From: Nibribacter ruber
GTDB lineage: Bacteria > Bacteroidota > Bacteroidia > Cytophagales > Hymenobacteraceae
Length of the DNA: 64,000 bases
NCBI RefSeq assembly: GCF_009913235.1
Contig: NZ_CP047897.1
Location: 2,065,501-2,129,500, forward strand
Direction of reading: 5' to 3'
Shown: piece by piece, positions 1 to 64,000 of the stretch
How the letters are laid out: the number at the start of each line of letters is the position of its first letter
Numbering within the stretch: the first letter of the stretch is position 1
The notes under the pieces: generated by a model
The model's database searches: none
What the model saw: the letters and a program-made list of their open reading frames with translations, nothing else
Told to the model about the DNA's origin: nothing
Position numbers and translations under genes: made by a program

Positions 1-690
1 GCCGGCAATGGAAAGGGTGTCATACTCACCGTTCTTGAAGGAGCCCTTCTCAATGCCGCGCACGTTGACCATGGTGTACTTGACGCCCCGGCGGCCCATG
101 AGGAATTTCTCGTACTCCTTCTCCAGACCGCTTACGCCCAGGTAATCACCTGGCATGTAGCCTTTAAACGAAGAATCTTCTAACTGCCGGGGACTGATTT
201 CACCGATGTAGCCCAAGGCGTGGGAAAGGCTCTGGTGCGGATAGCCGCGCACGGTACGCGCACTTATGTAGAATCCCGGAAAATCTACCAGGTTGTCCTG
301 AATCTGGGCAAACTCCTCATTGGTTAACCGTTGCAGAAACGGCGAAGGCTTGACGTAGGAATAGGTCTTGGCAGCTTTGATTTTCTCGCGGTACTCTGGT
401 AGCGTAATGCCCATGACCTGGCAGAACTTGAGCGTGTCTATGACCTTGGCCTCCTTGGGTACCACCATCAAATCATACACCGGCTTGTTTTCCACCAAGA
501 GTCGGCCTTCGCGGTCATACATGAGCCCCCTGAACGGGTATTGCACCACGCGGCGCATGGCATTGCTTTCGGCGGCAGTCTTGTAGCTGTCGTCTAAGAC
601 CTGTATGTAAAAAAGCTTAATGAGATAAACCGCACCAATGGCCAGGAAAATGGCTTGAATTACGTATTTGCGGCCTTCTAAGTATTTCAT
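1..690 (-). CDS. mrdA: Penicillin-binding protein 2 (partial, N-terminal 230 residues)
   Basis: Cell-elongation transpeptidase that crosslinks peptidoglycan in the MreBCD/RodA elongasome. The open frame runs off the left edge; only the N-terminal part is present. It starts MKYLEGRKYVIQ, has one membrane anchor (about residues 10-30, IFLAIGAVYLIKLFYIQ), then the PBP dimerisation-domain signature RGLMYDREGRLLVENKPVYD and later RGYPHQSLSHALGYIGEIS, which are typical of PBP2. The catalytic SxxK region lies outside the window. The ATG overlaps the mreD stop codon by 4 bp (ATGA), so it is the last visible gene of the mreB-mreC-mreD-mrdA operon. Identity is secure from both sequence and context. Confidence 0.93.
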   Translation of the reverse strand, partial: MKYLEGRKYVIQAIFLAIGAVYLIKLFYIQVLDDSYKTAAESNAMRRVVQYPFRGLMYDREGRLLVENKPVYDLMVVPKEAKVIDTLKFCQVMGITLPEYREKIKAAKTYSYVKPSPFLQRLTNEEFAQIQDNLVDFPGFYISARTVRGYPHQSLSHALGYIGEISPRQLEDSSFKGYMPGDYLGVSGLEKEYEKFLMGRRGVKYTMVNVRGIEKGSFKNGEYDTLSIAG

Positions 691-1211
691 CTAAAACCTC
701 TAACCCTCCTTGCAAAAAATAGCATCTGAAAAATGACCAACACCGCTCCGGTGAAAAAAGTGCTGGCAATGATCTTCGCCAAGGTAAATCCAATGAGTTT
801 GAAGCCGTTCAGCTCTAAAAAGAACAGGGTAAAATGGTGCACCAGCAGCAAGACAATGCCATAGGTCAGGAACCAGCGCCACCCCATAGACGTCAAACTG
901 GCATTGTCTGAGGTCTCATAGCCGTCTCTGGGCGTGAGCAGTTTAAGCATGAAAGGCCGCAAATAGCCCACCAGCACCGTGGCCGCGGCGTGCACCCCGG
1001 CCGTGTCATAGAAAAGGTCAATGGTGATGCCCGTAATAAAGGCCAGCACCAGCAACAGCACCTTGTCAATGTCTATGGGCAGGAACAGGATAAACCCGAT
1101 GTAGACAAAGCAAAACCCGGTGTCAAACAGCACCAGGTTGCGCATAAGCAGAATCTGCAGCGCCATGAGCACCACAAACTGCACCAAATGAATAAACCGG
1201 AAACTACTCAT
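687..1211 (-). CDS. mreD: Rod shape-determining protein MreD
   Basis: Small polytopic inner-membrane protein of the elongasome. The 174 residues are nearly all hydrophobic helices (for example VQFVVLMALQILLMRNLVLF at the N terminus, then FVYIGFILFLPIDIDKVLLL and LAFITGITIDLFYDTAGVHA), matching the usual 160-180 residue length of the family. The sequence is poorly conserved, so the call leans on topology and on position between mreC (8-bp overlap) and mrdA (4-bp overlap). Translational coupling is likely. Confidence 0.9.
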   Translation of the reverse strand: MSSFRFIHLVQFVVLMALQILLMRNLVLFDTGFCFVYIGFILFLPIDIDKVLLLVLAFITGITIDLFYDTAGVHAAATVLVGYLRPFMLKLLTPRDGYETSDNASLTSMGWRWFLTYGIVLLLVHHFTLFFLELNGFKLIGFTLAKIIASTFFTGAVLVIFQMLFFARRVRGFR

Positions 1212-2070
1212 CTTCTGCCTTAATGCCTGATTGAATCTGCAAGGTATCTAGTTCGGCCTGGCCTTTGTTCTGCACCACGTACACGTAGGAGAGCTTCTCA
1301 AAGTCAACGGCCAAACGCACGCGTATGGTATAAAAGCTTTTGTCCAATTCTTTCTGCACGCTCACCACCCGGCCAATCATGATGCCCTGCGGATAAATGG
1401 CATTGAACCCAGACGTGACCACGGTATCGCCTTTGAACACCTTCTCGCTCAAGGGAATATAGTGCAGCGTGGCCAGCTCAGGATTACCCGTGTCCCACTT
1501 GATGCTGCCAAAGCTTTGGTTGCGCTTGAGTTTCACGGAGATGAGCGTCTGCGAATGGAGCAGGGACGTGACCGTGGCATAATGCTTGGACACCGCCTTC
1601 ACGCGGCCCACCACGCCTCTGGACGTCAAGACCCCCATGCCCGCCTGCACCCCCGCCTCAGACCCTATGTTGAGCGTGAGGTAGTTGTTGAGCCGGCGCA
1701 CCGAGTTATTGATCACCCGCGCCGGCCTGAAGGTGTACAGCGCCGCGGCCACAGAGTCTGCGGCGGCAAACGTAGAGTCCTTGACCACGCCAATGCTGTC
1801 ATTGAGGGCCAGCTCCTGCTTTTGGGTAAGTTGCGCCCGCAAAAGGGCATTTTCAGCGGCCAGGGACTGGTTTTGTTCCCGCAACTGAAAATACTCTGTC
1901 ACCTCGCTCTGAAACTCCAGCACCTTCCCCACATAATAGTTAGAAGACTGGTAGAACGCGGCATTGTGGTAGGTGTTGCTCCGGTACAGCAGGTACAATG
2001 ACAGCACCTCAAACAAGACAAACACCAGAAACGCCCGTATCCGGAAGATAAACTGAAAAAGTTTCCGCAT
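1204..2070 (-). CDS. mreC: Rod shape-determining protein MreC
   Basis: Periplasmic scaffold that links MreB and PBP2. 288 residues: an N-terminal membrane helix (FLVFVLFEVLSLYLLY), a coiled-coil stretch (about residues 55-90, containing LREQNQSLAAENALLRAQL), then the MreC beta domain with the family motif GVLTSRGVVGRVKAVSKHYA and DTVVTSGFNAIYPQGIMIGR. It follows mreB by 12 bp and overlaps mreD by 8 bp. Standard length, nothing unusual. Confidence 0.96.
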   Translation of the reverse strand: MRKLFQFIFRIRAFLVFVLFEVLSLYLLYRSNTYHNAAFYQSSNYYVGKVLEFQSEVTEYFQLREQNQSLAAENALLRAQLTQKQELALNDSIGVVKDSTFAAADSVAAALYTFRPARVINNSVRRLNNYLTLNIGSEAGVQAGMGVLTSRGVVGRVKAVSKHYATVTSLLHSQTLISVKLKRNQSFGSIKWDTGNPELATLHYIPLSEKVFKGDTVVTSGFNAIYPQGIMIGRVVSVQKELDKSFYTIRVRLAVDFEKLSYVYVVQNKGQAELDTLQIQSGIKAEDE

Positions 2071-2082
2071 GGGCGCGTGTTC

Positions 2083-3111
2083 TTAGCTTAGCAGTACGCT
2101 ACGGAAACCTTCAATATTTTTAACGGCCACCCCGGTACCCCGCACTACGGCGCGCAACGGATCTTCAGCGATATGGATGGGCAACTTGGTTTTGGTAGCC
2201 AGACGCTTGTCCAGGCCGCGCAGCAAAGCGCCGCCGCCGGTGAGGTGAATCCCATTGTCGTAGATGTCCGCAGAAAGTTCTGGCGGGGCAATCTCCAGGG
2301 CCTTCAAAACAGCCTCTTCAATCTTAGAAACCGATTTATCTAAGGCAATGGCTATTTCTTGATACGTTACCTTGATAACTTTAGGAATACCGGTCATCAA
2401 GTCACGGCCGCGTATCTCAAAGTCGGCCGGCGGGTTGTCCAGTTCGGTCAGGGCCGCGCCTACTTCAATCTTAATTCTCTCTGCAGAGCGCTCTCCAATC
2501 AAAAGATTGTGCTGGCGGCGCATGTGGTCCAGGATGTCTTTGTTGAACACGTCACCGGCTACTCTTATGGACTGCTCGCAGACAATACCAGAAAGCGCAA
2601 TGACGGCAATCTCTGTGGTACCACCTCCTACGTCTACAATCATGGTGCCCACGGGCTGCTCCACGTCAATGCCAATCCCTATGGCGGCGGCCATCGGCTC
2701 CTGGATCATCCATACCTCGCGGGCATCGGCGTGCTCGGCAGAGTCTTTTACGGCGCGCTTCTCCACCTCCGTAATACCCGAAGGAATACAGATGACCATG
2801 CGGTACGATGGCTGGAACAAACGCTTCTTGCCCTTGTCAATCATCTTGATCAAGCCTCTGATCATCTGCTCCGCCGCGGTAAAGTCCGCGATTACACCGT
2901 CTTTCAAAGGACGGATGGTCTTGATGTTCTCGTGGGTTTTCTCGTGCATCTGCATTGCCTCACGGCCTACGGCAATCACCTTGTTGGTGGTGCGGTCCAT
3001 GGCAATGATAGAAGGCTCGTCTACCACAATTTTATCATTATGAATGATGAGGGTGTTGGCCGTGCCCAAATCAATCGCTATATCGGCAGTGAAAAAATTA
3101 AATAATCCCAT
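2083..3111 (-). CDS. mreB: Rod shape-determining protein MreB (actin homologue)
   Basis: ATP-dependent bacterial actin that organises lateral wall synthesis. The 342-residue protein has the phosphate-1 motif DLGTANTL at the N terminus, the phosphate-2 motif IVDVGGGTTEIAVI and the adenosine motif HLTGGGALLRGLD. It starts MGLFNFFTADIAIDLGTANT, typical of Bacteroidota MreB. First gene of the operon running leftwards; the AT-rich segment just upstream (about 3112-3200) should hold its promoter, but I could not assign one -33/-7 pair with confidence. Confidence 0.98.
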   Translation of the reverse strand: MGLFNFFTADIAIDLGTANTLIIHNDKIVVDEPSIIAMDRTTNKVIAVGREAMQMHEKTHENIKTIRPLKDGVIADFTAAEQMIRGLIKMIDKGKKRLFQPSYRMVICIPSGITEVEKRAVKDSAEHADAREVWMIQEPMAAAIGIGIDVEQPVGTMIVDVGGGTTEIAVIALSGIVCEQSIRVAGDVFNKDILDHMRRQHNLLIGERSAERIKIEVGAALTELDNPPADFEIRGRDLMTGIPKVIKVTYQEIAIALDKSVSKIEEAVLKALEIAPPELSADIYDNGIHLTGGGALLRGLDKRLATKTKLPIHIAEDPLRAVVRGTGVAVKNIEGFRSVLLS

Positions 3112-3234
3112 TCGTTGTCGTTTTGTGCTTCTAAGAGAAACACTATATATGAAGAATATTTTCTTTACAAGGTACTACAATAGGCAAAATTACGTATTTC
3201 TGCCATATTTTTTCATTATCCGTGAAAACGCTTT

Positions 3235-3272
3235 CGTTTTTAGCTTATTTTCTGGAAAACAGCCCAAAAACG
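3235..3272. repeat. Dispersed 38-bp palindrome, copy 1
   Basis: Member of the window-wide intergenic palindrome family: left arm CGTTTTTAGC, centre TTTTCTGGAAAA, right arm GCCCAAAAACG. Lies 123 bp upstream of mreB in the purH-mreB gap. The rest of the gap (3112-3457) holds copy 2 and the purH terminator. Confidence 0.9.
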
Positions 3273-3364
3273 CACTTTTTATACCTCATTTTTTGAGGCT
3301 CCCCACCAGCGCACCTTGTTTTTTTACTATATAGAAAAAGCACTGCTACCAGAAATGCCTCTCT

Positions 3365-3402
3365 CGTTTTTGGCCTCTTTTCTGGAAATCAAGCCAAAAA
3401 CG
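3365..3402. repeat. Dispersed 38-bp palindrome, copy 2
   Basis: Same family: left arm CGTTTTTGGCC, centre TTTTCTGGAAAT, right arm AGCCAAAAACG. It directly abuts the purH terminator hairpin, on its downstream side. Confidence 0.9.
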
Positions 3403-3437
3403 AAAGGCCCGACTGCCAATAAAGCAACCGGGCCTTT
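3403..3437 (-). terminator. purH intrinsic terminator
   Basis: Stem AAAGGCCCG / CGGGCCTTT around a 17-nt loop, 20 bp past the purH stop codon on the minus strand. Confidence 0.75.
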
Positions 3438-3457
3438 TGCAATTTAATGTATACGAC

Positions 3458-4987
3458 TTAGTGTTTGAAATGGCGCACTCCCGTCACGACCATGGCTAGG
3501 TTACGCTCATTACAAGCATCTATGGAGTCCTGATCCTTGATGGAACCGCCCGGCTGAACCACGGCCGTAATGCCCGCCTCAGCAGCAATGGTCACGCAGT
3601 CTGGGAACGGGAAGAACGCGTCTGAGGCCATCACGGCGCCCTGCAAATCAAACCCGAAACTTCTGGCTTTCTCAATGGCCTGGCGCAGCGCATCTACCCG
3701 GGAGGTCTGCCCTACTCCGCTGGCCAGCAGCTGGTTTCCTTTGGCCAACACAATGGTATTGGACTTGGTGTGCTTGCAAACTTTCAAAGCGAACTCCAAT
3801 CCTTCAACCTCTTCCGGAGACGGCGCGCGGTTGGTCGCGGTTTTGAACTCCTTGGCAGTCTCAGTGGCCAGGTCTTTGTCTTGCTCTATCACGCCGTTCA
3901 ATAATGTCTTGAACAGTTTGGCAGGCAGTTGCACCGGCTTCTGTCTCAGCAAAATGCGGTTCTTCTTAGACTTTAACAGCTCCAACGCGTCCTGGTCAAA
4001 CTCCGGGGCAATTAATACTTCAAAGAACAGCTTGTTCAGTTCCTGGGCGGTGGCCAAGTCAATGGTTTTGTTGGCAATGATCACACCGCCAAACGCTGAC
4101 ACCGGGTCACAGGCCAGAGCATTCAGATAGGCTTGGTGAAGAGAATCGGCAACGGCCACACCACAGGCGTTGGTATGTTTTAAGATGGCCACGGCGGGCT
4201 GGTCAGAAAACTCGGCCATGAGTAACACAGCAGCATCCACGTCTACTAGGTTATTGTAAGACAACTCTTTACCGTTGAGTTTGTCAAAAAGTTGGTCCAG
4301 GTTGCCATAGAATGTACCAGCCTGGTGCGGATTCTCGCCGTAGCGAAGGGCTTGGCTGGTGCGCTCGCTTTGCTTGAAGGCCGGGGCCAGCTCCTGCTCC
4401 TTGCTCAGGTGGTTAAAGATGTGCGTGTCATAATGCGAAGACACGTCAAACGCCTTCGCGGCAAAACGCTTTCTGTCAGATAAATCAGTACTGCCGTCTT
4501 TGGCCTGGAGCAATTCTACCACCTCGCCGTACTGCTCACGGTTAGAGACAATGAGCACATCCTGGAAGTTTTTGGCCGCCGCCCTAATCAAGGAAATACC
4601 GCCAATGTCAATCTTCTCAATGATGTCTTCCACTGCCGCGCCAGAGGCCACTGTTTCTTCAAACGGGTACAAATCCACAATCACCAAATCCAAGGCCGGA
4701 ATCTGGAAGTGGCGCAATTCCTGCTGGTCCTGCTCATGCCCGCGGCGGTGCAGAATTCCCCCAAATATTTTTGGATGCAAAGTCTTCACGCGCCCACCGA
4801 AGATGGAGGGATAATCAGTTACGTTCTCTACCGGCACTACTTCAACGCCCAGCTTTTCCAGGAAATCCTGAGTTCCGCCGGTAGAGTAAAAGGTCACGCC
4901 TTGTTTCTGCAACTCGCGCACCAGCGGCTCCAGGCCGTCTTTGTAATACACAGAAATTAAGGCAGATTTGATTTTAACGGTATTCAT
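3458..4987 (-). CDS. purH: Bifunctional AICAR transformylase / IMP cyclohydrolase
   Basis: Catalyses the last two steps of IMP synthesis. 509 residues from MNTVKIKSALISVYYKDGL; an in-frame GTG- or ATG-type extension further upstream is not homologous, so the ATG at 4987 is preferred. The N-terminal MGS-like cyclohydrolase domain shows FYSTGGTQDFLEKLGVEV and the KTLHPKIFGGIL motif. The C-terminal transformylase domain shows SQALRYGENPHQAGTFYG, AILKHTNACGVAVA and DAFFPFPDCVTIAAEAGITA, including the catalytic Lys-His of KHTNACG. Downstream of purN with a 213-bp gap, so the two may be co-transcribed. Confidence 0.97.
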   Translation of the reverse strand: MNTVKIKSALISVYYKDGLEPLVRELQKQGVTFYSTGGTQDFLEKLGVEVVPVENVTDYPSIFGGRVKTLHPKIFGGILHRRGHEQDQQELRHFQIPALDLVIVDLYPFEETVASGAAVEDIIEKIDIGGISLIRAAAKNFQDVLIVSNREQYGEVVELLQAKDGSTDLSDRKRFAAKAFDVSSHYDTHIFNHLSKEQELAPAFKQSERTSQALRYGENPHQAGTFYGNLDQLFDKLNGKELSYNNLVDVDAAVLLMAEFSDQPAVAILKHTNACGVAVADSLHQAYLNALACDPVSAFGGVIIANKTIDLATAQELNKLFFEVLIAPEFDQDALELLKSKKNRILLRQKPVQLPAKLFKTLLNGVIEQDKDLATETAKEFKTATNRAPSPEEVEGLEFALKVCKHTKSNTIVLAKGNQLLASGVGQTSRVDALRQAIEKARSFGFDLQGAVMASDAFFPFPDCVTIAAEAGITAVVQPGGSIKDQDSIDACNERNLAMVVTGVRHFKH

Positions 4988-5200
4988 ATAGTTGAGAATG
5001 ATTGGGTTCTTATTGGAAACTTTAAGGCAGAACGCCTTTGTACATACGTTGCCACCCCAAACTCCAGATGAAGTTGGGTATGCCAATAAAGCAAACTATC
5101 ACAGCAGGTAATGTCCTTGAAGGGAACGCGCGAAAAGATGGCGGGCAGATGAAGTGAGCAAAACACAGAGGGCTGGCGTAGTCGCTTCATCTTTGGCAGG

Positions 5201-5800
5201 TTAGGCTCTGGGGGTCTGTTTCTCCTGGGTGAGTAACTCTTCTACCACGCGCGGCAGGTGTTGGTGCTCCAGGGAAAGCACGCGCGCCGCCAGGGTCTCG
5301 CAGGTATCGTCTGGCCGTACGGGGCACGTCTCCTGGTAAATGGGTGCGCCCTCGTCATAGTGCTCATTCACGTAATGAATGGTGATGCCCGTCTGTGCCT
5401 CTGCCGCATCCAGCACCGCTTGGTGCACATGCTGTCCGTGCATGCCTTTGCCGCCAAACCTGGGCAACAACGCCGGATGAATATTGATGATTTTGTTATG
5501 GAAGGCCTTCACAAACTCTGCCGGCAACAGCCACAGAAAGCCGGCCAGCACAATTAGGTCCGGCTCATAGGCATAGACTTGCTGCGCGACGGTTCCGTCC
5601 TTTAAAGAAGGTCTGTCAAAGACGACGGTGGGTACGTTAAAGTTTTCGGCACGCTGCAGGGCAAACGCATCTGGGTTGTTGGAGAAGAGCGCCGCCACCT
5701 GAATGGCTGGGTGGTTCTCAAACTGTTCCAGCAGGCGCTGGGCGTTGCTCCCGGAGCCGGAAGCGAAAATGACGATGTTCTTTTTAGAAGAAGTACCCAA
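5201..5800 (-). CDS. purN: Phosphoribosylglycinamide formyltransferase (PurN)
   Basis: Transfers formyl from 10-formyl-THF to GAR in purine synthesis. 199 residues with the family nucleotide-binding start NIVIFASGSGSNAQRLLEQF, the catalytic triad region NIHPALLPRFGGKGMHGQHV (Asn-His) and the Asp of HYVNEHYDEGAPI. The start is TTG at 5800: an in-frame stop lies four codons upstream and no ATG precedes the first beta strand, so the non-ATG start is forced unless there is a sequencing error. Upstream of purH on the same strand. Confidence 0.95.
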   Translation of the reverse strand: MGTSSKKNIVIFASGSGSNAQRLLEQFENHPAIQVAALFSNNPDAFALQRAENFNVPTVVFDRPSLKDGTVAQQVYAYEPDLIVLAGFLWLLPAEFVKAFHNKIINIHPALLPRFGGKGMHGQHVHQAVLDAAEAQTGITIHYVNEHYDEGAPIYQETCPVRPDDTCETLAARVLSLEHQHLPRVVEELLTQEKQTPRA

Positions 5801-5835
5801 AACAGCGAGTCATGCAGATGGAAGAGCAAAGATAG

Positions 5836-5873
5836 CGTTTTTGCCTTCTTTTCCAGAAAATAGGCTAAAAACG
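5836..5873. repeat. Dispersed 38-bp palindrome, copy 3
   Basis: Left arm CGTTTTTGCC, centre TTTTCCAGAAAA, right arm GGCTAAAAACG. Lies 35 bp upstream of purN; one of the few copies in a 5' position. Confidence 0.85.
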
Positions 5874-5919
5874 ATGGAATTGTTTTCGTGGGAGGCCTCG
5901 TATTTCTTTCTTCCCATTC

Positions 5920-6345
5920 CTCCGCCGTTGTTGGTGTTCTCACCAACGATCCAGACTGCCATCCAAGCAGCTCCTTCTATGGGGCAGAAGTTTCTTCCGT
6001 GACTCGCTGTTAGGCATTTGCCGTGCACTTCCGTTGGCCTTTGCCTTGGCAGTGCCGTCTGTTCCGGTGCGAAAGACCAACCTTGTTTCATTTCTTCTGC
6101 TAAGCGCTCACGGCCGCGAGGCCCCGTCCCGGCCCTTCGCACTGCTGTTGTTTGTGGGACTTTGTCCCTGCCGTCGCTGGCCGCGGCGCACAAACACCAG
6201 AGGCGCTCAGGACCAGGACTGGTTTCGGTCCCATTCTGCTGCTGTTGGATGGTTGGTTTAGCTTGTTGCAGGTGATAGCTTTGGCTGTCGGTGCAGAGTC
6301 ACGCGTGCCAAGGCACGGTTTGTTATTCTCTTTCCCGCATTGGTA
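5920..6345. other. GC-rich non-coding segment with several stems
   Basis: Open frames here are not protein-like on either strand (rich in Arg, Cys and Pro, no conserved pattern). Inverted repeats are visible: GTTGGTG/CACCAAC near 5934-5950, an outer GTTTGTG/CACAAAC pair enclosing GGAC-TTT-GTCC near 6148-6195, and GGACC/GGTCC near 6211-6232. It could be a structured RNA or a decayed repeat cluster; I cannot tell which. Confidence 0.35.
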
Positions 6346-6373
6346 GTCCCTGTCTAGAACGGCCTCTCCCAAC

Positions 6374-6412
6374 GCGGATACCCCCTTGAGGGGGGCGAAG
6401 GGGGGTGTTTAC
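6374..6412 (-). repeat. G/C-run dispersed repeat, copy A
   Basis: Reverse complement reads GTAAACACCCCCC, then TTCGCCCCCC, then TCAAGGGGG and ATCCGC. It matches the plus-strand segment at 55783-55822 over about 40 bp with a handful of differences, so it is a dispersed repeat; the two copies lie about 49 kb apart. Confidence 0.7.
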
Positions 6413-6569
6413 ACCTGTAGAATTTTAGCATTCCGTCCTCCTTTGAAGGAAGTAAGGGGATGGAAGGTGGTTACCAATTGCGACGGCTTCTACTCAAAAT
6501 GCCTTGTAGCATCCGGTAGGATGTAATAGTGTTCGCGAGCGAGGACGTGGGAGTGACTTCGCAAGAAAC

Positions 6570-6607
6570 CGTTTTTGGCTTGTTTTCCAGAAAATAGGCT
6601 AAAAACG
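6570..6607. repeat. Dispersed 38-bp palindrome, copy 4
   Basis: Left arm CGTTTTTGGCT, centre TTTTCCAGAAAA, right arm AGGCTAAAAACG. Ends 6 bp from the stop codon of the DUF4130 gene. Confidence 0.9.
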
Positions 6608-6613
6608 GCCAAA

Positions 6614-7447
6614 TTAATTTAAGCGGGCCAGCCCCGTAGGCAATTGTTTGTTCTGGATAGGCTGGTGCGACTGGATTCTGGGTTTCTTCTCTGTGAGGTA
6701 TTTCCAATAGCGCTTTGGCATATGGCGCATGTGCAGTTTCTTGTTGCGCCGTTCTGGAATGTTGACGTGGTCAAAGTACGCCTGCCACAGTTGTTGGTAC
6801 AAAGGCTCTACACCCGCTAGGATATCCTGCGGCAAATCTATCTTTTGGAACGCCGGTGCTTCTTCTTCCATAGACACCAGCTCTACAAACTGGCCATTAT
6901 AGAACGCGCCGTACTGCCGCTTTACGTCATAGATAAGCCATTGCTGGTCGGCGTAGCGTTTCTCAAAGTGGGTGACAATCAAAGGCAACACGTTGAAGTC
7001 AGGTTGGATGGGCGCTACGTATAGGCCGTCTTGAGTGCACTGGAACCTGACAAAGGCTTCCATGCGGTGCTTCTCTCTAAACATCTGCTTGCCCACCTGC
7101 GCCATCTTCTGCACGCAGGGCTCCGCGAAGTTCTCTTCTATGCCCTCCTGCTGACTGGAGAAGACCAATTGCACAAACTGCCAGATGAGCATCTCAAACC
7201 CCGCCTGTTCCCAGAGGTAGGCTTTGTACACGTTCTCCCACGCCGGCTTTGACAGTTTCTTTCCCAAGCCTTCCCAAACGCGTTTGGCTTTGGCCTCGTC
7301 TGAAGGAATGAAATGGTGCTCGGCAAAAATACCGGGAGGTGCCTCGCCTTCTTTCCCTATCTGGTCTGGCCACGCCTTGCGCTCATACGCCTCAAAGATG
7401 ACCGTGAGCAGTCCCTCAAAAGAGCCGTCATAGGTATAGAAGTGCAT
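6614..7447 (-). CDS. TIGR03915 family / DUF4130 DNA-metabolism protein
   Basis: 277 residues from the ATG at 7447 (MHFYTYDGSFEGLLTVIFEA); a TTG two codons upstream is less likely. The N-terminal YDGSFEGLLTVIFEAYERK block and C-terminal NIPERRNKKLHMRHMPKRYW block (typical of DUF4130) identify the family, which is nearly always next to a TIGR03916 radical SAM protein, as here. In some bacteria the same domain is fused to a UdgX-type uracil-DNA glycosylase, which suggests a role in DNA repair or modification. The biochemical activity is not established. Confidence 0.85.
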   Translation of the reverse strand: MHFYTYDGSFEGLLTVIFEAYERKAWPDQIGKEGEAPPGIFAEHHFIPSDEAKAKRVWEGLGKKLSKPAWENVYKAYLWEQAGFEMLIWQFVQLVFSSQQEGIEENFAEPCVQKMAQVGKQMFREKHRMEAFVRFQCTQDGLYVAPIQPDFNVLPLIVTHFEKRYADQQWLIYDVKRQYGAFYNGQFVELVSMEEEAPAFQKIDLPQDILAGVEPLYQQLWQAYFDHVNIPERRNKKLHMRHMPKRYWKYLTEKKPRIQSHQPIQNKQLPTGLARLN

Positions 7448-7466
7448 AGCCAAAGGATACGCGAGC

Positions 7467-7616
7467 TTAGGAAGCGATGCGGATGTTGCTCAAGGCGGCG
7501 TTGGCGGCTTCTTCCTGGCGCTGGGCAGATAGTTGGCGCAGATAAGGCACCAGGGTGCTTAGCTTGCAACGGAAAGAAACAGGAGCTACAGTTTGGCGGG
7601 CAGTGATAGATTGCAT
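7467..7616 (-). CDS. Possible 49-residue protein between the DUF4130 and radical SAM genes
   Basis: Minus-strand ATG at 7616 opens MQSITARQTVAPVSFRCKLS, followed by a helical, Gln/Ala-rich tail (LRQLSAQRQEEAANAALSNI). It fits the gap between the two partner genes, 19 bp before the DUF4130 start. No recognised family; it might be only leader sequence. Confidence 0.3.
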   Translation of the reverse strand: MQSITARQTVAPVSFRCKLSTLVPYLRQLSAQRQEEAANAALSNIRIAS

Positions 7617-7705
7617 GGCAGTAATGGTTTGATTTTTAACAAGTAAGATTTTCTTTTGTTTGGGAGCGTTCAGCTTCCCAGTTCTGGGGTTCCGGTGGCG
7701 GCGGC

Positions 7706-8971
7706 TCAGCTGGCCTGCTGAAACAAATCCAGCTGACTTCCCCACAGACCGTTTCTGTCTCCCTTTTCCCCGAAAAGGATTCTTCTTCGGATGGCTTCCT
7801 CGTCCCATTCTCTCGTCTCCAAACTGCGCCCTCCGCAGGTGATAAAATACTTGGCCCGTTTAATGACTACTCCAATCTGTTTCAGGTTCTCCCAACTGAG
7901 GTAGGCAAAGCGGCGGGCCGCCACTATCTTTTTGGCTGACTTCAATCCAATGCCCGGCACCCGGACAATCATCTCATAGTCTGCCGTGTTAATCTCTAAA
8001 GGAAACACGTGCCGGTTGCGCAACGCCCAAGCCAACTTAGGGTCAATCTGCAAATCCAGGTTAGGGTTTTGTTCATCCAGCAACTCCTTGGCATCAAAAC
8101 CATACAAGCGCATGAGCCAATCTGCCTGATACAACCGGTTCTCTCTGATAATGGGCGGCGTGCTGATGATAGGCAGGCGGCTGTCTGTCACCACGGGCAC
8201 GTAGCCAGAATAATAGACCCGCTTTAACTCAAAGTTCTTGTACAAGCCACTGGACAAGGCCAGGATTTGACGGTCACTCTCGGGCGTGGCACCCACTATC
8301 AATTGCGTGCTTTGTCCGGCTGGCGCGAACGACGGCGTGGACTTGAACAGCTTTTTCTCTTCCTTCACCAAAACCAACTGGTCTTTGATGTTTCCCATGG
8401 GCGTGAGAATTTCTTGGTAGTTCTTCTCAGGCGCCAAGGTCTGCAGGCTCAGTTCAGAAGGAAGCTCAATGTTCACACTCAGCCTGTCGGCATATTTACC
8501 GGCTTCTTTGATGAGTTCTTCGCTAGCCCCTGGAATAGTCTTGAGGTGGATGTACCCATTGAAGTTGTGCTCCAGGCGCAGCTTCTTGGCAATGCGCACC
8601 AAGCGCTCCATGGTATAGTCAGAGTCCTTGAAAATACCAGAACTCAGAAACAGACCTTCAATGTAATTGCGACGGTAGAAGTTGATGGTTAAATCCACTA
8701 CCTCTTGCACGGTGAACCCCACGCGCTTCACGTCATTGCTCTTTCTAGACACGCAGTAGGCACAGTCAAAAATGCAGAAGTTGGTCAGCAGGATTTTGAG
8801 CAGAGACACGCAACGGCCATCCTCGGTGTAGCTGTGGCAAATGCCCATTCCTTCGGCGTTGCCTAATCCTTTGCCTTCGTTTTTGCGTTTACCGCCGCTA
8901 GAAGAGCAAGAGACGTCGTACTTAGCCGAGTCTGCCAAAATGCTTAGCTTTTCAATGATAGTGTTCTGCAT
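7706..8971 (-). CDS. Putative DNA modification/repair radical SAM protein (TIGR03916)
   Basis: 421 residues from the ATG at 8971 (MQNTIIEKLSILADSAKYDV); a GTG 16 codons upstream is less likely. The radical SAM cluster CxxxCxxC is in LLTNFCIFDCAYCVSRKSND. The C terminus has a helix-hairpin-helix DNA-binding motif, VPGIGLKSAKKIVAARRFAY, which is characteristic of the family. Likely reaction: radical SAM chemistry on DNA or a nucleotide, but this is undetermined. First gene of a leftward pair with the DUF4130 protein and divergent from the barrel gene at 9163. Confidence 0.9.
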   Translation of the reverse strand: MQNTIIEKLSILADSAKYDVSCSSSGGKRKNEGKGLGNAEGMGICHSYTEDGRCVSLLKILLTNFCIFDCAYCVSRKSNDVKRVGFTVQEVVDLTINFYRRNYIEGLFLSSGIFKDSDYTMERLVRIAKKLRLEHNFNGYIHLKTIPGASEELIKEAGKYADRLSVNIELPSELSLQTLAPEKNYQEILTPMGNIKDQLVLVKEEKKLFKSTPSFAPAGQSTQLIVGATPESDRQILALSSGLYKNFELKRVYYSGYVPVVTDSRLPIISTPPIIRENRLYQADWLMRLYGFDAKELLDEQNPNLDLQIDPKLAWALRNRHVFPLEINTADYEMIVRVPGIGLKSAKKIVAARRFAYLSWENLKQIGVVIKRAKYFITCGGRSLETREWDEEAIRRRILFGEKGDRNGLWGSQLDLFQQAS

Positions 8972-9162
8972 CTGTGTGGGTTTATCTTCTCCTGAATGCG
9001 TTAGCAAGATACTAACCACTCGCTTTTATAACTAATATTTTTAGCTTTTGTTTTCCACAAGCTGATGTTCATATGTTTATAACGCTAAAAAAATTAGCAT
9101 ATATAGCTTCTATGCCAGATATGGATGATTTTTGCGTACTTTAGAAGGATGGATCATTGGGC

Positions 9163-11109
9163 ATGAACGCTAACAGACCCGGCACCGGTCTTTTGCAGAC
9201 CCTTAGAGTTGCCACAATCTTTCTACTGTTTTCTTGGCTGTGGCTTTATGGCTCACCCATGGCCTGCGCCCAGGTGGTGGTGCCAGATACCTCCTTTGTC
9301 CCCTCGCCCGTTATAGCTCCTGTAGACACGGTTGCCAAAGACTCTATCCACCAAAAGCGGTTCCTGGATTTTTTGCGGCGCATGAGCCAGCGCAAAACCA
9401 TTTTTGGCAGAGCCATCAGAGCGTTGGTGGTTTTTAAACCGCGCAAACTGGAAGGCCCCGTAGACGCAGAGCTTCTCCCCCAAGACCAGGATCAGCATAA
9501 TTACAAGGTGGTGCGCAAAATCCATTTTGTGAGAATGGATGCCTTCGGCTACAACATCAATGACACCTTGCAAGTACCAGACAATGGGCTGGAGAAGTTT
9601 GGCAACGCCCTGCACTCCAGGTCCAAGCCCCGGCTGCTGCGCAACAAGCTGCTGTTTCAGAAGGGCAAGATTCTGGAGCCATTGGCCCTTTCTGAGTCAG
9701 AGCGTCTGTTGCGCCAGACGGACTATATAGTAGATGCGCGCGTTCTGGTCAATGAAGCCACCTCCACCCAGGACAGCGTAGACGTCACGGTCATCACCAA
9801 AGACATCTTCAGCCTGAGTGGTTCTGGGTCTGTAAGCACCTCGGGCACCCGGCTGGCTTTGCGGGACATGAACTTTATGGGATTAGGGCACCAGATACGC
9901 ACCGTGGGCCGGTTTGGGATGGATGACCCGCAGGGCTGGCTGTTCCAGGGGAGCTACGTGATAGAGAACCTCTACCGCTCCTACATCTCGGCCCAGTTGA
10001 TCTACCGCAATGAGTACACCTACAAACAGCAGGGCATCTCTTTTCAGCGCGATTTTTACTCCACCAACACCAAATACGCCGGCGGGGCTTCCATTTTCTG
10101 GTACCAGACCCTGCAAAAAGACTTTTATGAGCCCGAGGTGTATGACACGGACCCCGTTCCCGCGCCGGCCGCCATCCTCTACAAACCCTTGGATTACAAC
10201 ATCCAGGATGTGTGGGTGGGCCGCGCCTTCCGCCTCAAGTCCTATGACCTGGGCCAGGACAACCCGGGCCGCCTTATTACCGCCCTGCGGGTCATGAACG
10301 TGCAATACACGCAAGGCACCGGCCCTACCATCCAAAGTGCCAGGTTGTACCTGTCTGGCCTGGGTTACAGTTTCAGGAGGTATTACAAAGACCAGTACCT
10401 GTTTGGTTTTGGTAGAACAGAGGATATTCCGGCGGGTAATCTATTGGCGGTGACGGCAGGCTTTGAAGACGGCTCTGCCAAAAACCGCCTGTACTTTGGC
10501 ACCAAGGCCGCGTTTGGCAAGTACCGTCCCAACTTTGGGTATCTGTACGGCGGCATTGAGTATGGCAGCTACCGGTACCAGGACGCTTGGGAACAGGGCG
10601 TGCTCACCTCTGAGGCCTTGTATTTTACGCCGCTCTACAAGCTCAACCGCTGGCGCTGGCGTCATTTTCTCTGGAACAGAACCCAGATTGGCCTGCGCCG
10701 CCCAGATTTGTTTGCCCTGCACATTAACCAGGAAGACGGCATCAGGGGGTTTAGGTCTGAGACGGTGCGTGGGTACCGCAAATTTGTCTTGAACTATGAG
10801 ACCAACTTCTTTGCGCCGGTGACCGTGTTTGGGTTCAGGCTGGCGGTGGTGGGCTTCGCCGATCTGGCCTGGATCACGGACAAGAAGGACGCCTCTCCTT
10901 TTTCAGAAAAGCCATACACGGGTTTTGGCATGGGCTTCCGGTTCCGGAACGAATATTTACCCTTCAGCACCATTCAGATTCTGGCAGGCTATTACCCTCG
11001 GGTACCCATTGACAACCAAACCGACTTCAAGTTTTTCAGAAGCTCCCGTCCGTATTATGACTTCAATGACCTGCGCTTTACCCAACCCTTGATCACGGAG
11101 TTCAGGTAA
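9163..11109 (+). CDS. BamA/Omp85-like outer-membrane barrel protein
   Basis: 648 residues from the ATG at 9163. An N-terminal signal peptide (VATIFLLFSWLWLYG, cleavage near ACAQ) is followed by a POTRA-like segment: SRPKLLRN-type SKPRLLRNKLLFQKGKILEP and ESERLLRQTDYIVDARVLVN resemble the start of POTRA repeats. From about residue 220 onwards there are alternating amphipathic strands rich in Tyr, Phe and Gly, typical of a large beta-barrel. Probable role: outer-membrane assembly or transport. The final residue is Arg rather than the usual aromatic. Monocistronic; a palindrome copy follows 2 bp after its stop. Confidence 0.7.
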   Translation: MNANRPGTGLLQTLRVATIFLLFSWLWLYGSPMACAQVVVPDTSFVPSPVIAPVDTVAKDSIHQKRFLDFLRRMSQRKTIFGRAIRALVVFKPRKLEGPVDAELLPQDQDQHNYKVVRKIHFVRMDAFGYNINDTLQVPDNGLEKFGNALHSRSKPRLLRNKLLFQKGKILEPLALSESERLLRQTDYIVDARVLVNEATSTQDSVDVTVITKDIFSLSGSGSVSTSGTRLALRDMNFMGLGHQIRTVGRFGMDDPQGWLFQGSYVIENLYRSYISAQLIYRNEYTYKQQGISFQRDFYSTNTKYAGGASIFWYQTLQKDFYEPEVYDTDPVPAPAAILYKPLDYNIQDVWVGRAFRLKSYDLGQDNPGRLITALRVMNVQYTQGTGPTIQSARLYLSGLGYSFRRYYKDQYLFGFGRTEDIPAGNLLAVTAGFEDGSAKNRLYFGTKAAFGKYRPNFGYLYGGIEYGSYRYQDAWEQGVLTSEALYFTPLYKLNRWRWRHFLWNRTQIGLRRPDLFALHINQEDGIRGFRSETVRGYRKFVLNYETNFFAPVTVFGFRLAVVGFADLAWITDKKDASPFSEKPYTGFGMGFRFRNEYLPFSTIQILAGYYPRVPIDNQTDFKFFRSSRPYYDFNDLRFTQPLITEFR

Positions 11110-11111
11110 GC

Positions 11112-11149
11112 CGTTTTTAGGCTATTTTCTGGAAAAGAGGCCAAAAATG
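11112..11149. repeat. Dispersed 38-bp palindrome, copy 5
   Basis: Left arm CGTTTTTAGGC, centre TTTTCTGGAAAA, right arm GGCCAAAAATG (final CG changed). Begins 2 bp after the stop codon of the barrel gene. Confidence 0.88.
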
Positions 11150-11297
11150 GGCTATCCTTCTGTAGTTGCCATCTATCAGGTATTGCGGGCGCGCTGAATT
11201 CTCATTAATTTCCTTAGCTTTATCTCCACCTCGTTCAAAGCAACTTCCTGAAGGCCAGAGATTCTGCACCCGGTTGCTGCCTTTTTTTGCGCACCGT

Positions 11298-14200
11298 ATG
11301 GTAAAACGTTTACACACACCGTTCTTTCTGCTTTTTTGGGCTTTGCTGCTCCTTTTGGCAAGCAACAGTCAGGGGCAAAGCACGTCTAACAAGGGGCGTG
11401 ATTTCTGGCTGGGTTACATGGCGCATTTTGAGGGTACCAACTCCAGAATGAACCTCTACGTCACCTCAGACCGAAACGCCCAAGTGACGGTGGCCGTGGG
11501 CCAGAATACTCCATCTACTTATTCTGTGACGGCCAACCAGGTGACGGTCATTCCCATTAGCGTGGCGCAGGCGTATGTGGGCACCTCAGAAGTCATTGAA
11601 GCCAAGGCCATCCATGTCACCTCAGATGTGCCGGTGGTGGTCTATTCTCATATCTACTACACCAACAAGTCGGCGGCTACGCTGGTCTTGCCTACCAACA
11701 CTTTGGGCCGGTCTTACTACGCCATCAGCTATGACCAGCTCTTATACCCCACAGACCCCGGCCGGGCCTCGTCGCAATTGATGGTGGTAGCCCTGGAAGA
11801 CAATACCACCATTGAAATCACGCCTACCGTGCCTACCTTAGACGGCAAACCCGCTGGTGTGGCATTCTCCCCAGAAAGGCCCCTCATGAAAGGCGAAGTC
11901 TACCAGGTACGCACCTTTCAGGACCTAACGGGCACCAAGGTGGAATCCATTGACACAGGCCTGGGTTCCTGCAAGCGCATTGCGGTTTTCTCTGGCAGCG
12001 CCTGGACGGCCGTGCCTTTAAACTGCCCGGCCGTGGTGAGCGGCGACAACCTCTACCAGCAACTGTACCCGGTGAGTGCCTGGGGCAAGAACTTTGTGAC
12101 CGCGCCCTTCAAAAGTCGCTTGGCTGGGGATGTATTTAGAGTTCTGGCTTCTGAGGACAATACTACCATTAGTATCAACGGCACGCCAGTAACCAAAAAC
12201 AAGGGGCAGTTCCATGAATTTGAGAGCAGCACACCCAATTTCGTTTCCTCAGATAAGCCCATTCTGTTTGCGCAATACGCTAAAACCCAGTCTTGTGACA
12301 ACGTGCAGGCAGACCCCGAGATGACCTTGGTCAATCCTGTTGAACAGACCCTAAAAGACATTACGCTGTACTCCTCCAAAGACTTCCAGATTTCCAGGCA
12401 CTACATCAACGTGACCATGAAGGCGCAGGACACGGCCACGTTTCTGATGGACGGCAAAAAGGTGCCGTTCACGCCTATTCCCGCCAATCCACAGTTTGCC
12501 TATTCCCAGAACACGGTACAACAGGGAAACCACGCGCTCAAGGCAGACAGCGGGTTCAATGCGGTGGCGTACGGGTTTGGGCAGGTAGAATCATATGGGT
12601 ACTCGGCGGGGGCCAACGTGAACAACCTGGTGCAGAACATTACGGTGCTGTCAGATTCTGTCTGTGATAGCCGCAACATCAAGTTCAAAGGCTTTGCCAT
12701 CTACAACCCGCTGGCCTGGAAGTGGTATTTTGGAGATGGCGCCACCTCAACTGAGCAAAATCCTTCGCATACGTTTCCTAAACCCGGCACCTATACGGTA
12801 TCCTTGGTTACCACCAAGTCCAACGGAAACGACTGTGACTCACAGGACTCTACCTACATTGAGGTAGAGGTACACAACAACCCGCAGGCAGATTTTACTT
12901 ACAACACGGTCTGCACCAATGAAAGCACGCAGTTCACAGATGCCACCAACGTGACTACCGGCGAGGTCTTGAAAGAGTGGTACTGGAACTTTGGGGACGG
13001 CACCAAATCCAGAGAACAAAACCCACTGCACCAGTTCAAGACGCCGGGCACCTACACCGTAACTCTGATGGTGGCAACGCAGGCGCTCTGCATCAATGAA
13101 ATTCAAAAGGTGATCACCATTTATGCCCCGCCCAAGGCCAAATTCAGCGCACCAGCGGTTTGTGACCAACAACAAATGATGTTCACAGACCAAAGCACCG
13201 TGGCCCAGGGAAGCATTACGCAGTGGGCCTGGGATTTTGGCGATGGTTCTGCCCTGACTACGGCCGCCTCGCCCAAGCATTTGTACGCCGCGCCCGGCAC
13301 CTATTTGGTAAAGATGAAGGTAACCTCAGACAAAGGTTGTGTAGACTCCACCCAGCTTTCGGTGACCGTCAACCACCAACCCATCGCTGAGTTCAACCTA
13401 CCTGATATTTGCATCAAGGACGATGCGGTCTTCCAGAACACCTCCCGCATCGCCTTGGGCACCCTCTCCTACTTGTGGGAGTTCGGGGACGGCAAGACCT
13501 CCACGGAGCGTCACCCGCGCCACCGCTACGCGGCAGAGGGAGTCTACACCGTCAAGCTCACCGCCACTTCAGACAAGGGCTGCGTGGCAACGGCCTCCAA
13601 CACCTACACCGTGAGCGGCGCCGTGCCCGAGCCGGACTTAAGCGCCTCCTCCTTCTGCCAGAAGCAGGGCGTGCAGTTCACAGACGCCAGCAAAATCGCC
13701 TTTGGGAACATTGTGCGCTGGCGCTGGACCTTCGGAGACGGACAATTCTCCGATGACCGAAACCCTAAACACCAATATGCAGCCGCAGGCACCTACCAAG
13801 TGAAGCTGCGCGTCTGGTCGGGCATTGTTTGCACAGATTCTCTCACCAAGCAGATCACCGTCGTACCCAACCCCGTGGCCGGATTCACCACGGCCAACGT
13901 CTGCGAGGGCGAGGCAGCCCAGTTCACCAACACCTCTACGGCCAACGGCAACGGCGCCCTTTCCTATGACTGGGCCTTTGGGGATGGAAAAACCTCCACG
14001 GAGCAGAACCCGAGCCACAAATATACTGCGCCCGGCACCTACTCAGTGACTCTGGTGGTGAAGGCGGCCAACTCCTGCGAAGAAACCTTCACCAAGACCT
14101 TCACCGTCTACCCCACTCCGCGCGCGGACTTCTCTCCCACGGTGGGCTGCCAGGCAGACGCGGTCACGTTCCAGGACATGACCAGCCTCTCGGGCGGCAG

Positions 14201-15104
14201 GCTCACCAAGTGGGCCTGGGATTTTGGGGACGGCACCAGCTCTACGCAACAGAAGGCCAGCCACAAGTACACCAACCCAGGCACCTACGCCGTCCGGCTC
14301 ACCGTCACCTCAGACAAAGGCTGCGCCAGCACCGTCACCAAGCAAATCGTCATCACGCCTACGCCCGTGGCCACCGCCGGCCCCGACCAGCTGATCTGCG
14401 GCAAGACCACTACCACCCTGTCTGCCAATGTAACCAAACCCGCCGCCGGGAAATGGACCGTGACTAGTGGCGCCGGCGGAAACTTCTCTGATGCAACCTC
14501 ACCCAAGGCCACCTTCACGGGCATAATGAACGAGACCTACGTGCTGCGCTGGACGGCCAGCAACAGCCCCTGTGTCAATGTTTTTGACGAAATGGAAATC
14601 AAGTTCAGGCCCACGCCTAAGGCAGACGCTGGCAAAGACGTGGTTTTGGTGGAAGGTGAGAGTACCACCCTGGCCGGCACTGGGGAAGGCAGCCTGAGAT
14701 GGACGCCGGGCACCAGCCTGAGCAACACCAACACTGGCAACCCGGTGGCCACGCCGCTGGTCACCACCCAATACTACCTGAACGTGCTCTCAGCGGCGGG
14801 CTGCCCCAACGTGGACAGCGTGCTGGTGACGGTGCTTAAGAAACTCAAGATCCCGAAGGCCTTCTCACCCAACGGCGACGGCGTGAACGACACCTGGGAG
14901 ATTCCCGGCGTGGAGGACTACCCTAACCTGAGCATGGAGGTCTACAACCGCTGGGGAGAGCTTGTCTACACCGCCCACGGCTACCCCGTGCCCTGGGACG
15001 GCAGGCGCAACGGGGTGGACCTGCCGGTGGGCGCCTACTACTTCATCATCAACCCGCACAACGGGCGTCCTAAGTTCTCTGGGTCTTTAACTATCCTGCG
15101 CTAA
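11298..15104 (+). CDS. Multi-PKD secreted protein with type B T9SS C-terminal domain
   Basis: Large cell-surface or secreted protein, 1268 residues from the ATG at 11298. The signal peptide is MVKRLHTPFF followed by LLFWALLLLLASNSQGQ; the longer upstream frame is unlikely. Residues about 30-400 match an IgGFc-binding-type N-terminal domain (NKGRDFWLGYMAHFEG). Seven PKD repeats follow at ~82-residue spacing, with cores WYFGDG, WNFGDG, WDFGDG, WEFGDG, WTFGDG, WAFGDG and WDFGDG near residues 475, 565, 646, 730, 812, 895 and 975. The last ~85 residues are a gliding-motility-type sorting domain (PKAFSPNGDGVNDTWEIPGV, VYNRWGELVY, WDGRRNGVDLPVGAYYFII), which targets it to type IX secretion. GC rises noticeably from repeat 4 onwards. 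Coupled to the PorP/SprF gene by a 1-bp overlap. Confidence 0.93.
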   Translation: MVKRLHTPFFLLFWALLLLLASNSQGQSTSNKGRDFWLGYMAHFEGTNSRMNLYVTSDRNAQVTVAVGQNTPSTYSVTANQVTVIPISVAQAYVGTSEVIEAKAIHVTSDVPVVVYSHIYYTNKSAATLVLPTNTLGRSYYAISYDQLLYPTDPGRASSQLMVVALEDNTTIEITPTVPTLDGKPAGVAFSPERPLMKGEVYQVRTFQDLTGTKVESIDTGLGSCKRIAVFSGSAWTAVPLNCPAVVSGDNLYQQLYPVSAWGKNFVTAPFKSRLAGDVFRVLASEDNTTISINGTPVTKNKGQFHEFESSTPNFVSSDKPILFAQYAKTQSCDNVQADPEMTLVNPVEQTLKDITLYSSKDFQISRHYINVTMKAQDTATFLMDGKKVPFTPIPANPQFAYSQNTVQQGNHALKADSGFNAVAYGFGQVESYGYSAGANVNNLVQNITVLSDSVCDSRNIKFKGFAIYNPLAWKWYFGDGATSTEQNPSHTFPKPGTYTVSLVTTKSNGNDCDSQDSTYIEVEVHNNPQADFTYNTVCTNESTQFTDATNVTTGEVLKEWYWNFGDGTKSREQNPLHQFKTPGTYTVTLMVATQALCINEIQKVITIYAPPKAKFSAPAVCDQQQMMFTDQSTVAQGSITQWAWDFGDGSALTTAASPKHLYAAPGTYLVKMKVTSDKGCVDSTQLSVTVNHQPIAEFNLPDICIKDDAVFQNTSRIALGTLSYLWEFGDGKTSTERHPRHRYAAEGVYTVKLTATSDKGCVATASNTYTVSGAVPEPDLSASSFCQKQGVQFTDASKIAFGNIVRWRWTFGDGQFSDDRNPKHQYAAAGTYQVKLRVWSGIVCTDSLTKQITVVPNPVAGFTTANVCEGEAAQFTNTSTANGNGALSYDWAFGDGKTSTEQNPSHKYTAPGTYSVTLVVKAANSCEETFTKTFTVYPTPRADFSPTVGCQADAVTFQDMTSLSGGRLTKWAWDFGDGTSSTQQKASHKYTNPGTYAVRLTVTSDKGCASTVTKQIVITPTPVATAGPDQLICGKTTTTLSANVTKPAAGKWTVTSGAGGNFSDATSPKATFTGIMNETYVLRWTASNSPCVNVFDEMEIKFRPTPKADAGKDVVLVEGESTTLAGTGEGSLRWTPGTSLSNTNTGNPVATPLVTTQYYLNVLSAAGCPNVDSVLVTVLKKLKIPKAFSPNGDGVNDTWEIPGVEDYPNLSMEVYNRWGELVYTAHGYPVPWDGRRNGVDLPVGAYYFIINPHNGRPKFSGSLTILR

Positions 15105-16150
15105 TGGAAAAGCTATTCAGAAAAGTATCGCTTGTGCTGGCATTGGTGTTACTGCTTATGGTAGAAAGCCGTGCCCAGCAGATTCCGCACTACAGCCAGT
15201 ACACGCTCAATCCGCTTCTCCTAAACCCAGCCATCTCCGGCACCGACAACTATCTGGACGTGCGTGCCGGGTACCGCAACCAGTGGGTGGGGCTGGAGGG
15301 CGCGCCCACCTCCTACTACCTGAGCGGCCACATGTCGCTTGGCAAGCTGGACTACAACAGCACGCCCACCACGTTCAGGCCGCAGTCCTTTTCCAAAACC
15401 AAGAGCCGCGCCCAGTGGAAGCCCCAGCACAAGAGCACCCTGCAGAAGACCCGCGCCCACCACGGGCTGGGCGCGCTTATCCAGGTGGACCAGGCCGCCG
15501 GCCTCAAGCGCACCGATGCCCAGCTCCTCTACGCCTACCACCTGCCGCTCAGCGCCAACGTCAAGCTGGCCGCAGGCATAGCGGCGGGCGTCACGCAGTA
15601 CGGCCTCAACTGGGAGCACCTCTCCTTCACCAACCCCGGCGACCCGGTGACCAGCGCCAACGACTACCGCAAGACCCGGCCCAACCTGGGCGTGGGCCTC
15701 ATGGCCTACGGCGACCGCTTCTACGCGGGCGTGTCATTGGCGCAGATCCTGCCCGCTCCGTTCAGCTTCCGGGCCTCGGGGCCGGGCCAGACGCCGGCCA
15801 GCCAGCAGCGCCACCTCTTCGCGCACGGCGGCTACCGGTTCGCGGCGGGCCGGCAGTTCAGCGTGCTGCCCTCCCTGGTGCTCAAGTACGCCAGCCCCAG
15901 CCCGCTGTCTTTTGACGCCACCGCCAAGGTATACTACCGGGACCAGTTCTGGCTGGGCGGCACCTACCGGCATCATGACGCGGCGGTGGCCATGGCGGGC
16001 TTTCAATTGAAACAGCGCCTGCACCTGGGCTACGCCTACGACTTCACCACCAGCGCGCTCGGTACCGTGAGCCACGGCAGCCACGAGGTAGTGCTGGGCC
16101 TCATGCTCCGCAACACCCGAGGCGTCTTCTCCCCTTCCCAGTACTGGTAG
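15104..16150 (+). CDS. PorP/SprF family type IX secretion membrane protein
   Basis: 348 residues; signal peptide MEKLFRKVSLVLALVLLLMV with cleavage near SRAQ, then the family opening QIPHYSQYTLNPLLLNPAIS and YRNQWVGLEGAPTSYYLSGH. The rest is a predicted outer-membrane barrel. Known members pair with type B cargo and help attach it to the surface, and the ATG overlaps the cargo stop (TAATG), so this is a cargo/partner unit. Codon use is strongly GC-rich (CTG, CTC, GCC), more so than most of the window. Confidence 0.92.
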   Translation: MEKLFRKVSLVLALVLLLMVESRAQQIPHYSQYTLNPLLLNPAISGTDNYLDVRAGYRNQWVGLEGAPTSYYLSGHMSLGKLDYNSTPTTFRPQSFSKTKSRAQWKPQHKSTLQKTRAHHGLGALIQVDQAAGLKRTDAQLLYAYHLPLSANVKLAAGIAAGVTQYGLNWEHLSFTNPGDPVTSANDYRKTRPNLGVGLMAYGDRFYAGVSLAQILPAPFSFRASGPGQTPASQQRHLFAHGGYRFAAGRQFSVLPSLVLKYASPSPLSFDATAKVYYRDQFWLGGTYRHHDAAVAMAGFQLKQRLHLGYAYDFTTSALGTVSHGSHEVVLGLMLRNTRGVFSPSQYW

Positions 16151-16152
16151 TT

Positions 16153-16190
16153 CGTTTTTGGGCTGTTTTCTGGAAAACAGCCCAAAAACG
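16153..16190. repeat. Dispersed 38-bp palindrome, copy 6 (perfect arms)
   Basis: Arms CGTTTTTGGGCTGTTTTC and GAAAACAGCCCAAAAACG are exact reverse complements around a 2-bp centre; symmetry extends 2 bp further on each side (TTCG...CGAA). Begins 2 bp after the PorP/SprF stop codon. Confidence 0.95.
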
Positions 16191-16278
16191 AAGGCTTTGC
16201 ACAAAGTTTGCGCCGTCTATCCAAGGTGCCGCTTAGAATTTCTACCTTTGTTCAAATAACCATACATTTTTGGACGGC

Positions 16279-17115
16279 ATGCTGCACCTAGGCGACTACA
16301 ACTACCTTGAAATTCTGAGAGAACTGGACCACGGCTATTATCTGGGCTCTGAGGATGGAGACGTGCTGTTGCCGCGCAAGTACATTCCGGAGGGCGTGCA
16401 CGTGGGTGACATGATCACCGTCTTTGTATACCGTGACTCTGAAGACCGCCTCATTGCCACCACGCTAGAACCCAAAGCCAAGGTAGACCAGTTTGCCTGT
16501 TTGCAGGTGAAAGACATCAGCAATTTTGGGGCATTTATGGAGTGGGGCCTGGAGAAGGATTTGTTTGTGCCGTACCAGAACCAGCATGAGCCCTTGCACG
16601 TGGGCCAATGGGCGCTGGTGTACGTGTACTTAGACGAATCTTCTGACCGGTTGGTGGGCTCTACCAAACTGGCTCCCTTTCTTAATTATGATGACATGCC
16701 TCCGCAGGAAGGTGAAGAGGTGCAGATTCTGATTGGCCCGGAGAAGGCCCTGGGCTACCAAGTGATGGTAAACAACGGTTTTCTGGGCATGCTCTACCGC
16801 AACGAAATCTTCAAACCGCTGCAATCTGGAGAATATACTCAAGGCTTCGTGAAAAAAGTACGGAAAGACAACCGCCTGGATGTGAGCCTGCAAAAACAAA
16901 GCTATGATGAGGCCCTGGAAGCCGCCGAAGCCATTCTAGCCAAGCTTAAGGCAGAGGGTGGCACCCTATCCCTCACTGACAAGAGCAGCCCAGAGCTGAT
17001 CTACCAGACCTTGGGCATGAGCAAGAAGACCTTTAAAAAAGCGATTGGTGCCTTATATAAAAGAGGAGACGTGCAACTATTGCCAGACAGCGTGAGTCTT
17101 TCTCCCAAGAACTAG
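16279..17115 (+). CDS. S1-domain RNA-binding protein, CvfB-like
   Basis: 278 residues from ATG at 16279 (MLHLGDYNYLEILRELDHGY); a TTG three codons earlier is possible. Family hallmarks are GYYLGSEDGDVLLPRKYIPE, GDMITVFVYRDSEDRLIATT, and an S1 domain with QVKDISNFGAFMEWGLEKDL and VSLQKQSYDE. The C-terminal winged-helix-like part contains LGMSKKTFKKAIGALYKRGD. CvfB proteins bind RNA and affect expression of many genes; a specific target is not visible here. Between PorP/SprF and the DUF5916 gene, apparently its own unit. Confidence 0.9.
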   Translation: MLHLGDYNYLEILRELDHGYYLGSEDGDVLLPRKYIPEGVHVGDMITVFVYRDSEDRLIATTLEPKAKVDQFACLQVKDISNFGAFMEWGLEKDLFVPYQNQHEPLHVGQWALVYVYLDESSDRLVGSTKLAPFLNYDDMPPQEGEEVQILIGPEKALGYQVMVNNGFLGMLYRNEIFKPLQSGEYTQGFVKKVRKDNRLDVSLQKQSYDEALEAAEAILAKLKAEGGTLSLTDKSSPELIYQTLGMSKKTFKKAIGALYKRGDVQLLPDSVSLSPKN

Positions 17116-17150
17116 CGCTTGCCCATCCCTTTTGCCATTACCATTGCCCA

Positions 17151-19643
17151 ATGAAATACGTCTGTCTACTTTCTCTTTTTATCTGCAGCGCCCTGTATTG
17201 TCAGGCGCAGGCGCCCAAAGTTACCAAGAAAATAACCGCCGCCCGCACGCAGACGCCCCCTAAGCTAGACGGCCTACCAGACGAGGAAATATGGCAGCAG
17301 GCACCCGTGGCCTCAGACTTCATACAGAACGTTCCTAACTTGGGAGCTCCCTCCAAGCAGCGCACCGAGGTGCGCATGCTCTATGACGATGCCGCCGTGT
17401 ACGTGAGCGCCATGCTCTTTGACACCGCCCCAGACTCTATCCTTACCCAGTTAAGCGCCCGTGACGGCGGCCAGGTGAACGCAGACATGTTTGGCGTATA
17501 CTTTGACACGTATTTAGACAAACAGAACGCTTTCGGGTTTGAGGTGGCCACCTCTGGCGTGCAGACCGATTTTAAGCTGACCAGCAACGGCGATGACCGC
17601 GCCTGGGACGCCGTGTGGCAGAGCGCCGTGGCCCGCCATGACAAAGGCTGGTCCGTGGAGATCCGGATTCCGTATTCCGCCATCCGTTTCCCTAATAAGG
17701 AGGTACAAACCTGGGGCATTAACTTCTGGCGGGGCATACGCCGCTACCGCGAGGATGCCTTCTGGAACTTCGTGGACAGCTCCGTACAAGGGTTCGTGAA
17801 TCAGTTTGGCCAGGTAGAAGGCATCTCTAACATCAAGTCTCCGTTACGTCTCTCTTTAATGCCCTACATCTCTGGGTACGCCACGCATAATGAAGCCGGC
17901 AAAGACAAGGTGGAAATGAGTGTGAACGGCGGCATGGACGTGAAATACGGTATCAACGACGCCTTCACCCTGGACATGACCTTGGTCCCGGACTTCGGGC
18001 AGACGCAGTCAGACGCCCAAGTACTGAACCTCTCTCCGTTTGAGGTGCGCTTCAATGAAAATCGGCAGTTCTTTACAGAAGGGACAGAACTCTTTAACAA
18101 AGCCGGTCTTTTCTACTCCAGGCGCATTGGCACCACGCCAATAGAATACTTCAGCCTGCCCTATGACAAACAGCGGTACGGCGAAACCATTTCTGTGATA
18201 GAAAACCCAGACAAGGCCAGCCTGGTTAACGCTACAAAGGTTTCTGGGCGAACAAACAAGGGCTTGGGCATTGGCGTCTTCAACGCCGTGACCAAAAACA
18301 CTTATGCTACCCTGCGCAGCGAGGAAATCGGTGAGGAGTTTGAAGTATTAACGGATCCGGTGACCAACTACAACGTGCTGGTGCTGGACCAAAGCCTGCC
18401 CAACAGTTCTTACATCACCTTCACCAACACCAATGTGACCAGGGGCCATGGCTATTACAACGCCAACGTGTCTGGGGTGCTGGCCAAGTTCTCCAACAAA
18501 AAGAACAGCTATACTGGCGGCGGGCAGTTTAACCTGAGCCAGAAGTATTTTAAAAACACAGAGCCCTCGCAGGAAAAGGTAGACCTGGGCTACACCTATA
18601 ACGCCTGGTTTGGCAAGACCAGCGGCAACTTTCAGTTTACGGCAGAGCATAGCGTCAAGAACCACACCTATGACATCAATGACCTGGGCTACCTGAGCAA
18701 CAACAACAGCATTGACAACAAAGCCAACGTACGGTATAACATCTACAAGCCCTTCTGGAAGTTGAACAACCTCTACAACGCCGTGGGCATCCAGCATCGC
18801 ATGTTGTACAAGCCAGCAGCTTTTTCTCAGATAGTTTACTTTATTGAGACCAACGCCACTACCAAGAACTTCCTGGCTTTTGGCTATACCCTCGCGTTTC
18901 TGCCGCACAACAACTATGACTACTTTGAACCCAGGTCTTATGAGAACGGCGTACCAAACCGTAAATGGAGACAGCCCGGCGGCGCAGAGTACAGCGGCTA
19001 TATTTCCTCTGATTACCGCAAAAGGTTTGCCCTGGATGTAAACGGCGGCATTTTCATCTCAGGAGAATATGACCAGAAGACCTATTGGGTGAATGTAAGC
19101 CCCAGAGTGCGCGTGAGTGACCACCTGATGCTCGTTTACAGAACCGGCTACAATGAAAATTTAAACAGCTTTGGTTTTGTAAAGAACCTAACCAGTGGAA
19201 ACGGGCAAAAAGACATCGTCTTTGGCCGACGCACCGTGAAAACCATTGAGAACAGCCTCACTGGGTCTTACATATTCAATGCCCGCACGGCCTTGAATAT
19301 TAACGCCCGTCACTATTATTCCAACGCCTCTTATCATGAGTATTTCTTACTGCAGGAAGACGGCAACATGAGTGCATACACTAACATGGCTGAAAGCCCG
19401 TCCAGCGCTAACCGCAACTTCAACGCCTTCAACATAGACGTGGTGTACAGCTGGCGGTTTGCCCCGGGCAGTGAGATGAGCATTGTCTGGAAGAATGCCA
19501 TTTACGATGATCTGGTGCCTACGCACACAAACTATTTCAGGAATTTCAACAATACCCTGCACGCTAACCAATTAAATAGCTTCTCCGTTAAGCTGTTATA
19601 TTATCTGGACTACCTGGTGATAAAACAAGCCCTCAAAAAATAA
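17151..19643 (+). CDS. DUF5916 outer-membrane protein with CBM9-like N terminus
   Basis: 830 residues with signal peptide MKYVCLLSLFICSALYCQAQ. Residues about 30-220 form a family 9 carbohydrate-binding-like domain (PPKLDGLPDEEIWQQAPVAS, YDDAAVYVSAMLFD, WSVEIRIPYSAIRFP). The remainder is the DUF5916 barrel-like region beginning WGINFWRGIRRYREDAFWNF and FGQVEGISNIKSP, with many Tyr/Asn-rich strands to the C terminus (LNSFSVKLLYYLDYLV). Family members are common in Bacteroidota outer membranes; substrate unknown. Eight bp separate it from the SDR gene, so they are probably co-transcribed. Confidence 0.88.
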   Translation: MKYVCLLSLFICSALYCQAQAPKVTKKITAARTQTPPKLDGLPDEEIWQQAPVASDFIQNVPNLGAPSKQRTEVRMLYDDAAVYVSAMLFDTAPDSILTQLSARDGGQVNADMFGVYFDTYLDKQNAFGFEVATSGVQTDFKLTSNGDDRAWDAVWQSAVARHDKGWSVEIRIPYSAIRFPNKEVQTWGINFWRGIRRYREDAFWNFVDSSVQGFVNQFGQVEGISNIKSPLRLSLMPYISGYATHNEAGKDKVEMSVNGGMDVKYGINDAFTLDMTLVPDFGQTQSDAQVLNLSPFEVRFNENRQFFTEGTELFNKAGLFYSRRIGTTPIEYFSLPYDKQRYGETISVIENPDKASLVNATKVSGRTNKGLGIGVFNAVTKNTYATLRSEEIGEEFEVLTDPVTNYNVLVLDQSLPNSSYITFTNTNVTRGHGYYNANVSGVLAKFSNKKNSYTGGGQFNLSQKYFKNTEPSQEKVDLGYTYNAWFGKTSGNFQFTAEHSVKNHTYDINDLGYLSNNNSIDNKANVRYNIYKPFWKLNNLYNAVGIQHRMLYKPAAFSQIVYFIETNATTKNFLAFGYTLAFLPHNNYDYFEPRSYENGVPNRKWRQPGGAEYSGYISSDYRKRFALDVNGGIFISGEYDQKTYWVNVSPRVRVSDHLMLVYRTGYNENLNSFGFVKNLTSGNGQKDIVFGRRTVKTIENSLTGSYIFNARTALNINARHYYSNASYHEYFLLQEDGNMSAYTNMAESPSSANRNFNAFNIDVVYSWRFAPGSEMSIVWKNAIYDDLVPTHTNYFRNFNNTLHANQLNSFSVKLLYYLDYLVIKQALKK

Positions 19644-19651
19644 CGGACTCT

Positions 19652-20317
19652 ATGGAATCTGCCAAAACCGCCCTCATTGCAGGTGCCAGTGGGTTGGTGG
19701 GCAGCCACTGCCTGCAACTGCTACTGAATGACCCCAGATACAGCAAGGTCATCTCCATTGGCAGGCGCCCCCTGCACCAAGAACATCCAAAGCTAAAGCA
19801 GCTGGTGGTAGACTTCAATGACCTGACCAAGGTGCAGCAAAGCCTGGTGGCAGATGACGTGTACTGCTGCCTGGGTACCACCATCAAAAAGGCGGGCTCT
19901 AAGGAAAACTTCCGGAAGGTGGACTTGCATTACGTGGTGAACCTGGCCAAAATCACCGCCAAGAACTTCGCCACGCAGTTTCTGGTAGTCTCTGCCTTGG
20001 ACGCAGACCCAGAGTCGCATATTTTCTATAACCACACCAAAGGCGAAATGGAGCAGGCCGTGAAAGCGCTGCCCTTCACCGCCGTGCACATTTTCCAGCC
20101 GTCTTTGCTTTTGGGCAACCGCCAGGAGAAACGAACGGGTGAGACTATGGCCGCCGTCGCCATGCGCTGGTTTGGGTTCCTGCTGCGCGGCCCTCTGCGC
20201 AAGTACAGGCCCATTCAAGCCAAAACCGTAGCCAAAGCCATGCTGGAAGCTGCCAAACAAGACGGCGGTGGCGTGCTGGTACACCCTTCTGAGCAAATGC
20301 AGCAATACGCAGCCTAA
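19652..20317 (+). CDS. NAD(P)-binding SDR-like oxidoreductase (HTATIP2-type)
   Basis: 221 residues. The N-terminal Rossmann motif is LIAGASGLVGSHCLQLLL (GxxGxxG), followed by ISIGRRP and VYCCLGTTIKKAGSKENFRK. The pattern of CLGTT, VDLHYVVNLAKITAKNFATQ and FQPSLLLGNRQEKR is typical of atypical SDRs related to HTATIP2/YbjT. The active-site Tyr-Lys pair is partly retained in FYNHTKGEMEQAV. Substrate unknown. Confidence 0.82.
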   Translation: MESAKTALIAGASGLVGSHCLQLLLNDPRYSKVISIGRRPLHQEHPKLKQLVVDFNDLTKVQQSLVADDVYCCLGTTIKKAGSKENFRKVDLHYVVNLAKITAKNFATQFLVVSALDADPESHIFYNHTKGEMEQAVKALPFTAVHIFQPSLLLGNRQEKRTGETMAAVAMRWFGFLLRGPLRKYRPIQAKTVAKAMLEAAKQDGGGVLVHPSEQMQQYAA

Positions 20318-20335
20318 TGGTTGATTGCTGATTGT

Positions 20336-20373
20336 TGTTTTTGGCTTGTTTTCTGGAAAAGAGGCTAAAAACG
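20336..20373. repeat. Dispersed 38-bp palindrome, copy 7
   Basis: Left arm TGTTTTTGGCTTG, centre TTTTCTGGAAAA, right arm GAGGCTAAAAACG. Begins 18 bp after the SDR stop codon. Confidence 0.88.
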
Positions 20374-20476
20374 GCTAAAGTAAGAAGCACATTATTGCCA
20401 CCCAGCTACGATTTTTTCTAAAACCCGAGGCAGAGATTAGAGTATTAAGAAAACTTCTACTTCTTAATTTCTACCC

Positions 20477-21262
20477 ATGGCGTCTGCTGAGCATCAGTTT
20501 AAACACCTCTTTCCGCGCAGTGTGCAATATGACCCTCATTGGGTGCGTACCCATTCCATGGGCGAGAACGTGCTTTTCAACCTGGAGAGCATTACGGCTC
20601 AGATTCCGCTCAAGAAGGGCATGCGCGTGTTGGACTTGGGCTGCGGCAAGGCCATCAGTTCTATCTTTCTGGCCAAGGAGTTTGGGGTGCAGGTATGGGC
20701 GGTAGATGAGGCCATCTCTGCAACAGACAATTACAAGCGCATACTGGAAGAGAACTTAGAGAACCAGGTATTCCCCATTCAGGCAGATGCCCGGTCCCTG
20801 CCCTTTCCGCAGGAATTCTTTGACGTGGTGCTGGTCATTGACTCGTACACCTACTTTGGCACGGATGACAAGTACCTACCCTACATCTGCAAGTTCCTGA
20901 AGCCCGACGGCTACATTGGCGTGGTGGACGTTTGCTTTCTGGAGGAGATTGAGACGCTGGACCAGGTCCCGGATTTTCTGCAGGAAGACTACCAGGATTA
21001 CTGGTACTACATCCACTCCATACCCTGGTGGAAGAAGCTCTGGGAGAAGACTGGCTTGGTAGAAGTGACCACTGCAGAGCTGCTCCCGGCCGCCCAGCTC
21101 ATCAAGGAGCAGTATGTGAAGGACTTTGAGGAGCATGGTCAAAAAAAAGACCCGTTTGCCCGGGCGCTCAAAAAAGATAATCAGCAAACAATCAGCTTCT
21201 TCCGGCTGGTGGGCCAGCGCACCGACAAAAATGCCTACCTGCAGTCTTACAAAAAAAGCTAA
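20477..21262 (+). CDS. Class I SAM-dependent methyltransferase
   Basis: 261 residues. Motif I is RVLDLGCGKAISSIFLAKEF, motif II VWAVDEAIS, followed by ADARSLPFPQEFFDVVLVID and a post-II segment FLKPDGYIGVVDV. This is a small-molecule or cyclopropane-like methyltransferase fold; the C terminus (WWKKLWEKTGLVEVTTAELL) does not reveal the substrate. Preceded by palindrome copy 7, followed by a terminator-bearing 617-bp gap. Confidence 0.85.
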   Translation: MASAEHQFKHLFPRSVQYDPHWVRTHSMGENVLFNLESITAQIPLKKGMRVLDLGCGKAISSIFLAKEFGVQVWAVDEAISATDNYKRILEENLENQVFPIQADARSLPFPQEFFDVVLVIDSYTYFGTDDKYLPYICKFLKPDGYIGVVDVCFLEEIETLDQVPDFLQEDYQDYWYYIHSIPWWKKLWEKTGLVEVTTAELLPAAQLIKEQYVKDFEEHGQKKDPFARALKKDNQQTISFFRLVGQRTDKNAYLQSYKKS

Positions 21263-21377
21263 CTTGCAAGCGCAAAAGTTAGCTTAGACGAAGCAGACCT
21301 AGTTTTTAGCAGTAAATTCTCTGCTGCTACCTATAATAAATACAGTATCCTGACGATTATAAAATGACCCTCTCTAA

Positions 21378-21530
21378 GAAGCTGTCATTCATGATATTGT
21401 AGGTTTGGAATATCACATAGCGGAAACGCTGACAACGGTGAGCATTGATTTTAAGCCATTTTTTCATGCGCACCAGGACGGCCTATTCTTGTTGCCTGAC
21501 GGCCCACTAACCGTGAGGCACATCACCTGA
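21378..21530 (+). pseudogene. Coding-like fragment without a start codon
   Basis: Between a TAA at 21375 and a TGA at 21528 one frame reads as 50 protein-like residues, including HDIVGLEYHIAETLTTVSID and PFFHAHQDGLFLLPDGPLTV. There is no ATG, GTG or TTG start that keeps the fragment intact. Best read as the 3' remnant of a lost gene; it could also be chance. Confidence 0.25.
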
Positions 21531-21550
21531 TGCTTCCCCGAACCTACTTG

Positions 21551-21577
21551 AAAAGCCTGCCCTCGCGCAGGCTTTTT
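21551..21577 (+). terminator. Intrinsic terminator in the methyltransferase-cphB gap
   Basis: Ten-bp stem AAAAGCCTGC / GCAGGCTTTT with a 6-nt loop and a T-run on the plus strand. It is 288 bp past the methyltransferase stop and 20 bp past the coding-like fragment. Confidence 0.65.
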
Positions 21578-21630
21578 CATTGTATACCCGTTCCAACTTC
21601 ACTCCAAGGGGAGAACGGTCCTTGGCTTTT

Positions 21631-21668
21631 CGTTTTTAGCCTCTTTTCTGGAAAACAGCCCAAAAACG
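21631..21668. repeat. Dispersed 38-bp palindrome, copy 8
   Basis: Left arm CGTTTTTAGCC, centre TTTTCTGGAAAA, right arm GCCCAAAAACG, in the convergent gap between the methyltransferase and cyanophycinase. Confidence 0.9.
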
Positions 21669-21835
21669 ACCATTGGCAGAGTTAAGATTAAGGTCTAAAC
21701 AAAACGGCTGCTTGGCAAGGCAATGACTATGAGTAGGCGAAGTGGGAATATTGATTTTGCTATACGCCCACCACAAACTAGCCCATAGGCAACCGCATAT
21801 ACCACAGCAATCGGTTTTGGGATAGGTGGAATTTT

Positions 21836-21873
21836 CGTTGCTAGTCTCTTTTCCTGAAATACAGTCACCTCAT
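21836..21873. repeat. Degenerate palindrome copy
   Basis: The left half CGTTGCTAGTCTCTTTTC and centre CCTGAAATACAG match the 38-bp family, but the right arm is lost. Ends 6 bp before the cyanophycinase stop. Confidence 0.45.
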
Positions 21874-21879
21874 TTCACA

Positions 21880-22761
21880 TCATCTAACCTCATCCATGAA
21901 CTCCCCGGTGACCAGATTGTAGCGCCTACCTTTGGGCAGCACGTGCAGCAGCAGGTGTTCCAGGCACAGAGGCTCTCCCTGCTCTATCTGGGTGAAGTTG
22001 TTCTCCTCCAGGTGTCGGCCATCAATGACCACTACCAAGCCAGAGCCGATGGTTTCAATGCACTCGTTCTCTCTAATCAAAATGCCGGTGTCCTCTCCCA
22101 GCCCAATGCCCACGTGTGACGGGTACGCCGAGATGGCTTCTATCAGGCGAGGCATGCGCCGTCGGTTGACAAAGTGGGTGTCAATGACCAGGTCTTCCAG
22201 CAGCCCCATGCCCTCTTGCAGACGCACCATTCCCTTAACCAGGGCATTGTCATCCCGTGACTCCTCAATCATGATCTTAGAAAGCGCCATGGCCCCGGCA
22301 CTGGTCCCCGAGATGAGAAACTTCTCCTCCTGCTGGTAGCGCTGTTTCAAGAGTTCCAGCGCCGGCGACCCCAGAAAAACCTCTGAGATGCGGCGCTGGT
22401 CTCCGCCGGTGAACATGAGCCCGTCGGCCTTTTTGATCCTTTCCAGAAAATAGTCGTCCTGAGCGGTGTCTGAGTGTTGCATGTACAAGACTCCCACGTT
22501 GTCACATCCCAGCTTCAGAAACGCATCTAGGTAAAGCTGGCCCATCTGCTCTGGAATATGGGAGGCCGAGGTGATAACCTCAATGCGGGTGCCCAGGCCA
22601 TGCAGCTCGTCATGAATGCGTTTGAGAATGCCATGGTCAAAGAACCGAAGATGCGTCTGCAAATGCTCCTCGGCAGGACTGGGATAGGTGCCCTTGTCCT
22701 CGTTGCCGCCAATGGCCACTATTTTCCCTTTGGGCTTTTGCATACGCGTCTGCTTACTCAT
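21880..22761 (-). CDS. cphB: Cyanophycinase (peptidase S51)
   Basis: Serine exopeptidase that cleaves beta-Asp-Arg dipeptides from cyanophycin. 293 residues with KGKIVAIGGNEDKG near the N terminus, the nucleophile motif LISGTSAGAMA and the downstream HVGIGLGEDTGILI. No cyanophycin synthetase is visible in the window, so substrate may be an imported or different polymer. Last gene of a leftward set with a cupredoxin and a DUF4142 protein, overlapping the cupredoxin by 8 bp. Confidence 0.92.
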   Translation of the reverse strand: MSKQTRMQKPKGKIVAIGGNEDKGTYPSPAEEHLQTHLRFFDHGILKRIHDELHGLGTRIEVITSASHIPEQMGQLYLDAFLKLGCDNVGVLYMQHSDTAQDDYFLERIKKADGLMFTGGDQRRISEVFLGSPALELLKQRYQQEEKFLISGTSAGAMALSKIMIEESRDDNALVKGMVRLQEGMGLLEDLVIDTHFVNRRRMPRLIEAISAYPSHVGIGLGEDTGILIRENECIETIGSGLVVVIDGRHLEENNFTQIEQGEPLCLEHLLLHVLPKGRRYNLVTGEFMDEVR

Positions 22762-23101
22762 GTACCGTAAGGCTCCCTTTCATGACCGGGTGGAAACTGC
22801 AGTAATAGGCCACACTTTTTGAAGCCACCAGGGTCCAGGATTGGCCGCTGGCCAGCGCCGGAGACTGCCAGGCGTTCTTTGAGGTTTCTGTGACATTATG
22901 CGTGACCACGTCCTTGTTGACAAACACCACCTTGTCGCCTTTCTTGACGGAGAGGCTGCCGGGAGAGAACTTCATCTGACTGATCTCTACCGTGTGCGTG
23001 ACCTGAGCAAGCATACGCGGCCTGGTCCCCACCGCCATGAACAAGAAGAGCAGGAACAGGCCGTAGACCGCTTTGGCGCGCCAGTTAGCCGACCTTCTCA
23101 T
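22754..23101 (-). CDS. Secreted cupredoxin (plastocyanin/azurin-like)
   Basis: 115 residues with a signal segment (AVYGLFLLFLFMAV). The blue-copper pattern is present: His in VVTHNVTET and the Cys-His-Met ligands in YYCSFHPVMKGSLTV. Likely a periplasmic electron carrier or copper-binding protein. Its ATG overlaps the DUF4142 stop (ATGA) and its end overlaps cphB, so the three genes are translationally coupled. Confidence 0.9.
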   Translation of the reverse strand: MRRSANWRAKAVYGLFLLFLFMAVGTRPRMLAQVTHTVEISQMKFSPGSLSVKKGDKVVFVNKDVVTHNVTETSKNAWQSPALASGQSWTLVASKSVAYYCSFHPVMKGSLTVHE

Positions 23102-23643
23102 TTCTTATGGAAGTGTTTCTGCACCATCTCAGCATGTTCCAGGTGCGCTTTAAGGGCCGGAACCACAGACTCCAGAAAACCTCTCAGGTCTGCGTTGTCA
23201 GACTCTGGAATCAAGAGATCCTGCACCGCAGAGATTACAGACTTGTGGTAGGCCACCTCATTGTCAATGTAGGCTTTGTCAAAGGCCGCCCCAGATTTGG
23301 CCCGAAGGTCTTGCTTGGTTTTCTCTGCCTCTGCCAGGAGTTGTTTGCCCACGGCATGCTCCACGGGGGTAACGCCCAGTTTCTGCACCAAGGCCACAGC
23401 CTGGTTTATTACGGCGGTATGGTCATTGGTCATGGTCTGGGCAAACTGCAGGATCTCTTTGTTCTTGGATTTCTCCTGGGCCACTTGGGCAAACTCAATG
23501 TCTATTTTGTTGGCAGTCACCGCCACAGAGGCTACCTCTGCATCAGACAGTTGGGTAGTACCTTGCGCAAGCGCAGCGTGGCTAAACAGGGCGCAGAACA
23601 GAAAGCCCAAAGCGCCGGAAAATGTTGTTTTCAGTGTTTTCAT
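23098..23643 (-). CDS. DUF4142 secreted four-helix protein
   Basis: 181 residues; signal peptide MKTLKTTFSGALGFLFCALF, cleavage near ALAQ. The helical DUF4142 pattern is clear: SDAEVASVAVTANKIDIEFA, FAQTMTNDHTAVINQAVALV, and FDKAYIDNEVAYHKSVISAV with conserved His/Glu. The fold is ferritin-like but the function is unproven. First gene after the ECF sigma gene (121-bp gap), a plausible target of that sigma factor. Confidence 0.9.
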   Translation of the reverse strand: MKTLKTTFSGALGFLFCALFSHAALAQGTTQLSDAEVASVAVTANKIDIEFAQVAQEKSKNKEILQFAQTMTNDHTAVINQAVALVQKLGVTPVEHAVGKQLLAEAEKTKQDLRAKSGAAFDKAYIDNEVAYHKSVISAVQDLLIPESDNADLRGFLESVVPALKAHLEHAEMVQKHFHKK

Positions 23644-23764
23644 GGTCGTTATAGATTAATGGTTTCTTATTAGATGCACCTGCCCTTAAGCCGTTACAAA
23701 ATTTCATCTGAATCTTTAAGACGACCAGAAACCAGCAACCCAGGAAACTGACAAGCGGGAATGA

Positions 23765-24457
23765 CTATTGACTGACTAGGATCCGCTGCATAACCCGTTC
23801 TACCAGCTCATCGCAGTGGGTAGAGCCAAACGCATAGGCAGTGGATTGGTCAAACAGGCTGCCCAGGCTCGTTTTTAGCATTTCTTTAGCCCTGTGCAGA
23901 CGTACCCTGGTGTTGCTTTCAGAGATGTCCAGACAATGTACTACTTCTTGCAGGCTCATTCCCTCTACTTCCCTTAGAATGTACACAATCCTGTATTTCT
24001 CTGGAATCCTGTCAATGGCTGCTTCCAGTTCCTGCTTGATCTCCTGCCGAATGATGTTTTGCTCAGGGCTCAAATAGTTGACCGCCTGCAGATAGGTAGT
24101 GGCTAAATCTACCAACATACCAGGTTCTACAGCATTGGCCATTAGCTTCTTCTGGTCACGCAACTTGCCCAGCGCCACGTTGATCCCTATCCTGATGAGC
24201 CAGGTAGAGAAGAAAAGATGGTTTTTGAGCTGAGCCAGCCGTTCATAGGCTAGCAAATAGGTGTCCTGCATGGCATCTTCGGCGTCTGCCACCTCCTGCA
24301 AGTACGATCTGATGGCCCGGTACAGCTTCTGGTTATGACGGCGCATGAGCACCTCGTACAATTCCTTCTCGCCGTGCAACACCCGCTCCACTACCTCAGC
24401 ATCTGAGTACAAGGAAGCGTGCGTGATCTGGTCTTTGGTTTTGGAGGAAGTTTCCAT
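23765..24457 (-). CDS. ECF-type RNA polymerase sigma factor
   Basis: 230 residues. Sigma2 contains MRRHNQKLYRAIRSYLQEVA and DAEDAMQDTYLLAYERLAQL; sigma4 contains IPEKYRIVYILREVEGMSLQ and LDISESNTRVRLHRAKEMLK. A C-terminal tail of about 40 residues (STHCDELVERVMQRI) resembles the Cys-containing tail seen in many ECF proteins. No anti-sigma gene is adjacent. It probably drives the downstream DUF4142-cupredoxin-cphB set and its own gene, but no promoter was confirmed. Confidence 0.92.
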   Translation of the reverse strand: METSSKTKDQITHASLYSDAEVVERVLHGEKELYEVLMRRHNQKLYRAIRSYLQEVADAEDAMQDTYLLAYERLAQLKNHLFFSTWLIRIGINVALGKLRDQKKLMANAVEPGMLVDLATTYLQAVNYLSPEQNIIRQEIKQELEAAIDRIPEKYRIVYILREVEGMSLQEVVHCLDISESNTRVRLHRAKEMLKTSLGSLFDQSTAYAFGSTHCDELVERVMQRILVSQ

Positions 24458-24502
24458 GCCGGAAGAATTTGAATGTGATGAAAGCGCAGGAAAAGCAGGT
24501 AC

Positions 24503-24625
24503 TCACGCGGTATGGGAGGGCATTCTGTAGTACGTTTTTAATTGGCCTTCATCTAAGAAAAAGACCGGAACATTGATGGCTTTGGAGCCTGTGCTTTCAT
24601 AGACCAGCCTAGAGACTTTTGGCAA
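24503..24625 (-). pseudogene. Coding-like fragment or 40-residue ORF upstream of the sigma gene
   Basis: One minus-strand frame reads LPKVSRLVYESTGSKAINVP then VFFLDEGQLKTYYRMPSHTA and a TGA stop. The only start is a TTG at 24625; the frame continues upstream into palindrome copy 9. The residue composition is strongly protein-like. Probably the 3' end of a gene truncated next to the repeat, or a very short gene; family not recognised. Confidence 0.3.
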
Positions 24626-24640
24626 ATACTCTCTTAGCTC

Positions 24641-24678
24641 CGTTTTTTGCTTGTTTTCCAGGAAATAGCCCAAAAACG
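24641..24678. repeat. Dispersed 38-bp palindrome, copy 9
   Basis: Left arm CGTTTTTTGCTTG, centre TTTTCCAGGAAA, right arm AGCCCAAAAACG. It abuts the coding-like fragment on its 5' side and lies 75 bp before the riboswitch. Confidence 0.85.
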
Positions 24679-24752
24679 CCTTCCAACAGTCAGCAATGAA
24701 AAATCAGCAATAATCCAATTTGGAGAATGACACGCCGGCGCTTACATTTGCA

Positions 24753-24863
24753 ACACTTATCCAGAAAGACGGAGGGATTAGGCCCTGTGATGTCTTAGCA
24801 ACCCAATTCAGTTGGGTGCTACTTCCTACCCAGTTCGCTTGGCGTGCTGGGGGAGATGAGTGA
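24753..24863 (+). promoter_or_regulatory. SAM-I riboswitch upstream of metH
   Basis: The conserved S-box core is present in order: GGAGGGATTAGGCCC, GATGTCTTAGCAACC, then GGTGCTACTTCC. P1 closes with ACTTAT near 24755-24760 against ATGAGT near 24857-24862. S-box RNAs bind S-adenosylmethionine and repress methionine genes. About 80 nt separate it from the metH ATG; I see no clear intrinsic terminator there, so control at translation is possible. This is an ordinary, well-known riboswitch class in an expected position. Confidence 0.88.
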
Positions 24864-24945
24864 CGGAATTTCCTGCCCGCCCGCCCGCCACTTTCCTCCG
24901 CGCTTTCTGTATACGTAACCATACCCACGGTGAACCCAGAAAGAG

Positions 24946-27900
24946 ATGACGCGCATAGAGGAAGAAGTACAAAAACGAATTTTAGTCTTAGACGGTGCCA
25001 TGGGCACCATGATTCAACGCTACAACCTCCAAGAAGAGGACTACCGCGGTGAGCGTTTTAAAGACCATCCCACAGATGTAAAGGGCAACAATGATTTGCT
25101 TTCCCTCACGCAGCCGCACATCATCAAAGAAATACACAGCCAGTACTTTGAGGCCGGCGCCGATATAGCGGAGACCAACACGTTCAGCGGCACCTCCATT
25201 GCCATGGCCGATTACCAGATGGAGGATTTGGTCTACGAACTCAATTTTGAATCTGCCCGCGTAGCCCGTGAAGCGGCCGATGAGTGGACCGCGAAGACCC
25301 CAGACAAACCGCGTTTTGTGGCCGGCGCCATGGGCCCTACCAACCGTACTGCCTCTCTTTCACCAGACGTAAACAACCCTGGCTACCGCGCCATCACCTT
25401 TGATGATTTAGTAGAGGCGTACACTGAGCAGATTAGAGGCTTGGTAGACGGCGGCGTAGATGTGCTATTGGTGGAAACCATCTTTGATACCTTGAATGCC
25501 AAGGCGGCTTTGTTCGCCATTGACCAATACAGCCAGCAGACGGGCAAGCGTCTGCCTATCATGGTGTCTGGTACCATCACAGATGCCAGCGGCCGTACCC
25601 TTTCTGGGCAAACGGTAGAGGCGTTTTTGTACTCGGTGTCGCACATGCCGTTATTGAGTGTGGGCTTTAATTGCGCCTTGGGCGCGAAGCAGTTGCGTCC
25701 GCACTTGCAGTCTTTGGACAAAGCGTCTAAATTCAGAATCAGTGCCTACCCGAATGCTGGTTTGCCAAACGCGTTTGGGGCCTATGATGAGACGCCTGAG
25801 CAGATGGGCGAGCACATACGGGATTATTTAGAAAACAACTTCGTGAACATTGTGGGTGGTTGTTGTGGCACTACGCCGCCGCACATCAAAGTCATTGCCC
25901 AGATTGCCCAAGAATTCTCACCGCGTCCCCTCCCGGAATTACCGGCCGTTCCCACCTACTCCGGCTTGGAACCCCTCACCGTCTTTGAAGGCTCCAACTT
26001 CGTCAACATCGGCGAACGAACCAACATCACCGGCTCCAAGCAATTCAAGCGCCTTATTGTAAACGGCCAGTATGAAGAAGCCCTGGCCATCGCCCGCGGG
26101 CAGGTAGAAAACGGTGCCCAAATCATAGACGTGAACATGGACGAAGGTCTGCTGGACTCCGAAGCCGCCATGACCACCTTCCTCAACCTTATCGCCTCAG
26201 AACCAGACATCGCCCGCGTGCCCATCATGATTGACTCCTCTAAGTGGAGCGTGATTGAAGCCGGTCTGAAGTGCGTGCAAGGAAAAGCCATTGTCAACTC
26301 CATCTCCCTCAAAGAAGGCGAAGCCCAGTTCAAGGAAATCGCTCGCAAGGTGCGCAGTTACGGGGCCGCCGTGGTGGTGATGGCTTTTGACGAAGAAGGC
26401 CAAGCCGACAACTACGAACGCCGCATACAAATCTGCCAGCGTGCTTATAACATATTAACAAAAGAAGTAGGCTTCCCGCCGCAGGACATCATCTTTGACC
26501 CGAACATCTTAACGGTGGCCACGGGCATGGAAGAGCACAACAACTACGCCGTAGACTTCATCAACGCCACCCGCTGGATTAAAGAAAACCTGCCGGGCTG
26601 TAAAGTAAGCGGCGGCGTGAGCAACATTTCTTTCTCGTTCAGGGGCAATGACCCCGTGCGCGAGGCCATGCACTCTGTGTTTTTGTACCACGCCATCAAA
26701 GCCGGTCTGGACATGGGTATTGTCAACGCGGGAATGCTGGAAGTCTACGAGCAAATCCCGAAGGATCTGCTGGAGCGCGTAGAGGATGTAATCTTGAACC
26801 GCCGTCCAGATGCCACCGAGCGCTTGGTAGATTTCGCTGAAACGGTAAAAAACAAAGGCAAAGAGATTGTCCGGGATGAGGCCTGGCGCAGTGAGCCGGT
26901 GCAGAAGCGTCTGACGCACGCGCTGGTGAAAGGCCTGGTGGAATACATTGACCAGGACGTAGAAGAAGCCCGTCACCTGTTCCAGAAGCCGCTGGAAGTG
27001 ATTGAAGGCCCGTTGATGGATGGCATGAACGTGGTGGGCGACTTGTTCCAGGAAGGAAAAATGTTTCTGCCGCAAGTGGTGAAAAGTGCGCGCGTCATGA
27101 AAAAGGCCGTGGCCTATCTGTTGCCGTTTATTGAGGAGGAGAAGGCAAGAGTGGCGGCGTTAGAGCCCCACCCCCAGCCCCTCGGCTCTCTTTTAGGCGA
27201 GCATGTTTTTAGAGCTGATCCGAAGAAGTGGGAAGCGCTTTTGAATTTTAGTCGTGATGGCCGGAAGAACCCAACCGTAGCTGAAGATATCTTATGGCCA
27301 GAGCTTAGAGGAAAGAAGCTAGAAGGTCATAAATTCAGAAGGCAACACCCCATACATGAATTTATTGCTGACTTTGTCTGCATCAGAAAGATGCTAGTCA
27401 TAGAAGTTGATGGAGAATATCATACTAAACAACAAGAATATGACGCTCTTCGCTCTGAAGTCCTTAACAGCCTAGGTTACCGGGTTCTCCGCTTCACTAA
27501 TGAAGAAATACTGCAGGAAACACCACTGGTTTTAGAAAAAATCAAGCAGACCCTTCAACTAGAACCATTATCTCCTCAAAACACACCAGCGGACACCCCC
27601 TCTCCACGGGGGAGGGGGCAGGGGAGTGGGGCCTCCCGGTTCGCCGGCAAAATCCTCCTCGCCACCGTCAAAGGCGATGTGCACGACATAGGAAAAAACA
27701 TTGTGGGCGTAGTCTTGGCCTGCAACAACTATGAAGTGATAGACCTGGGCGTGATGACCCCAATAGATAAAATCCTAGAAACTGCCCGCCAGGAGAATGT
27801 AGACGTGATTGGCCTGAGTGGTTTGATTACTCCTTCTCTGGATGAGATGGTGTCGGTGGCCAGGGAGATGGAGCGCCAGAACTTTAACGTGCCGTTACTC

Positions 27901-29091
27901 ATTGGCGGAGCCACTACTTCGCGCGCGCACACGGCCGTGAAGATTGCCCCGGCTTACAAGGGCACGGTGGTGCACGTACTGGATGCTTCGCGCAGTGTGC
28001 CAGTGGTAGGTTCTTTGCTGAGCCCCGACAACCGCGAGAAGTTTGCGCAAGACATGAAGGCGGAGTATGATGAGATGCGCGAAGGCTACCTGAGCCGCCA
28101 GAAGGAGAAAAAATACCTCACACTGCCACAGGCCCGCGCCAACAAACTGCCCATCGACTGGAAAGCCGAGGACATTTACCAACCCGCTAAAACAGGCGTG
28201 ACCGTATTCAAAGGCTTCCCACTGGAGGAGTTGGTGCCCTACATTGACTGGACGCCTTTCTTCCAGACTTGGGAGTTGCACGGCCGCTTCCCTAAACTGC
28301 TGGAAGACCCGCTCATTGGTTCAGAAGCCACCAAGCTTTTTGCAGATGCGCAGGCGTTATTGAAGCGCATTGTAGATGAGAAACTGCTTATTGCCAACGG
28401 CATTGTGGGTCTCTTTCCGGCTAACAGCATCGGGGAAGATGACATTGAAGTGTATGGCCATGAGCAACGCACCGAGGTGTTAACCACCTTCCGCTCTTTG
28501 CGTCAGCAAGGACAGAAAGGGCCGGGTGTTCCCAACTTGGCGCTGGCAGATTTTGTAGCACCCAAGGAGACTGCTTTACCTGACTACGTGGGTGGCTTTG
28601 CGGTAACCACAGGCCATGGCTTGGAGGAATTGCTTCAAGAATTCGCCGCCGACCACGACGACTACCACAGCATCATGGCCAAAGCGTTGGCAGACCGCCT
28701 GGCCGAGGCCTTCGCCGAGAAACTGCATGAGATTGTGCGCAAGGAATTGTGGGCCTATGAGCCAGAAGAAAGCCTCACCAACGAGGAACTGATTAAGGAG
28801 AAATACCAAGGCATCCGTCCGGCGCCGGGTTATCCGGCCTGCCCAGACCACACGGAGAAAACCACGCTGTTCCAGTTGCTAGACGTGGAGAAACACACCG
28901 GCATCACCTTAACCGAAAGCCTGGCCATGTACCCCACCGCAGCAGTGTCTGGCTTGTACTTCGCGCATAAGCAGTCACGGTATTTCGGGTTGGGTAAGAT
29001 TGAGAAGGACCAGGTGACAGATTATGCCCAGCGCAAAGGCATGACCGTGGAGGAAACCGAGCGCTGGTTGTCACCGAATTTGAATTACTAA
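24946..29091 (+). CDS. metH: Cobalamin-dependent methionine synthase with inserted DUF559 domain
   Basis: Transfers methyl from methyl-THF to homocysteine via cobalamin. 1381 residues against roughly 1225 for the family. Domain order: homocysteine/zinc domain ([15 protein letters not shown] and [10 protein letters not shown] supply the zinc Cys), pterin-binding domain ([17 protein letters not shown]), cap domain ending [15 protein letters not shown], an extra segment at about residues 740-897, cobalamin domain ([12 protein letters not shown], with the DxHxxG ligand), and the activation domain ([20 protein letters not shown]). All catalytic motifs are intact and the frame is open throughout, so the enzyme is probably functional. 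Controlled by the SAM-I riboswitch just upstream; metF follows. Confidence 0.96.
27163..27635 (+). mobile_element. DUF559 endonuclease-domain insertion inside metH
   Basis: A segment of about 470 bp interrupts the cap-cobalamin linker in frame. It encodes a complete DUF559 (Vsr-fold) domain: [37 protein letters not shown], and the catalytic-type [10 protein letters not shown] and [11 protein letters not shown] motifs. Both ends are G/C-run sequences in inverted orientation: GCCCCACCCCCAGCCCC at the left, and the reverse complement of the right end reads GCCCCACTCCCCTGCCCC. The insert is clearly more AT-rich than metH. There are no intein splice residues (no N-terminal Cys/Ser, no C-terminal His-Asn), so it stays in the protein as a linker domain. 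Confidence 0.8.
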
Positions 29092-29098
29092 GCGGTTC

Positions 29099-29136
29099 CG
29101 TTTTTGGCCTGTTTTCAGGAAATCAGGCCAAAAACA
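29099..29136. repeat. Dispersed 38-bp palindrome, copy 10
   Basis: Left arm CGTTTTTGGCCTG, centre TTTTCAGGAAAT, right arm AGGCCAAAAACA. Begins 7 bp after the metH stop. Confidence 0.9.
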
Positions 29137-29180
29137 GAGAGGTAAACACATTATTCCTTTTCAGGGTTTCCCTCTTTCCT

Positions 29181-29267
29181 GTCATCCTGAAAGGAACTTG
29201 TGAGCAAACTAATTTAGCGCCTGAGTAAACGCTATTACAAATACCCACAAGGTCCTTTCAGGATGAC
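29181..29267. repeat. 87-bp inverted-repeat element (MITE-like)
   Basis: Arms of 22 bp at 29181-29202 (GTCATCCTGAAAGGAACTTG...) and 29246-29267 (...GGTCCTTTCAGGATGAC) match at 21 of 22 positions, with a 43-bp AT-rich spacer. No ORF inside. A solo right arm occurs at 36053-36076. The GTCATCCTGAAAGGA core is familiar as a dispersed repeat in related genomes (from memory, not checked). Confidence 0.75.
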
Positions 29268-29393
29268 AACTGGGTGAGATTGATGAGGAAACTTCCTTAG
29301 AGGCAAAACCTCTTAAAGACATTCTTTACATCGCCTAGGGCGAACAGGAACAACTAAACGCCAACAGGCAAAACAGCACCCGACATTACGTCA

Positions 29394-30347
29394 ATGAAAG
29401 TAACCGAGCATTTACAAAACGCCACTTCTACCCTATTTTCTTTTGAGATTCTTCCGCCTGTGAAAGGGAAAAGCATCCAGTCTATTTATGAAGGTATTGA
29501 CCCTTTAATGGAATTCAATCCGCCGTTCATCAACGTGACCTATCACCGCGAAGAATATGTATTCAAAGAACGCGGCAACGGGCTGCTGGAGAAAATCACC
29601 ATCCGAAAAAGGCCGGGCACCGTGGGGATTTGTTCGGCTATCATGAACAAGTACAAGGTGGACACGGTGCCGCACATCATCTGCGGGGGCTTCAGCAAGG
29701 AAGACACAGAGAACGCCTTGATGGACCTCAACTTCCTGGGCATTGACAACGTGCTTCTGCTTCGCGGCGATGCCGTGAAAACCGAGGCGCATTTCAGGCC
29801 GCACACAGACGGGCACGCGCACGCCTCAGACCTCATCCAGCAGGTGGTACAACTCAACCATGGCCAGTATCTGGATGAGGAAATGGAGAGCCCTACCCCA
29901 ACAGATTTCTGCATTGGCGTAGCCGGTTACCCAGAGAAACACGTAGAGGCCCCCAACCTGGCCACTGACCTCAAGTACCTCAAACAGAAAGTAGATTTGG
30001 GCGCCCAGTACATCATCACGCAAATGTTCTTTGACAACAAGAAGTTCTGCGACTTCGTGACTGCCTGCCGTGAAGCGGGTATTACCGTTCCTATCATTCC
30101 GGGTCTCAAGCCCTTGACCACCTGCAACCAGCTTACGGTTTTGCCGCGCTTCTTCAATATTGACTTGCCAGAAGATTTGGTAAATGCCGTAGAGGCCTGC
30201 AAAACACCGCAAGACGTGAAGCAAGTGGGCATTGAATGGACCATCCAGCAGTGCAAAGAGTTGATGAATTTTGGGGTGCCGTGTCTGCATTTTTATACCA
30301 TGAGTAAGTCTGAAGCTACCGCCGCCGTAGCCAGAGCCATTTTCTAA
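29394..30347 (+). CDS. metF: 5,10-methylenetetrahydrofolate reductase
   Basis: FAD enzyme that makes the methyl-THF used by MetH. 317 residues with the N-terminal FSFEILPPVKGKSIQSIYEG (catalytic Glu), FINVTYHREE, ICGGFSKEDTENALMDLNFL, NVLLLRGDAVK and AQYIITQMFFDNKKFCDFV, all typical of MetF. It follows metH on the same strand after a 302-bp gap containing two repeats, so it may have its own promoter. Confidence 0.96.
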   Translation: MKVTEHLQNATSTLFSFEILPPVKGKSIQSIYEGIDPLMEFNPPFINVTYHREEYVFKERGNGLLEKITIRKRPGTVGICSAIMNKYKVDTVPHIICGGFSKEDTENALMDLNFLGIDNVLLLRGDAVKTEAHFRPHTDGHAHASDLIQQVVQLNHGQYLDEEMESPTPTDFCIGVAGYPEKHVEAPNLATDLKYLKQKVDLGAQYIITQMFFDNKKFCDFVTACREAGITVPIIPGLKPLTTCNQLTVLPRFFNIDLPEDLVNAVEACKTPQDVKQVGIEWTIQQCKELMNFGVPCLHFYTMSKSEATAAVARAIF

Positions 30348-30351
30348 TTGC

Positions 30352-30389
30352 CATTTTTGGCCTGTTTTCCAGAAATCTGGCCGAAAACG
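30352..30389. repeat. Dispersed 38-bp palindrome, copy 11
   Basis: Left arm CATTTTTGGCCTG, centre TTTTCCAGAAAT, right arm TGGCCGAAAACG. Begins 4 bp after the metF stop; it forms the left boundary of a palindrome-leader-ORF module. Confidence 0.88.
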
Positions 30390-30418
30390 GATTTATAGCC
30401 TCTTCAAAAAGCACTAAC

Positions 30419-30502
30419 TTGTAGCCTTCTAATTTTATTCTAGCTACCTGATATGTGTTGCTGCAATCTGGGGCTTTATCCCATATATTGATAAGCCGAA
30501 TA
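30419..30502 (+). repeat. Conserved leader, copy 1
   Basis: 84-bp segment, repeated at 31608-31695. Shared blocks include TTGTAGCC, CTAATTTTATTCT, AATCTGGGG, CCATATATTGA and TAAGCCGAATA. It sits 36 bp before the ATG of the downstream gene. Confidence 0.75.
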
Positions 30503-30538
30503 TTTTGCTTGATTCAGTTGTTGGTTGCATTAAGTATT

Positions 30539-31516
30539 ATGATTAAGAAACTGCTATCGTTACTAATTATACTTTTCGTAAACCTTTGTGCCTATGCACA
30601 GGATGAGGATATTCCTTACAATTTAAACAGAGCCTACCTAAATGGAGTGGACGGATATAAAACAATTAAGGTAACCACCACCTACGATTCAGGAGATTAC
30701 AGGGTAGAGGATTACCATCTATACAATTCCTTAAACCAAAATTACTTGACGCTATCCTACTTCATGGACACTCTAAGCAGCAAATACACTTTTGACTTTG
30801 ATGCGAAGGGAAGGGTTGTCAAGCAGATAAATTGGGGAATGACAATCAGAGACTGGGACAAAACCTATCATGACATTAACAAGATATTTTGGATAACCAC
30901 TTACGACTATTATTCCAGCGGTAGGATAAAAACCGTCACCAATACTTGGTTCAACGAGAGCGGCCCTGAGTCAAGGACAGTGATTCTGTATAGGTATGAC
31001 GCAAAGTTGAATATCCTTGAAGAGGAGACAATCAACTACGACCTCGACAGTCTAACCTCTAAGTTATACTTTGAGCCTAATTCAGTGAAATTGGCAGAGA
31101 ATCAAAATATTCCTTCAGTTAGGAAATCCACCAAGAAATACATTCAACAAAAGAATAAGACAATAATAGAGAACTATCAGGACGGGACGCTGAAAACCAG
31201 AGCAATAGTTGTAAACTCCAATAAAACGACAACTGAAAAATTGACTGATTTAACAGGCAAAATTTTAAGGGTTACCACAATTAGCTATAACAGCCTAGGC
31301 AAAAAAGTAAAGGAGGAAATAAGCGGAGACAAGGATATTTCTGACTTGGAGGAGTACGGAGATGGGTATGGGAATGATTTAATATCTTATGCTTATAACA
31401 AGCAGCACCTACTAAGTATGATTACTTACGGGAATAAAGCTGAGAAGGGAAAGCAATTTGTAAAGTTTGAATATTACAGAGAATTACTGCAACCATCAAA
31501 ACCTGGAAAGCATTAG
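30539..31516 (+). CDS. Hypothetical secreted protein with YD/RHS-like repeats
   Basis: 325 residues from the ATG at 30539; signal peptide MIKKLLSLLIILFVNLCAYA with cleavage near AYAQ. The mature part has short repeated patterns such as FDFDAKGRVVKQINWG, YDAKLNILEEETINYD and YNSLGKKVKEE, reminiscent of single RHS/YD-type strands, ending in a Tyr/Lys-rich tail. No catalytic motif. The gene is AT-rich compared with metF. It is flanked by palindromes 11 and 12 and preceded by the conserved leader, suggesting acquisition as a module. Family not recognised. Confidence 0.7.
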   Translation: MIKKLLSLLIILFVNLCAYAQDEDIPYNLNRAYLNGVDGYKTIKVTTTYDSGDYRVEDYHLYNSLNQNYLTLSYFMDTLSSKYTFDFDAKGRVVKQINWGMTIRDWDKTYHDINKIFWITTYDYYSSGRIKTVTNTWFNESGPESRTVILYRYDAKLNILEEETINYDLDSLTSKLYFEPNSVKLAENQNIPSVRKSTKKYIQQKNKTIIENYQDGTLKTRAIVVNSNKTTTEKLTDLTGKILRVTTISYNSLGKKVKEEISGDKDISDLEEYGDGYGNDLISYAYNKQHLLSMITYGNKAEKGKQFVKFEYYRELLQPSKPGKH

Positions 31517-31541
31517 TCACATTCCCTTTTTACCATATCCC

Positions 31542-31580
31542 AATTTTTAGGCTATTTTCCCGTAAAACAGGCCAAAAACG
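31542..31580. repeat. Dispersed palindrome, copy 12 (39 bp)
   Basis: Left arm AATTTTTAGGC, centre TTTTCCCGTAAAA, right arm AGGCCAAAAACG. Begins 25 bp after the previous stop and precedes leader copy 2. Confidence 0.85.
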
Positions 31581-31607
31581 ATTTATTGCGCCTTCCATTG
31601 CACCCAT

Positions 31608-31695
31608 TTGTAGCCACCTAATTTTATTCTGTCATCCGTTAAGCGCCGCTGTAATCTGGGGGTTTATTCCATATATTGAACTGATAAGCCGAATA
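31608..31695 (+). repeat. Conserved leader, copy 2
   Basis: Second copy of the leader at 30419-30502: TTGTAGCC, CTAATTTTATTCT, AATCTGGGG, CCATATATTGA, then a 5-bp insertion ACTGA and TAAGCCGAATA. It is 67 bp upstream of the next ATG. No shared ORF runs through the leader, so it is probably regulatory or recombinational. Confidence 0.75.
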
Positions 31696-31762
31696 AAATT
31701 TTTATTCTGTAGGTGGGCAAAATGAGAAGTGGGGAAAAATCAAGCCAGAAGAGAGACAATAC

Positions 31763-32317
31763 ATGAAACAACACTTCGCATTTTTCTTGGCTCTCCTGTT
31801 CCAAAGCTGTGCAACCCAACAACATAATAGAAATGCAGTTGTAAGTAACAAATATGACTGCCGCCTATTTAGCAGTGAATTTGACGAAAAACCTTATGTG
31901 TTAGTAAAGAGCATTGAGCCAGCCTTCACTATATTCAAGGATAGCATTAATGACGGCACGATCTTCTTCAGGAGGTATTTTAACGATTCCGAATCTCAAA
32001 CGGCAATAGTGTTGGATGCAAAGACAGGAGAGTTATGGATAAGCGATGCAGGCATTATAAATAAATCCTCTTTTACTGGCCAGGACTTTTTTGTTGCAAT
32101 GGAATTGATAACAAAAATTGAGAAAGGTTCTTTTAGACAAATCTGTAGTGCTGGACCAAGTGAAGGCTCCCTGTCTCTTTTACTTGTTAAAGAAAATGGC
32201 AAAATAGTGTCCAAATATGAAGCGAGCCAATACGACTATAGCCATTTGAACGAATCAGAGGAAGAGAAAATTAAGAATGCTCTAGGTTTAATCCGCTTGT
32301 TAGATACAAAGAATTAA
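31763..32317 (+). CDS. Hypothetical lipoprotein
   Basis: 184 residues; MKQHFAFFLALLFQSC is a short signal with the lipidated Cys at residue 16. The mature protein is acidic (GTIFFRRYFNDSESQTAIVL, DAKTGELWISDAG) with no recognised domain. AT-rich. It occupies the second palindrome-leader-ORF module, between copies 12 and 13. Could be an orphan immunity-type protein, but nothing in the sequence proves this. Confidence 0.65.
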   Translation: MKQHFAFFLALLFQSCATQQHNRNAVVSNKYDCRLFSSEFDEKPYVLVKSIEPAFTIFKDSINDGTIFFRRYFNDSESQTAIVLDAKTGELWISDAGIINKSSFTGQDFFVAMELITKIEKGSFRQICSAGPSEGSLSLLLVKENGKIVSKYEASQYDYSHLNESEEEKIKNALGLIRLLDTKN

Positions 32318-32396
32318 GAATCGCTTTTCCCAACATTGTGTATAAGACAAACTAAAGTTTTGCACGCCTCATACACGAGACCGGAAGCTGTATTCC

Positions 32397-32434
32397 CGTT
32401 TTTAGCCTACTTTCTAGAAAACAAGCCAAAAACG
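32397..32434. repeat. Dispersed 38-bp palindrome, copy 13
   Basis: Left arm CGTTTTTAGCC, symmetric centre TTTCTAGAAA, right arm AAGCCAAAAACG. Lies between convergent genes (79 bp and 52 bp away). Confidence 0.9.
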
Positions 32435-32486
32435 CCCCTCCTCAACTCTTCCCTCACCTATCCTCGAGCAACCAACAACGATACTC

Positions 32487-33425
32487 TTAATACCCAATAT
32501 GCAGAATGGCGTCGCCTTGGTTAACGACGGGCATATGGTTGAGACCAATCACGTAACCGCTAACGGGTGAGATGATGGGATAACTGTCAAAGCCATACGG
32601 ATCTGCCGAGGTGCCTATCTGTTGGCCGCGGTTGATGATTTGGCCGTTCTTCACGAAGCTTCTGAACAAGCCAGCCTTGGGCGCGCGTACCCAGGTGTCT
32701 TTTTCGCAGATGATGCTGGGTTGGGAAAGCGGCGTGGACGAACTGATGATACCCAGATGGTGCATGACGCGGTGCGTACCTTCAATGGCTACGTTGATAC
32801 CGTGCTCATCAAAGCGTAAAGACTCGCCGGTTTCATATACAATAATGGGCTTGCCCATCTGGGAGGCTTCTTTACGCAGCGAGCCTAACCGCAGGTTAGA
32901 GTTAAGGATGAAAGGCGCGCCAAAAGCATGAGCCAACTGCGCGTTTGTTTCTTCCTCTAGCACACAGCGCAGTTGGGGAAAGTTGGACCGACTGGCCCCA
33001 CCCGTATGGAAATCAATGCCATAGTCTACCAGCGGCAGAATCTCTTTGGTGAACCTCGCGGCCACGCGGCTGGCCAGAGAGCCGTTGGCGTTCCCCGGAA
33101 AGCTTCTATTCACGTCTTTGCCGTCTGGCACCTCTCTGGAGAAGTTCAGGAAGCCGTAGATGTTGAGTACCGGAACGGCAATGATAGTGCCTCGCTCTGG
33201 TTGCAGCATATTCCGCCGAATCATACGCCGGATGATTTCAATGCCGTTCACCTCATCGCCATGCATGCCGGCCATGAGCAAGAGCACCGGCCCCGGCTCC
33301 TGAGCCCGGAACACGTGTACGGGTATGTCAATCTCAGTTCCGCTGGGGAGCCTGGAAATAGCCAGCCTGATTAGGATGTTCTCACCGGGCTGAATGGCGG
33401 TCTCATTGATGATCATCTCCGCCAT
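32487..33425 (-). CDS. Succinylglutamate desuccinylase/aspartoacylase family zinc hydrolase
   Basis: 312 residues. Metal-binding motif [20 protein letters not shown] (HxxE type), followed by [28 protein letters not shown] and the third ligand in YGIDFHTGG. This is the AspA/AstE fold of the M14-related family. It overlaps rimK by 23 bp and is the third gene of a RimB-like/RimK/aspartoacylase-like cluster; the substrate is probably an N-acylated or glutamylated amino acid/peptide, but this is an inference. Confidence 0.88.
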
Positions 33426-34338
33426 CGCCGGTGGTTTTCTTTTTGCTGGTTTTAGTGGCCTTCTTGTTGACCAGTAGCTCTGTAAATTCTATTATTTTGC
33501 CGGCTATATCTTTCTGAGTGGCTCTCTCAATGCCTTCCAAACCCGGGGACGAGTTCACTTCTAAGATAAGCGGTCCGCGTTTGGATTGCAGCATGTCTAC
33601 GCCGGCCACGTCTAAGCCCAAAGATTTGGCGGCCATGAGGGCGGCGGCTTTCTCGGCGCGGGACAGTTTGATGAGCGTGGCCGTACCACCGCGGTGCAGG
33701 TTAGATCTGAACTCGCCCTCCTTGCCCTGGCGTTTCATGGCGCCCACCACCTCGCCGTTCACTACAAATACGCGGATGTCGGCACCTTTGCTTTCAGCGA
33801 TGAATTCCTGCACAATGATGCGGGCCTTAAGGTTATGGAAGGCCTCAATCACCGACTCGGCGGCTTTGCCAGTCTCTGCCAGCACTACGCCCAGACCTTG
33901 CGTGCCTTCCAGCAGTTTAATCACTAGTGGGGCACCGCCTACTTCCTGAATCAACTGCTTTACTTCTTTGGAGTAATTAGTGAAGGCAGTCTTAGGCATA
34001 CCCAGACCGGCGCGCGCCATAATCTGCAAAGAGCGCAGTTTGTCTCTAGAGCGCACAATGGACTGGCTGGCCACCACGCTTTTCACTTTCATCATTTCAA
34101 ACTGGCGTACCACGGCCGTCCCGTAGAACGTGACAGAGGCCCCAATACGCGGAATGATGGCGTCTATGCCGGTGAGCAGTTCGCCTTTGTAGAGAATGTG
34201 GGGCGCGCCTTTTTCCATGACCAGGTCACAGCGCAGGTGGTCCAGCACCACGGCTTCGTGGCCGCGTTGTTGCGCGGCTTCAACTAACCGGCGCGTAGAG
34301 TACAGCCGGGCATTACGCGAGAGAATCGCTATCTTCAT
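33403..34338 (-). CDS. rimK: RimK family alpha-L-glutamate ligase
   Basis: ATP-grasp ligase that adds glutamates to a protein C terminus (ribosomal S6 in E. coli). 311 residues; ATP-grasp signatures are [40 protein letters not shown] and [16 protein letters not shown]. The C terminus carries a Lys-rich extension ([20 protein letters not shown]) beyond the usual end. It overlaps the RimB-like gene by 4 bp (ATGA) and the aspartoacylase-like gene by 23 bp: one operon. Confidence 0.93.
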
Positions 34339-34835
34339 GAGGTCTGGTCTTTTTTCTTGGGTGTTCTTTTGGCCTTGGTGGCTTTCTTGTTTTTGGCTTT
34401 GAGCGACAGGTTCTTCTTAGAAACGTCTACCACAAACCGGCGCCGCAACAGCGTACGGCCCAACAGCACAGGGTATTTCAAATCGCTTCGGTCTGAGAGG
34501 GAGAACTCGGTCTCCATCTCCTGCCCATGCACCACAATGGTAGTACGAATGATGTAGCGTTCCTGTACATCGCCAAACGAACTTTTTACATTGCGCAACG
34601 TGAAGTCATTGAACTCAAAGGCTTTGTGGTTGTAGGCGGGGTGCGACGGGTCTAGCAGCTCAAAGTGAATGGCCTTGCGGCCGTCTGCCTGCGTGACCTC
34701 CCGTATGTTGTTGCAATGGATGGAGGAGGTGAAGGCCCCCGTGTCAATCTTGGCCTCTACCTCAAACAACTCCAGCCCGGGGAAGTCTACCATCTCCCGT
34801 CTGCCAATGATTTTTTTCTCAAGACTCTCTGTCAT
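34335..34835 (-). CDS. RimB-like retropepsin-type protease
   Basis: 166 residues of the so-called ATP-dependent zinc protease/RimK-associated family. The N terminus has [20 protein letters not shown], followed by the aspartic-protease-like [14 protein letters not shown]; the C-terminal core is [20 protein letters not shown]. In Pseudomonas, RimB cleaves RimK-added glutamate tails. Like RimK here, it ends in a Lys-rich tail ([19 protein letters not shown]). First gene of the operon. Confidence 0.9.
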
Positions 34836-34864
34836 ATCGCTAAAAGCTAAGGGTCTGTGCTCGT

Positions 34865-34902
34865 CGTTTCTCGGCTAATTTCTGAAAAACAGGCCAAAAA
34901 CG
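34865..34902. repeat. Dispersed 38-bp palindrome, copy 14
   Basis: Left arm CGTTTCTCGGCT, centre ATTTCTGAAAAA, right arm AGGCCAAAAACG. Lies 29 bp upstream of the RimB-like start; its left arm has diverged. Confidence 0.8.
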
Positions 34903-34973
34903 GTTGTCTCTTTTACGTGTGGCTGGTAACATGGAGAGGTTCAGGGGGAAAGAATTTGTGATTGGTTGGATGA

Positions 34974-35525
34974 TTATCTTCGGATATACTCTTTTAATAA
35001 CTTTTCTCCTTCTGGCTCGCCTTCCCAAATTTCAATTCTATAATAATCATCTCCTTCATCACCTTCTACACTTGCTAAATTCATTGAGGAAACCCTAACC
35101 CTATAGTTTCCGGGCTTTAATTCCTTTTCAAATTCTACATGCCCATTAGGGCAATCTCGCAATTGCAGTGTCTTTGAAGTCACCATTAAGTCTCCTTCAA
35201 CTACATGGTCATACCTATCGAGGTTATTAGCAAAAGGTGGTTGTTGAAGGAAAGCAATTTCTCCTTTTGCAGGGCCATAACATTCAGTTCCCACCCCCAA
35301 AACGCCAACATCCTTAGCTAACCTTATTCTAAAAGCAGTTTCATTCCAAAAGTCGTCTCCAGTTTTCAAGGGGGACTCTTTATCACAGATGTAGAATTGG
35401 TTGTAAGAAGTGTTAAAGCTTATCTTACTTACATCTTCACTAGTAGAAATCATGGCACCTTTAGGTTGACAGGATAGTAAATGGAATATTAAAACGGCCA
35501 ATGATATAAAGTATTTATACCTCAT
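34974..35525 (-). CDS. Hypothetical lipoprotein, ComJ-like features
   Basis: 183 residues; signal MRYKYFISLAVLIFHLLSC places the lipidated Cys at residue 19. The middle (VGVLGVGTECYGPAKGEIAF, EFEKELKPGNYRVRVSSMNL) weakly resembles the ComJ/nuclease-inhibitor or immunity-protein style; I would not assign function on this. AT-rich. Next to another orphan small gene on the same strand. Confidence 0.55.
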   Translation of the reverse strand: MRYKYFISLAVLIFHLLSCQPKGAMISTSEDVSKISFNTSYNQFYICDKESPLKTGDDFWNETAFRIRLAKDVGVLGVGTECYGPAKGEIAFLQQPPFANNLDRYDHVVEGDLMVTSKTLQLRDCPNGHVEFEKELKPGNYRVRVSSMNLASVEGDEGDDYYRIEIWEGEPEGEKLLKEYIRR

Positions 35526-35542
35526 GTCTAGTTTTAATCATT

Positions 35543-36007
35543 TCACAATCCACGGTTTCTTTGTTTTATCCGTTCACTAAACAGTGGATTTCTCTCAATA
35601 GCTTTAAGAAACTCATCATCAAAACTACTTACTGTCATGAATTCAAAATCTACCCAAAAGAAGTGTCTTAGCCCATTTTGTTTTAGAATCTTGAATTTAG
35701 AGTCTTCAGGGAGATGCTCAAGTCTCAATGTATCAGGCACGGGTTTATCAAACTGATAGATTCTTAATTGATTGGTGTTCATTTCTAGAATCTGCTTTAG
35801 TCCATTTAGGTCGGTTTGTAAATCAAACTCCATTCCTCTTACAAGACTGTCCTTTAGAACCAACCCGGTTTCAAATTTCAGGTCAGTTTTCCACCAATGG
35901 ATTACCTCCGTTGGCCAGAATTTATGGATAAAAATGTTATTGACGCTTTTATCAATAAGCTCCCAAATCTCTTCATTTGAATTTATATCGAATATAATTT
36001 CCTTCAT
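35543..36007 (-). CDS. Hypothetical protein
   Basis: 154 residues from ATG at 36007 (MKEIIFDINSNEEIWELIDK). A longer frame reaching 36160 exists only because the frame runs through a dispersed-repeat arm at 36053-36076 (translated as HPVILKG), so the shorter start is preferred. Mixed alpha/beta with Trp-rich WPTEVIHWWKTDLKFETGLV; no family recognised. AT-rich like its neighbour, 18 bp upstream of it. Confidence 0.55.
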   Translation of the reverse strand: MKEIIFDINSNEEIWELIDKSVNNIFIHKFWPTEVIHWWKTDLKFETGLVLKDSLVRGMEFDLQTDLNGLKQILEMNTNQLRIYQFDKPVPDTLRLEHLPEDSKFKILKQNGLRHFFWVDFEFMTVSSFDDEFLKAIERNPLFSERIKQRNRGL

Positions 36008-36052
36008 TTTTAGAGTCTGGAATAAATTTGAAATAACCGCCTTTCTAACTCG

Positions 36053-36076
36053 CCCACAAATTCCTTTCAGGATGAC
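36053..36076. repeat. Solo arm of the MITE-like repeat
   Basis: CCCACAAATTCCTTTCAGG plus ATGAC matches the right arm of the element at 29181-29267; no left arm is found nearby. Confidence 0.65.
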
Positions 36077-36116
36077 AGGGTGGGAAGTGCATGCGTTGAG
36101 AAGCCAATATAAAAAG

Positions 36117-36150
36117 AAAAGGAGCCGTACTCCCAAGCACGGCTCTTTTT
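36117..36150 (-). terminator. Intrinsic terminator of the PQQ-type dehydrogenase gene
   Basis: Stem GAGCCGT / ACGGCTC with a 10-nt loop, flanked by A- and T-runs; 23 bp past the stop codon at 36173. Confidence 0.7.
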
Positions 36151-36172
36151 CATATATCAATTTTCCTATGGC

Positions 36173-37381
36173 TTACTTCCCGCTGTAGGTGATGCGGTAG
36201 ATGGCATCGTTCATGTCATCTGAGACTAGCATTGAGCCGTCTGGCATTACTTCTACGTCCACGGGGCGTCCCCATTCTTTGCCGTTCTGCAACCAACCGG
36301 CCGCGAAGGGCATGAAGCTGGTTTTGCCTTGCGCATCGGTCCGGAAGAGGCTTACCTGATAGCCTATTTTCTCAGTACGGTTCCAGGAGCCGTGCTCGGC
36401 AATGAAGATTTGCTTGCGGTAGGTTGATGGGAACATGGTGCCGGTGTAGAACTCCATGCCTAGCGTTCCGCCGTGCGGGTTCAACTTTTGAACTGGGGCG
36501 GTGTAGTCTGCGCAGTTCTTGCCTTTGCCAAACTCAGGGTCCAATACATCGCCGGCGTGGCAGAAAGGATACCCGAAGTGCATGCCTTTTTTAGGCGCTT
36601 TGTTCAGCTCATCTGGCGGGGTGTTGTCACCCATCAGGTCACGGCCGTTGTCGGTGAACCAGAGTTCTTTGGTGTCTGGGTGCCAGTCAAAGCCCACGGT
36701 GTTGCGCACGCCGTTGGCAAACACTTCCAGGCCAGAGCCGTCAGGGTTCATTCGGTTGATGGCGGCGTACACGGGCTTCTCAGAAAGGCAGATGTTACAG
36801 GGTGCGCCCACCGGCACATACAGCTTATCATCTGGCCCGAAGGCGATGTACTTCCAGCCGTGGTGTTCCTCTGTCGGGAATTTGTCATAGACTACCACCG
36901 GTTTGGGCGGATTCTTGAGGTTGGCTTCAATGTTGTCATAGCGCAGGATGCGGTGAATCTCGGCTACGTACAGAGACCCGTTTCTAAAGGCCACGCCGTT
37001 GGGCATTCTCAGGCCGGTGGCAATGGTGATGACCTCATCGGCTTTGTTGTCTTTGTTGCGGTCCACTATGGCGTAGACACTGCCTTTGTCGCGGGTGCCC
37101 ACAAACAGGGTGCCGTTGGGCGTGAGCGCCATGGAGCGGGCATTCACCACTTTTTGGGCGTAGTAGCTTATTTTGAAACCATCAGGCATCACAATCTTGG
37201 CTAGGTTGCCTTCGGTGGCGGGTTCTTCGGTGACGTTCTCAGAGAGGGTGTCCTGGGCTTCGGTGGAAGGTTTCTCGCCCTCAGCGTTGGCATTTGGTTT
37301 GCTGCTGTCTGAGGAACAGCTCATCTGGAAAGCCAGGGCCAGGCCCAGAACGCTCAATTTAACGGTAGAAAGTCTTTTCAT
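36173..37381 (-). CDS. PQQ-dependent sugar (sorbosone) dehydrogenase-like lipoprotein
   Basis: 402 residues. N-terminal lipoprotein signal (LGLALAFQMSCSSDSS, Cys at about residue 22) and an acidic linker. The beta-propeller Gdh/Sorbosone pattern includes FKISYYAQKVVNARSMALTP, GLRMPNGVAFRNGSLYVAEI, FADGVRNTVGFDWHP-type FANGVRNTVGFDWHPDTKEL, WFTDNGRDLMGDNTPPDELN and IFIAEHGSWNRTEKIGYQVS. Members oxidise aldoses or sorbosone with PQQ; substrate and cofactor are not proven here. Likely anchored in the outer membrane or periplasm. Confidence 0.9.
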   Translation of the reverse strand: MKRLSTVKLSVLGLALAFQMSCSSDSSKPNANAEGEKPSTEAQDTLSENVTEEPATEGNLAKIVMPDGFKISYYAQKVVNARSMALTPNGTLFVGTRDKGSVYAIVDRNKDNKADEVITIATGLRMPNGVAFRNGSLYVAEIHRILRYDNIEANLKNPPKPVVVYDKFPTEEHHGWKYIAFGPDDKLYVPVGAPCNICLSEKPVYAAINRMNPDGSGLEVFANGVRNTVGFDWHPDTKELWFTDNGRDLMGDNTPPDELNKAPKKGMHFGYPFCHAGDVLDPEFGKGKNCADYTAPVQKLNPHGGTLGMEFYTGTMFPSTYRKQIFIAEHGSWNRTEKIGYQVSLFRTDAQGKTSFMPFAAGWLQNGKEWGRPVDVEVMPDGSMLVSDDMNDAIYRITYSGK

Positions 37382-37448
37382 AGGTTGGTTAGTGGTTGTT
37401 CGTTGTTCGTTAATCGAAGGTGAAGTAATTGATACGCATCCTGAACAT

Positions 37449-37486
37449 CGTTTTTGGCTTCTTTTCTGGAAAACAGCCTAAAAACG
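37449..37486. repeat. Dispersed 38-bp palindrome, copy 15
   Basis: Left arm CGTTTTTGGCTTC, centre TTTTCTGGAAAA, right arm AGCCTAAAAACG. Lies 37 bp after the hydrolase stop (minus strand), upstream of the dehydrogenase. Confidence 0.9.
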
Positions 37487-37523
37487 GAACAAGGTAGACA
37501 AGAATTAGTTTGGTGTACGCGCC

Positions 37524-38339
37524 TTACAAATTCTTGGCCGAGCGCCGGTGGTTCTTCAGCCAGGAGGCTACGTCATAGAGCAGGTGCGTATGTCCGGCGT
37601 TCAAGATGACCAGATTGTGTTTGCGCAGGGCTTTCAAGAATACCTCTAGCCGCTTGGGCGAAATAATCTGGTCATACTTACCCAGAAAAACGGTCACCTC
37701 CATCTCGCTCTGGTTGAGCAGTTTGACTACGTTTCTAATGTCAAAGGTGAGGTTTCTAAAGGCAGTCCAACTGCGGTACACGCGCAGGCGCTTCTCTTGG
37801 GAGTTCATCTGCCAATTGGCAAATTTCACCAGCCCCGAGTCTACCACCCGCTTGCGCTCCAGCCAACCCAACGTCTGAAAAAACCGCGTAGGCCGAAGCA
37901 CGATGCGTTTGAACAAGCCTTGCAACCAACCTGGGTACGTGGCAATGTTATACAGCAAATGCGTCTTGATGCCATCGGGTGCAATCAGGTACAACTCATC
38001 CATCTGCCCATGGAATTTCTCCAACGTGGCCAGCGCGAACTTCCCGCCCATGCTAAACGCCATCACCGAGAACCGTTCTATTTTTTCCTTCTCCAGCAAG
38101 GCCTGCACAAATTCCTGCAGCCTGGTTTTGGTAAGCGGTTGGTCTGCCTTGCTCAAGGTACTCCCCCCATGGAAGAACAAATCCACGGCATACACCGTGT
38201 AGTCTGGTTGCAAGGTGCGCGCCATCACGTCAAAGTAATGTCCTTCCTGCCCGTACCCATGAAACGCCAACAACGCCCTAGGGCCGTTCCCTAACTTTCT
38301 GTAGTGGAGCTTAGAGGTTTGCAGTCTGATGATGGACAC
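37524..38339 (-). CDS. Alpha/beta hydrolase
   Basis: 271 residues with a GTG start at 38339. Oxyanion region LLAFHGYGQEGHYFDVMA, nucleophile elbow FSVMAFSMGGKFALATLEKF (Ser in the SMGG motif, AxSxG variant), acid in FLGKYDQIISPKR, and His in LVILNAGHTHLLYD. The substrate is not indicated. Monocistronic. Confidence 0.85.
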   Translation of the reverse strand: MSIIRLQTSKLHYRKLGNGPRALLAFHGYGQEGHYFDVMARTLQPDYTVYAVDLFFHGGSTLSKADQPLTKTRLQEFVQALLEKEKIERFSVMAFSMGGKFALATLEKFHGQMDELYLIAPDGIKTHLLYNIATYPGWLQGLFKRIVLRPTRFFQTLGWLERKRVVDSGLVKFANWQMNSQEKRLRVYRSWTAFRNLTFDIRNVVKLLNQSEMEVTVFLGKYDQIISPKRLEVFLKALRKHNLVILNAGHTHLLYDVASWLKNHRRSAKNL

Positions 38340-38381
38340 TGGAAGAAGTTTTGGTGATTTTCTCTATACGAGAGGCGCTGG

Positions 38382-38419
38382 CGCTTTTGGCTTGTTTTGG
38401 TGAAAAGAGGAGGAAAACA
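38382..38419. repeat. Degenerate palindrome, copy 16
   Basis: Left arm CGCTTTTGGCTTG and centre TTTTGGTGAAAAG resemble the family, but the right arm (GGAGGAAAACAA) has decayed. Lies 43 bp upstream of the hydrolase start, just beyond the 3' end of the amber-split gene. Confidence 0.55.
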
Positions 38420-38421
38420 AA

Positions 38422-38640
38422 TCAAATAAGATCAAATATCAATTCCAAAGCATCTCCTTTAAAATACTTCCCTCCCATTCTAAAATCAAGATGGATAATT
38501 AGCCTCAGTTCAATCTCAGTTAATTGTGAGATTGTCAATTTAAAGTATTCTTGGAACCCCTCAACTGATATCTCTTTATCACCTACTTCATATCTAACTG
38601 AAATAGGAAATCCCTCTTCTTTTGTAGTATACAAAAGTGA
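38422..38640 (-). pseudogene. In-frame continuation of the upstream gene after an amber stop
   Basis: Directly after the TAG at 38641-38643 the same frame stays open for 72 codons, reading SLLYTTKEEGFPISVRYEVG and ending GGKYFKGDALELIFDLI. There is no ATG; only a TTG is available near its start. The natural reading is that the preceding 310-residue gene has been split by a nonsense mutation and was originally about 383 residues. Confidence 0.5.
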
Positions 38641-39573
38641 CTATGTATCAGTAAAATCTAAAATTTCAAAGCTTGGGAAGCTTATCATGCCTCCAAAATT
38701 CTTTTGGGAAGAATCTGGCAATTCACTCAATGCCTTAAATTTCCAAACTTTATATAATGATGTAGTTGATAAATTTCCTTCCGTTCGGTTTTGAGACAGA
38801 TGCACCTCTAAGAGTTTTACATTTTCCAGTTCTTCTTCACTTGGCACTTTCTCCCTTAGCCATTCATGATAGCCATATTCAACATCTCCCCTTATTGGAA
38901 TTTCTATATCAATCAAAGAACCGAACAACGCATTATGAACGGAAGATTTAATCCTATCATCTATCCTGTCAGGATCAACTTTAACACCAGCTATTTGCTC
39001 CCTATTAATTTCATAGGGGACAAACTTGTAATCAGGAAACCAACCTGCTATCTTTTGTTTTAGCAACAGGAACGTCTCTCTATACTCAAATTCAGGAGAC
39101 ACTGTAATTGCCTGAAAACTAGAGAAAGTTTGACACTTTACTCCTTCAGGCTCACCCCAAGTACTTGCCCGTTCTAGAGTAATTTGAGTCATATCAAGAC
39201 CAAAGATTGTATAGTAGGGACCAAGTAAGCTTATATAAAAACGAAGCTCCTTCGTCCATCTAAAATTTTTGCCCTTTTGATTACTTAATGAGATATATCC
39301 CTGAAAGCTAGGGTCATTACGATACGCAAGGAGATGGATTTTTTTCCCAAACTCTTGTCTCAAATGCTTCTCAAATTCTCCCCATTTTAGCTTGTAGTTC
39401 TTTGGATTAAAGACACTATCATAAATAAGGCATTCCAGATTATGAGCCTTCTCATCCGCTAAAAGTGCATCATCTTCCTCTTCGCCTTTCTCTAAGTAAT
39501 AATGCTTTTCTATTGTGCTTAGAATTGAGGAAAAGTCGTACTTATCTTCATTAAAGCTGAAAGAATTGTCCAT
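38641..39573 (-). CDS. Hypothetical protein, probably truncated by an amber codon
   Basis: 310 residues (MDNSFSFNEDKYDFSSILST), rich in Glu, Lys and Phe, with no signal peptide and no recognised family. It ends FPSFEILDFTDT followed by TAG, after which the frame continues (see 38422-38640). AT-rich compared with the hexosaminidase gene just upstream (21-bp gap). It may be an immunity-type or phage-derived protein; nothing confirms this. Confidence 0.55.
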   Translation of the reverse strand: MDNSFSFNEDKYDFSSILSTIEKHYYLEKGEEEDDALLADEKAHNLECLIYDSVFNPKNYKLKWGEFEKHLRQEFGKKIHLLAYRNDPSFQGYISLSNQKGKNFRWTKELRFYISLLGPYYTIFGLDMTQITLERASTWGEPEGVKCQTFSSFQAITVSPEFEYRETFLLLKQKIAGWFPDYKFVPYEINREQIAGVKVDPDRIDDRIKSSVHNALFGSLIDIEIPIRGDVEYGYHEWLREKVPSEEELENVKLLEVHLSQNRTEGNLSTTSLYKVWKFKALSELPDSSQKNFGGMISFPSFEILDFTDT

Positions 39574-39594
39574 AAGGTTTACAGAGATTTCTAC

Positions 39595-42165
39595 CTACTT
39601 ATTCTCCACCACCGTCACCCTACTCCCTCTGCCAGTCACATCAAAGACTTTCAACTTCACCGTACCTTTTTCAGCGATGGACCCTGAATACACCTTGCTT
39701 TGGACAGTTGGTTCTGAGCCATCTACTGTGTACCGAATCACCATCCCCGGCAACTGCACATTGGCTACCACTTTTCCGTTTTCTACTAAGGCGCCAGCAG
39801 TTGGGATGCGGTATTGGAAGCCGTTGTGGTAGTAGTTGAGACGTGACAATTCACGTTTGCCAAGGATATTTACAAACTGGGACCAGGCGGTGTTGTAAAG
39901 GGCTTCGCTTTTGGCAGGATTGGGTTCAGTGGCCCAGGTGGGGTCTGGTGCCCAAGCGCGTTCTGCCAGTCCTAAGAGTTTGGGCAGGAGCATGTATTCC
40001 TGGCGTTCGGGGCTGAGGATTCTTTCGCTCCAGAGCGGGGCCTGCAGACCTACAATGTTGGCTTTGCCTTTGGCGGTGAGTTGTTCTTTTCCGGCGAAGG
40101 TGCCTGGCTTGATGGGGTTGTTGCTCTCATCCACCTTCATGTTTTTCATGTAATCCAGCGGAATGAAATAGAAGGGCTTGTCCAGGTCTACGAAGCCTCC
40201 CCAGTACAAACCGGGCTCTTCGTAGGCTTTTTGGTAAGCTAAATCCAAGTATAGGTTGGTCACGTTGGTTAGCACCACTTTGTAACCTGCGTTGGCCATG
40301 CGGTAGGCCAAGTCGCTGTTGGAGCCGATGTTGTTCCAGACGTCTACGTGCACATTCTCCTTGGCCAGCACTGGGTTGGCCACATAGGTCAGTTTTCCAT
40401 TATCGCGCACCTTGCGCAGGCCCACTTCCTCCCAACCCGACAAGTACAATTTGCGGGCTTTTACCATGGCGTTAAGCTTGTTGAAGAAGTAGTACCACAA
40501 GTCATCAATTTCTTTGATGGACGCATCTTTCTTCATCAAGGCATGCACCGACGGTGATTTCTCCCAGACGCCTTTGGGCACCTCGTCGCCCCCGAAGTGG
40601 ATGGTCTGGATAGGCGCGCCAGCTTCTTTGTACATGGCTAATACTTCATCCGTCACCTTCTCCAAAAACTGATAAGTAGACGGCATAGACACGTCCATCA
40701 CGTTGTCGTTCCAGTACTGCACGGAACGGTAGACGGACTTGTCGTTCAGGTCACGGAGCAGGTACTGCTCGGCCTCGGTTTTCTTGCCTTCCTTGAGCAG
40801 ACGGTAATAGCGGGCGTCCATGGCCTTGATGGCGGCACGGGCGTGGCCGGGCGTCTCAATCTCTGGAATGACTTTGATGTGTCGGGCCTTCGCGTATTTG
40901 AGAATCTCGATGAAGTCAGCCTTGGTGTAATGACCGCTTCCGGTAGTGTTGTTCACATCTGGGCCAGAGGCATAGGCAGATTGCAGGAACTGTAGATTAT
41001 CCAGCGTGTGTCCGCGTCTTCCGCCTACTTGGGTCAGTTCTGACAGGCCGGCAATCTCCAGTCGCCAGCCTTCGTCATCATTCAGGTGGAAGTGCAGAAC
41101 GTTGAGTTTGTAGAGCGCCATTAAATCCAGCACCTTGAGCACCTGGTCTTTCGGCTGGAAGTTGCGGGCCACGTCCATCATAAACGCACGGTGCGGAAAC
41201 CTAGGCGCGTCCTTTACCTGCACTCCATCAATGGTCACCGAGGTTTGCTTTTTGGCCAGCGCCAAAGGTGGCATTAGTGTTTTTAATGACTGAATGCCAT
41301 AGAACAGGCCGGCCGGCGAAGTGGCAGAAATCACAATGGACTTTGGCTGTACTTGTAACTCATAGCCTTCAGCGCCTAAACCTGCTTTCTTTTTTAACTG
41401 AATAGTAGTGGCACCCGCTCCCGCCGCATCCTGCTTCCCGAACACATTTTCCAGAAACGCCTCTAAGTGTTGCTGTTCATTTGCAAAGCCTTGGTCAGCG
41501 GTGATTCCAGTAGCAGGAGTTAAAACAATGGATGTTCCGGTTTTGGTGTATTGCACCGGCGCGGGAAAAACCTTCGTCAGTTTGTCTTCTGCAATGTCCT
41601 GTATGACTTGGTTCTGGCGGTAGATGTCCTGGGCTTCTATCCAACCTACTGCGTTTTTGGTGGGCTTGACGTACTGCGTGTTGATTGCATGACCTTTGGC
41701 AGGCTCCTTGTCCCAAACCAGGTAAAAACCGTAAGGCGCCCGCGAATCATTGATAATCTGACCGGCAGATACCAACTCCACGCTGACAGAATCACCGCTT
41801 GCAATGGCTTTAAAATTCTCAGTAGGTGTTAAACGCAGTAAATCACCGTTGATGGATTCTATTTTGATTGGTCCATTGGTGTCCTTGGCTTTGTAGGACG
41901 GCGACCCATTAAAATAAATCGTCCAGCCGTTGGCCAGCAAGGGTGCATTGCCGGTGTTTTTGAAGGTCAGCGAAGAACGGGATTGCGTTTTGCCTAAGTA
42001 CTTTTCTTCCAAGACTTGAAAGGTGAGTTTAAGGTCGGATTTGGCATTGTCTTGCGGGGTAGAAGTGGTTTCTACCTTTTCCTGCTTTTTAGGGCTCGGC
42101 TGTCCGCAACTCACCGTCCAGACCGAAAAGAAACAACCCAAGAAACCAATCCAATACTTTGCCAT
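39595..42165 (-). CDS. Beta-N-acetylhexosaminidase, GH20
   Basis: Removes terminal GlcNAc from chito-oligosaccharides or glycans. 856 residues; lipoprotein signal ending SVWTVSCGQ (Cys at about residue 20). Domains in order: CHB_HEX-type carbohydrate domain (LTFKNTGNAPLLANGWTIYF), GH20b (QVQPKSIVISATSPAGLFYG), catalytic GH20 barrel (FPHRAFMMDVARNFQPKDQV, LHFHLNDDEGWRLEI, and the Asp-Glu pair in IHFGGDEVPKGVWE), and a C-terminal CHB_HEX_C domain (GMVIRYTVDGSEPTVQSKVY). Typical of surface or periplasmic enzymes in Bacteroidota. No linked transporter. Confidence 0.95.
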   Translation of the reverse strand: MAKYWIGFLGCFFSVWTVSCGQPSPKKQEKVETTSTPQDNAKSDLKLTFQVLEEKYLGKTQSRSSLTFKNTGNAPLLANGWTIYFNGSPSYKAKDTNGPIKIESINGDLLRLTPTENFKAIASGDSVSVELVSAGQIINDSRAPYGFYLVWDKEPAKGHAINTQYVKPTKNAVGWIEAQDIYRQNQVIQDIAEDKLTKVFPAPVQYTKTGTSIVLTPATGITADQGFANEQQHLEAFLENVFGKQDAAGAGATTIQLKKKAGLGAEGYELQVQPKSIVISATSPAGLFYGIQSLKTLMPPLALAKKQTSVTIDGVQVKDAPRFPHRAFMMDVARNFQPKDQVLKVLDLMALYKLNVLHFHLNDDEGWRLEIAGLSELTQVGGRRGHTLDNLQFLQSAYASGPDVNNTTGSGHYTKADFIEILKYAKARHIKVIPEIETPGHARAAIKAMDARYYRLLKEGKKTEAEQYLLRDLNDKSVYRSVQYWNDNVMDVSMPSTYQFLEKVTDEVLAMYKEAGAPIQTIHFGGDEVPKGVWEKSPSVHALMKKDASIKEIDDLWYYFFNKLNAMVKARKLYLSGWEEVGLRKVRDNGKLTYVANPVLAKENVHVDVWNNIGSNSDLAYRMANAGYKVVLTNVTNLYLDLAYQKAYEEPGLYWGGFVDLDKPFYFIPLDYMKNMKVDESNNPIKPGTFAGKEQLTAKGKANIVGLQAPLWSERILSPERQEYMLLPKLLGLAERAWAPDPTWATEPNPAKSEALYNTAWSQFVNILGKRELSRLNYYHNGFQYRIPTAGALVENGKVVANVQLPGMVIRYTVDGSEPTVQSKVYSGSIAEKGTVKLKVFDVTGRGSRVTVVENK

Positions 42166-42207
42166 GCCGTCTATCTTTTAGGGGAAGAAAAGGTAAAACT
42201 AGAAATC

Positions 42208-42245
42208 CGTTTTTGGCCTGTTTCTCAGAAACCAAGCCAAAAACG
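42208..42245. repeat. Dispersed 38-bp palindrome, copy 17
   Basis: Left arm CGTTTTTGGCCTG, centre TTTCTCAGAAAC, right arm AAGCCAAAAACG. Ends 41 bp from the DUF502 stop (minus strand). Confidence 0.9.
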
Positions 42246-42286
42246 GACCATTACAAAATCAAATTACTGACTACTCACTATCAAGT

Positions 42287-42829
42287 CTATAACTTAGAAA
42301 CGCCGCCGGAGACAACAAATTTCATGACTTCACTGCTTGGCATCTCCAGGTAGGTCACATTCTCACGGGGCACTAAGAATAATTCACCTGAGAAGTTGTA
42401 AGAGTGCGGAAAGTACACGGCCACTTTGTCGGGTAGATGCAAAGCGTCCATGGACGTCTGCGTGATAAAGCCCATCTTCAAGACATCCTGAAACTGCGTC
42501 ATCTTCACCAGAACCGGCTGATTGAATTTCTGGTTCTCGCCTACAAAGGCATCAAACAAGTCTTTGAGCGAAGAGTAAATCATGCTCACCAGCGGCAAGC
42601 GGTTCATGATGCGCTCGGTGAGCACAAAGAAGGGCTTCACCAAAAAAGACGAACCAATGAACCCCACCAAGGTGATCAGGAAAATCATGATGAGCAGGCC
42701 CAACCCGGGGTAGTAAAGCAGAAACAGATTGTCCAGCCAGTTCACAATGGCTACAATGATGTAGATGGTGAGGCTGATGGGCGCTATAATCAGGAACCCG
42801 TTAAGGAAGTATTTGAAGAATTTTTTCAT
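42287..42829 (-). CDS. DUF502 family membrane protein
   Basis: 180 residues from the ATG at 42829 (MKKFFKYFLNGFLIIAPISL); the longer upstream frame runs through the ispH terminator hairpin and is rejected. Two membrane segments near the N terminus (FLIIAPISLTIYIIVAIVN; GLLIMIFLITLVGFIGSSFL), then the soluble DUF502 core PLVSMIYSSLKDLFDAFVGE and VAVYFPHSYNFSGELFLVPR. Function unknown in bacteria. Confidence 0.9.
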   Translation of the reverse strand: MKKFFKYFLNGFLIIAPISLTIYIIVAIVNWLDNLFLLYYPGLGLLIMIFLITLVGFIGSSFLVKPFFVLTERIMNRLPLVSMIYSSLKDLFDAFVGENQKFNQPVLVKMTQFQDVLKMGFITQTSMDALHLPDKVAVYFPHSYNFSGELFLVPRENVTYLEMPSSEVMKFVVSGGVSKL

Positions 42830-42850
42830 GCTATAGGAAAGGTAAAGAAA

Positions 42851-42872
42851 AAGCCCCGACGAGGCGGGGCTT
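42851..42872 (-). terminator. ispH intrinsic terminator
   Basis: Stem AAGCCCCG / CGGGGCTT with a 6-nt loop; the minus strand continues CTTTTTCTTT. 35 bp past the ispH stop. Confidence 0.85.
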
Positions 42873-42906
42873 AAAAATAAGGATAATCTGCTATATTGTT
42901 TCTTTC

Positions 42907-43800
42907 TTATACTGCTACCGGCTCTTGCGCTTGAATAGCCTCCTTCACCTGCTGCATCAACCACATAGGCGTAGACGTGGCTCCGCAAATTCCCACCGAA
43001 GCGGCATTCTTAAACCAGTCCGGGTCCAGTTCCTGCGCGTTCTCCACAAAATAGCTCTGCGGATTCACGCGCTGGCAGACGGCGTACAAGGCTTTGCCGT
43101 TGGAGCTTTTCTTTCCGCTCACAAAGATGACCACGTCATGCAATTGGGCAAACTTCTGCAGTTGCGGTTCGCGGTTAGAAACCTGGCGGCAGATGCTGTC
43201 ATTGGCGTCCAAAGACTCTACGGGCACCCCAGCCGCCTGGGCTGCGGCCACGCGCTGCTCAATCAGCTCCTTCATGTGGTAAAAGCCCTTGGTGCTCTTG
43301 GTGGTCTGGCTGAACAAGGTGATAGGACGGCTATAATCCAGTTGGTCCAGGTCCTCTTCGGTGGTGATGACGATGGCCTCGTTGCCTGTCTGGCCGGCTA
43401 GACCAATCACCTCGGCATGACCTTGCTGTCCGTAAAGCACAATCTGGCCATTCATGGCCTTGTTGGAGTCGTAGGCGTGCTTGACGCGGTTTTGCAACTT
43501 AAGCACCACCGGGCAAGAGGCATCAATCAGCTCCAGGTTGTTCTGCAGGGCGGTCTGATACGTTTCTGGCGGTTCGCCGTGGGCCCTAATCAAGACTTTA
43601 CAGTCCCGCAGTTCTTTGAGCTGGTCACGGTCAATGATGCGCAGGCCTTTGTTGTACAAACGCTGTACCTCCATGCTGTTGTGCACAATGTCGCCTAAAC
43701 AATAGAGTTCGGTTACTTCCTCCAGTTCGTCCTCTGCCATCTGTATGGCAAACTCCACCCCAAAGCAATAGCCTGAATTCTGATCTATGGTTACGTTCAT
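42907..43800 (-). CDS. ispH: 4-hydroxy-3-methylbut-2-enyl diphosphate reductase
   Basis: Last enzyme of the MEP isoprenoid pathway (iron-sulphur). 297 residues; cluster Cys at 12 (NSGYCFGVEFAI), 96 (LIDASCPVVLKLQ) and 204 (NDSICRQVSNREPQ). Other family signatures are IVHNSMEVQRLYNKGLRIID, VLIRAHGEPP and YGQQGHAEVIGL. Monocistronic with its own terminator. Same strand as cmk but separated by a 188-bp AT-rich gap with no gene. Confidence 0.96.
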   Translation of the reverse strand: MNVTIDQNSGYCFGVEFAIQMAEDELEEVTELYCLGDIVHNSMEVQRLYNKGLRIIDRDQLKELRDCKVLIRAHGEPPETYQTALQNNLELIDASCPVVLKLQNRVKHAYDSNKAMNGQIVLYGQQGHAEVIGLAGQTGNEAIVITTEEDLDQLDYSRPITLFSQTTKSTKGFYHMKELIEQRVAAAQAAGVPVESLDANDSICRQVSNREPQLQKFAQLHDVVIFVSGKKSSNGKALYAVCQRVNPQSYFVENAQELDPDWFKNAASVGICGATSTPMWLMQQVKEAIQAQEPVAV

Positions 43801-43988
43801 TTTTTTACAGTAAACAGTTAGCAGTAAATAGTTAACAGTAATCTACTTACTATAGCCTATATGCTTGTTTTCTACTTTGAATAACCTGCGCACCTCTCAG
43901 ATAATTCCTATTTCATTAATTTAATACAGCTCAAACACGTTATACGTCTTTGCTTAGTTCTAAACCAAGAATTTTCACTGATAACTAC

Positions 43989-44690
43989 TTACTGATCACT
44001 GCTCACTGTCAAGTGTGCCAGTTTGGAGTCTACCAAGCGCATGACAAATTCTACCTGCTCATCAATGGTGATGTGCGAGGTATCCAATAGATGAGCGTCC
44101 TCGGCCTGACGTAGAGGACTGTCCTCACGGGTTGAATCAATGTGGTCGCGCTTCTGCAAGTTTTCCACTATCTCGTCAAACGGCACCAGCTGGTCTTTCT
44201 CAAAAAGCTCCTCCTGACGGCGCTTGGCGCGGGTCTCCACATCAGCAGTCATGAAGACTTTCACCTCGGCGTCTGGGAATACCACGGTGCCAATATCACG
44301 GCCGTCCATGACCACGCCGCGGCGCTTGCCCATTTTCTGTTGTTCGGCTACCATGGCGCGGCGCACGGCCGGTATCACGCTCACCTCGCTCACCATGTTA
44401 GACACGTACATGGTCCTGATCTCATCCTCCACGTTGAGGCCGTTCAAGAAGACCTCGTTGCGGTGCGTTTTGGGGTTCCGATGGAAGGTGACCTCAATAT
44501 GAGCCAGGGCATCCTGCACTTTTTTGGGGTTGGTGAGGTCAATGTAATGCTCCAGAAAATAAAGCGTTACCGCCCGGTACATGGCCCCGGTGTCAATGTA
44601 GGCATAGCCCAGTTCTTTCGCCACCTGCTTAGCGGTGGTGCTTTTACCGCAGGAAGAGTGCCCGTCCAGGGCTACTACAATCTTCTTCAT
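43989..44690 (-). CDS. cmk: Cytidylate kinase
   Basis: Phosphorylates CMP/dCMP. 233 residues from the ATG at 44690 (MKKIVVALDGHSSCGKSTTA); an upstream in-frame ATG 12 codons earlier is less likely. P-loop GHSSCGKSTTAKQ, the YAYIDTGAMYRAV motif and the MDGRDIGTVVFPDAEVKVFM segment are diagnostic. The small lipoprotein gene at 44720-44884 is directly upstream on the same strand. Confidence 0.95.
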   Translation of the reverse strand: MKKIVVALDGHSSCGKSTTAKQVAKELGYAYIDTGAMYRAVTLYFLEHYIDLTNPKKVQDALAHIEVTFHRNPKTHRNEVFLNGLNVEDEIRTMYVSNMVSEVSVIPAVRRAMVAEQQKMGKRRGVVMDGRDIGTVVFPDAEVKVFMTADVETRAKRRQEELFEKDQLVPFDEIVENLQKRDHIDSTREDSPLRQAEDAHLLDTSHITIDEQVEFVMRLVDSKLAHLTVSSDQ

Positions 44691-44719
44691 ACCAGTGCCT
44701 TGTGTACTATAAAAAGGAA

Positions 44720-44884
44720 TTAACAATCTTTGGTGGGGCAGGGAATGGCCTTGCCCGCGCGTTGATGGCGCTGGTAGCTTTTTGTTTTCTTACTCAGGGA
44801 CGTCTTGCGCGTGCAGGCAGGCGTTACCGCTCCCAGCAACAGGCACCAGACTAAACCAAGGGAAAATATCTTTTTCAAAACCAT
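44720..44884 (-). CDS. Small lipoprotein, 54 residues
   Basis: Minus-strand ATG at 44884 opens MVLKKIFSLGLVWCLLLGAV, followed by TPACTRKTS with a Cys at residue 24 that fits a lipobox, then a basic linker and the ending AIPCPTKDC. The basic start, hydrophobic core, lipobox and stop make it a convincing short gene. The C-terminal CPTKDC motif resembles small conserved Bacteroidota proteins I recall, but I cannot confirm it. The stop lies 29 bp before the cmk start. Confidence 0.7.
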   Translation of the reverse strand: MVLKKIFSLGLVWCLLLGAVTPACTRKTSLSKKTKSYQRHQRAGKAIPCPTKDC

Positions 44885-44950
44885 TAACTTTGAGTGCAAA
44901 GATACACGTTAAAGCCAGAACCACCGTACCCAACATTTTTTTGATGCGGT

Positions 44951-44988
44951 CGATTTTGGCTAGTTTTTCCTAAAACTCCTCTAAACTG
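44951..44988. repeat. Degenerate palindrome copy
   Basis: CGATTTTGGCTAG, TTTTTCCTAAAA and CTCCTCTAAACTG match the family with several changes. It lies just upstream of the adenine deaminase ATG (6 bp). Confidence 0.5.
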
Positions 44989-44994
44989 AAGGCT

Positions 44995-46641
44995 ATGAGT
45001 ACACGTCGTTTTTTCAAGGTAAGCGGGCAAATTGTAGATGTGTTACGTCAGGAAATCTACCCAGGCACCCTGGAAATCATGGACGGCACCATCACAGCCA
45101 TTACCCGCGAACCCGTCTCTGAAACGCACTACATACTACCTGGGTTCATAGACGCCCACGTGCACGTAGAGAGTTCCATGCTGGTGCCTTCTGAGTTTGC
45201 GCGCCTGGCCGTTCCGCACGGCACCGTGGCCACCGTCTCTGACCCGCATGAGATTGGCAACGTACTGGGCCTCAAAGGCGTGGAGTACATGCTGGACAAC
45301 GGCAAGAAAGTGCCTTTCAAGTTTTTCTTCGGGGCGCCGTCCTGCGTGCCGGCCACTCCGTTTGAGACCGCCGGCGCAGAGATAACGCCCGAAGACATAG
45401 AGGAATTGTTCCTTCGCCCTGAGGTGAAGTACTTGGCCGAGATGATGAACTGGCCCGGTGTTTTGAACGGCGATGACCTGGTGATGCAGAAAATAACGCT
45501 GGCCCAGAAGTTTGACAAACAGGTAGACGGTCACGCGCCCGGCCTGCGCGGCGAACAAGCCGCCGCCTACGCCGCCGCCGGTATGACCACCGACCATGAG
45601 TGCTTCACCGCCGAGGAGGCTTTGGACAAACTGGCCGTGGGCATGAAGATTCTCATACGCGAAGGAAGCGCCGCCAAGAACTTTGAAGCCCTCATCCCGC
45701 TTCTCAAAGACCACAGTACCCGCATCATGTTCTGCTCAGATGACAAGCACCCAGACAACCTGGTGGAAGGCCACATCAATGAGTTAGTGAAACGCGCCTT
45801 GGCCCATGGGCATGAGCTGTTCCATGTCTTGCAAGCCGCCTGCGTGAACCCTGTTAAGCATTACAAATTGGAAGTTGGTCTGCTCCAAGAGAAAGACCCC
45901 GCTGATTTTATCATCGTCGATAATCTGGAGGATTTCACTATTCAGCAGACGTACATCAATGGGCAGTTGGTAGCTGAGAACGGGAAGACTAAGATTGAAT
46001 TCACGCCCAGCGAGATCATCAACAACTTCCACGCAGAGGCAAAAACGGTTGAGCAGTTCAGACTTCCTGCGCAACAGGCGACTAAGGTGAAAGTCATTGA
46101 GCCGTATGACGGGCAGTTGATTACCGGTCTGCTCACCGCCGAGGCGAGGATTGAGAACGGCAACATTGTCTCTGATGTACAAAACGATGTGCTCAAGATG
46201 ACCGTCGTAAACCGCTATGAAAATGCCGAGCCGGCCATTGCCTTCATCAAGAACTTCGGGCTGAAACAGGGGGCTATTGCGTCTAGTGTAGGGCATGACT
46301 CGCATAACATTATTGCGGTGGGTTGTGATGATGAGAGCCTGTGCCGCGCCGTAAACCTGGTCATTGAGGCCAAAGGCGGAATTTCGGCAGTTTCTCAGGA
46401 ATTAGAGGAAATCCTGCCGTTGCCGGTGGCGGGCATCATGAGTGCAGAGGACGGGTTTTGGGTGGCCGAGCAGTACGCCAAGCTGGACAGAATCGCTAAG
46501 GAGATGGGCAGCACCTTGAACTCTCCTTACATGACCTTGAGCTTTATGGCCCTGTTGGTGATTCCGGCGCTCAAACTTAGCGACAAAGGCTTGTTTGACG
46601 GACAGAAGTTTGCCTTTGTAGACGTTCTGGAGGCACAATAA
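44995..46641 (+). CDS. ade: Adenine deaminase
   Basis: Converts adenine to hypoxanthine for purine salvage. 548 residues of the amidohydrolase superfamily: metal-binding [80 protein letters not shown] and [20 protein letters not shown]. Length and all blocks are standard. Divergent from the cmk/small lipoprotein pair. Confidence 0.96.
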
Positions 46642-46732
46642 CCTTAGAAGACAACTATTCCTGCCCTAGGCAGTACGCTAAAGGAGGGCTGGTATACTAT
46701 CAGCTCTTTTTTAGTGTCTAACAGGTACAGGA

Positions 46733-47569
46733 TTGGTCACAGAGATTCTCCTTTTTGTAGTGGGCGTTTTGGTCAGCGCGTTCGGGACCCTTATTGGGTT
46801 TGGGGGCGGCGTGTTTCTGGTACCTATCCTCATCATTTTCTTCCAGTTTCCCATTGAAGTGGCCATTGGCAGCGCCATGTGCGCCTTGTTGCCGGCGGCG
46901 CTCATCTCCTCCATCTTCAATTATCGCGAAAAAAACATAGACTACGTGGTGGCCTCGCTCATTCAGCCGTTTGCCATGCTGGGCACGGTGCTGGGTGCAT
47001 TTCTGGTGGCCTATATGCCCGTGCTGCTCATGCAGATGCTGTTCGCGCTTTTTGTGTCTGTGACGGGGGTGTACATGCTGGTGTCACATGCGCAGGCCAA
47101 AATCAGAAAGCAAGGCATGCTCTACCGCATCAACCGCATGCCCACCTCCTTCATCAGGAGAAATAAGACCAAGCACCTGGCCTATAGATTGAACGGAAGC
47201 CTGGTGTCTTTCTTCGGGTTGTGCACGGGCACGGTGGCGGGGTTGTTTGGGATTGGCGGCGGATTTCTGCAGACGCCCCTCATGATCAAGGTCTTCAAGA
47301 TTCCCAGCCAGATTGCCATCTCCACTTCTTTATTTCTGCTCATCATCACCAGCCTCACGGGCATCTCGTCGCATTACTGGCTGGGCAACGTGGACTGGGT
47401 CAAGAGTGCACCTTTGATGCTGGCCTTTGCCGTGGGGGCGGTGCTGGGCCGCATGTTAAGGAAACAAAACCGATTGCAACACCCAGAGCGCATGATTGGC
47501 ATAGGCCTGTTGCTGGCGGGCGCCAGCGTGGTCATCCATATCTTCCTCAAATACGATTTCAACTGGTAA
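46733..47569 (+). CDS. Sulfite exporter TauE/SafE family membrane protein
   Basis: 278 residues; TTG start at 46733 (no upstream in-frame ATG before a stop). About eight hydrophobic segments, including ILLFVVGVLVSAFGTLIGFG with the family GGGVFLVPILIIFFQFP, and a second half-repeat GLCTGTVAGLFGIGGGFLQT. Likely anion or sulfur-compound exporter; substrate uncertain. Confidence 0.9.
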   Translation: MVTEILLFVVGVLVSAFGTLIGFGGGVFLVPILIIFFQFPIEVAIGSAMCALLPAALISSIFNYREKNIDYVVASLIQPFAMLGTVLGAFLVAYMPVLLMQMLFALFVSVTGVYMLVSHAQAKIRKQGMLYRINRMPTSFIRRNKTKHLAYRLNGSLVSFFGLCTGTVAGLFGIGGGFLQTPLMIKVFKIPSQIAISTSLFLLIITSLTGISSHYWLGNVDWVKSAPLMLAFAVGAVLGRMLRKQNRLQHPERMIGIGLLLAGASVVIHIFLKYDFNW

Positions 47570-47578
47570 GCCGCCAGA

Positions 47579-48013
47579 CTACTTTAGCCGAAGCTCTGGG
47601 AAGTGCTGATTCAGGAGTTCTTCTACCTTCTCGGTGGTCAGGGGTTTGGTGAGGTAGGTGATGTTGCTGGCCGCGGCGCGTTCCGTGTCCTGCTTGTGCT
47701 CTGAGGTAGTGAGCAGCGCCAGCACAATGTCTGCCCTGAAGGCGGGGTCCAGCTTCTCAAACATCTGCAGAAACTCAAAGCCGTCCATCACGGGCATGTT
47801 GATGTCCAGCAAGATCAAGGACGGTTTCACGTACTCAGCCGAAGAGGCGTCTACAATACCCTGACTGATGGCATACAGGTAGTCAAAGGCCTGCTTCCCG
47901 TTCCTGAACTCTCGTATCTGGTCTGCAATCTCTAAACGTGACAGCAGGCGGTTGTTCAGGAAATTGTTGGTGTCGTCATCGTCTATGAGCAGAATGCCTT
48001 GTAGTTTTTTCAT
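47579..48013 (-). CDS. Single-domain response regulator
   Basis: 144 residues forming one receiver domain with no output domain. Acidic pocket GILLIDDDDTNNF, phosphoacceptor Asp70 in PSLILLDINMPVMDGFEFLQ, the Thr of LALLTTSEHKQDT and the Lys of YLTKPLTTEK are all intact. Its ATG overlaps the stop of the kinase gene by 4 bp, so it is the obvious partner of that atypical kinase. Confidence 0.94.
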   Translation of the reverse strand: MKKLQGILLIDDDDTNNFLNNRLLSRLEIADQIREFRNGKQAFDYLYAISQGIVDASSAEYVKPSLILLDINMPVMDGFEFLQMFEKLDPAFRADIVLALLTTSEHKQDTERAAASNITYLTKPLTTEKVEELLNQHFPELRLK

Positions 48014-49293
48014 ACCCGTGCGGTGGTTTCTGGTGAGGTTGTTTGGGGGAAGAAAAGGAGGAACGTGGTGCCTTCACCCAACGCGCTCTTCACTTCTATT
48101 TTGCCGCGGTTGTTGTCCATGATCCGCTTGATGATGTATAAGCCAATGCCGCTGCCCTCTACGTGGTCATGGAACCGCCGGAAGAGCGAAAAGATTTTAC
48201 CCTCATACTGCGAGGTCTCCATGCCCAGGCCGTTGTCCTGCACTTTCAACCGTACAAACCTATCCTGCAGGTCTGAGGCCACCGTAATGCGCAAGGGCCG
48301 CGAGGGCTCTCTGTATTTAATGGCGTTGGTAAGCAGATGGTACAACAGGCTGCGCAGGTTCTCCCGTGACAAGGACACCTGCGGGGCGGCTGAAAAGTCT
48401 ACCTCCATGGTATGCTCTACGCCTTCCAATCTATCCATCACAACCCGCCGAACCTCTTCAAAGACTTCATCAAAAGAGACGCTGATCTGTTGCGCCTGCT
48501 CTACGGGGCGTTGTATTCTGCTTACCTCTGAAAGGTTGTTGAGCTTGCGGTTGATCTGGTCCACAGACTTGTCCAAGCGCGTGAAGAGTTCGCTCAGGGC
48601 GGGGTTGTTGGTGGGCAGTTCTTCTTTAATGGCGGCAACCAGACCGGCCACGTTGAGCACGGGACCTTTAATATCCCGTGAGGCGTAGTACACAAAATCA
48701 TCCAGGTCTGCGTTGGCGCGCACCAGCTCATAGTTCTTGGCCATGAGCTGTTTTTCAGTGCTTTTGCGGGTTTCCATCTCACGCTCCATGTCGCGGTTGG
48801 CGGTAATGAGCTGAGCCGTGCGCTGCTGCACGCGTTTTTCCAGCTCCAGTTGGGTTTCGCGGAGGGCCGCCTCGGCGCGCTGCCGCTCCAGCACCTGCTC
48901 GCGTAACTCCTGGTTGGCTATCTCAAGTCGTTTGGGACTAGGAATGGCCAACAACCCCGGAATGACTTTGTACAGCAGAAACGCGCCCAGCACAGAGGCA
49001 ACCCCAACCACCAGCCGCAACACCTGCACCGTCAGAAACCACTCCTCGCCTCCCCACAAATTGAGAAAGTGCACTCCTGCGCCCAACAAGCCCAGAACAC
49101 CAAACAGCAACAAGACCATCTTGCGCTGCCGGTCATCTCGTTTAAGGGCCAGGAAAAAGAGCGTGCTGGCTACTACCAGATAAGACGTACCGGACAGGAT
49201 TTCGCCAATCAGAAAAAGCCACTCATATTTGGGTGGAACGGCAGGCCAGACCTGAGCCAGTGCGGGCATCGGCAGAAAGTGCAATAAATCCAT
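48010..49293 (-). CDS. Ethylene-receptor-like hybrid sensor with degenerate phosphoacceptor histidine
   Basis: 427 residues. Three membrane helices (about 24-50, 58-80, 86-117) resemble the plant ETR1 ethylene domain: the GAGVHFLNLW of helix 2 matches the ETR1 CGATHLINLW, with the His kept (H75) but the copper Cys replaced by Gly. A coiled coil (120-190) leads to a HisKA-like helix in which DDFVYYASRDIKGPVLNVAG has Arg206 where the phosphorylated His should be. The HATPase domain is intact: N-box YHLLTNAIKY, VQDNGLGMETSQ, IFSLFRRF and GSGIGLYIIKRI. It is therefore probably not an autophosphorylating kinase. Confidence 0.85.
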   Translation of the reverse strand: MDLLHFLPMPALAQVWPAVPPKYEWLFLIGEILSGTSYLVVASTLFFLALKRDDRQRKMVLLLFGVLGLLGAGVHFLNLWGGEEWFLTVQVLRLVVGVASVLGAFLLYKVIPGLLAIPSPKRLEIANQELREQVLERQRAEAALRETQLELEKRVQQRTAQLITANRDMEREMETRKSTEKQLMAKNYELVRANADLDDFVYYASRDIKGPVLNVAGLVAAIKEELPTNNPALSELFTRLDKSVDQINRKLNNLSEVSRIQRPVEQAQQISVSFDEVFEEVRRVVMDRLEGVEHTMEVDFSAAPQVSLSRENLRSLLYHLLTNAIKYREPSRPLRITVASDLQDRFVRLKVQDNGLGMETSQYEGKIFSLFRRFHDHVEGSGIGLYIIKRIMDNNRGKIEVKSALGEGTTFLLFFPQTTSPETTARV

Positions 49294-49373
49294 CTGGTAT
49301 ACAATGTAGGATAAGAAACGGCTAGCACCAAAAGAAAGTTATGCCTTCTCTCCACTCCCCTTCGCCTAAACGC

Positions 49374-49411
49374 AAAACAGGCTTGCCGCCTAAACGCACA
49401 AGCCTGTTTTT
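49374..49411 (-). terminator. Strong hairpin after the CBS-like gene
   Basis: Twelve-bp perfect stem AAAACAGGCTTG / CAAGCCTGTTTT, downstream of the minus-strand gene at 49454; its right arm is shared with the left arm of palindrome copy 18. CGCCTAAACGCA occurs twice, once before and once inside the hairpin. Confidence 0.65.
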
Positions 49412-49442
49412 GAGGTGTTTTCTGGAAATTAAGCCAAAAACG
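49405..49442. repeat. Dispersed 38-bp palindrome, copy 18
   Basis: Left arm TGTTTTTGAGGTG, centre TTTTCTGGAAAT, right arm AAGCCAAAAACG. Ends 11 bp from the stop of the CBS-like gene. Confidence 0.85.
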
Positions 49443-49453
49443 GAACGAAGGGA

Positions 49454-50434
49454 CTAGTCAATATATCCTTGTTCGCGCATCCAGGCGTCATTGTAGATTT
49501 TGCCCAGGTAACGGGTACCGTGGTCTGGCAGCACAATCACCAGGGTGTCTTCTTCGGTTAGGTGTTCTTTGGCATACTCCAGGGCGCCGTACACGGCAGA
49601 ACCGCAAGACCAACCCACAAACAAACCTTCCTCCTTGGCCAGTCTTCTGGTCATGAGAGCAGCATCTTTGTCCGTTACTTTGATGAAGGTGTCAATGAGC
49701 GAGAAGTCCACGTTCTTGGGCAGAATGTCTTCGCCAATCCCTTCGGTCTTGTAAGAATAGATTTCGTTCTCGTCAAAGATGCCGGTCTCTTTGTATTTCT
49801 TGAACACAGAACCATACGTGTCCAGGCCTACTACTTTAATGTCTGGGTTCTGCTCTTTCAGGTACTTAGAGATGCCGCAGATGGTACCGCCGGTGCCTAC
49901 GCCCGCCGCAAAGCAGGTGATTTTACCTTCGGTCTGTTTCCATATCTCAGGGCCGCTGGTCTCATAGTGCGCCGCGGTGTTGGACAGGTTGTCGTACTGG
50001 TTGGGATAGAACGAATTAGGAATTTCCTGGTTCAGGCGTTTGGCCACTGAATAGTAGGAGTCTGGATGGTCTGGAGACACGTTGGTAGGACACACGATCA
50101 CCTCGGCGCCCACGGCTTTCAAGATGTCCATCTTCTCCTGGCTCTGCTTGTCAGACATGGTGAAGATGCACTTGTAGCCTTTGGCAATGGCGGCCAGTGC
50201 CAGACCCATGCCGGTATTACCAGATGTTCCTTCAATGATGGTGCCGCCCGGCTTTAAGATGCCCGCCTTCTCAGCGTCTTCCACCATGCGCAGGGCCATG
50301 CGGTCCTTCACAGAGTTGCCCGGGTTAAAATACTCCACCTTGGCCAGAACCGTAGCTTTGATGCCGTCTGTGACGCTGTTCAGTTTTACCAGAGGCGTGT
50401 TGCCAATGGCTTCTATAATGTTGTTGAAATACAT
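49454..50434 (-). CDS. Cystathionine beta-synthase-type / cysteine synthase
   Basis: PLP enzyme forming cystathionine or cysteine. 326 residues: PLP-Lys in EYFNPGNSVKDRMALRMVED, substrate loop EGTSGNTGMGLALAAIA, cofactor-phosphate loop AAGVGTGGTICGISKYL, and YKTEGIGEDILPKNVDFSLI plus FVGWSCGSAVYGALEYAK. The TEGIGEDILP and EGLFVGWSCG forms favour the CBS catalytic core over classical CysK, but the reaction cannot be settled. No regulatory CBS domains. Confidence 0.88.
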   Translation of the reverse strand: MYFNNIIEAIGNTPLVKLNSVTDGIKATVLAKVEYFNPGNSVKDRMALRMVEDAEKAGILKPGGTIIEGTSGNTGMGLALAAIAKGYKCIFTMSDKQSQEKMDILKAVGAEVIVCPTNVSPDHPDSYYSVAKRLNQEIPNSFYPNQYDNLSNTAAHYETSGPEIWKQTEGKITCFAAGVGTGGTICGISKYLKEQNPDIKVVGLDTYGSVFKKYKETGIFDENEIYSYKTEGIGEDILPKNVDFSLIDTFIKVTDKDAALMTRRLAKEEGLFVGWSCGSAVYGALEYAKEHLTEEDTLVIVLPDHGTRYLGKIYNDAWMREQGYID

Positions 50435-50508
50435 ACAATAGCGGTTAAGTCAGATTCTTGGAATCTGCCACAAAGATAACCAAAAAAATCAAGAAGGGTG
50501 GGCGCCTG

Positions 50509-51213
50509 CTACCAGCGCGGGTAGAAGCTCACGGTGTCTCTGAAGAACCGGTTGTAGCGCAGGCGGGCCTGCCGGAGAGAGTCCTGGCGCAGGCTTTCTC
50601 GCCGGGCGGCTTTCTCCAGCTCCTGTTCCTCCATAAGCAAGGCCACGCGGCGGCGTTGTTTTCCGTCTTTGGAGAACTGCTCCCATAGATAATTCAAAGG
50701 GCTGGACAACAGCATGAGCGGGGAGGGCGGTTGTGAGCTCTGCGGCGTAGGCGGAATGATGACGCGCGGCACCATGGGGTTCATGCGGGGCTTGGGAATG
50801 GCGGCGCGGGGCTTCATGTTCCGGAGCACGCGGTCTACCTTCTCTGGCGTGGCCACCGGCCCTACCTGCACTTCTTTAAGTTGCACGCTCTCTTCTTGCA
50901 GCAGAATGTTCACCCGCAGCTCTGTGACGCTGCGCAAGGCAGGCACGTACATGCGCTGCCGGTAGCCCAGAGCCCTGAACACCAGCGTGTCTGTAGAGAC
51001 TATCTGCATCCTGAACCTGCCTTCTGCATCTGTGGCCGCCCCCATGCCTGTTTTCTTGGAAAACACAGACACGCCGGCAATGGGTGTCTTGTCTATCTGG
51101 CGCAGCACCTGGCCGCTCACCCACAAAGAAGGATCCTGGGTTTGGGCACACAGAGTACCCCCTGCCACCAGGCAGAAACAAAAGCAGATAAGAAAGCGAA
51201 CGTACAGATTCAT
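50509..51213 (-). CDS. Secreted carboxypeptidase-regulatory-like domain protein
   Basis: 234 residues from the ATG at 51213; signal peptide MNLYVRFLICFCFCLVAGGT ending LCAQ. Residues about 30-110 form a CarboxypepD_reg/TonB-plug-like beta domain (VSGQVLRQIDKTPIAGVSVF, DAEGRFRMQI, DTLVFRALGYRQRMY, LQEESVQLKEVQVG). The C terminus is Pro-rich then charged (EEQELEKAARRESLRQDSLR). Such proteins often sit at the cell surface or periplasm; no specific function. Confidence 0.75.
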   Translation of the reverse strand: MNLYVRFLICFCFCLVAGGTLCAQTQDPSLWVSGQVLRQIDKTPIAGVSVFSKKTGMGAATDAEGRFRMQIVSTDTLVFRALGYRQRMYVPALRSVTELRVNILLQEESVQLKEVQVGPVATPEKVDRVLRNMKPRAAIPKPRMNPMVPRVIIPPTPQSSQPPSPLMLLSSPLNYLWEQFSKDGKQRRRVALLMEEQELEKAARRESLRQDSLRQARLRYNRFFRDTVSFYPRW

Positions 51214-51252
51214 TGAGCGGAACAAGGTACAAGGCGGCACCCTCACATAGAA

Positions 51253-51280
51253 AAAGGCCTGCCCTCACAGGCAAGCCTTT
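51253..51280 (-). terminator. Terminator of the lipoprotein gene at 51301
   Basis: Stem AAAGGC-C-TGCC / GGCA-A-GCCTTT with one mismatch; minus strand continues CCTTTTTC. Confidence 0.65.
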
Positions 51281-51300
51281 CAAAGGTAGTAACAGAACGG

Positions 51301-52041
51301 TTACTCTTCCATCTTTATTTTACCATCATCTGTCTTGACTTTGGTTTCATTGCCGTCTTTCTTGATTTTGGTGTCGCCGGCCTTGAATTTGGCTTCATCG
51401 CCGTCACGCTTCATTTTGGCGTCTCCCACTTTCACCTTGGCCTCATCGCCGTCAATTTTCAGCTTGTCGCCGGTAGAGGTCTCATATTTGATGTCATCGC
51501 CGTAGTATTTGCCACGGTTGCTTTGGTATACCTTGAACTGCTGCGGGGTAAGAAGTCCTTTCAGTTCCAGGTCTACGTTGCTGTTGATGGTCTCCAACTC
51601 TGTATAATAGGTTTCGGGGCGCTCCTCTGGGTAGCCATTCACCTGCATATCACCTTCTATTAGGTCTTCGCTGCCAGACGTCACGGCGCTGTCAAAGGCT
51701 AGCCCCGCACTGGCGTTTCGGCTGGAATAGGTGCGCTCCAGCTCGTCTACCTGGCGGGCGCGGTTATAGTAGACGGTTCTTACGCGCTCCTGGGTGGCCT
51801 GGTCTAGCTGCAAGTCTGAGGTGACCTGACGGGCCAGGCGGGTGGCCCGCTCGCGGTACTCTGCGTCATAGTTGTAGTTGGCCGCCGTGGTGCTGGTAGA
51901 ATCCATCTGGGTGGAGCCTGCCGCGTTGTCTGGCGTATCGCTGTCGTTGGTATTGGTTTCAGTAGAAGTGCCGGAATCTTCTCTGCAAGCAGTAAAGGTC
52001 AGTGCCCCTGCCGCCATGCATAGTAACATCAGTTTTTTCAT
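51301..52041 (-). CDS. Hypothetical lipoprotein with C-terminal 16-residue tandem repeats
   Basis: 246 residues from ATG at 52041; signal MKKLMLLCMAAGALTFTAC with lipidated Cys19, then a Ser/Thr/Asp-rich linker. A central helical region (YRERATRLARQVTSDLQLDQ, LLTPQQFKVYQSNRGKYYG) resembles Spy/CpxP-type helical proteins. The C terminus is three copies of a 16-residue unit (DGDEAKVKVGDAKMKR, DGDEAKFKAGDTKIKK, DGNETKVKTDDGKIKM). No function assigned. Confidence 0.75.
   Translation of the reverse strand: MKKLMLLCMAAGALTFTACREDSGTSTETNTNDSDTPDNAAGSTQMDSTSTTAANYNYDAEYRERATRLARQVTSDLQLDQATQERVRTVYYNRARQVDELERTYSSRNASAGLAFDSAVTSGSEDLIEGDMQVNGYPEERPETYYTELETINSNVDLELKGLLTPQQFKVYQSNRGKYYGDDIKYETSTGDKLKIDGDEAKVKVGDAKMKRDGDEAKFKAGDTKIKKDGNETKVKTDDGKIKMEE
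51310..51453 (-). repeat. Tandem repeat, 3 x 48 bp
   Basis: Codes for the three C-terminal 16-residue units of the preceding gene. Units differ at scattered bases but keep the frame. Likely prone to copy-number change. Confidence 0.8.
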
Positions 52042-52212
52042 GGTCGTAGCATTTAATTTGGCTGTGAAGGAAGCTTGCGTCCAGCAAACCCCTCCCCTCA
52101 ATACGAAACGCCCTACCTTAGGTTTACACCCGTTTGCACTAATCCAACATCCTACAACTATCCAACAAGACCTACCATATCAAACACTACACAGTTTCAG
52201 GGATAAATTTTT

Positions 52213-52250
52213 CGTTTTTAGTCTGTTTTCCAGAAAAGAAGCCAAAAACG
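52213..52250. repeat. Dispersed 38-bp palindrome, copy 19
   Basis: Left arm CGTTTTTAGTCTG, centre TTTTCCAGAAAA, right arm AAGCCAAAAACG. Ends 22 bp from the metallophosphoesterase stop. Confidence 0.88.
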
Positions 52251-52272
52251 AAAATTGAATTATGTCTATATA

Positions 52273-53502
52273 TCACCCTCGCTTAAATTCAAAGACCGTA
52301 ATCTCTGGCAGGAAGCCCACGCGCCCATGGTAGCCTAGAAAGCCCAGACCCACGTTCACGTACAGGTACTGCTTCCCTTTTCGGTAGAGGCCCGCCCACT
52401 GCTTGTAGACGTACTGCACAGGACTCCATTTAAAACCAGGTATGTTCACGCCAAACTGCATGCCGTGCGTATGGCCAGACAGCATGAGGTCGATGTCCTG
52501 GTATTTCTGGTTCACCTCGCCGTCCCAGTGGGAAGGGTCATGCGACAGCAGTATTTTAACAGGATATTCCTGGGTGCCTTCATAGGCCTTGGACAGGATG
52601 CCGTACTTAGGGAAGTTCATGCGGTGGCCCCAGTTCTCAACGCCCAGTAAGGCAATCTTCTGCCCGTCGCGCTCCAAGACGCGGTGCTCGTTCAACAGCA
52701 AGTCCCAGCCCATGCGCTTGTGGGCGTTTTTGAGGTCTATCAGGTTCTGCACTTTCTGCGTGGCTGTCTCCCATTGCATATAGTCGCCGTAGTCATGGTT
52801 GCCCAGAATGGAATAGACGCCCGCCTTGGCTTTGATTTGCCCTAGGATCTCCACATACGGCTCCACCTCGGCGGCTACGTTATTGACCAGGTCACCGGTG
52901 AACACCACCACGTCACAGGCCTGCTGGTTGATGAGCCTGACCGCTTCTTGCAGGTGCTCGCCAGAATGGAAACTACCCGTGTGCAAGTCTGTAATCTGCA
53001 ATAGTCTGAACCCGTCAAAGGCTGGTGGCAGGTTAGGAAACTTGAGCGTCACCTTCTTAATCTGGTAGTCATATGCGCCTTTGACCATGCCCCAAATCAA
53101 AGTACCCAAAGGGAGCGCGCCCATCACCAAGGCCATCTGGCTCAGGAATTTGTGTCTGCCCAGGTTAAACTTAGGACTCTCAGGGCTTCTCACCGTGTTG
53201 GAGATTAGTTGCGTTAACCGCACCAAGTCATCAATCAGCAGGAACAGCACAATCACCACCTTGGAGATAAAGAAGATGAAGAGGATGTTGGCCACCTGCA
53301 TGCGCATGGGATTGGGCGCCGTGCCGCGGGTAAACATGGCCAGCAGAATGGTACCCAGCGTGAAGAGGCTCAAGGCCCAGTACATAAAATAGACGCTTCT
53401 TTTCAAAAGCGGCGCAGAACCCACCATCACTGTTCTTACCGCCTGGAAGACGTACACGTCAATGAGCAGAATCAGGATGAGGGTTATGATTAATCGGGTC
53501 AT
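52273..53502 (-). CDS. Membrane-anchored metallophosphoesterase
   Basis: 409 residues. The N-terminal 140 residues hold about four membrane segments (LIITLILILLIDVYVFQAV, FMYWALSLFTLGTILLAMFT, ILFIFFISKVVIVLFLLIDD). The calcineurin-like domain follows with LLQITDLHTGSFHSG, VVVFTGDLVNNVAAEVE, YSILGNHDYGDYMQW, ILLSHDPSHWD and LMLSGHTHGMQFGV, all metal ligands present. Similar to YaeI-type enzymes; substrate unknown (possibly a lipid or nucleotide phosphodiester). Confidence 0.92.
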   Translation of the reverse strand: MTRLIITLILILLIDVYVFQAVRTVMVGSAPLLKRSVYFMYWALSLFTLGTILLAMFTRGTAPNPMRMQVANILFIFFISKVVIVLFLLIDDLVRLTQLISNTVRSPESPKFNLGRHKFLSQMALVMGALPLGTLIWGMVKGAYDYQIKKVTLKFPNLPPAFDGFRLLQITDLHTGSFHSGEHLQEAVRLINQQACDVVVFTGDLVNNVAAEVEPYVEILGQIKAKAGVYSILGNHDYGDYMQWETATQKVQNLIDLKNAHKRMGWDLLLNEHRVLERDGQKIALLGVENWGHRMNFPKYGILSKAYEGTQEYPVKILLSHDPSHWDGEVNQKYQDIDLMLSGHTHGMQFGVNIPGFKWSPVQYVYKQWAGLYRKGKQYLYVNVGLGFLGYHGRVGFLPEITVFEFKRG

Positions 53503-53652
53503 AGAAAGTATTAAATGAACAGGATAGCCTAGTTACGCGGCCGTCTGTGTTCTGGTGCACAAAATGATTGTTTACGATGAACTATTTCTCCCGCTCAACG
53601 CTTAACAGGACAATTTTAGCCTGAATTTCCTGCAAAAATAACCAGAAACCTT

Positions 53653-54357
53653 ATGTCTACCGTCTACGCGCCTGCCCCATTGACCATTAAATCCTGGGCC
53701 GAGGAAGACCGTCCCCGCGAAAAGCTCCTACTCAAAGGCCGCGCCGCCCTCTCAGACGCAGAATTGATTGGCATCTTAATAGGCTCGGGCACGCCAAGCC
53801 TCAGCGCCGTAGACGTAGCCAAACTTATCCTGCAGGCTGTAGATAATGACCTGAACGCCCTGGCCAAGCTCACTGTCAACGAGCTCAAAAAACACCGAGG
53901 CATCGGGGAAGCCAAGGCCATCACCATTGTCAGCGCCTTAGAACTGGGCAGAAGACGAAAGGAAGCCGCCGCTACCCAGCTCACCAAAATCACCTGCTCC
54001 ACGGATATCTACAACTACATGCGCCCCCATCTCTTGGATTTGCCCCATGAGGAGTTCTGGATTATTCTGCTCAACCGCGCAAACGCCATCATGAAGAAGG
54101 TGCAGATTAGCAGTGGCGGTGTGGCCGGCACCGTCGCCGACCCTAAAATCATCTTCAAGCACGCCTTGGAGAACTTGGCCAGCGCCATGATACTGGTGCA
54201 CAACCACCCCTCGGGGCAGTTGAAACCCAGCGCCGCCGACATCTCGCTCACCAAGAAACTGCAGGAAGCCGGAAAAGTTTTAGACCTGCCCATCCTGGAC
54301 CACCTCATCTTCACCGACAGCAGTTACTACAGCTTCGCGGATGAGGACATGCTGTAA
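53653..54357 (+). CDS. radC: RadC family JAB-domain protein
   Basis: 234 residues: helix-hairpin-helix ELKKHRGIGEAKAITIVSAL and the JAMM metalloprotease-like motif ILVHNHPSGQLKPSAADISL (HxH...SxxD). Usual length. The cellular role of RadC is unclear despite its name. Divergent from the metallophosphoesterase. Confidence 0.95.
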   Translation: MSTVYAPAPLTIKSWAEEDRPREKLLLKGRAALSDAELIGILIGSGTPSLSAVDVAKLILQAVDNDLNALAKLTVNELKKHRGIGEAKAITIVSALELGRRRKEAAATQLTKITCSTDIYNYMRPHLLDLPHEEFWIILLNRANAIMKKVQISSGGVAGTVADPKIIFKHALENLASAMILVHNHPSGQLKPSAADISLTKKLQEAGKVLDLPILDHLIFTDSSYYSFADEDML

Positions 54358-54394
54358 TTTATTGTTGGTTGTTAGTTGTTGATTGTTGGATTTT

Positions 54395-54430
54395 GAAAGC
54401 GGCGACCTATTGCTTAGGTGGCCGCTTTTC
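54395..54430 (+). terminator. radC terminator
   Basis: Stem AAAGCGGC plus ACCTA against TAGGT plus GCCGCTTT with one mismatch, 5-nt loop, followed by TTTTCGTTTT. 38 bp past the radC stop. Confidence 0.8.
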
Positions 54431-54467
54431 GTTTTGGCTTATATTTTGGAAAATAAGCTAAAAACTG
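54430..54467. repeat. Dispersed palindrome, copy 20
   Basis: Left arm CGTTTTGGCTTAT, centre ATTTTGGAAAAT, right arm AAGCTAAAAACTG; the arm bases differ from other copies in a partly compensated manner (GCTTAT / ATAAGC). Confidence 0.8.
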
Positions 54468-54494
54468 AGCTTCTCCCCTAAACTAATTAATGGC

Positions 54495-54547
54495 GCGAGT
54501 CTCCAGACTCGCTGGACGCCAAAAGCAGAAATAGAGTCTGAAGACTC
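54495..54547. repeat. Pair of GAGTCT palindromes
   Basis: GCGAGTCT-CC-AGACTCGC at 54495-54512 and GAGTCT-GA-AGACTC at 54534-54547. Both share the same core; unrelated to the 38-bp family. Confidence 0.6.
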
Positions 54548-54620
54548 GTGACAGTCATGAGCGGTGCAGGCGATTCAATTCATGATGTAATAGTGAGCAC
54601 CAACCGTGAATGTGCAAATC

Positions 54621-54658
54621 CGTTTTTGGCCTATTTCCCATAAAACAAGCCAAAAACG
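54621..54658. repeat. Dispersed 38-bp palindrome, copy 21
   Basis: Left arm CGTTTTTGGCCTA, centre TTTCCCATAAAA, right arm AAGCCAAAAACG. Lies 84 bp upstream of the DUF1684 gene. Confidence 0.85.
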
Positions 54659-54742
54659 ATACCTTTCTAAAAAGTGCGGACAATCATGCCTAGAAACGTT
54701 CGTCTGGTTCTACCTTTGCGGCTACATTCAATTGCACTGTAC

Positions 54743-55345
54743 ATGAAAGGTTTTAAATACATTGTCCTAATAGGCGTTCTGGCCATTGTGGGCTATCTGG
54801 TGAGTGACTTGTTTTTCAACGATGAAAGCTACAACCAAGCCGTGGCCAAGTTCAGAGAAAACAAAGACCTTACGTTCAGGAGCCTAAGCGCCTCTCCCCT
54901 TTCAGATTCTTTGCGCCGCAAGTTCAACAAGCTGGACTACTTTGAACCCAACCGCGACTATGAAATCACCGCCGACTTCACCCCAGAAGAACGTCCTGAG
55001 CCTATTGCTATGGAAATGACTGGCGGCACCAAAGAACCCTACCACGTGAAGGGAAAGGCCACGTTTGAGCTAGACGGAAAAGAGCACACCCTCACGCTCT
55101 ACCAAAAAGCAGGTGCCACCTCAGACTCACTCTTCATCCCGTTCACCGACCAAACCAACGGTTTTGACACCTATGGCGGCGGCCGCTACCTGGACGCCTT
55201 ACCCAACGGAAGCAACATCGTGCTGGACTTTAACCGCACTTACAATCCCTTCTGCGCCTACAACCCCGATTTCGTCTGCCCCATGCCCCCCGCAGAGAAC
55301 CGCCTGAAAGTGAAGATTCCGGCTGGCGAGAAGAACTTTAAGTAG
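54743..55345 (+). CDS. DUF1684 domain protein
   Basis: 200 residues from the ATG at 54743 (MKGFKYIVLIGVLAIVGYLV, an uncleaved-type anchor). The DUF1684 core includes ASPLSDSLRRKFNKLDYFEP, GKATFELDGKEHTLTLYQKA, FIPFTDQTNGFDTYGGGRYL and the conserved end NRTYNPFCAYNPDFVCPMPP with its Cys/Asn/Pro pattern. Function unknown. A GTG further upstream was rejected. Confidence 0.9.
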   Translation: MKGFKYIVLIGVLAIVGYLVSDLFFNDESYNQAVAKFRENKDLTFRSLSASPLSDSLRRKFNKLDYFEPNRDYEITADFTPEERPEPIAMEMTGGTKEPYHVKGKATFELDGKEHTLTLYQKAGATSDSLFIPFTDQTNGFDTYGGGRYLDALPNGSNIVLDFNRTYNPFCAYNPDFVCPMPPAENRLKVKIPAGEKNFK

Positions 55346-55381
55346 TTAGTCGCGAGTTCTGAGTCTTGAGTCGCGAGTCTT

Positions 55382-55429
55382 AAATGCGTTTTTGGCCTGT
55401 TTTCTAGAAAACAGGCCAAAAACGCATTT
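55382..55429. repeat. Dispersed palindrome, copy 22 (perfect 48-bp palindrome)
   Basis: The core 55387-55424 is extended by AAATG and CATTT, giving two exact 24-bp reverse-complement halves around TCTAGA. 36 bp after the DUF1684 stop; clearest example of the family. Confidence 0.95.
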
Positions 55430-55505
55430 TTTATTGCTTCCGCCCGCAGGGTGATGAAGGTGTTGCAACTTATCCACTGGCAGTCCGCCGGCCCTTAACC
55501 GAGGG

Positions 55506-55534
55506 AAAAGAGCCAGTTCTCTGAGGGCTCTTTT
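55506..55534. terminator. Possible bidirectional hairpin
   Basis: Stem AAAAGAGCC / GGCTCTTTT with an 11-nt loop in the gap before pheT. Confidence 0.4.
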
Positions 55535-55539
55535 CACGA

Positions 55540-55782
55540 GGGAGAAAGTAACGGACGTTCATGTGGCAGCGGCTTAAGCCCACGATAAAACAGACAGCAT
55601 CAACCAGGTGCAGAAGAAGGAAGAGAAGACTGTCCGAGCGGCAGCGAGTTTCTTCTCTTCTTGATTCTTTTGGTTACTTTTCTCATCAAGGAGAAAAGTG
55701 ACAAACGCGGGCAGAAAGTAAAACAGGTAGAATTGAGGAAGGTGTGGTTGGGAAGCAGAGGCGGAAAGAATAATCTGCTTAT
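55540..55782. other. Non-coding repeat-like segment upstream of pheT
   Basis: No convincing ORF. A stem-forming stretch near 55690-55712 (TTTTCTCATCAAGGAGAAAAG) and purine-rich blocks suggest decayed dispersed repeats. Sequence composition differs from both neighbours. Confidence 0.3.
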
Positions 55783-55822
55783 GTAAACACCCCTCTACGC
55801 TCCCCTCAAGGGGAGAATCCGC
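55783..55822 (+). repeat. G/C-run dispersed repeat, copy B
   Basis: GTAAACACCCCTCTACGC, then TCCCCTCAAGGGG and ATCCGC; matches the reverse complement of 6374-6412. Confidence 0.7.
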
Positions 55823-55910
55823 ACTTAGCTTAGGCAATCGACATTTGAGGCAGAGTGCTAGACAAGCAACTCCAGGCTCGTACTAATAAAAAATCCCTCC
55901 CATCTTCCCC

Positions 55911-55947
55911 AGTTTTTGGTAATTTTGAAAATTGTAGCCCAAAAACG
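55911..55947. repeat. Degenerate palindrome, copy 23 (37 bp)
   Basis: Left arm AGTTTTTGGT, centre ATTTTGAAAATT, right arm AGCCCAAAAACG. Lies 53 bp upstream of pheT. Confidence 0.6.
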
Positions 55948-55999
55948 GCCACAGGTGCAAATCACCGCGCCCCTAACACCTTGAGAGACAAACAACACC

Positions 56000-58414
56000 A
56001 TGCGCATATCATTTGACTGGCTGAAGCAACTTTTCCCCACAGACAAACCTGCCCAAGAGATTGGCCAATTCCTGACAGACGCCGGTCTGGAAGTAGAAGG
56101 CATTGAGACCTTTGACGTAGTACCCGGCGGATTGCAGGGCATGGTCATTGGCGAAGTCTTGACCTGCGCTAAACACCCAGACGCCGACAAACTCAGTGTG
56201 ACCACAGTAGACACCGGCGAGGGCGAGCCCAAGCACATTGTCTGCGGAGCGCCCAACGTGGCGGCCGGACAGAAAGTAGTCATTGCCACCGTAGGCGCTA
56301 CGTTGTACCCAGCAGGCGGCGAGCCTTTCCAAATCAAGAAGTCAAAGATTCGTGGAGCTGTGTCTGAAGGCATGATTTGCGCCGAGGATGAGATTGGCGT
56401 AGGTTCTTCGCACGCCGGCATCATGGTCTTGGACACCGATTTACCGAACGGCACGCCAGCCGCCCAGTACTTCGGACTGGCTTCTGATGAGGTTTTTGAG
56501 ATTGGCCTGACGCCTAATCGCGCTGATGCCGCCTCTCACCTGGGCGTAGCCCGCGACTTGCAGGCCTTGCTGAACGCGCCGTACCAATTGCCAGACGTAA
56601 GCGGTTTCCAAGTGGCCAATACGTCTCTGCCCATCACAGTGGAAGTAGAAAATACAGAAGCCTGTCCACGCTATGCCGGTGTAACCATTTCGGGCGTGAT
56701 CGTGCAGGATTCTCCGGCTTGGTTGCAACGCAGACTGCGCGCCATTGGCCTGTCGCCTATCAACAATGTGGTAGACGCTACCAACTACGTGTTGCATGAG
56801 TTGGGCCAGCCGTTGCACGCCTTTGACGCCGCCAAAATAAAGGGCGGAAAAATCATCGTGAAGAACGCCACAGAAGGCGCCAAATTCACCACTCTTGACA
56901 GCGTAGAGCGCACCTTGCGCGCCGAAGACCTGACTATCAGCAACGCCGAAGAGCCGATGGTACTGGCTGGGGTATTCGGGGGATTGCAGGCAGGTGTGAC
57001 CGCAGAGACGCAGAACATTTTCGTGGAGAGCGCTTATTTCGCGCCAGCGGGCATCAGAAAAACATCTCAAGTGCACGGCATCAAAACAGATTCGTCGTTT
57101 CGTTTTGAGCGCGGCACTGACCCTGATATGGTGATTCTAGCGTTGAAACGCGCGGCTTTGTTGATTCAGGAGATTGCCGGCGGGGTTATCTCTTCTGAGA
57201 TTGTGGACGTGTACCCGCAGCCTATCCAGCCGCAACAAATCACCTTGCGCTACAGCCGTGTGCAACAACTGATTGGCCAGCACATTGAGCCGGCGCACAT
57301 CAAAGCCATCCTGACCAACCTGGGCATTGAAGTTCTGAGTGAGAACGAGGAGCAGTTGGCCTTGTCTATTCCAGCGTACAAAGTGGATGTGACCCGTGAG
57401 GCGGATGTGGTGGAAGAGATTCTGCGCATCTACGGCTACAACAATATTATCTTAAGCGAGAACCTGGCGGCTGACTTCCTGGCCAAGTTCCCGAACCCGG
57501 ACCCAGAGATTATCACCAGCCGCGTGGCAGACGCTCTGGCCGCCAACGGCTACCTGGAGATGTTCACCAACTCGCTCACCAACTCCAACTACTACAAAGA
57601 CCAAGAAGGCAACGTGCCGGCAGAACTGGTGCCCATCCTCAACTACAACTCAGAGGACCTGGACGCCATGCGCCTGACCTTGGTGTATTCTGGACTGGAA
57701 GTATTAAGACATAACATCAACCGCCGTCAGCGGGACCTCAAAGTGTTCGAGCTGGGCAAGGTGTACCGCAAAGACGGCGAGAAGTACAAGGAGAACAACT
57801 ACCTGGTGCTGTTCATGACGGGTAACAAGGAGGGTGAAAGCTGGCAACAGGCCAGTGCCAAAGCCTCTTTCCATGACCTAGCCACGCAGGTACAGCAGAC
57901 ACTCACCCTTTGCCGTCAGACCAATTTCATTACCAAGCCAACCGAGCATCCATATTTAGCCGGCGGTGTGACCTACCAGAAAGGCGACATCACCCTGGCG
58001 CACGTGGGTCTGGTGAAGGACAGCGTGTGCAAGCAGGCCGACGTGAAAGAGCAGGTATGGTACGCCGAGCTCAATTGGGACTATCTGTTGCGCAACTACA
58101 AAGACAAGCTGGTGTTTGAGGAGCTATCCAAGTTCCCTGAGGTGCGCAGAGATTTATCTTTGGTTGTGGATAAAGCCGTTACCTTTGAGCAGATTAAGCA
58201 AGTGGCCCAGCGGACAGAGCGTAAGCTGTTGCAAGACGTAAATGCCTTTGACGTGTATGAGGGTGACAAGATTGAGAGCGGAAAGAAGGCAATTGCTGTG
58301 AGTTTCACCCTGCAAGACAAACAGCAGACGCTCACAGACAAAGTGATTGATTCTACCATGGGCCGTCTTATGCAGCAGTTTGAACACCAATTGGGCGCCG
58401 TCATCCGGAAGTAA
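56000..58414 (+). CDS. pheT: Phenylalanyl-tRNA synthetase beta subunit
   Basis: Charges tRNA-Phe with PheS (not in the window). 804 residues in standard order: N-terminal MRISFDWLKQLFPTDKPAQE, the EMAP/OB tRNA-binding domain (VIGEVLTCAKHPDADKLSVT), B3/B4 editing domain (NNVVDATNYVLHELGQPLHA, KFTTLDSVERTLRAEDL, YFAPAGIRKTSQVHGIKTDS), B5 domain and core (EEILRIYGYNNI), and the ferredoxin-fold anticodon domain at the end (FPEVRRDLSLVVDKAVTFEQ). First gene of a unit with the coiled-coil and zapA genes. Confidence 0.97.
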   Translation: MRISFDWLKQLFPTDKPAQEIGQFLTDAGLEVEGIETFDVVPGGLQGMVIGEVLTCAKHPDADKLSVTTVDTGEGEPKHIVCGAPNVAAGQKVVIATVGATLYPAGGEPFQIKKSKIRGAVSEGMICAEDEIGVGSSHAGIMVLDTDLPNGTPAAQYFGLASDEVFEIGLTPNRADAASHLGVARDLQALLNAPYQLPDVSGFQVANTSLPITVEVENTEACPRYAGVTISGVIVQDSPAWLQRRLRAIGLSPINNVVDATNYVLHELGQPLHAFDAAKIKGGKIIVKNATEGAKFTTLDSVERTLRAEDLTISNAEEPMVLAGVFGGLQAGVTAETQNIFVESAYFAPAGIRKTSQVHGIKTDSSFRFERGTDPDMVILALKRAALLIQEIAGGVISSEIVDVYPQPIQPQQITLRYSRVQQLIGQHIEPAHIKAILTNLGIEVLSENEEQLALSIPAYKVDVTREADVVEEILRIYGYNNIILSENLAADFLAKFPNPDPEIITSRVADALAANGYLEMFTNSLTNSNYYKDQEGNVPAELVPILNYNSEDLDAMRLTLVYSGLEVLRHNINRRQRDLKVFELGKVYRKDGEKYKENNYLVLFMTGNKEGESWQQASAKASFHDLATQVQQTLTLCRQTNFITKPTEHPYLAGGVTYQKGDITLAHVGLVKDSVCKQADVKEQVWYAELNWDYLLRNYKDKLVFEELSKFPEVRRDLSLVVDKAVTFEQIKQVAQRTERKLLQDVNAFDVYEGDKIESGKKAIAVSFTLQDKQQTLTDKVIDSTMGRLMQQFEHQLGAVIRK

Positions 58415-58415
58415 T

Positions 58416-58712
58416 ATGAAAGCGAGCAGCTATCTTCATCAAATCCAGAACATTGAGGCCAAAGTCCATGCCTTGGTGGAGCAATACCAGGCCGGGCAGG
58501 ACAGATTACAGGCCGCCCACCAAGAAATTGCGCGTTTGCAACAAGTGATACAGGAAAAAGAGACTGAGATAAAAAATTTTCAGAATCAAGATAATATTAG
58601 TAAAATTGTACAAACCATAGCAGTAGACACTGCCAGTTCCACAGAGCTGAAGCTAAAAATAAACGAGTACCTGCGAGAGATTGACAAGTGCATCGCTTAT
58701 TTAAGAGAGTAA
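58416..58712 (+). CDS. Small coiled-coil protein upstream of zapA
   Basis: 98 residues from the ATG at 58416, one base after the pheT stop (translational coupling). Mostly helical: SYLHQIQNIEAKVHALVEQY and AHQEIARLQQVIQEKETEIK, then LKLKINEYLREIDKCIAYLR. In Bacteroidota this position is commonly held by a cell-division-associated coiled-coil gene next to zapA; possible divisome partner, not proven. Confidence 0.8.
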   Translation: MKASSYLHQIQNIEAKVHALVEQYQAGQDRLQAAHQEIARLQQVIQEKETEIKNFQNQDNISKIVQTIAVDTASSTELKLKINEYLREIDKCIAYLRE

Positions 58713-58871
58713 CCAAAGTGTCTGGACGCGGTTTGTGATGTCCATTTTAGACAGCGTGCGTGCACGTTTCTTTTAGATTATACAGTACCAGAGAGATTAG
58801 GACCTTTTACAGAACATGATTTCTCTTTTAGACATAACAAAACGCGCAGGCAATTAAGAAAGCATCAGGAG

Positions 58872-59162
58872 ATGAGTGAGTTATCTATAAAGATAAAGAT
58901 AGCAGACCGCGAGTATCCGATGCGGGTAAGCGAGGAAGAAGAAGAACGACTGCGTTTGGCGGGCAAATACCTGAATGAGCGCATAAAAATGTTCAGGGAC
59001 CAGTTTGGCATCCATGACAAGCAAGATTTGCTGGCCATGATTGCCTTGGAGACCGCCGCAGATAAGATTAAAACCGAAGACGCCGCGCAACAAGACCAGA
59101 TGGGTCTGGAACAGCAGCTGTCGTCTTTGAATGATTTGCTTTCCTCCCTCAAGCTCGGGTAG
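58872..59162 (+). CDS. zapA: Cell division protein ZapA
   Basis: Binds and bundles FtsZ. 96 residues: globular head IKIKIADREYPMRVSEEEEE and coiled-coil tail (YLNERIKMFRDQFGIHDKQD, LLAMIALETAADKIK). Usual length. The 159-bp gap before it holds no gene; the short 67-bp gap after it leaves no room for a 6S RNA. Confidence 0.93.
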   Translation: MSELSIKIKIADREYPMRVSEEEEERLRLAGKYLNERIKMFRDQFGIHDKQDLLAMIALETAADKIKTEDAAQQDQMGLEQQLSSLNDLLSSLKLG

Positions 59163-59229
59163 AGCTTTCTCTGTGAGGCCTAGGGCCATTGTCTAATGCT
59201 ATACTTTTAACCATAAAAGCTATAGCCAC

Positions 59230-60828
59230 ATGTCTACCATTGTTTATATTCTAATCACGGCTGTTGTCTGTCTGGGCATCGGCTTCTATATTGGCCGCGT
59301 CCTGCTGGTCAAGCTGTTCCAAGACCAGGAAACCCAGTCCAAGCAACGCGCCCAGCAAATCATCAAAGACGCTGAGAGCCGTGCCGAAAGCCAGAAGAAA
59401 GAAAAGATGCTGGAGGCCAAAGAGCATTTCTTAAAGCTGAAAGCCGAGCACGAAGAACAGGCCAACCACAAGAAAAACATCATCATCCAGAACGAGGCCA
59501 AGGTAAAACAGCGCGAAGTCCTGATTACCAAGCAACAGGAAGATCTCAAGAAAAAAGAGCAGGAAACCGACGCCGTCAGAGAAAAGCTGAACAAGCAACT
59601 GGAAGGCATTGACCAGCGCAAAGAGGAACTGGAAGCCCAGTACCGCGACAAACAGGCCAAAGTAGACAAAGACCACCACGAAATCCTGAGCAAACTGGAG
59701 CGCATTGCTAACTTGTCTGCCGAGGAAGCCCGTGAGCAACTAGTAGAAAGCCTGAAGTCTGAAGCCTCTACCCGCGCTTCTTCCTACATCAAAGACATTG
59801 TAGCCGAGGCCAAGCTCACTGCTACCAAAGAAGCCAAAAAGGTGGTAATTGAGACCATCCAGCGCACCGCCGCCGAGCACGCCATTGAGAACTGCGTCTC
59901 TATCTTCAACATTGAGTCTGATGACATCAAAGGCAAGATTATCGGTCGTGAGGGACGTAACATCCGTGCTCTAGAAGCCGCCACCGGTGTTGAAATTATT
60001 GTAGACGACACCCCAGAGGCCATCATCATCTCTGGCTTTGACCCGGTAAGACGTGAGATTGCCCGCCTGGCCCTGCACCGCCTGGTAGCCGACGGACGTA
60101 TTCACCCAGCCCGTATTGAAGAGGTGGTTGCCAAGACCAAGAAAGGCATTGAAGAAGAGATTGTGGAGATTGGCGAGCGCACCGCTATTGACTTAGGCAT
60201 TCATGGTCTGCATCCAGAACTGATTAGAATGGTAGGCCGCATGCGCTTCAGGTCATCATATGGCCAGAACTTGTTGCAACACTCCAGAGAAGTAGCCAAC
60301 CTTTGCGCTACCATGGCCGCCGAACTAGGCTTGAACGTGAAACTGGCCAAACGTGCCGGCCTTTTGCATGACATCGGAAAGGTAACGCCAGAGGAGCCAG
60401 AATTGCCACACGCTATCATTGGTATGCAGTTGGCTCAGAAGTACAAAGAGCATCCAGACGTTTGCAACGCCATTGGCGCTCACCACGACGAGATTGAGAT
60501 GACCGCCATGATTTCGCCTATCATCCAAGCCTGTGACGCCATCTCTGGCTCACGTCCAGGTGCCCGCCGCGAGATTATGGAATCCTACATCAAGCGTCTG
60601 AAAGAACTGGAAGAAACCGCCCACTCCTTTGAAGGTGTGAACCAGTGCTACGCCATCCAGGCCGGCCGCGAGCTGCGCGTGATGGTAGACGCTGAGAACG
60701 TAACCGATGAGCGTGCCCAGGAGCTTTCTTTTGACATCTCCCAGAAGATTGAGAAAGAGATGCAGTACCCAGGCCAGATCAAAATCACGGTTATCCGGGA
60801 GATGCGCTCTGTCTCCTACGCCAAGTAA
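59230..60828 (+). CDS. rny: Ribonuclease Y
   Basis: Membrane-anchored endoribonuclease that initiates mRNA decay. 532 residues: N-terminal helix ([20 protein letters not shown]), a long coiled coil (about 35-180), KH domain ([40 protein letters not shown]) and HD domain ([45 protein letters not shown]). Complete. Confidence 0.97.
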
Positions 60829-60870
60829 GGTAGTAGACGCAAGATTCAGGACACAAGACGTAAGACTATT

Positions 60871-60907
60871 CGTTTTTAGCCTGATTCTTGGAAAATAAGC
60901 CAAAACG
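60871..60907. repeat. Dispersed palindrome, copy 24 (37 bp)
   Basis: Left arm CGTTTTTAGCCTG, centre ATTCTTGGAAAA, right arm AAGCCAAAACG; its last bases overlap the rny terminator stem. Confidence 0.85.
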
Positions 60908-60937
60908 CCCGTTGCTTCTTTAGCAACGGGCGTTTTT
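60902..60937 (+). terminator. rny intrinsic terminator
   Basis: Perfect 15-bp stem AAAACGCCCGTTGCT / AGCAACGGGCGTTTT, 5-nt loop, trailing T-run. 73 bp past the rny stop. Confidence 0.9.
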
Positions 60938-61045
60938 GTTTTAGGGCCTTAATGGTTTGACAATAACCAATGATGGCTTGAAAACAGATTCTCCCCTTGA
61001 GGATTACCCAAACGTGAGTTCGAGGTTGCAAACACAGAATGCGCA

Positions 61046-61250
61046 AGAGACAAGGCAGTGCCATTGTCTCTACATTGTTCCAATCATCGGCTGTTCGGGA
61101 TTTGTAATCCCGAACCACTGAAAAGCGGATTTGAAATCCGCCTGTTGGTGGTTTGATGAAGTAACCATGGTACGGGGATTACAAATCCCCTTCTCGGTAC
61201 TTTCGGATTACAAATCCGAAAGAGCTTTTGGGGTTACAAATCCGAAAGAG
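61046..61250. repeat. Cluster of small palindromes
   Basis: A GAGACAA...TTGTCTC hairpin (61046-61071), then five related units of the TTNGGGATTNNNAATCCCNAA type: 61094-61114, 61125-61141, 61174-61190, 61201-61221 and a half unit near 61230-61250. No ORF. This 60.94-61.41 kb region looks like a collection point for dispersed palindromes. Confidence 0.7.
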
Positions 61251-61295
61251 TCTTTGGGAGCTATTGGGCTTTTGAGAGAAGGAACTTGGCTAATT

Positions 61296-61333
61296 CGTTT
61301 TTAGGCTGTTTTCCAGAAAACAGCCTAAAAACA
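61296..61333. repeat. Dispersed 38-bp palindrome, copy 25 (perfect arms)
   Basis: Arms CGTTTTTAGGCTGTTTTC and GAAAACAGCCTAAAAAC(A): exact complements except the outermost base; centre CCAG. Confidence 0.93.
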
Positions 61334-61372
61334 GAAATCCTGTGAAGTGTTTAAAACCTCACAGGATTTCTG
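61332..61372. repeat. Long hairpin past dps
   Basis: Fourteen-bp perfect stem CAGAAATCCTGTGA / TCACAGGATTTCTG, 13-nt AT-rich loop. Could terminate dps transcription (46 bp past its stop) and is also a familiar dispersed repeat form. Confidence 0.6.
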
Positions 61373-61384
61373 TTATACTATGAC

Positions 61385-61410
61385 CTCGTAGCGTGCGAAG
61401 CTCCTACGAG
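61385..61410. repeat. CTCGTAG hairpin
   Basis: CTCGTAG / CTACGAG with a 12-nt spacer, directly next to the dps stop (8 bp). Confidence 0.55.
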
Positions 61411-61417
61411 TGTCTAA

Positions 61418-61894
61418 TTACTTCGCCTGGAAAGCATTTAGCATCCAAAGCGTTTTCTCCAGGGCGTTCAGGTCATCACTGATTAAACCTTGCGTACCTT
61501 CGTCCTCCAGTTCAGAGGCCATGGCCAGGACTTCGCGCTCTAGGTGAATGATCTGCCCAATGTTTTCCACGGTGGCGCTTACAGTGTCAACATCCGTCGT
61601 CAGACCTTTGCGTTCCTGCACTCTGGACGTGGCCAGGTAATCTGAGAAGCTGTGCATAGGCGTATGACGCAAGGTCAAAATACGCTCGGCAATCTCATCA
61701 ATGGTTTCAAAGGCGGCCGTGTATAATTCTTCAAATTTGGCGTGCAGGGCAAAGAAATTTCCGCCGCGAATGTTCCAATGGAACGCGCGCAGGTTCTGGT
61801 AGTAGACGTGGTAGTTGGCCAGCAGTTCGTTTAGTTTAACGGCTAAATCTTTAGTATCTCTGCGTGCTAAGCCTAGTTCATTATGTGATTCCAT
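61418..61894 (-). CDS. dps: Dps family DNA-protection protein
   Basis: Ferritin-like dodecamer protecting DNA from peroxide. 158 residues from the ATG at 61894 (a TTG two codons upstream is possible). The ferroxidase region is YYQNLRAFHWNIRGGNFFAL with HAKFEELYTAAFETIDEIAE; HTPMHSFSDYLATSRV follows. Divergent from oxyR, its known regulator type. Confidence 0.94.
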   Translation of the reverse strand: MESHNELGLARRDTKDLAVKLNELLANYHVYYQNLRAFHWNIRGGNFFALHAKFEELYTAAFETIDEIAERILTLRHTPMHSFSDYLATSRVQERKGLTTDVDTVSATVENIGQIIHLEREVLAMASELEDEGTQGLISDDLNALEKTLWMLNAFQAK

Positions 61895-62203
61895 AGTCAA
61901 ATGTGTTCTTAATTAGGTTTGTGTTGGTGCATACGGGAAAACACTGGCTTATGATGTCATTGCATAAATTGATTATATAACTTTCGCTATAGAGAAAAAC
62001 TATTATATTCGCAGAGTACCTTCGTTTTTGGCCTATTTTCCAAGAAATAGCCCAAAAACGCAGTCCGCTACCTCAGCACTCGCACAAGGAATCTATATGA
62101 CGACTTGTTACAGGGAAAGGGACATTATCACTTTTGGGCCCATTTTCCTTGTTACTACCGGACATTGCTTCGTCTCTGCAACCCTTGCCTATCCCCTATT
62201 TGC
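61895..62203. promoter_or_regulatory. dps-oxyR divergent control region
   Basis: 309 bp between divergent genes, AT-rich around 61945-62015, containing palindrome copy 26. On the plus strand TAACTTTC at 61978 is one base off the Bacteroidota -7 motif TAnnTTTG, with a TTG at 61960, but spacing is short. I could not define an OxyR site by eye. Confidence 0.4.
62023..62060. repeat. Dispersed 38-bp palindrome, copy 26
   Basis: Left arm CGTTTTTGGCCTA, centre TTTTCCAAGAAA, right arm TAGCCCAAAAACG, in the dps-oxyR divergent region: not downstream of any gene. Confidence 0.88.
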
Positions 62204-63139
62204 ATGACCCTTACTCAACTAGAATATCTGCTGGCCGTAGACACGTACCGTCACTTCGCGACTGCCGCCGAGCATTGTTTTGTGACCCAGCCCACCCTGA
62301 GCATGCAGTTGCAGAAGCTGGAGGATGAACTGGGCGTGCAGTTGTTTGACCGGAGCCGCGTGCCCGTGAGGCCCACTGAGCTGGGGAAAGACGTGATTGA
62401 GCAGGCCCGCGTCACGGTGTCTGAATTCAAGAAAATACAGGAAATTGTGCAGGCCCAGCGCACGGGCATCACCGGCGAGTTACGCATAGGCGTTATTCCC
62501 ACGCTGGCGCCTTACCTCATTCCGCTGTTCATCACCGACTTTATCCAGAAATATCCCAAGGTGCACGTAGTGGTGCAGGAACTGGTCACAGATTCTATCA
62601 TTGAGAAGCTCCGGCTGGAGATGCTGGACGTGGGCTTGTTGGTGACGCCCTTGCAGGAGAAGACCATTGTGGAGATTCCGCTGTTTTATGAAGCCTTTGT
62701 GGGCTACCTGCATCCTAAGCATCCATTGTTCTCTGAACAGGAAATCACGCCCGGCTCCATTGACAATGAAGATCTGTGGCTGATGAACGAAGGCCACTGC
62801 TTTAGGAGCCAGGTACTTCAAATCTGCAACCGTACCAAGCCACCCAAGAACGTGCACCTGGACTATGAAAGCGGCTCCCTGGAAACCCTCAAGCGCATTG
62901 TAGAAACCCAGAGTGGCATGACGCTCTTGCCAGAGTTGTCGGTAATGGACCTACCCGAAGACAAGAAACTGCTGGTGCGTCCTTTCACAGACCCCGCCCC
63001 TCTGCGCGAGGTGAGCTTGGTGGTACACAAAAGCTTCCTGAAGAAACGGATGATTGAGGCACTGAGGGAAACCATTTTGGCCCATATCCCCACAGACCTC
63101 AAGACCAGAAATCCCGTACGAGTGGTTAAAATCAAATAA
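62204..63139 (+). CDS. oxyR: Peroxide-responsive LysR-type regulator OxyR
   Basis: 311 residues from the ATG at 62204 (MTLTQLEYLLAVDTYRHFAT). Winged helix-turn-helix FATAAEHCFVTQPTLSMQLQ, effector domain, and the peroxide-sensing cysteines at 199 and 208 in NEGHCFRSQVLQICNR, at the same residue numbers as in E. coli OxyR. Longer upstream frame rejected. Probably activates dps, which is divergent. Confidence 0.95.
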   Translation: MTLTQLEYLLAVDTYRHFATAAEHCFVTQPTLSMQLQKLEDELGVQLFDRSRVPVRPTELGKDVIEQARVTVSEFKKIQEIVQAQRTGITGELRIGVIPTLAPYLIPLFITDFIQKYPKVHVVVQELVTDSIIEKLRLEMLDVGLLVTPLQEKTIVEIPLFYEAFVGYLHPKHPLFSEQEITPGSIDNEDLWLMNEGHCFRSQVLQICNRTKPPKNVHLDYESGSLETLKRIVETQSGMTLLPELSVMDLPEDKKLLVRPFTDPAPLREVSLVVHKSFLKKRMIEALRETILAHIPTDLKTRNPVRVVKIK

Positions 63140-63141
63140 GC

Positions 63142-63179
63142 CGTTTTTAGCCTCTTTTCTGGAAACCAGGCCAAAAACG
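63142..63179. repeat. Dispersed 38-bp palindrome, copy 27
   Basis: Left arm CGTTTTTAGCC, centre TTTTCTGGAAAC, right arm AGGCCAAAAACG. Begins 2 bp after the oxyR stop. Confidence 0.92.
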
Positions 63180-63213
63180 AACACTTATATAGCTTGCTCA
63201 ACCTCCACTCCCT

Positions 63214-64000
63214 GTGAAAGAACCTCGTCCCTTTGTCTTTAGTAGAGAGCATTTCTTGCAACAACTGCAACAAGAAGGCCTTTGGGATGTGGTGGTGATT
63301 GGCGGCGGCGCCACTGGTCTGGGCATTGCCGTGGATGCGGCCTCCCGGGGCTACAAAACCGTATTGCTGGAGCAGGCAGACTTTGCCAAAGGCACCTCCA
63401 GCCGAAGCACCAAGTTAGTCCACGGCGGTGTGCGCTATCTTGCGCAGGGACACATCAAACTGGTCTTGGAGGCCTTGCGCGAGCGAGGCCGCTTGCTCCA
63501 AAACGCGCCGCACCTGGTCAACGTCCAGTCCTTCATCATTCCTACCTACAGTTGGTGGGACAGGCTGGTGTATGGTTTTGGATTGACCGTGTATGATTGG
63601 ATGGCCGGGAAACTTCGCCTGCGTTCCACCACTTTTCTCTCTGCCCAAGAAACCGCCCAGCAACTCCCTAACATTAAGCCTAAAGGCCTGACCGGCGGCG
63701 TGCAGTATTTTGACGGTCAGTTTGACGACACCCGCCTGGCCATTAACCTGGCCCAAACCTGCGCTGAGCAAGACGGCGTGCTTCTCAACTATATGCCCGT
63801 GGTCAACCTGCTCAAAGACGGCCATGGCAAGGTCGTTGGCGTTCAGGCAAAGGACCTGGAATCTGGCCAGCACTACTCTCTACAAGCCAAGACAGTCATC
63901 AACGCGACGGGTGTTTTCGTGAATAGCATTCTGCACATGGACGCCCCAGCCCAAGCGCCACTGGTTCGGCCCAGTCAAGGGGTGCATGTGGTCTTGGACC
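63214..64000 (+). CDS. glpD: Glycerol-3-phosphate dehydrogenase, FAD-dependent (partial)
   Basis: GTG start at 63214 (KEPRPFVFSREHFLQQLQ); 262 codons before the right edge. FAD motif VVVIGGGATGLGIAVDAASR, then FAKGTSSRSTKLVHGGVRYL, a GlpD signature, and GGVQYFDGQFDDTRLAINLA. Oxidises glycerol-3-phosphate to DHAP at the membrane. No glpF or glpK visible. Confidence 0.93.
   Translation, partial: MKEPRPFVFSREHFLQQLQQEGLWDVVVIGGGATGLGIAVDAASRGYKTVLLEQADFAKGTSSRSTKLVHGGVRYLAQGHIKLVLEALRERGRLLQNAPHLVNVQSFIIPTYSWWDRLVYGFGLTVYDWMAGKLRLRSTTFLSAQETAQQLPNIKPKGLTGGVQYFDGQFDDTRLAINLAQTCAEQDGVLLNYMPVVNLLKDGHGKVVGVQAKDLESGQHYSLQAKTVINATGVFVNSILHMDAPAQAPLVRPSQGVHVVLD

What the first reader, a model, noticed from the sequence alone, without database searches (positions are those of the whole stretch)
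27163..27635. DUF559 endonuclease domain embedded in frame within methionine synthase
MetH carries a complete Vsr-fold DUF559 domain between its cap and cobalamin domains, with AT-rich composition, G/C-run inverted ends, and an unbroken reading frame on both sides. No intein residues are present, so the insert probably remains as a linker domain in a working essential-type enzyme. It looks like a small homing or selfish element that tolerates in-frame insertion, by analogy with Rickettsia palindromic elements inserted in genes.
Basis: partly seen in the sequence, partly recalled or inferred. Interest (0 to 1): 0.8.

Follow-up and report, generated by a model that had tools for sequence, protein, structure and literature searches.

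The report
Mobile nuclease inside essential enzyme genes
A small DNA-cutting protein that looks like a mobile genetic element has settled, in frame, inside a bacterium's methionine synthase, and relatives of it sit the same way inside other enzymes, several of them essential, often between short mirror-image DNA ends.

Summary
In detail: a complete DUF559 (Vsr-like nuclease) domain lies in an unbroken frame between the cap and cobalamin domains of a Rufibacter MetH. It is an insertion: 13 of 16 genus genomes examined lack it, and the window's MetH is closest to an empty allele. It is one case of many. Among 80 named loci found with a probe built from embedded copies, 43 carry DUF559 internally in a longer frame; hosts include LeuRS, IleRS, ValRS, MetRS, MutS, RecG and PurL. 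In nine genomes the only LeuRS carries it. DUF559 genes, free or embedded, often sit between inverted palindromes: 50 of 79 loci against 0 of 290 controls; 11 of 18 plasmid loci from other phyla against 0 of 72. Free Rufibacter elements of this kind occur, palindrome to palindrome, at different places in different genomes. The fold matches homing endonuclease I-Bth0305I. Best reading: a nuclease-encoding, palindrome-ended mobile element tolerated in frame without splicing. Mobility is inferred; homing, nuclease activity and the mature protein are untested. The window copy's own left end is decayed.

The parts
24946..29091 (+). metH, cobalamin-dependent methionine synthase, 1381 aa with the insert
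27165..27632 (+). inserted element bounded by G/C-run ends, 468 bp = 156 codons, in frame
27244..27555 (+). DUF559 (Vsr-like/EDxHD-like nuclease) domain, MetH aa 767-870
   Evidence: candidate catalytic residues invariant in 44 aligned domains
27165..27183 (+). left end, tail only (GCCCCACCCCCAGCCCCTC); inner hairpin arm decayed
   Evidence: present in sister copies
27595..27632 (+). right end: hairpin 27596-27618 followed by a tail ending GTGGGGC
26902..27120 (+). B12-binding_2 (cap) domain just upstream of the insert
27646..27921 (+). B12-binding (cobalamin) domain just downstream of the insert
6382..6408 (+). solo copy of palindrome B, the palindrome that flanks the genome's two free DUF559 genes
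55787..55813 (-). second solo copy of palindrome B

Best explanation
The insert is a copy of a small mobile element made of one nuclease gene (DUF559) between inverted, hairpin-forming palindromes. Such elements live free between genes. Where one lands in a permissive loop or linker, without stop codons and in a matching frame, it stays as an extra domain of the host protein. Nothing found suggests removal at RNA or protein level; copies that keep the frame are most simply read as translated through. Spread is most likely homing-like: the nuclease cuts a target and repair from an element-bearing copy inserts it, with the palindromes as element ends. Shown here by comparison: the domain, the recurrent in-frame insertion, empty sites, palindromic ends, dispersal of free relatives as units, purifying selection, and the relation to a homing endonuclease. 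Inferred: that DUF559 itself drives the movement, that it cuts the empty site, and that the host enzyme works with the domain in place.
For: (1) In frame and polymorphic: 3 of 16 Rufibacter genomes examined are filled; G000's host metH is closest to an empty allele (G007, 88.3% nt) and 82.0% and 81.2% to the other filled ones. In Flavobacterium, G491 is filled but its host sequence is 86-91% identical to 14 empty alleles (90% or more to five) and at most 81.2% to 12 other filled ones. The 13 filled Flavobacterium alleles measured keep the frame. (2) Recurrent: 43 of 80 named loci internal, 11 N-terminal, 16 C-terminal, 10 alone; hosts identified by Pfam for representatives and by clustering for the rest. 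(3) Of 12 genomes given, nine have an insert-bearing LeuRS that is their only LeuRS above the cut-off. (4) Inverted ends: 50 of 79 at score 18 or more against 0 of 290 offset controls (58 against 4 at score 15); 11 of 18 against 0 of 72 on plasmids, the 11 being from Cyanobacteria, Deinococcus and Alphaproteobacteria. (5) Palindrome B has 70 copies in G000 (0 in the reversed control); both free DUF559 genes lie inside inverted pairs of it, and seven further inverted pairs 126-171 bp apart lack the gene. (6) The free L003 element is absent at its syntenic site in G007 and G013; homologous elements (72-78% identical) with palindromes at both ends lie in different flanks in five other genomes. 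(7) Candidate catalytic residues are invariant in 44 aligned domains; nonsynonymous change per site is below synonymous in 12 of 13 pairs, the 13th having no change. (8) Profile match to 3r3p, I-Bth0305I (E 2.1e-6); Foldseek matches 3hrl and 3r3p at E below 0.001, and Vsr at E about 0.06.
Against: The window copy's own ends are not significant, and 29 of 79 named loci lack a strong inverted pair. The swapped-flank control is also high (159 of 394 at 18 or more), because related copies share the same kinds of palindrome. The probes for the named loci and plasmids were embedded copies, so the fraction embedded is not a population frequency. No target-site duplication was recognised. Insert divergence is clearly lower than host divergence in 3 of 13 pairs, higher in 4, and similar or saturated in 6. 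G018's metH frame is broken at the right end of its insert. In G491 no tract resembling other filled alleles extends into the host flanks. The fold model of MetH around the insert is poor (mean pLDDT 60.6).
Confidence: 0.72

Rival explanations
1. Resident accessory domain: DUF559 was fused to these proteins long ago and kept because it does something useful for the host enzyme; patchy presence reflects loss.
For: Purifying selection on the domain. Some sites are shared within a clade with decayed ends, such as RecG in Flagellimonas, Maribacter and Allomuricauda with ITR scores of 9 to 9.5. PurQ-like C-terminal and RecQ N-terminal fusions recur across Hymenobacter.
Against: Hosts are functionally unrelated (synthetases, methionine synthase, mutase, helicases, purine synthesis). 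G491 and G000 are filled alleles nested among empty ones. Free relatives with palindromic ends lie at different places in different genomes.
Confidence: 0.13
2. The palindromes are the mobile units, moved in trans by another enzyme such as a RAYT (Y1 transposase), and DUF559 is a passenger or a host factor that acts on hairpins.
For: Palindromes occur alone and in inverted pairs without the gene; G000 has three Y1_Tnp genes.
Against: Two of the three G000 Y1_Tnp genes are flanked by other inverted repeats (one of them palindrome D), and none has palindrome A or B in its ~3.2-kb locus, while both free DUF559 genes are inside palindrome B pairs. The link between DUF559 and palindromes recurs in other phyla.
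Confidence: 0.12
3. Intein-like removal: the insert is spliced out of the protein, or an intron-like RNA event removes it, so the mature enzyme is normal.
For: Inverted ends could pair in the RNA of intact copies (inference). The related homing endonucleases are intron-encoded (passages of PMC3943268); that some lie in fractured genes is recalled.
Against: No intein family in the protein. The frame is kept through both ends in the 13 Flavobacterium alleles measured and in three of the four alleles of the window's family, which RNA removal would not require. Junction linkers vary in length. Self-splicing intron models were not run.
Confidence: 0.03

Closest known systems
Rickettsia palindromic elements (RPE) and Wolbachia protein-coding palindromes
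   Same: Palindromic repeats with an open frame, inserted in frame in conserved genes and apparently tolerated (RPE: passages of PMC2229807; the Wolbachia case is only a title in its reference list).
   Different: RPEs are described there as 105-146 bp units; here the insert is 468 bp and carries a conserved nuclease domain, so the element may be autonomous.
EDxHD homing endonucleases (I-Bth0305I) and Vsr
   Same: Related by profile and fold (3r3p; weaker 1vsr, 1cw0). DUF559 has been assigned to the EDxHD family before (PMC9403480, passage).
   Different: In the passages read these enzymes are phage-encoded group I intron endonucleases; here the domain sits in frame inside ordinary proteins, or free, often between palindromes, with no intein found.
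REP/RAYT systems (REPINs, REPtrons)
   Same: High-copy hairpin repeats, inverted pairs, and a few copies of a DNA-cutting enzyme gene flanked by the repeat.
   Different: The enzyme is a PD-(D/E)XK/Vsr-like nuclease, not a Y1 HuH transposase; in G000 the Y1 genes are not flanked by this repeat.
CGTC-tagged REPs (PMC3733652)
   Same: Hairpin repeats, occurring also in Bacteroidetes and inside genes, reported there to lack a dedicated transposase (passages).
   Different: By inspection the palindromes here do not match the described CGTC tag followed by an AT-starting stem. Whether DUF559 partners true CGTC REPs was not tested.
Caulobacter VsrA (DUF559)
   Different: Reported as a protein of its own; the term 'inverted repeat' does not occur in that text.

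Membership tests
DUF559 (PF04480) | Profile score above Pfam's cut-off | tested here: met
   119.9 bits against 20.6
EDxHD/Vsr-like homing endonucleases | Homology of the catalytic domain to I-Bth0305I | tested here: met
   3r3p at E 2.1e-6 by profile; Foldseek E 4.7e-4
EDxHD/Vsr-like homing endonucleases | Encoded in an intron or intein, which is then spliced out | tested here: inconclusive
   No intein family in the protein; frame kept through the insert. Self-splicing intron models were not run, and no transcript or protein was seen
EDxHD/Vsr-like homing endonucleases | Cuts the empty allele and is copied into it | not testable with these tools
   Needs biochemistry; divergence of insert against host is mixed
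Rickettsia palindromic elements | Palindromic repeat inserted in frame in conserved genes | tested here: met
   the window copy's own palindromic pair is decayed
Rickettsia palindromic elements | Sequence relation to RPE families | not tested
   End sequences were only compared by eye with the description; no RPE sequence was aligned
REP/RAYT | Associated enzyme is a Y1 (HuH) transposase flanked by the repeat | tested here: not met
   None of the three Y1_Tnp genes of G000 has the DUF559 palindromes in its locus
REP/RAYT | Many copies of a hairpin repeat per genome, some in inverted pairs | tested here: met
   Palindrome B: 70 copies, reversed control 0. Not met for the MetH-type ends
Inteins | Hint (splicing) domain | tested here: not met
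   No intein family among Pfam matches at E 0.01 or better

The most novel reading that the evidence does not exclude
DUF559 defines a pan-bacterial class of mobile element: a lone Vsr-fold nuclease that mobilises its own hairpin palindromes, the counterpart of RAYT for a different set of REP-like repeats. Because its ends can be read through, it routinely homes in frame into linkers of essential proteins and lives there as a translated, catalytically intact domain without any splicing.
Probability: 0.5. Interest if true: 0.93.

Novelty: new variant of a known kind. Interest (0 to 1): 0.85.

Why it matters
If true, it gives a family of 'unknown function' a biological context: the enzyme of palindrome-ended mobile elements. 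It offers a candidate driver for REP-like repeats that lack a known transposase. It would show that selfish nuclease domains can persist, translated, inside single-copy essential enzymes without splicing. Filled and empty natural alleles of metH, leuS and recG are at hand, so homing and tolerance can be tested directly in harmless laboratory bacteria.

Tried and rejected
Intein removal: rejected, since no intein family is found and the frame is conserved; RNA splicing is held unlikely for the same frame argument, but intron models were not run. Pseudogene or assembly artefact: rejected for the phenomenon, because the insert recurs in many genomes and in the only LeuRS of nine of them. The G018 metH, however, is broken in a G/C run, which could be a real frameshift or a sequencing error; not resolved.

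A dispersed repeat of the MetH-type ends in the window's own genome: not found (3 matches, 3 in the control). DUF559 as partner of CGTC REPs: considered after reading passages of PMC3733652; the ends of the 18 plasmid loci do not look CGTC-type by eye, and no claim is made. Y1/RAYT as the mover of palindrome B: no flanking association in G000. Target-site duplications: none recognised. One syntenic site in G006 holds only the joined outer arms of a pair, readable as excision scar or as pre-insertion target; not resolved. The computed alignment of L003 with G007 was poor, and the absence there rests on the search and on reading both sequences.

The single-protein scan found nothing, and the 19-row alignment was not accepted. 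The MetH-context fold was too poor to use. Papers: the library holds 14 papers with 'DUF559' (passages read in three, PMC9403480, PMC12907096 and PMC6712171, the other 11 seen as listings). In searches nothing listed is, by title and start of abstract, on palindrome-flanked or in-frame DUF559. Most subscription papers are not held, and two primary papers on this endonuclease family, named from recall or from a reference list, are not held.

Full report
What is there. MetH at 24946-29091 is a single open frame of 1381 aa with the full domain order of cobalamin-dependent methionine synthase and a DUF559 domain (aa 767-870, E 5.8e-35) between the cap and cobalamin domains. No second strong MetH match appears for this genome in the rows listed, which run to about E 9e-21. 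The element bounded by G/C-run ends is 27165-27632, 468 bp or 156 codons; its core is 42.1% GC against 54.1% for the rest of the gene. In this copy the inverted ends are degraded: the pair scores 12, reached by 16 of 400 random placements in the window. In the sister copy of Rufibacter sp. XAAS-G3-1 (L198) the pair scores 29. Its contig has the same length and match position as G010's, which is how I place the window's genus as Rufibacter.

It is an insertion. Of 16 genomes of the genus examined, three are filled (G000, G001, G010) and 13 have 69 nt where the filled ones have 525-558 nt. G000's metH outside the insert is most like that of the empty G007 (88.3% nt), not of the filled G001 (82.0%) or G010 (81.2%); G010 is closest to the empty G015 and G014. 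G018, of another genus of the family, is filled at the same linker, but its frame is broken at the right end (518 nt). In Flavobacterium, 150 genomes were searched, 143 matched, and in the capped list at least 16 are filled at this linker. The 13 filled alleles that I measured keep the frame; the other three were not measured, and alleles that break the frame would rank lower in such a list. One filled allele, G491, is 86-91% identical outside the insert to the 14 empty alleles compared (90% or more to five) and at most 81.2% to the 12 other filled ones. In a phylum survey the same MetH linker is filled in eight genomes, G491 included, with various palindromes (Pfam checked for two; the rest by clustering).

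It is one of many. A set of 80 named loci, the best of 425 found with a probe made from six embedded or fused copies, has DUF559 internal to a longer stop-to-stop frame (at least 100 aa on each side) in 43, at an N-terminus in 11, at a C-terminus in 16 and alone in 10. Because of the probe these are not population frequencies. Hosts with an internal copy, identified by Pfam or NCBIfam on representatives, are MetH, LeuRS, an IleRS-type synthetase with a DUF5915 C-terminal domain, ValRS, MetRS, MutS, RecG, an AddA/RecB-like helicase, a PDDEXK_1 protein (AddB-like), PurL, methylmalonyl-CoA mutase, Type ISP restriction enzymes, a poly(A)-polymerase-type protein, a GAF protein, an M23 peptidase and an Eco57I-type methylase beside brxC. 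Terminal fusions occur with RecQ and PurQ-like proteins (that DUF5915 marks IleRS is recalled). Host-only alignments put LeuRS insertions at three or more distinct places and those of the AddA and AddB groups at two each. Of 12 genomes given to a LeuRS search, nine have an insert-bearing LeuRS and it is the only one above the family cut-off.

The ends. For 79 of the 80 named loci (one flank was too short) I scored the best inverted match between the 300 nt on each side of the domain: 50 reach 18, against 0 of 290 offset placements in the same loci; at 15 it is 58 against 4. Swapping flanks between loci also gives high scores (159 of 394 at 18 or more), because the palindromes are of shared kinds; I take the offset control as the fair one. 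Strong pairs are found in 20 of 43 internal, 8 of 11 N-terminal, 14 of 15 scored C-terminal and 8 of 10 free copies. On 18 plasmid loci (of 40 records found; chosen by hand) from Cyanobacteria, Deinococcus, Alphaproteobacteria and one Photobacterium, 11 reach 18, against 0 of 72 controls; the seven others score 8 to 17. Free copies there sit between genes of one pathway, for example between sufB and sufC or between paaD and paaZ; the latter pair lacks the insert in Deinococcus sp. QL22.

Movement of free copies. The window's genome has three DUF559 genes. The two free ones lie in inverted pairs of palindrome B, which has 70 copies in the genome and none in the reversed control, including seven further inverted pairs 126-171 bp apart without the gene. 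The L003 element is missing at its syntenic site in G007 and G013. Of eight homologous elements in other genomes that I read, five (72-78% identical) have palindromes at both ends and different flanks, and three have degraded ends. No target-site duplication was recognised. The genome's three Y1_Tnp (RAYT-like) genes are not flanked by this palindrome.

The protein. In an alignment with 43 relatives the residues T24, E27, W31, R45, R46, Q47, H48, D56, F57, E67, D69, G70, H73, R83 and seven more are invariant. The model has mean pLDDT 85.3. By profile it matches 3hrl (E 2.1e-32) and 3r3p, the catalytic domain of I-Bth0305I (E 2.1e-6). By fold the same two are the only ones below E 0.001, with Vsr at about 0.06. 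Of 13 same-site pairs, 12 have fewer nonsynonymous than synonymous changes per site and one has none at all. Insert divergence relative to host is lower in 3 pairs, higher in 4 and similar or saturated in 6. In one pair, recG of G253 and G456, identity tends to peak over the insert and its near flanks. This is compatible with separate movement of insert and host but does not prove homing.

Interpretation. The simplest account is a nuclease-encoding, palindrome-ended mobile element that is tolerated when it lands in frame in a permissive linker. The homing step, activity of the domain and the state of the mature protein are inferred or untested. Known context: DUF559 has been assigned to the EDxHD homing endonuclease family (PMC9403480, passage); a DUF559 protein of Caulobacter is reported responsible for an SOS response in methylase-deficient cells (PMC12907096, passages); in-frame palindromes are known from Rickettsia (PMC2229807, passages). 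In the library searched I saw no paper listed on palindrome-flanked or in-frame DUF559.

Noticed in passing
window 3235, 3365, 6570, 21631, 32397, 37449, 42208, 54621, 55387, 62023, 63142: Another abundant palindrome (CGTTTTTGGCCTGTTTTC...GAAAACAGGCCAAAAACG type), 11 places in the window; it also flanks one of the genome's three RAYT-like genes (L315), suggesting RAYT goes with this repeat and DUF559 with palindrome B.
   Followed up: partly
L074 (G055 metH, ORF 1955 aa): This MetH seems to carry a further ~2 kb in-frame insertion within the stretch of the activation domain (gap between matches at query aa 1169-1183); tblastn with the DUF559 probe found nothing there.
   Followed up: no
L310 (G007) and L305 (G013), intergenic: Syntenic intergenic sites of Rufibacter hold a different palindrome pair (TTCGTCCCCCTTTGAAGGGGG type) and, in G007, a frame that reads like another DUF559, as if such sites were hot spots for nested elements (by reading only).
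   Followed up: partly
L321 (Pseudanabaena galeata plasmid pPg_02): DUF559 in frame in a large Eco57I-type methylase downstream of brxC, with a strong palindromic pair: an in-frame case outside Bacteroidota.
   Followed up: partly
L277/L308 (G006), syntenic to L106: Where G000 has an inverted palindrome pair without the gene, G006 has only the two outer arms joined into one hairpin with perfectly complementary arms: excision scar or pre-insertion target.
   Followed up: partly
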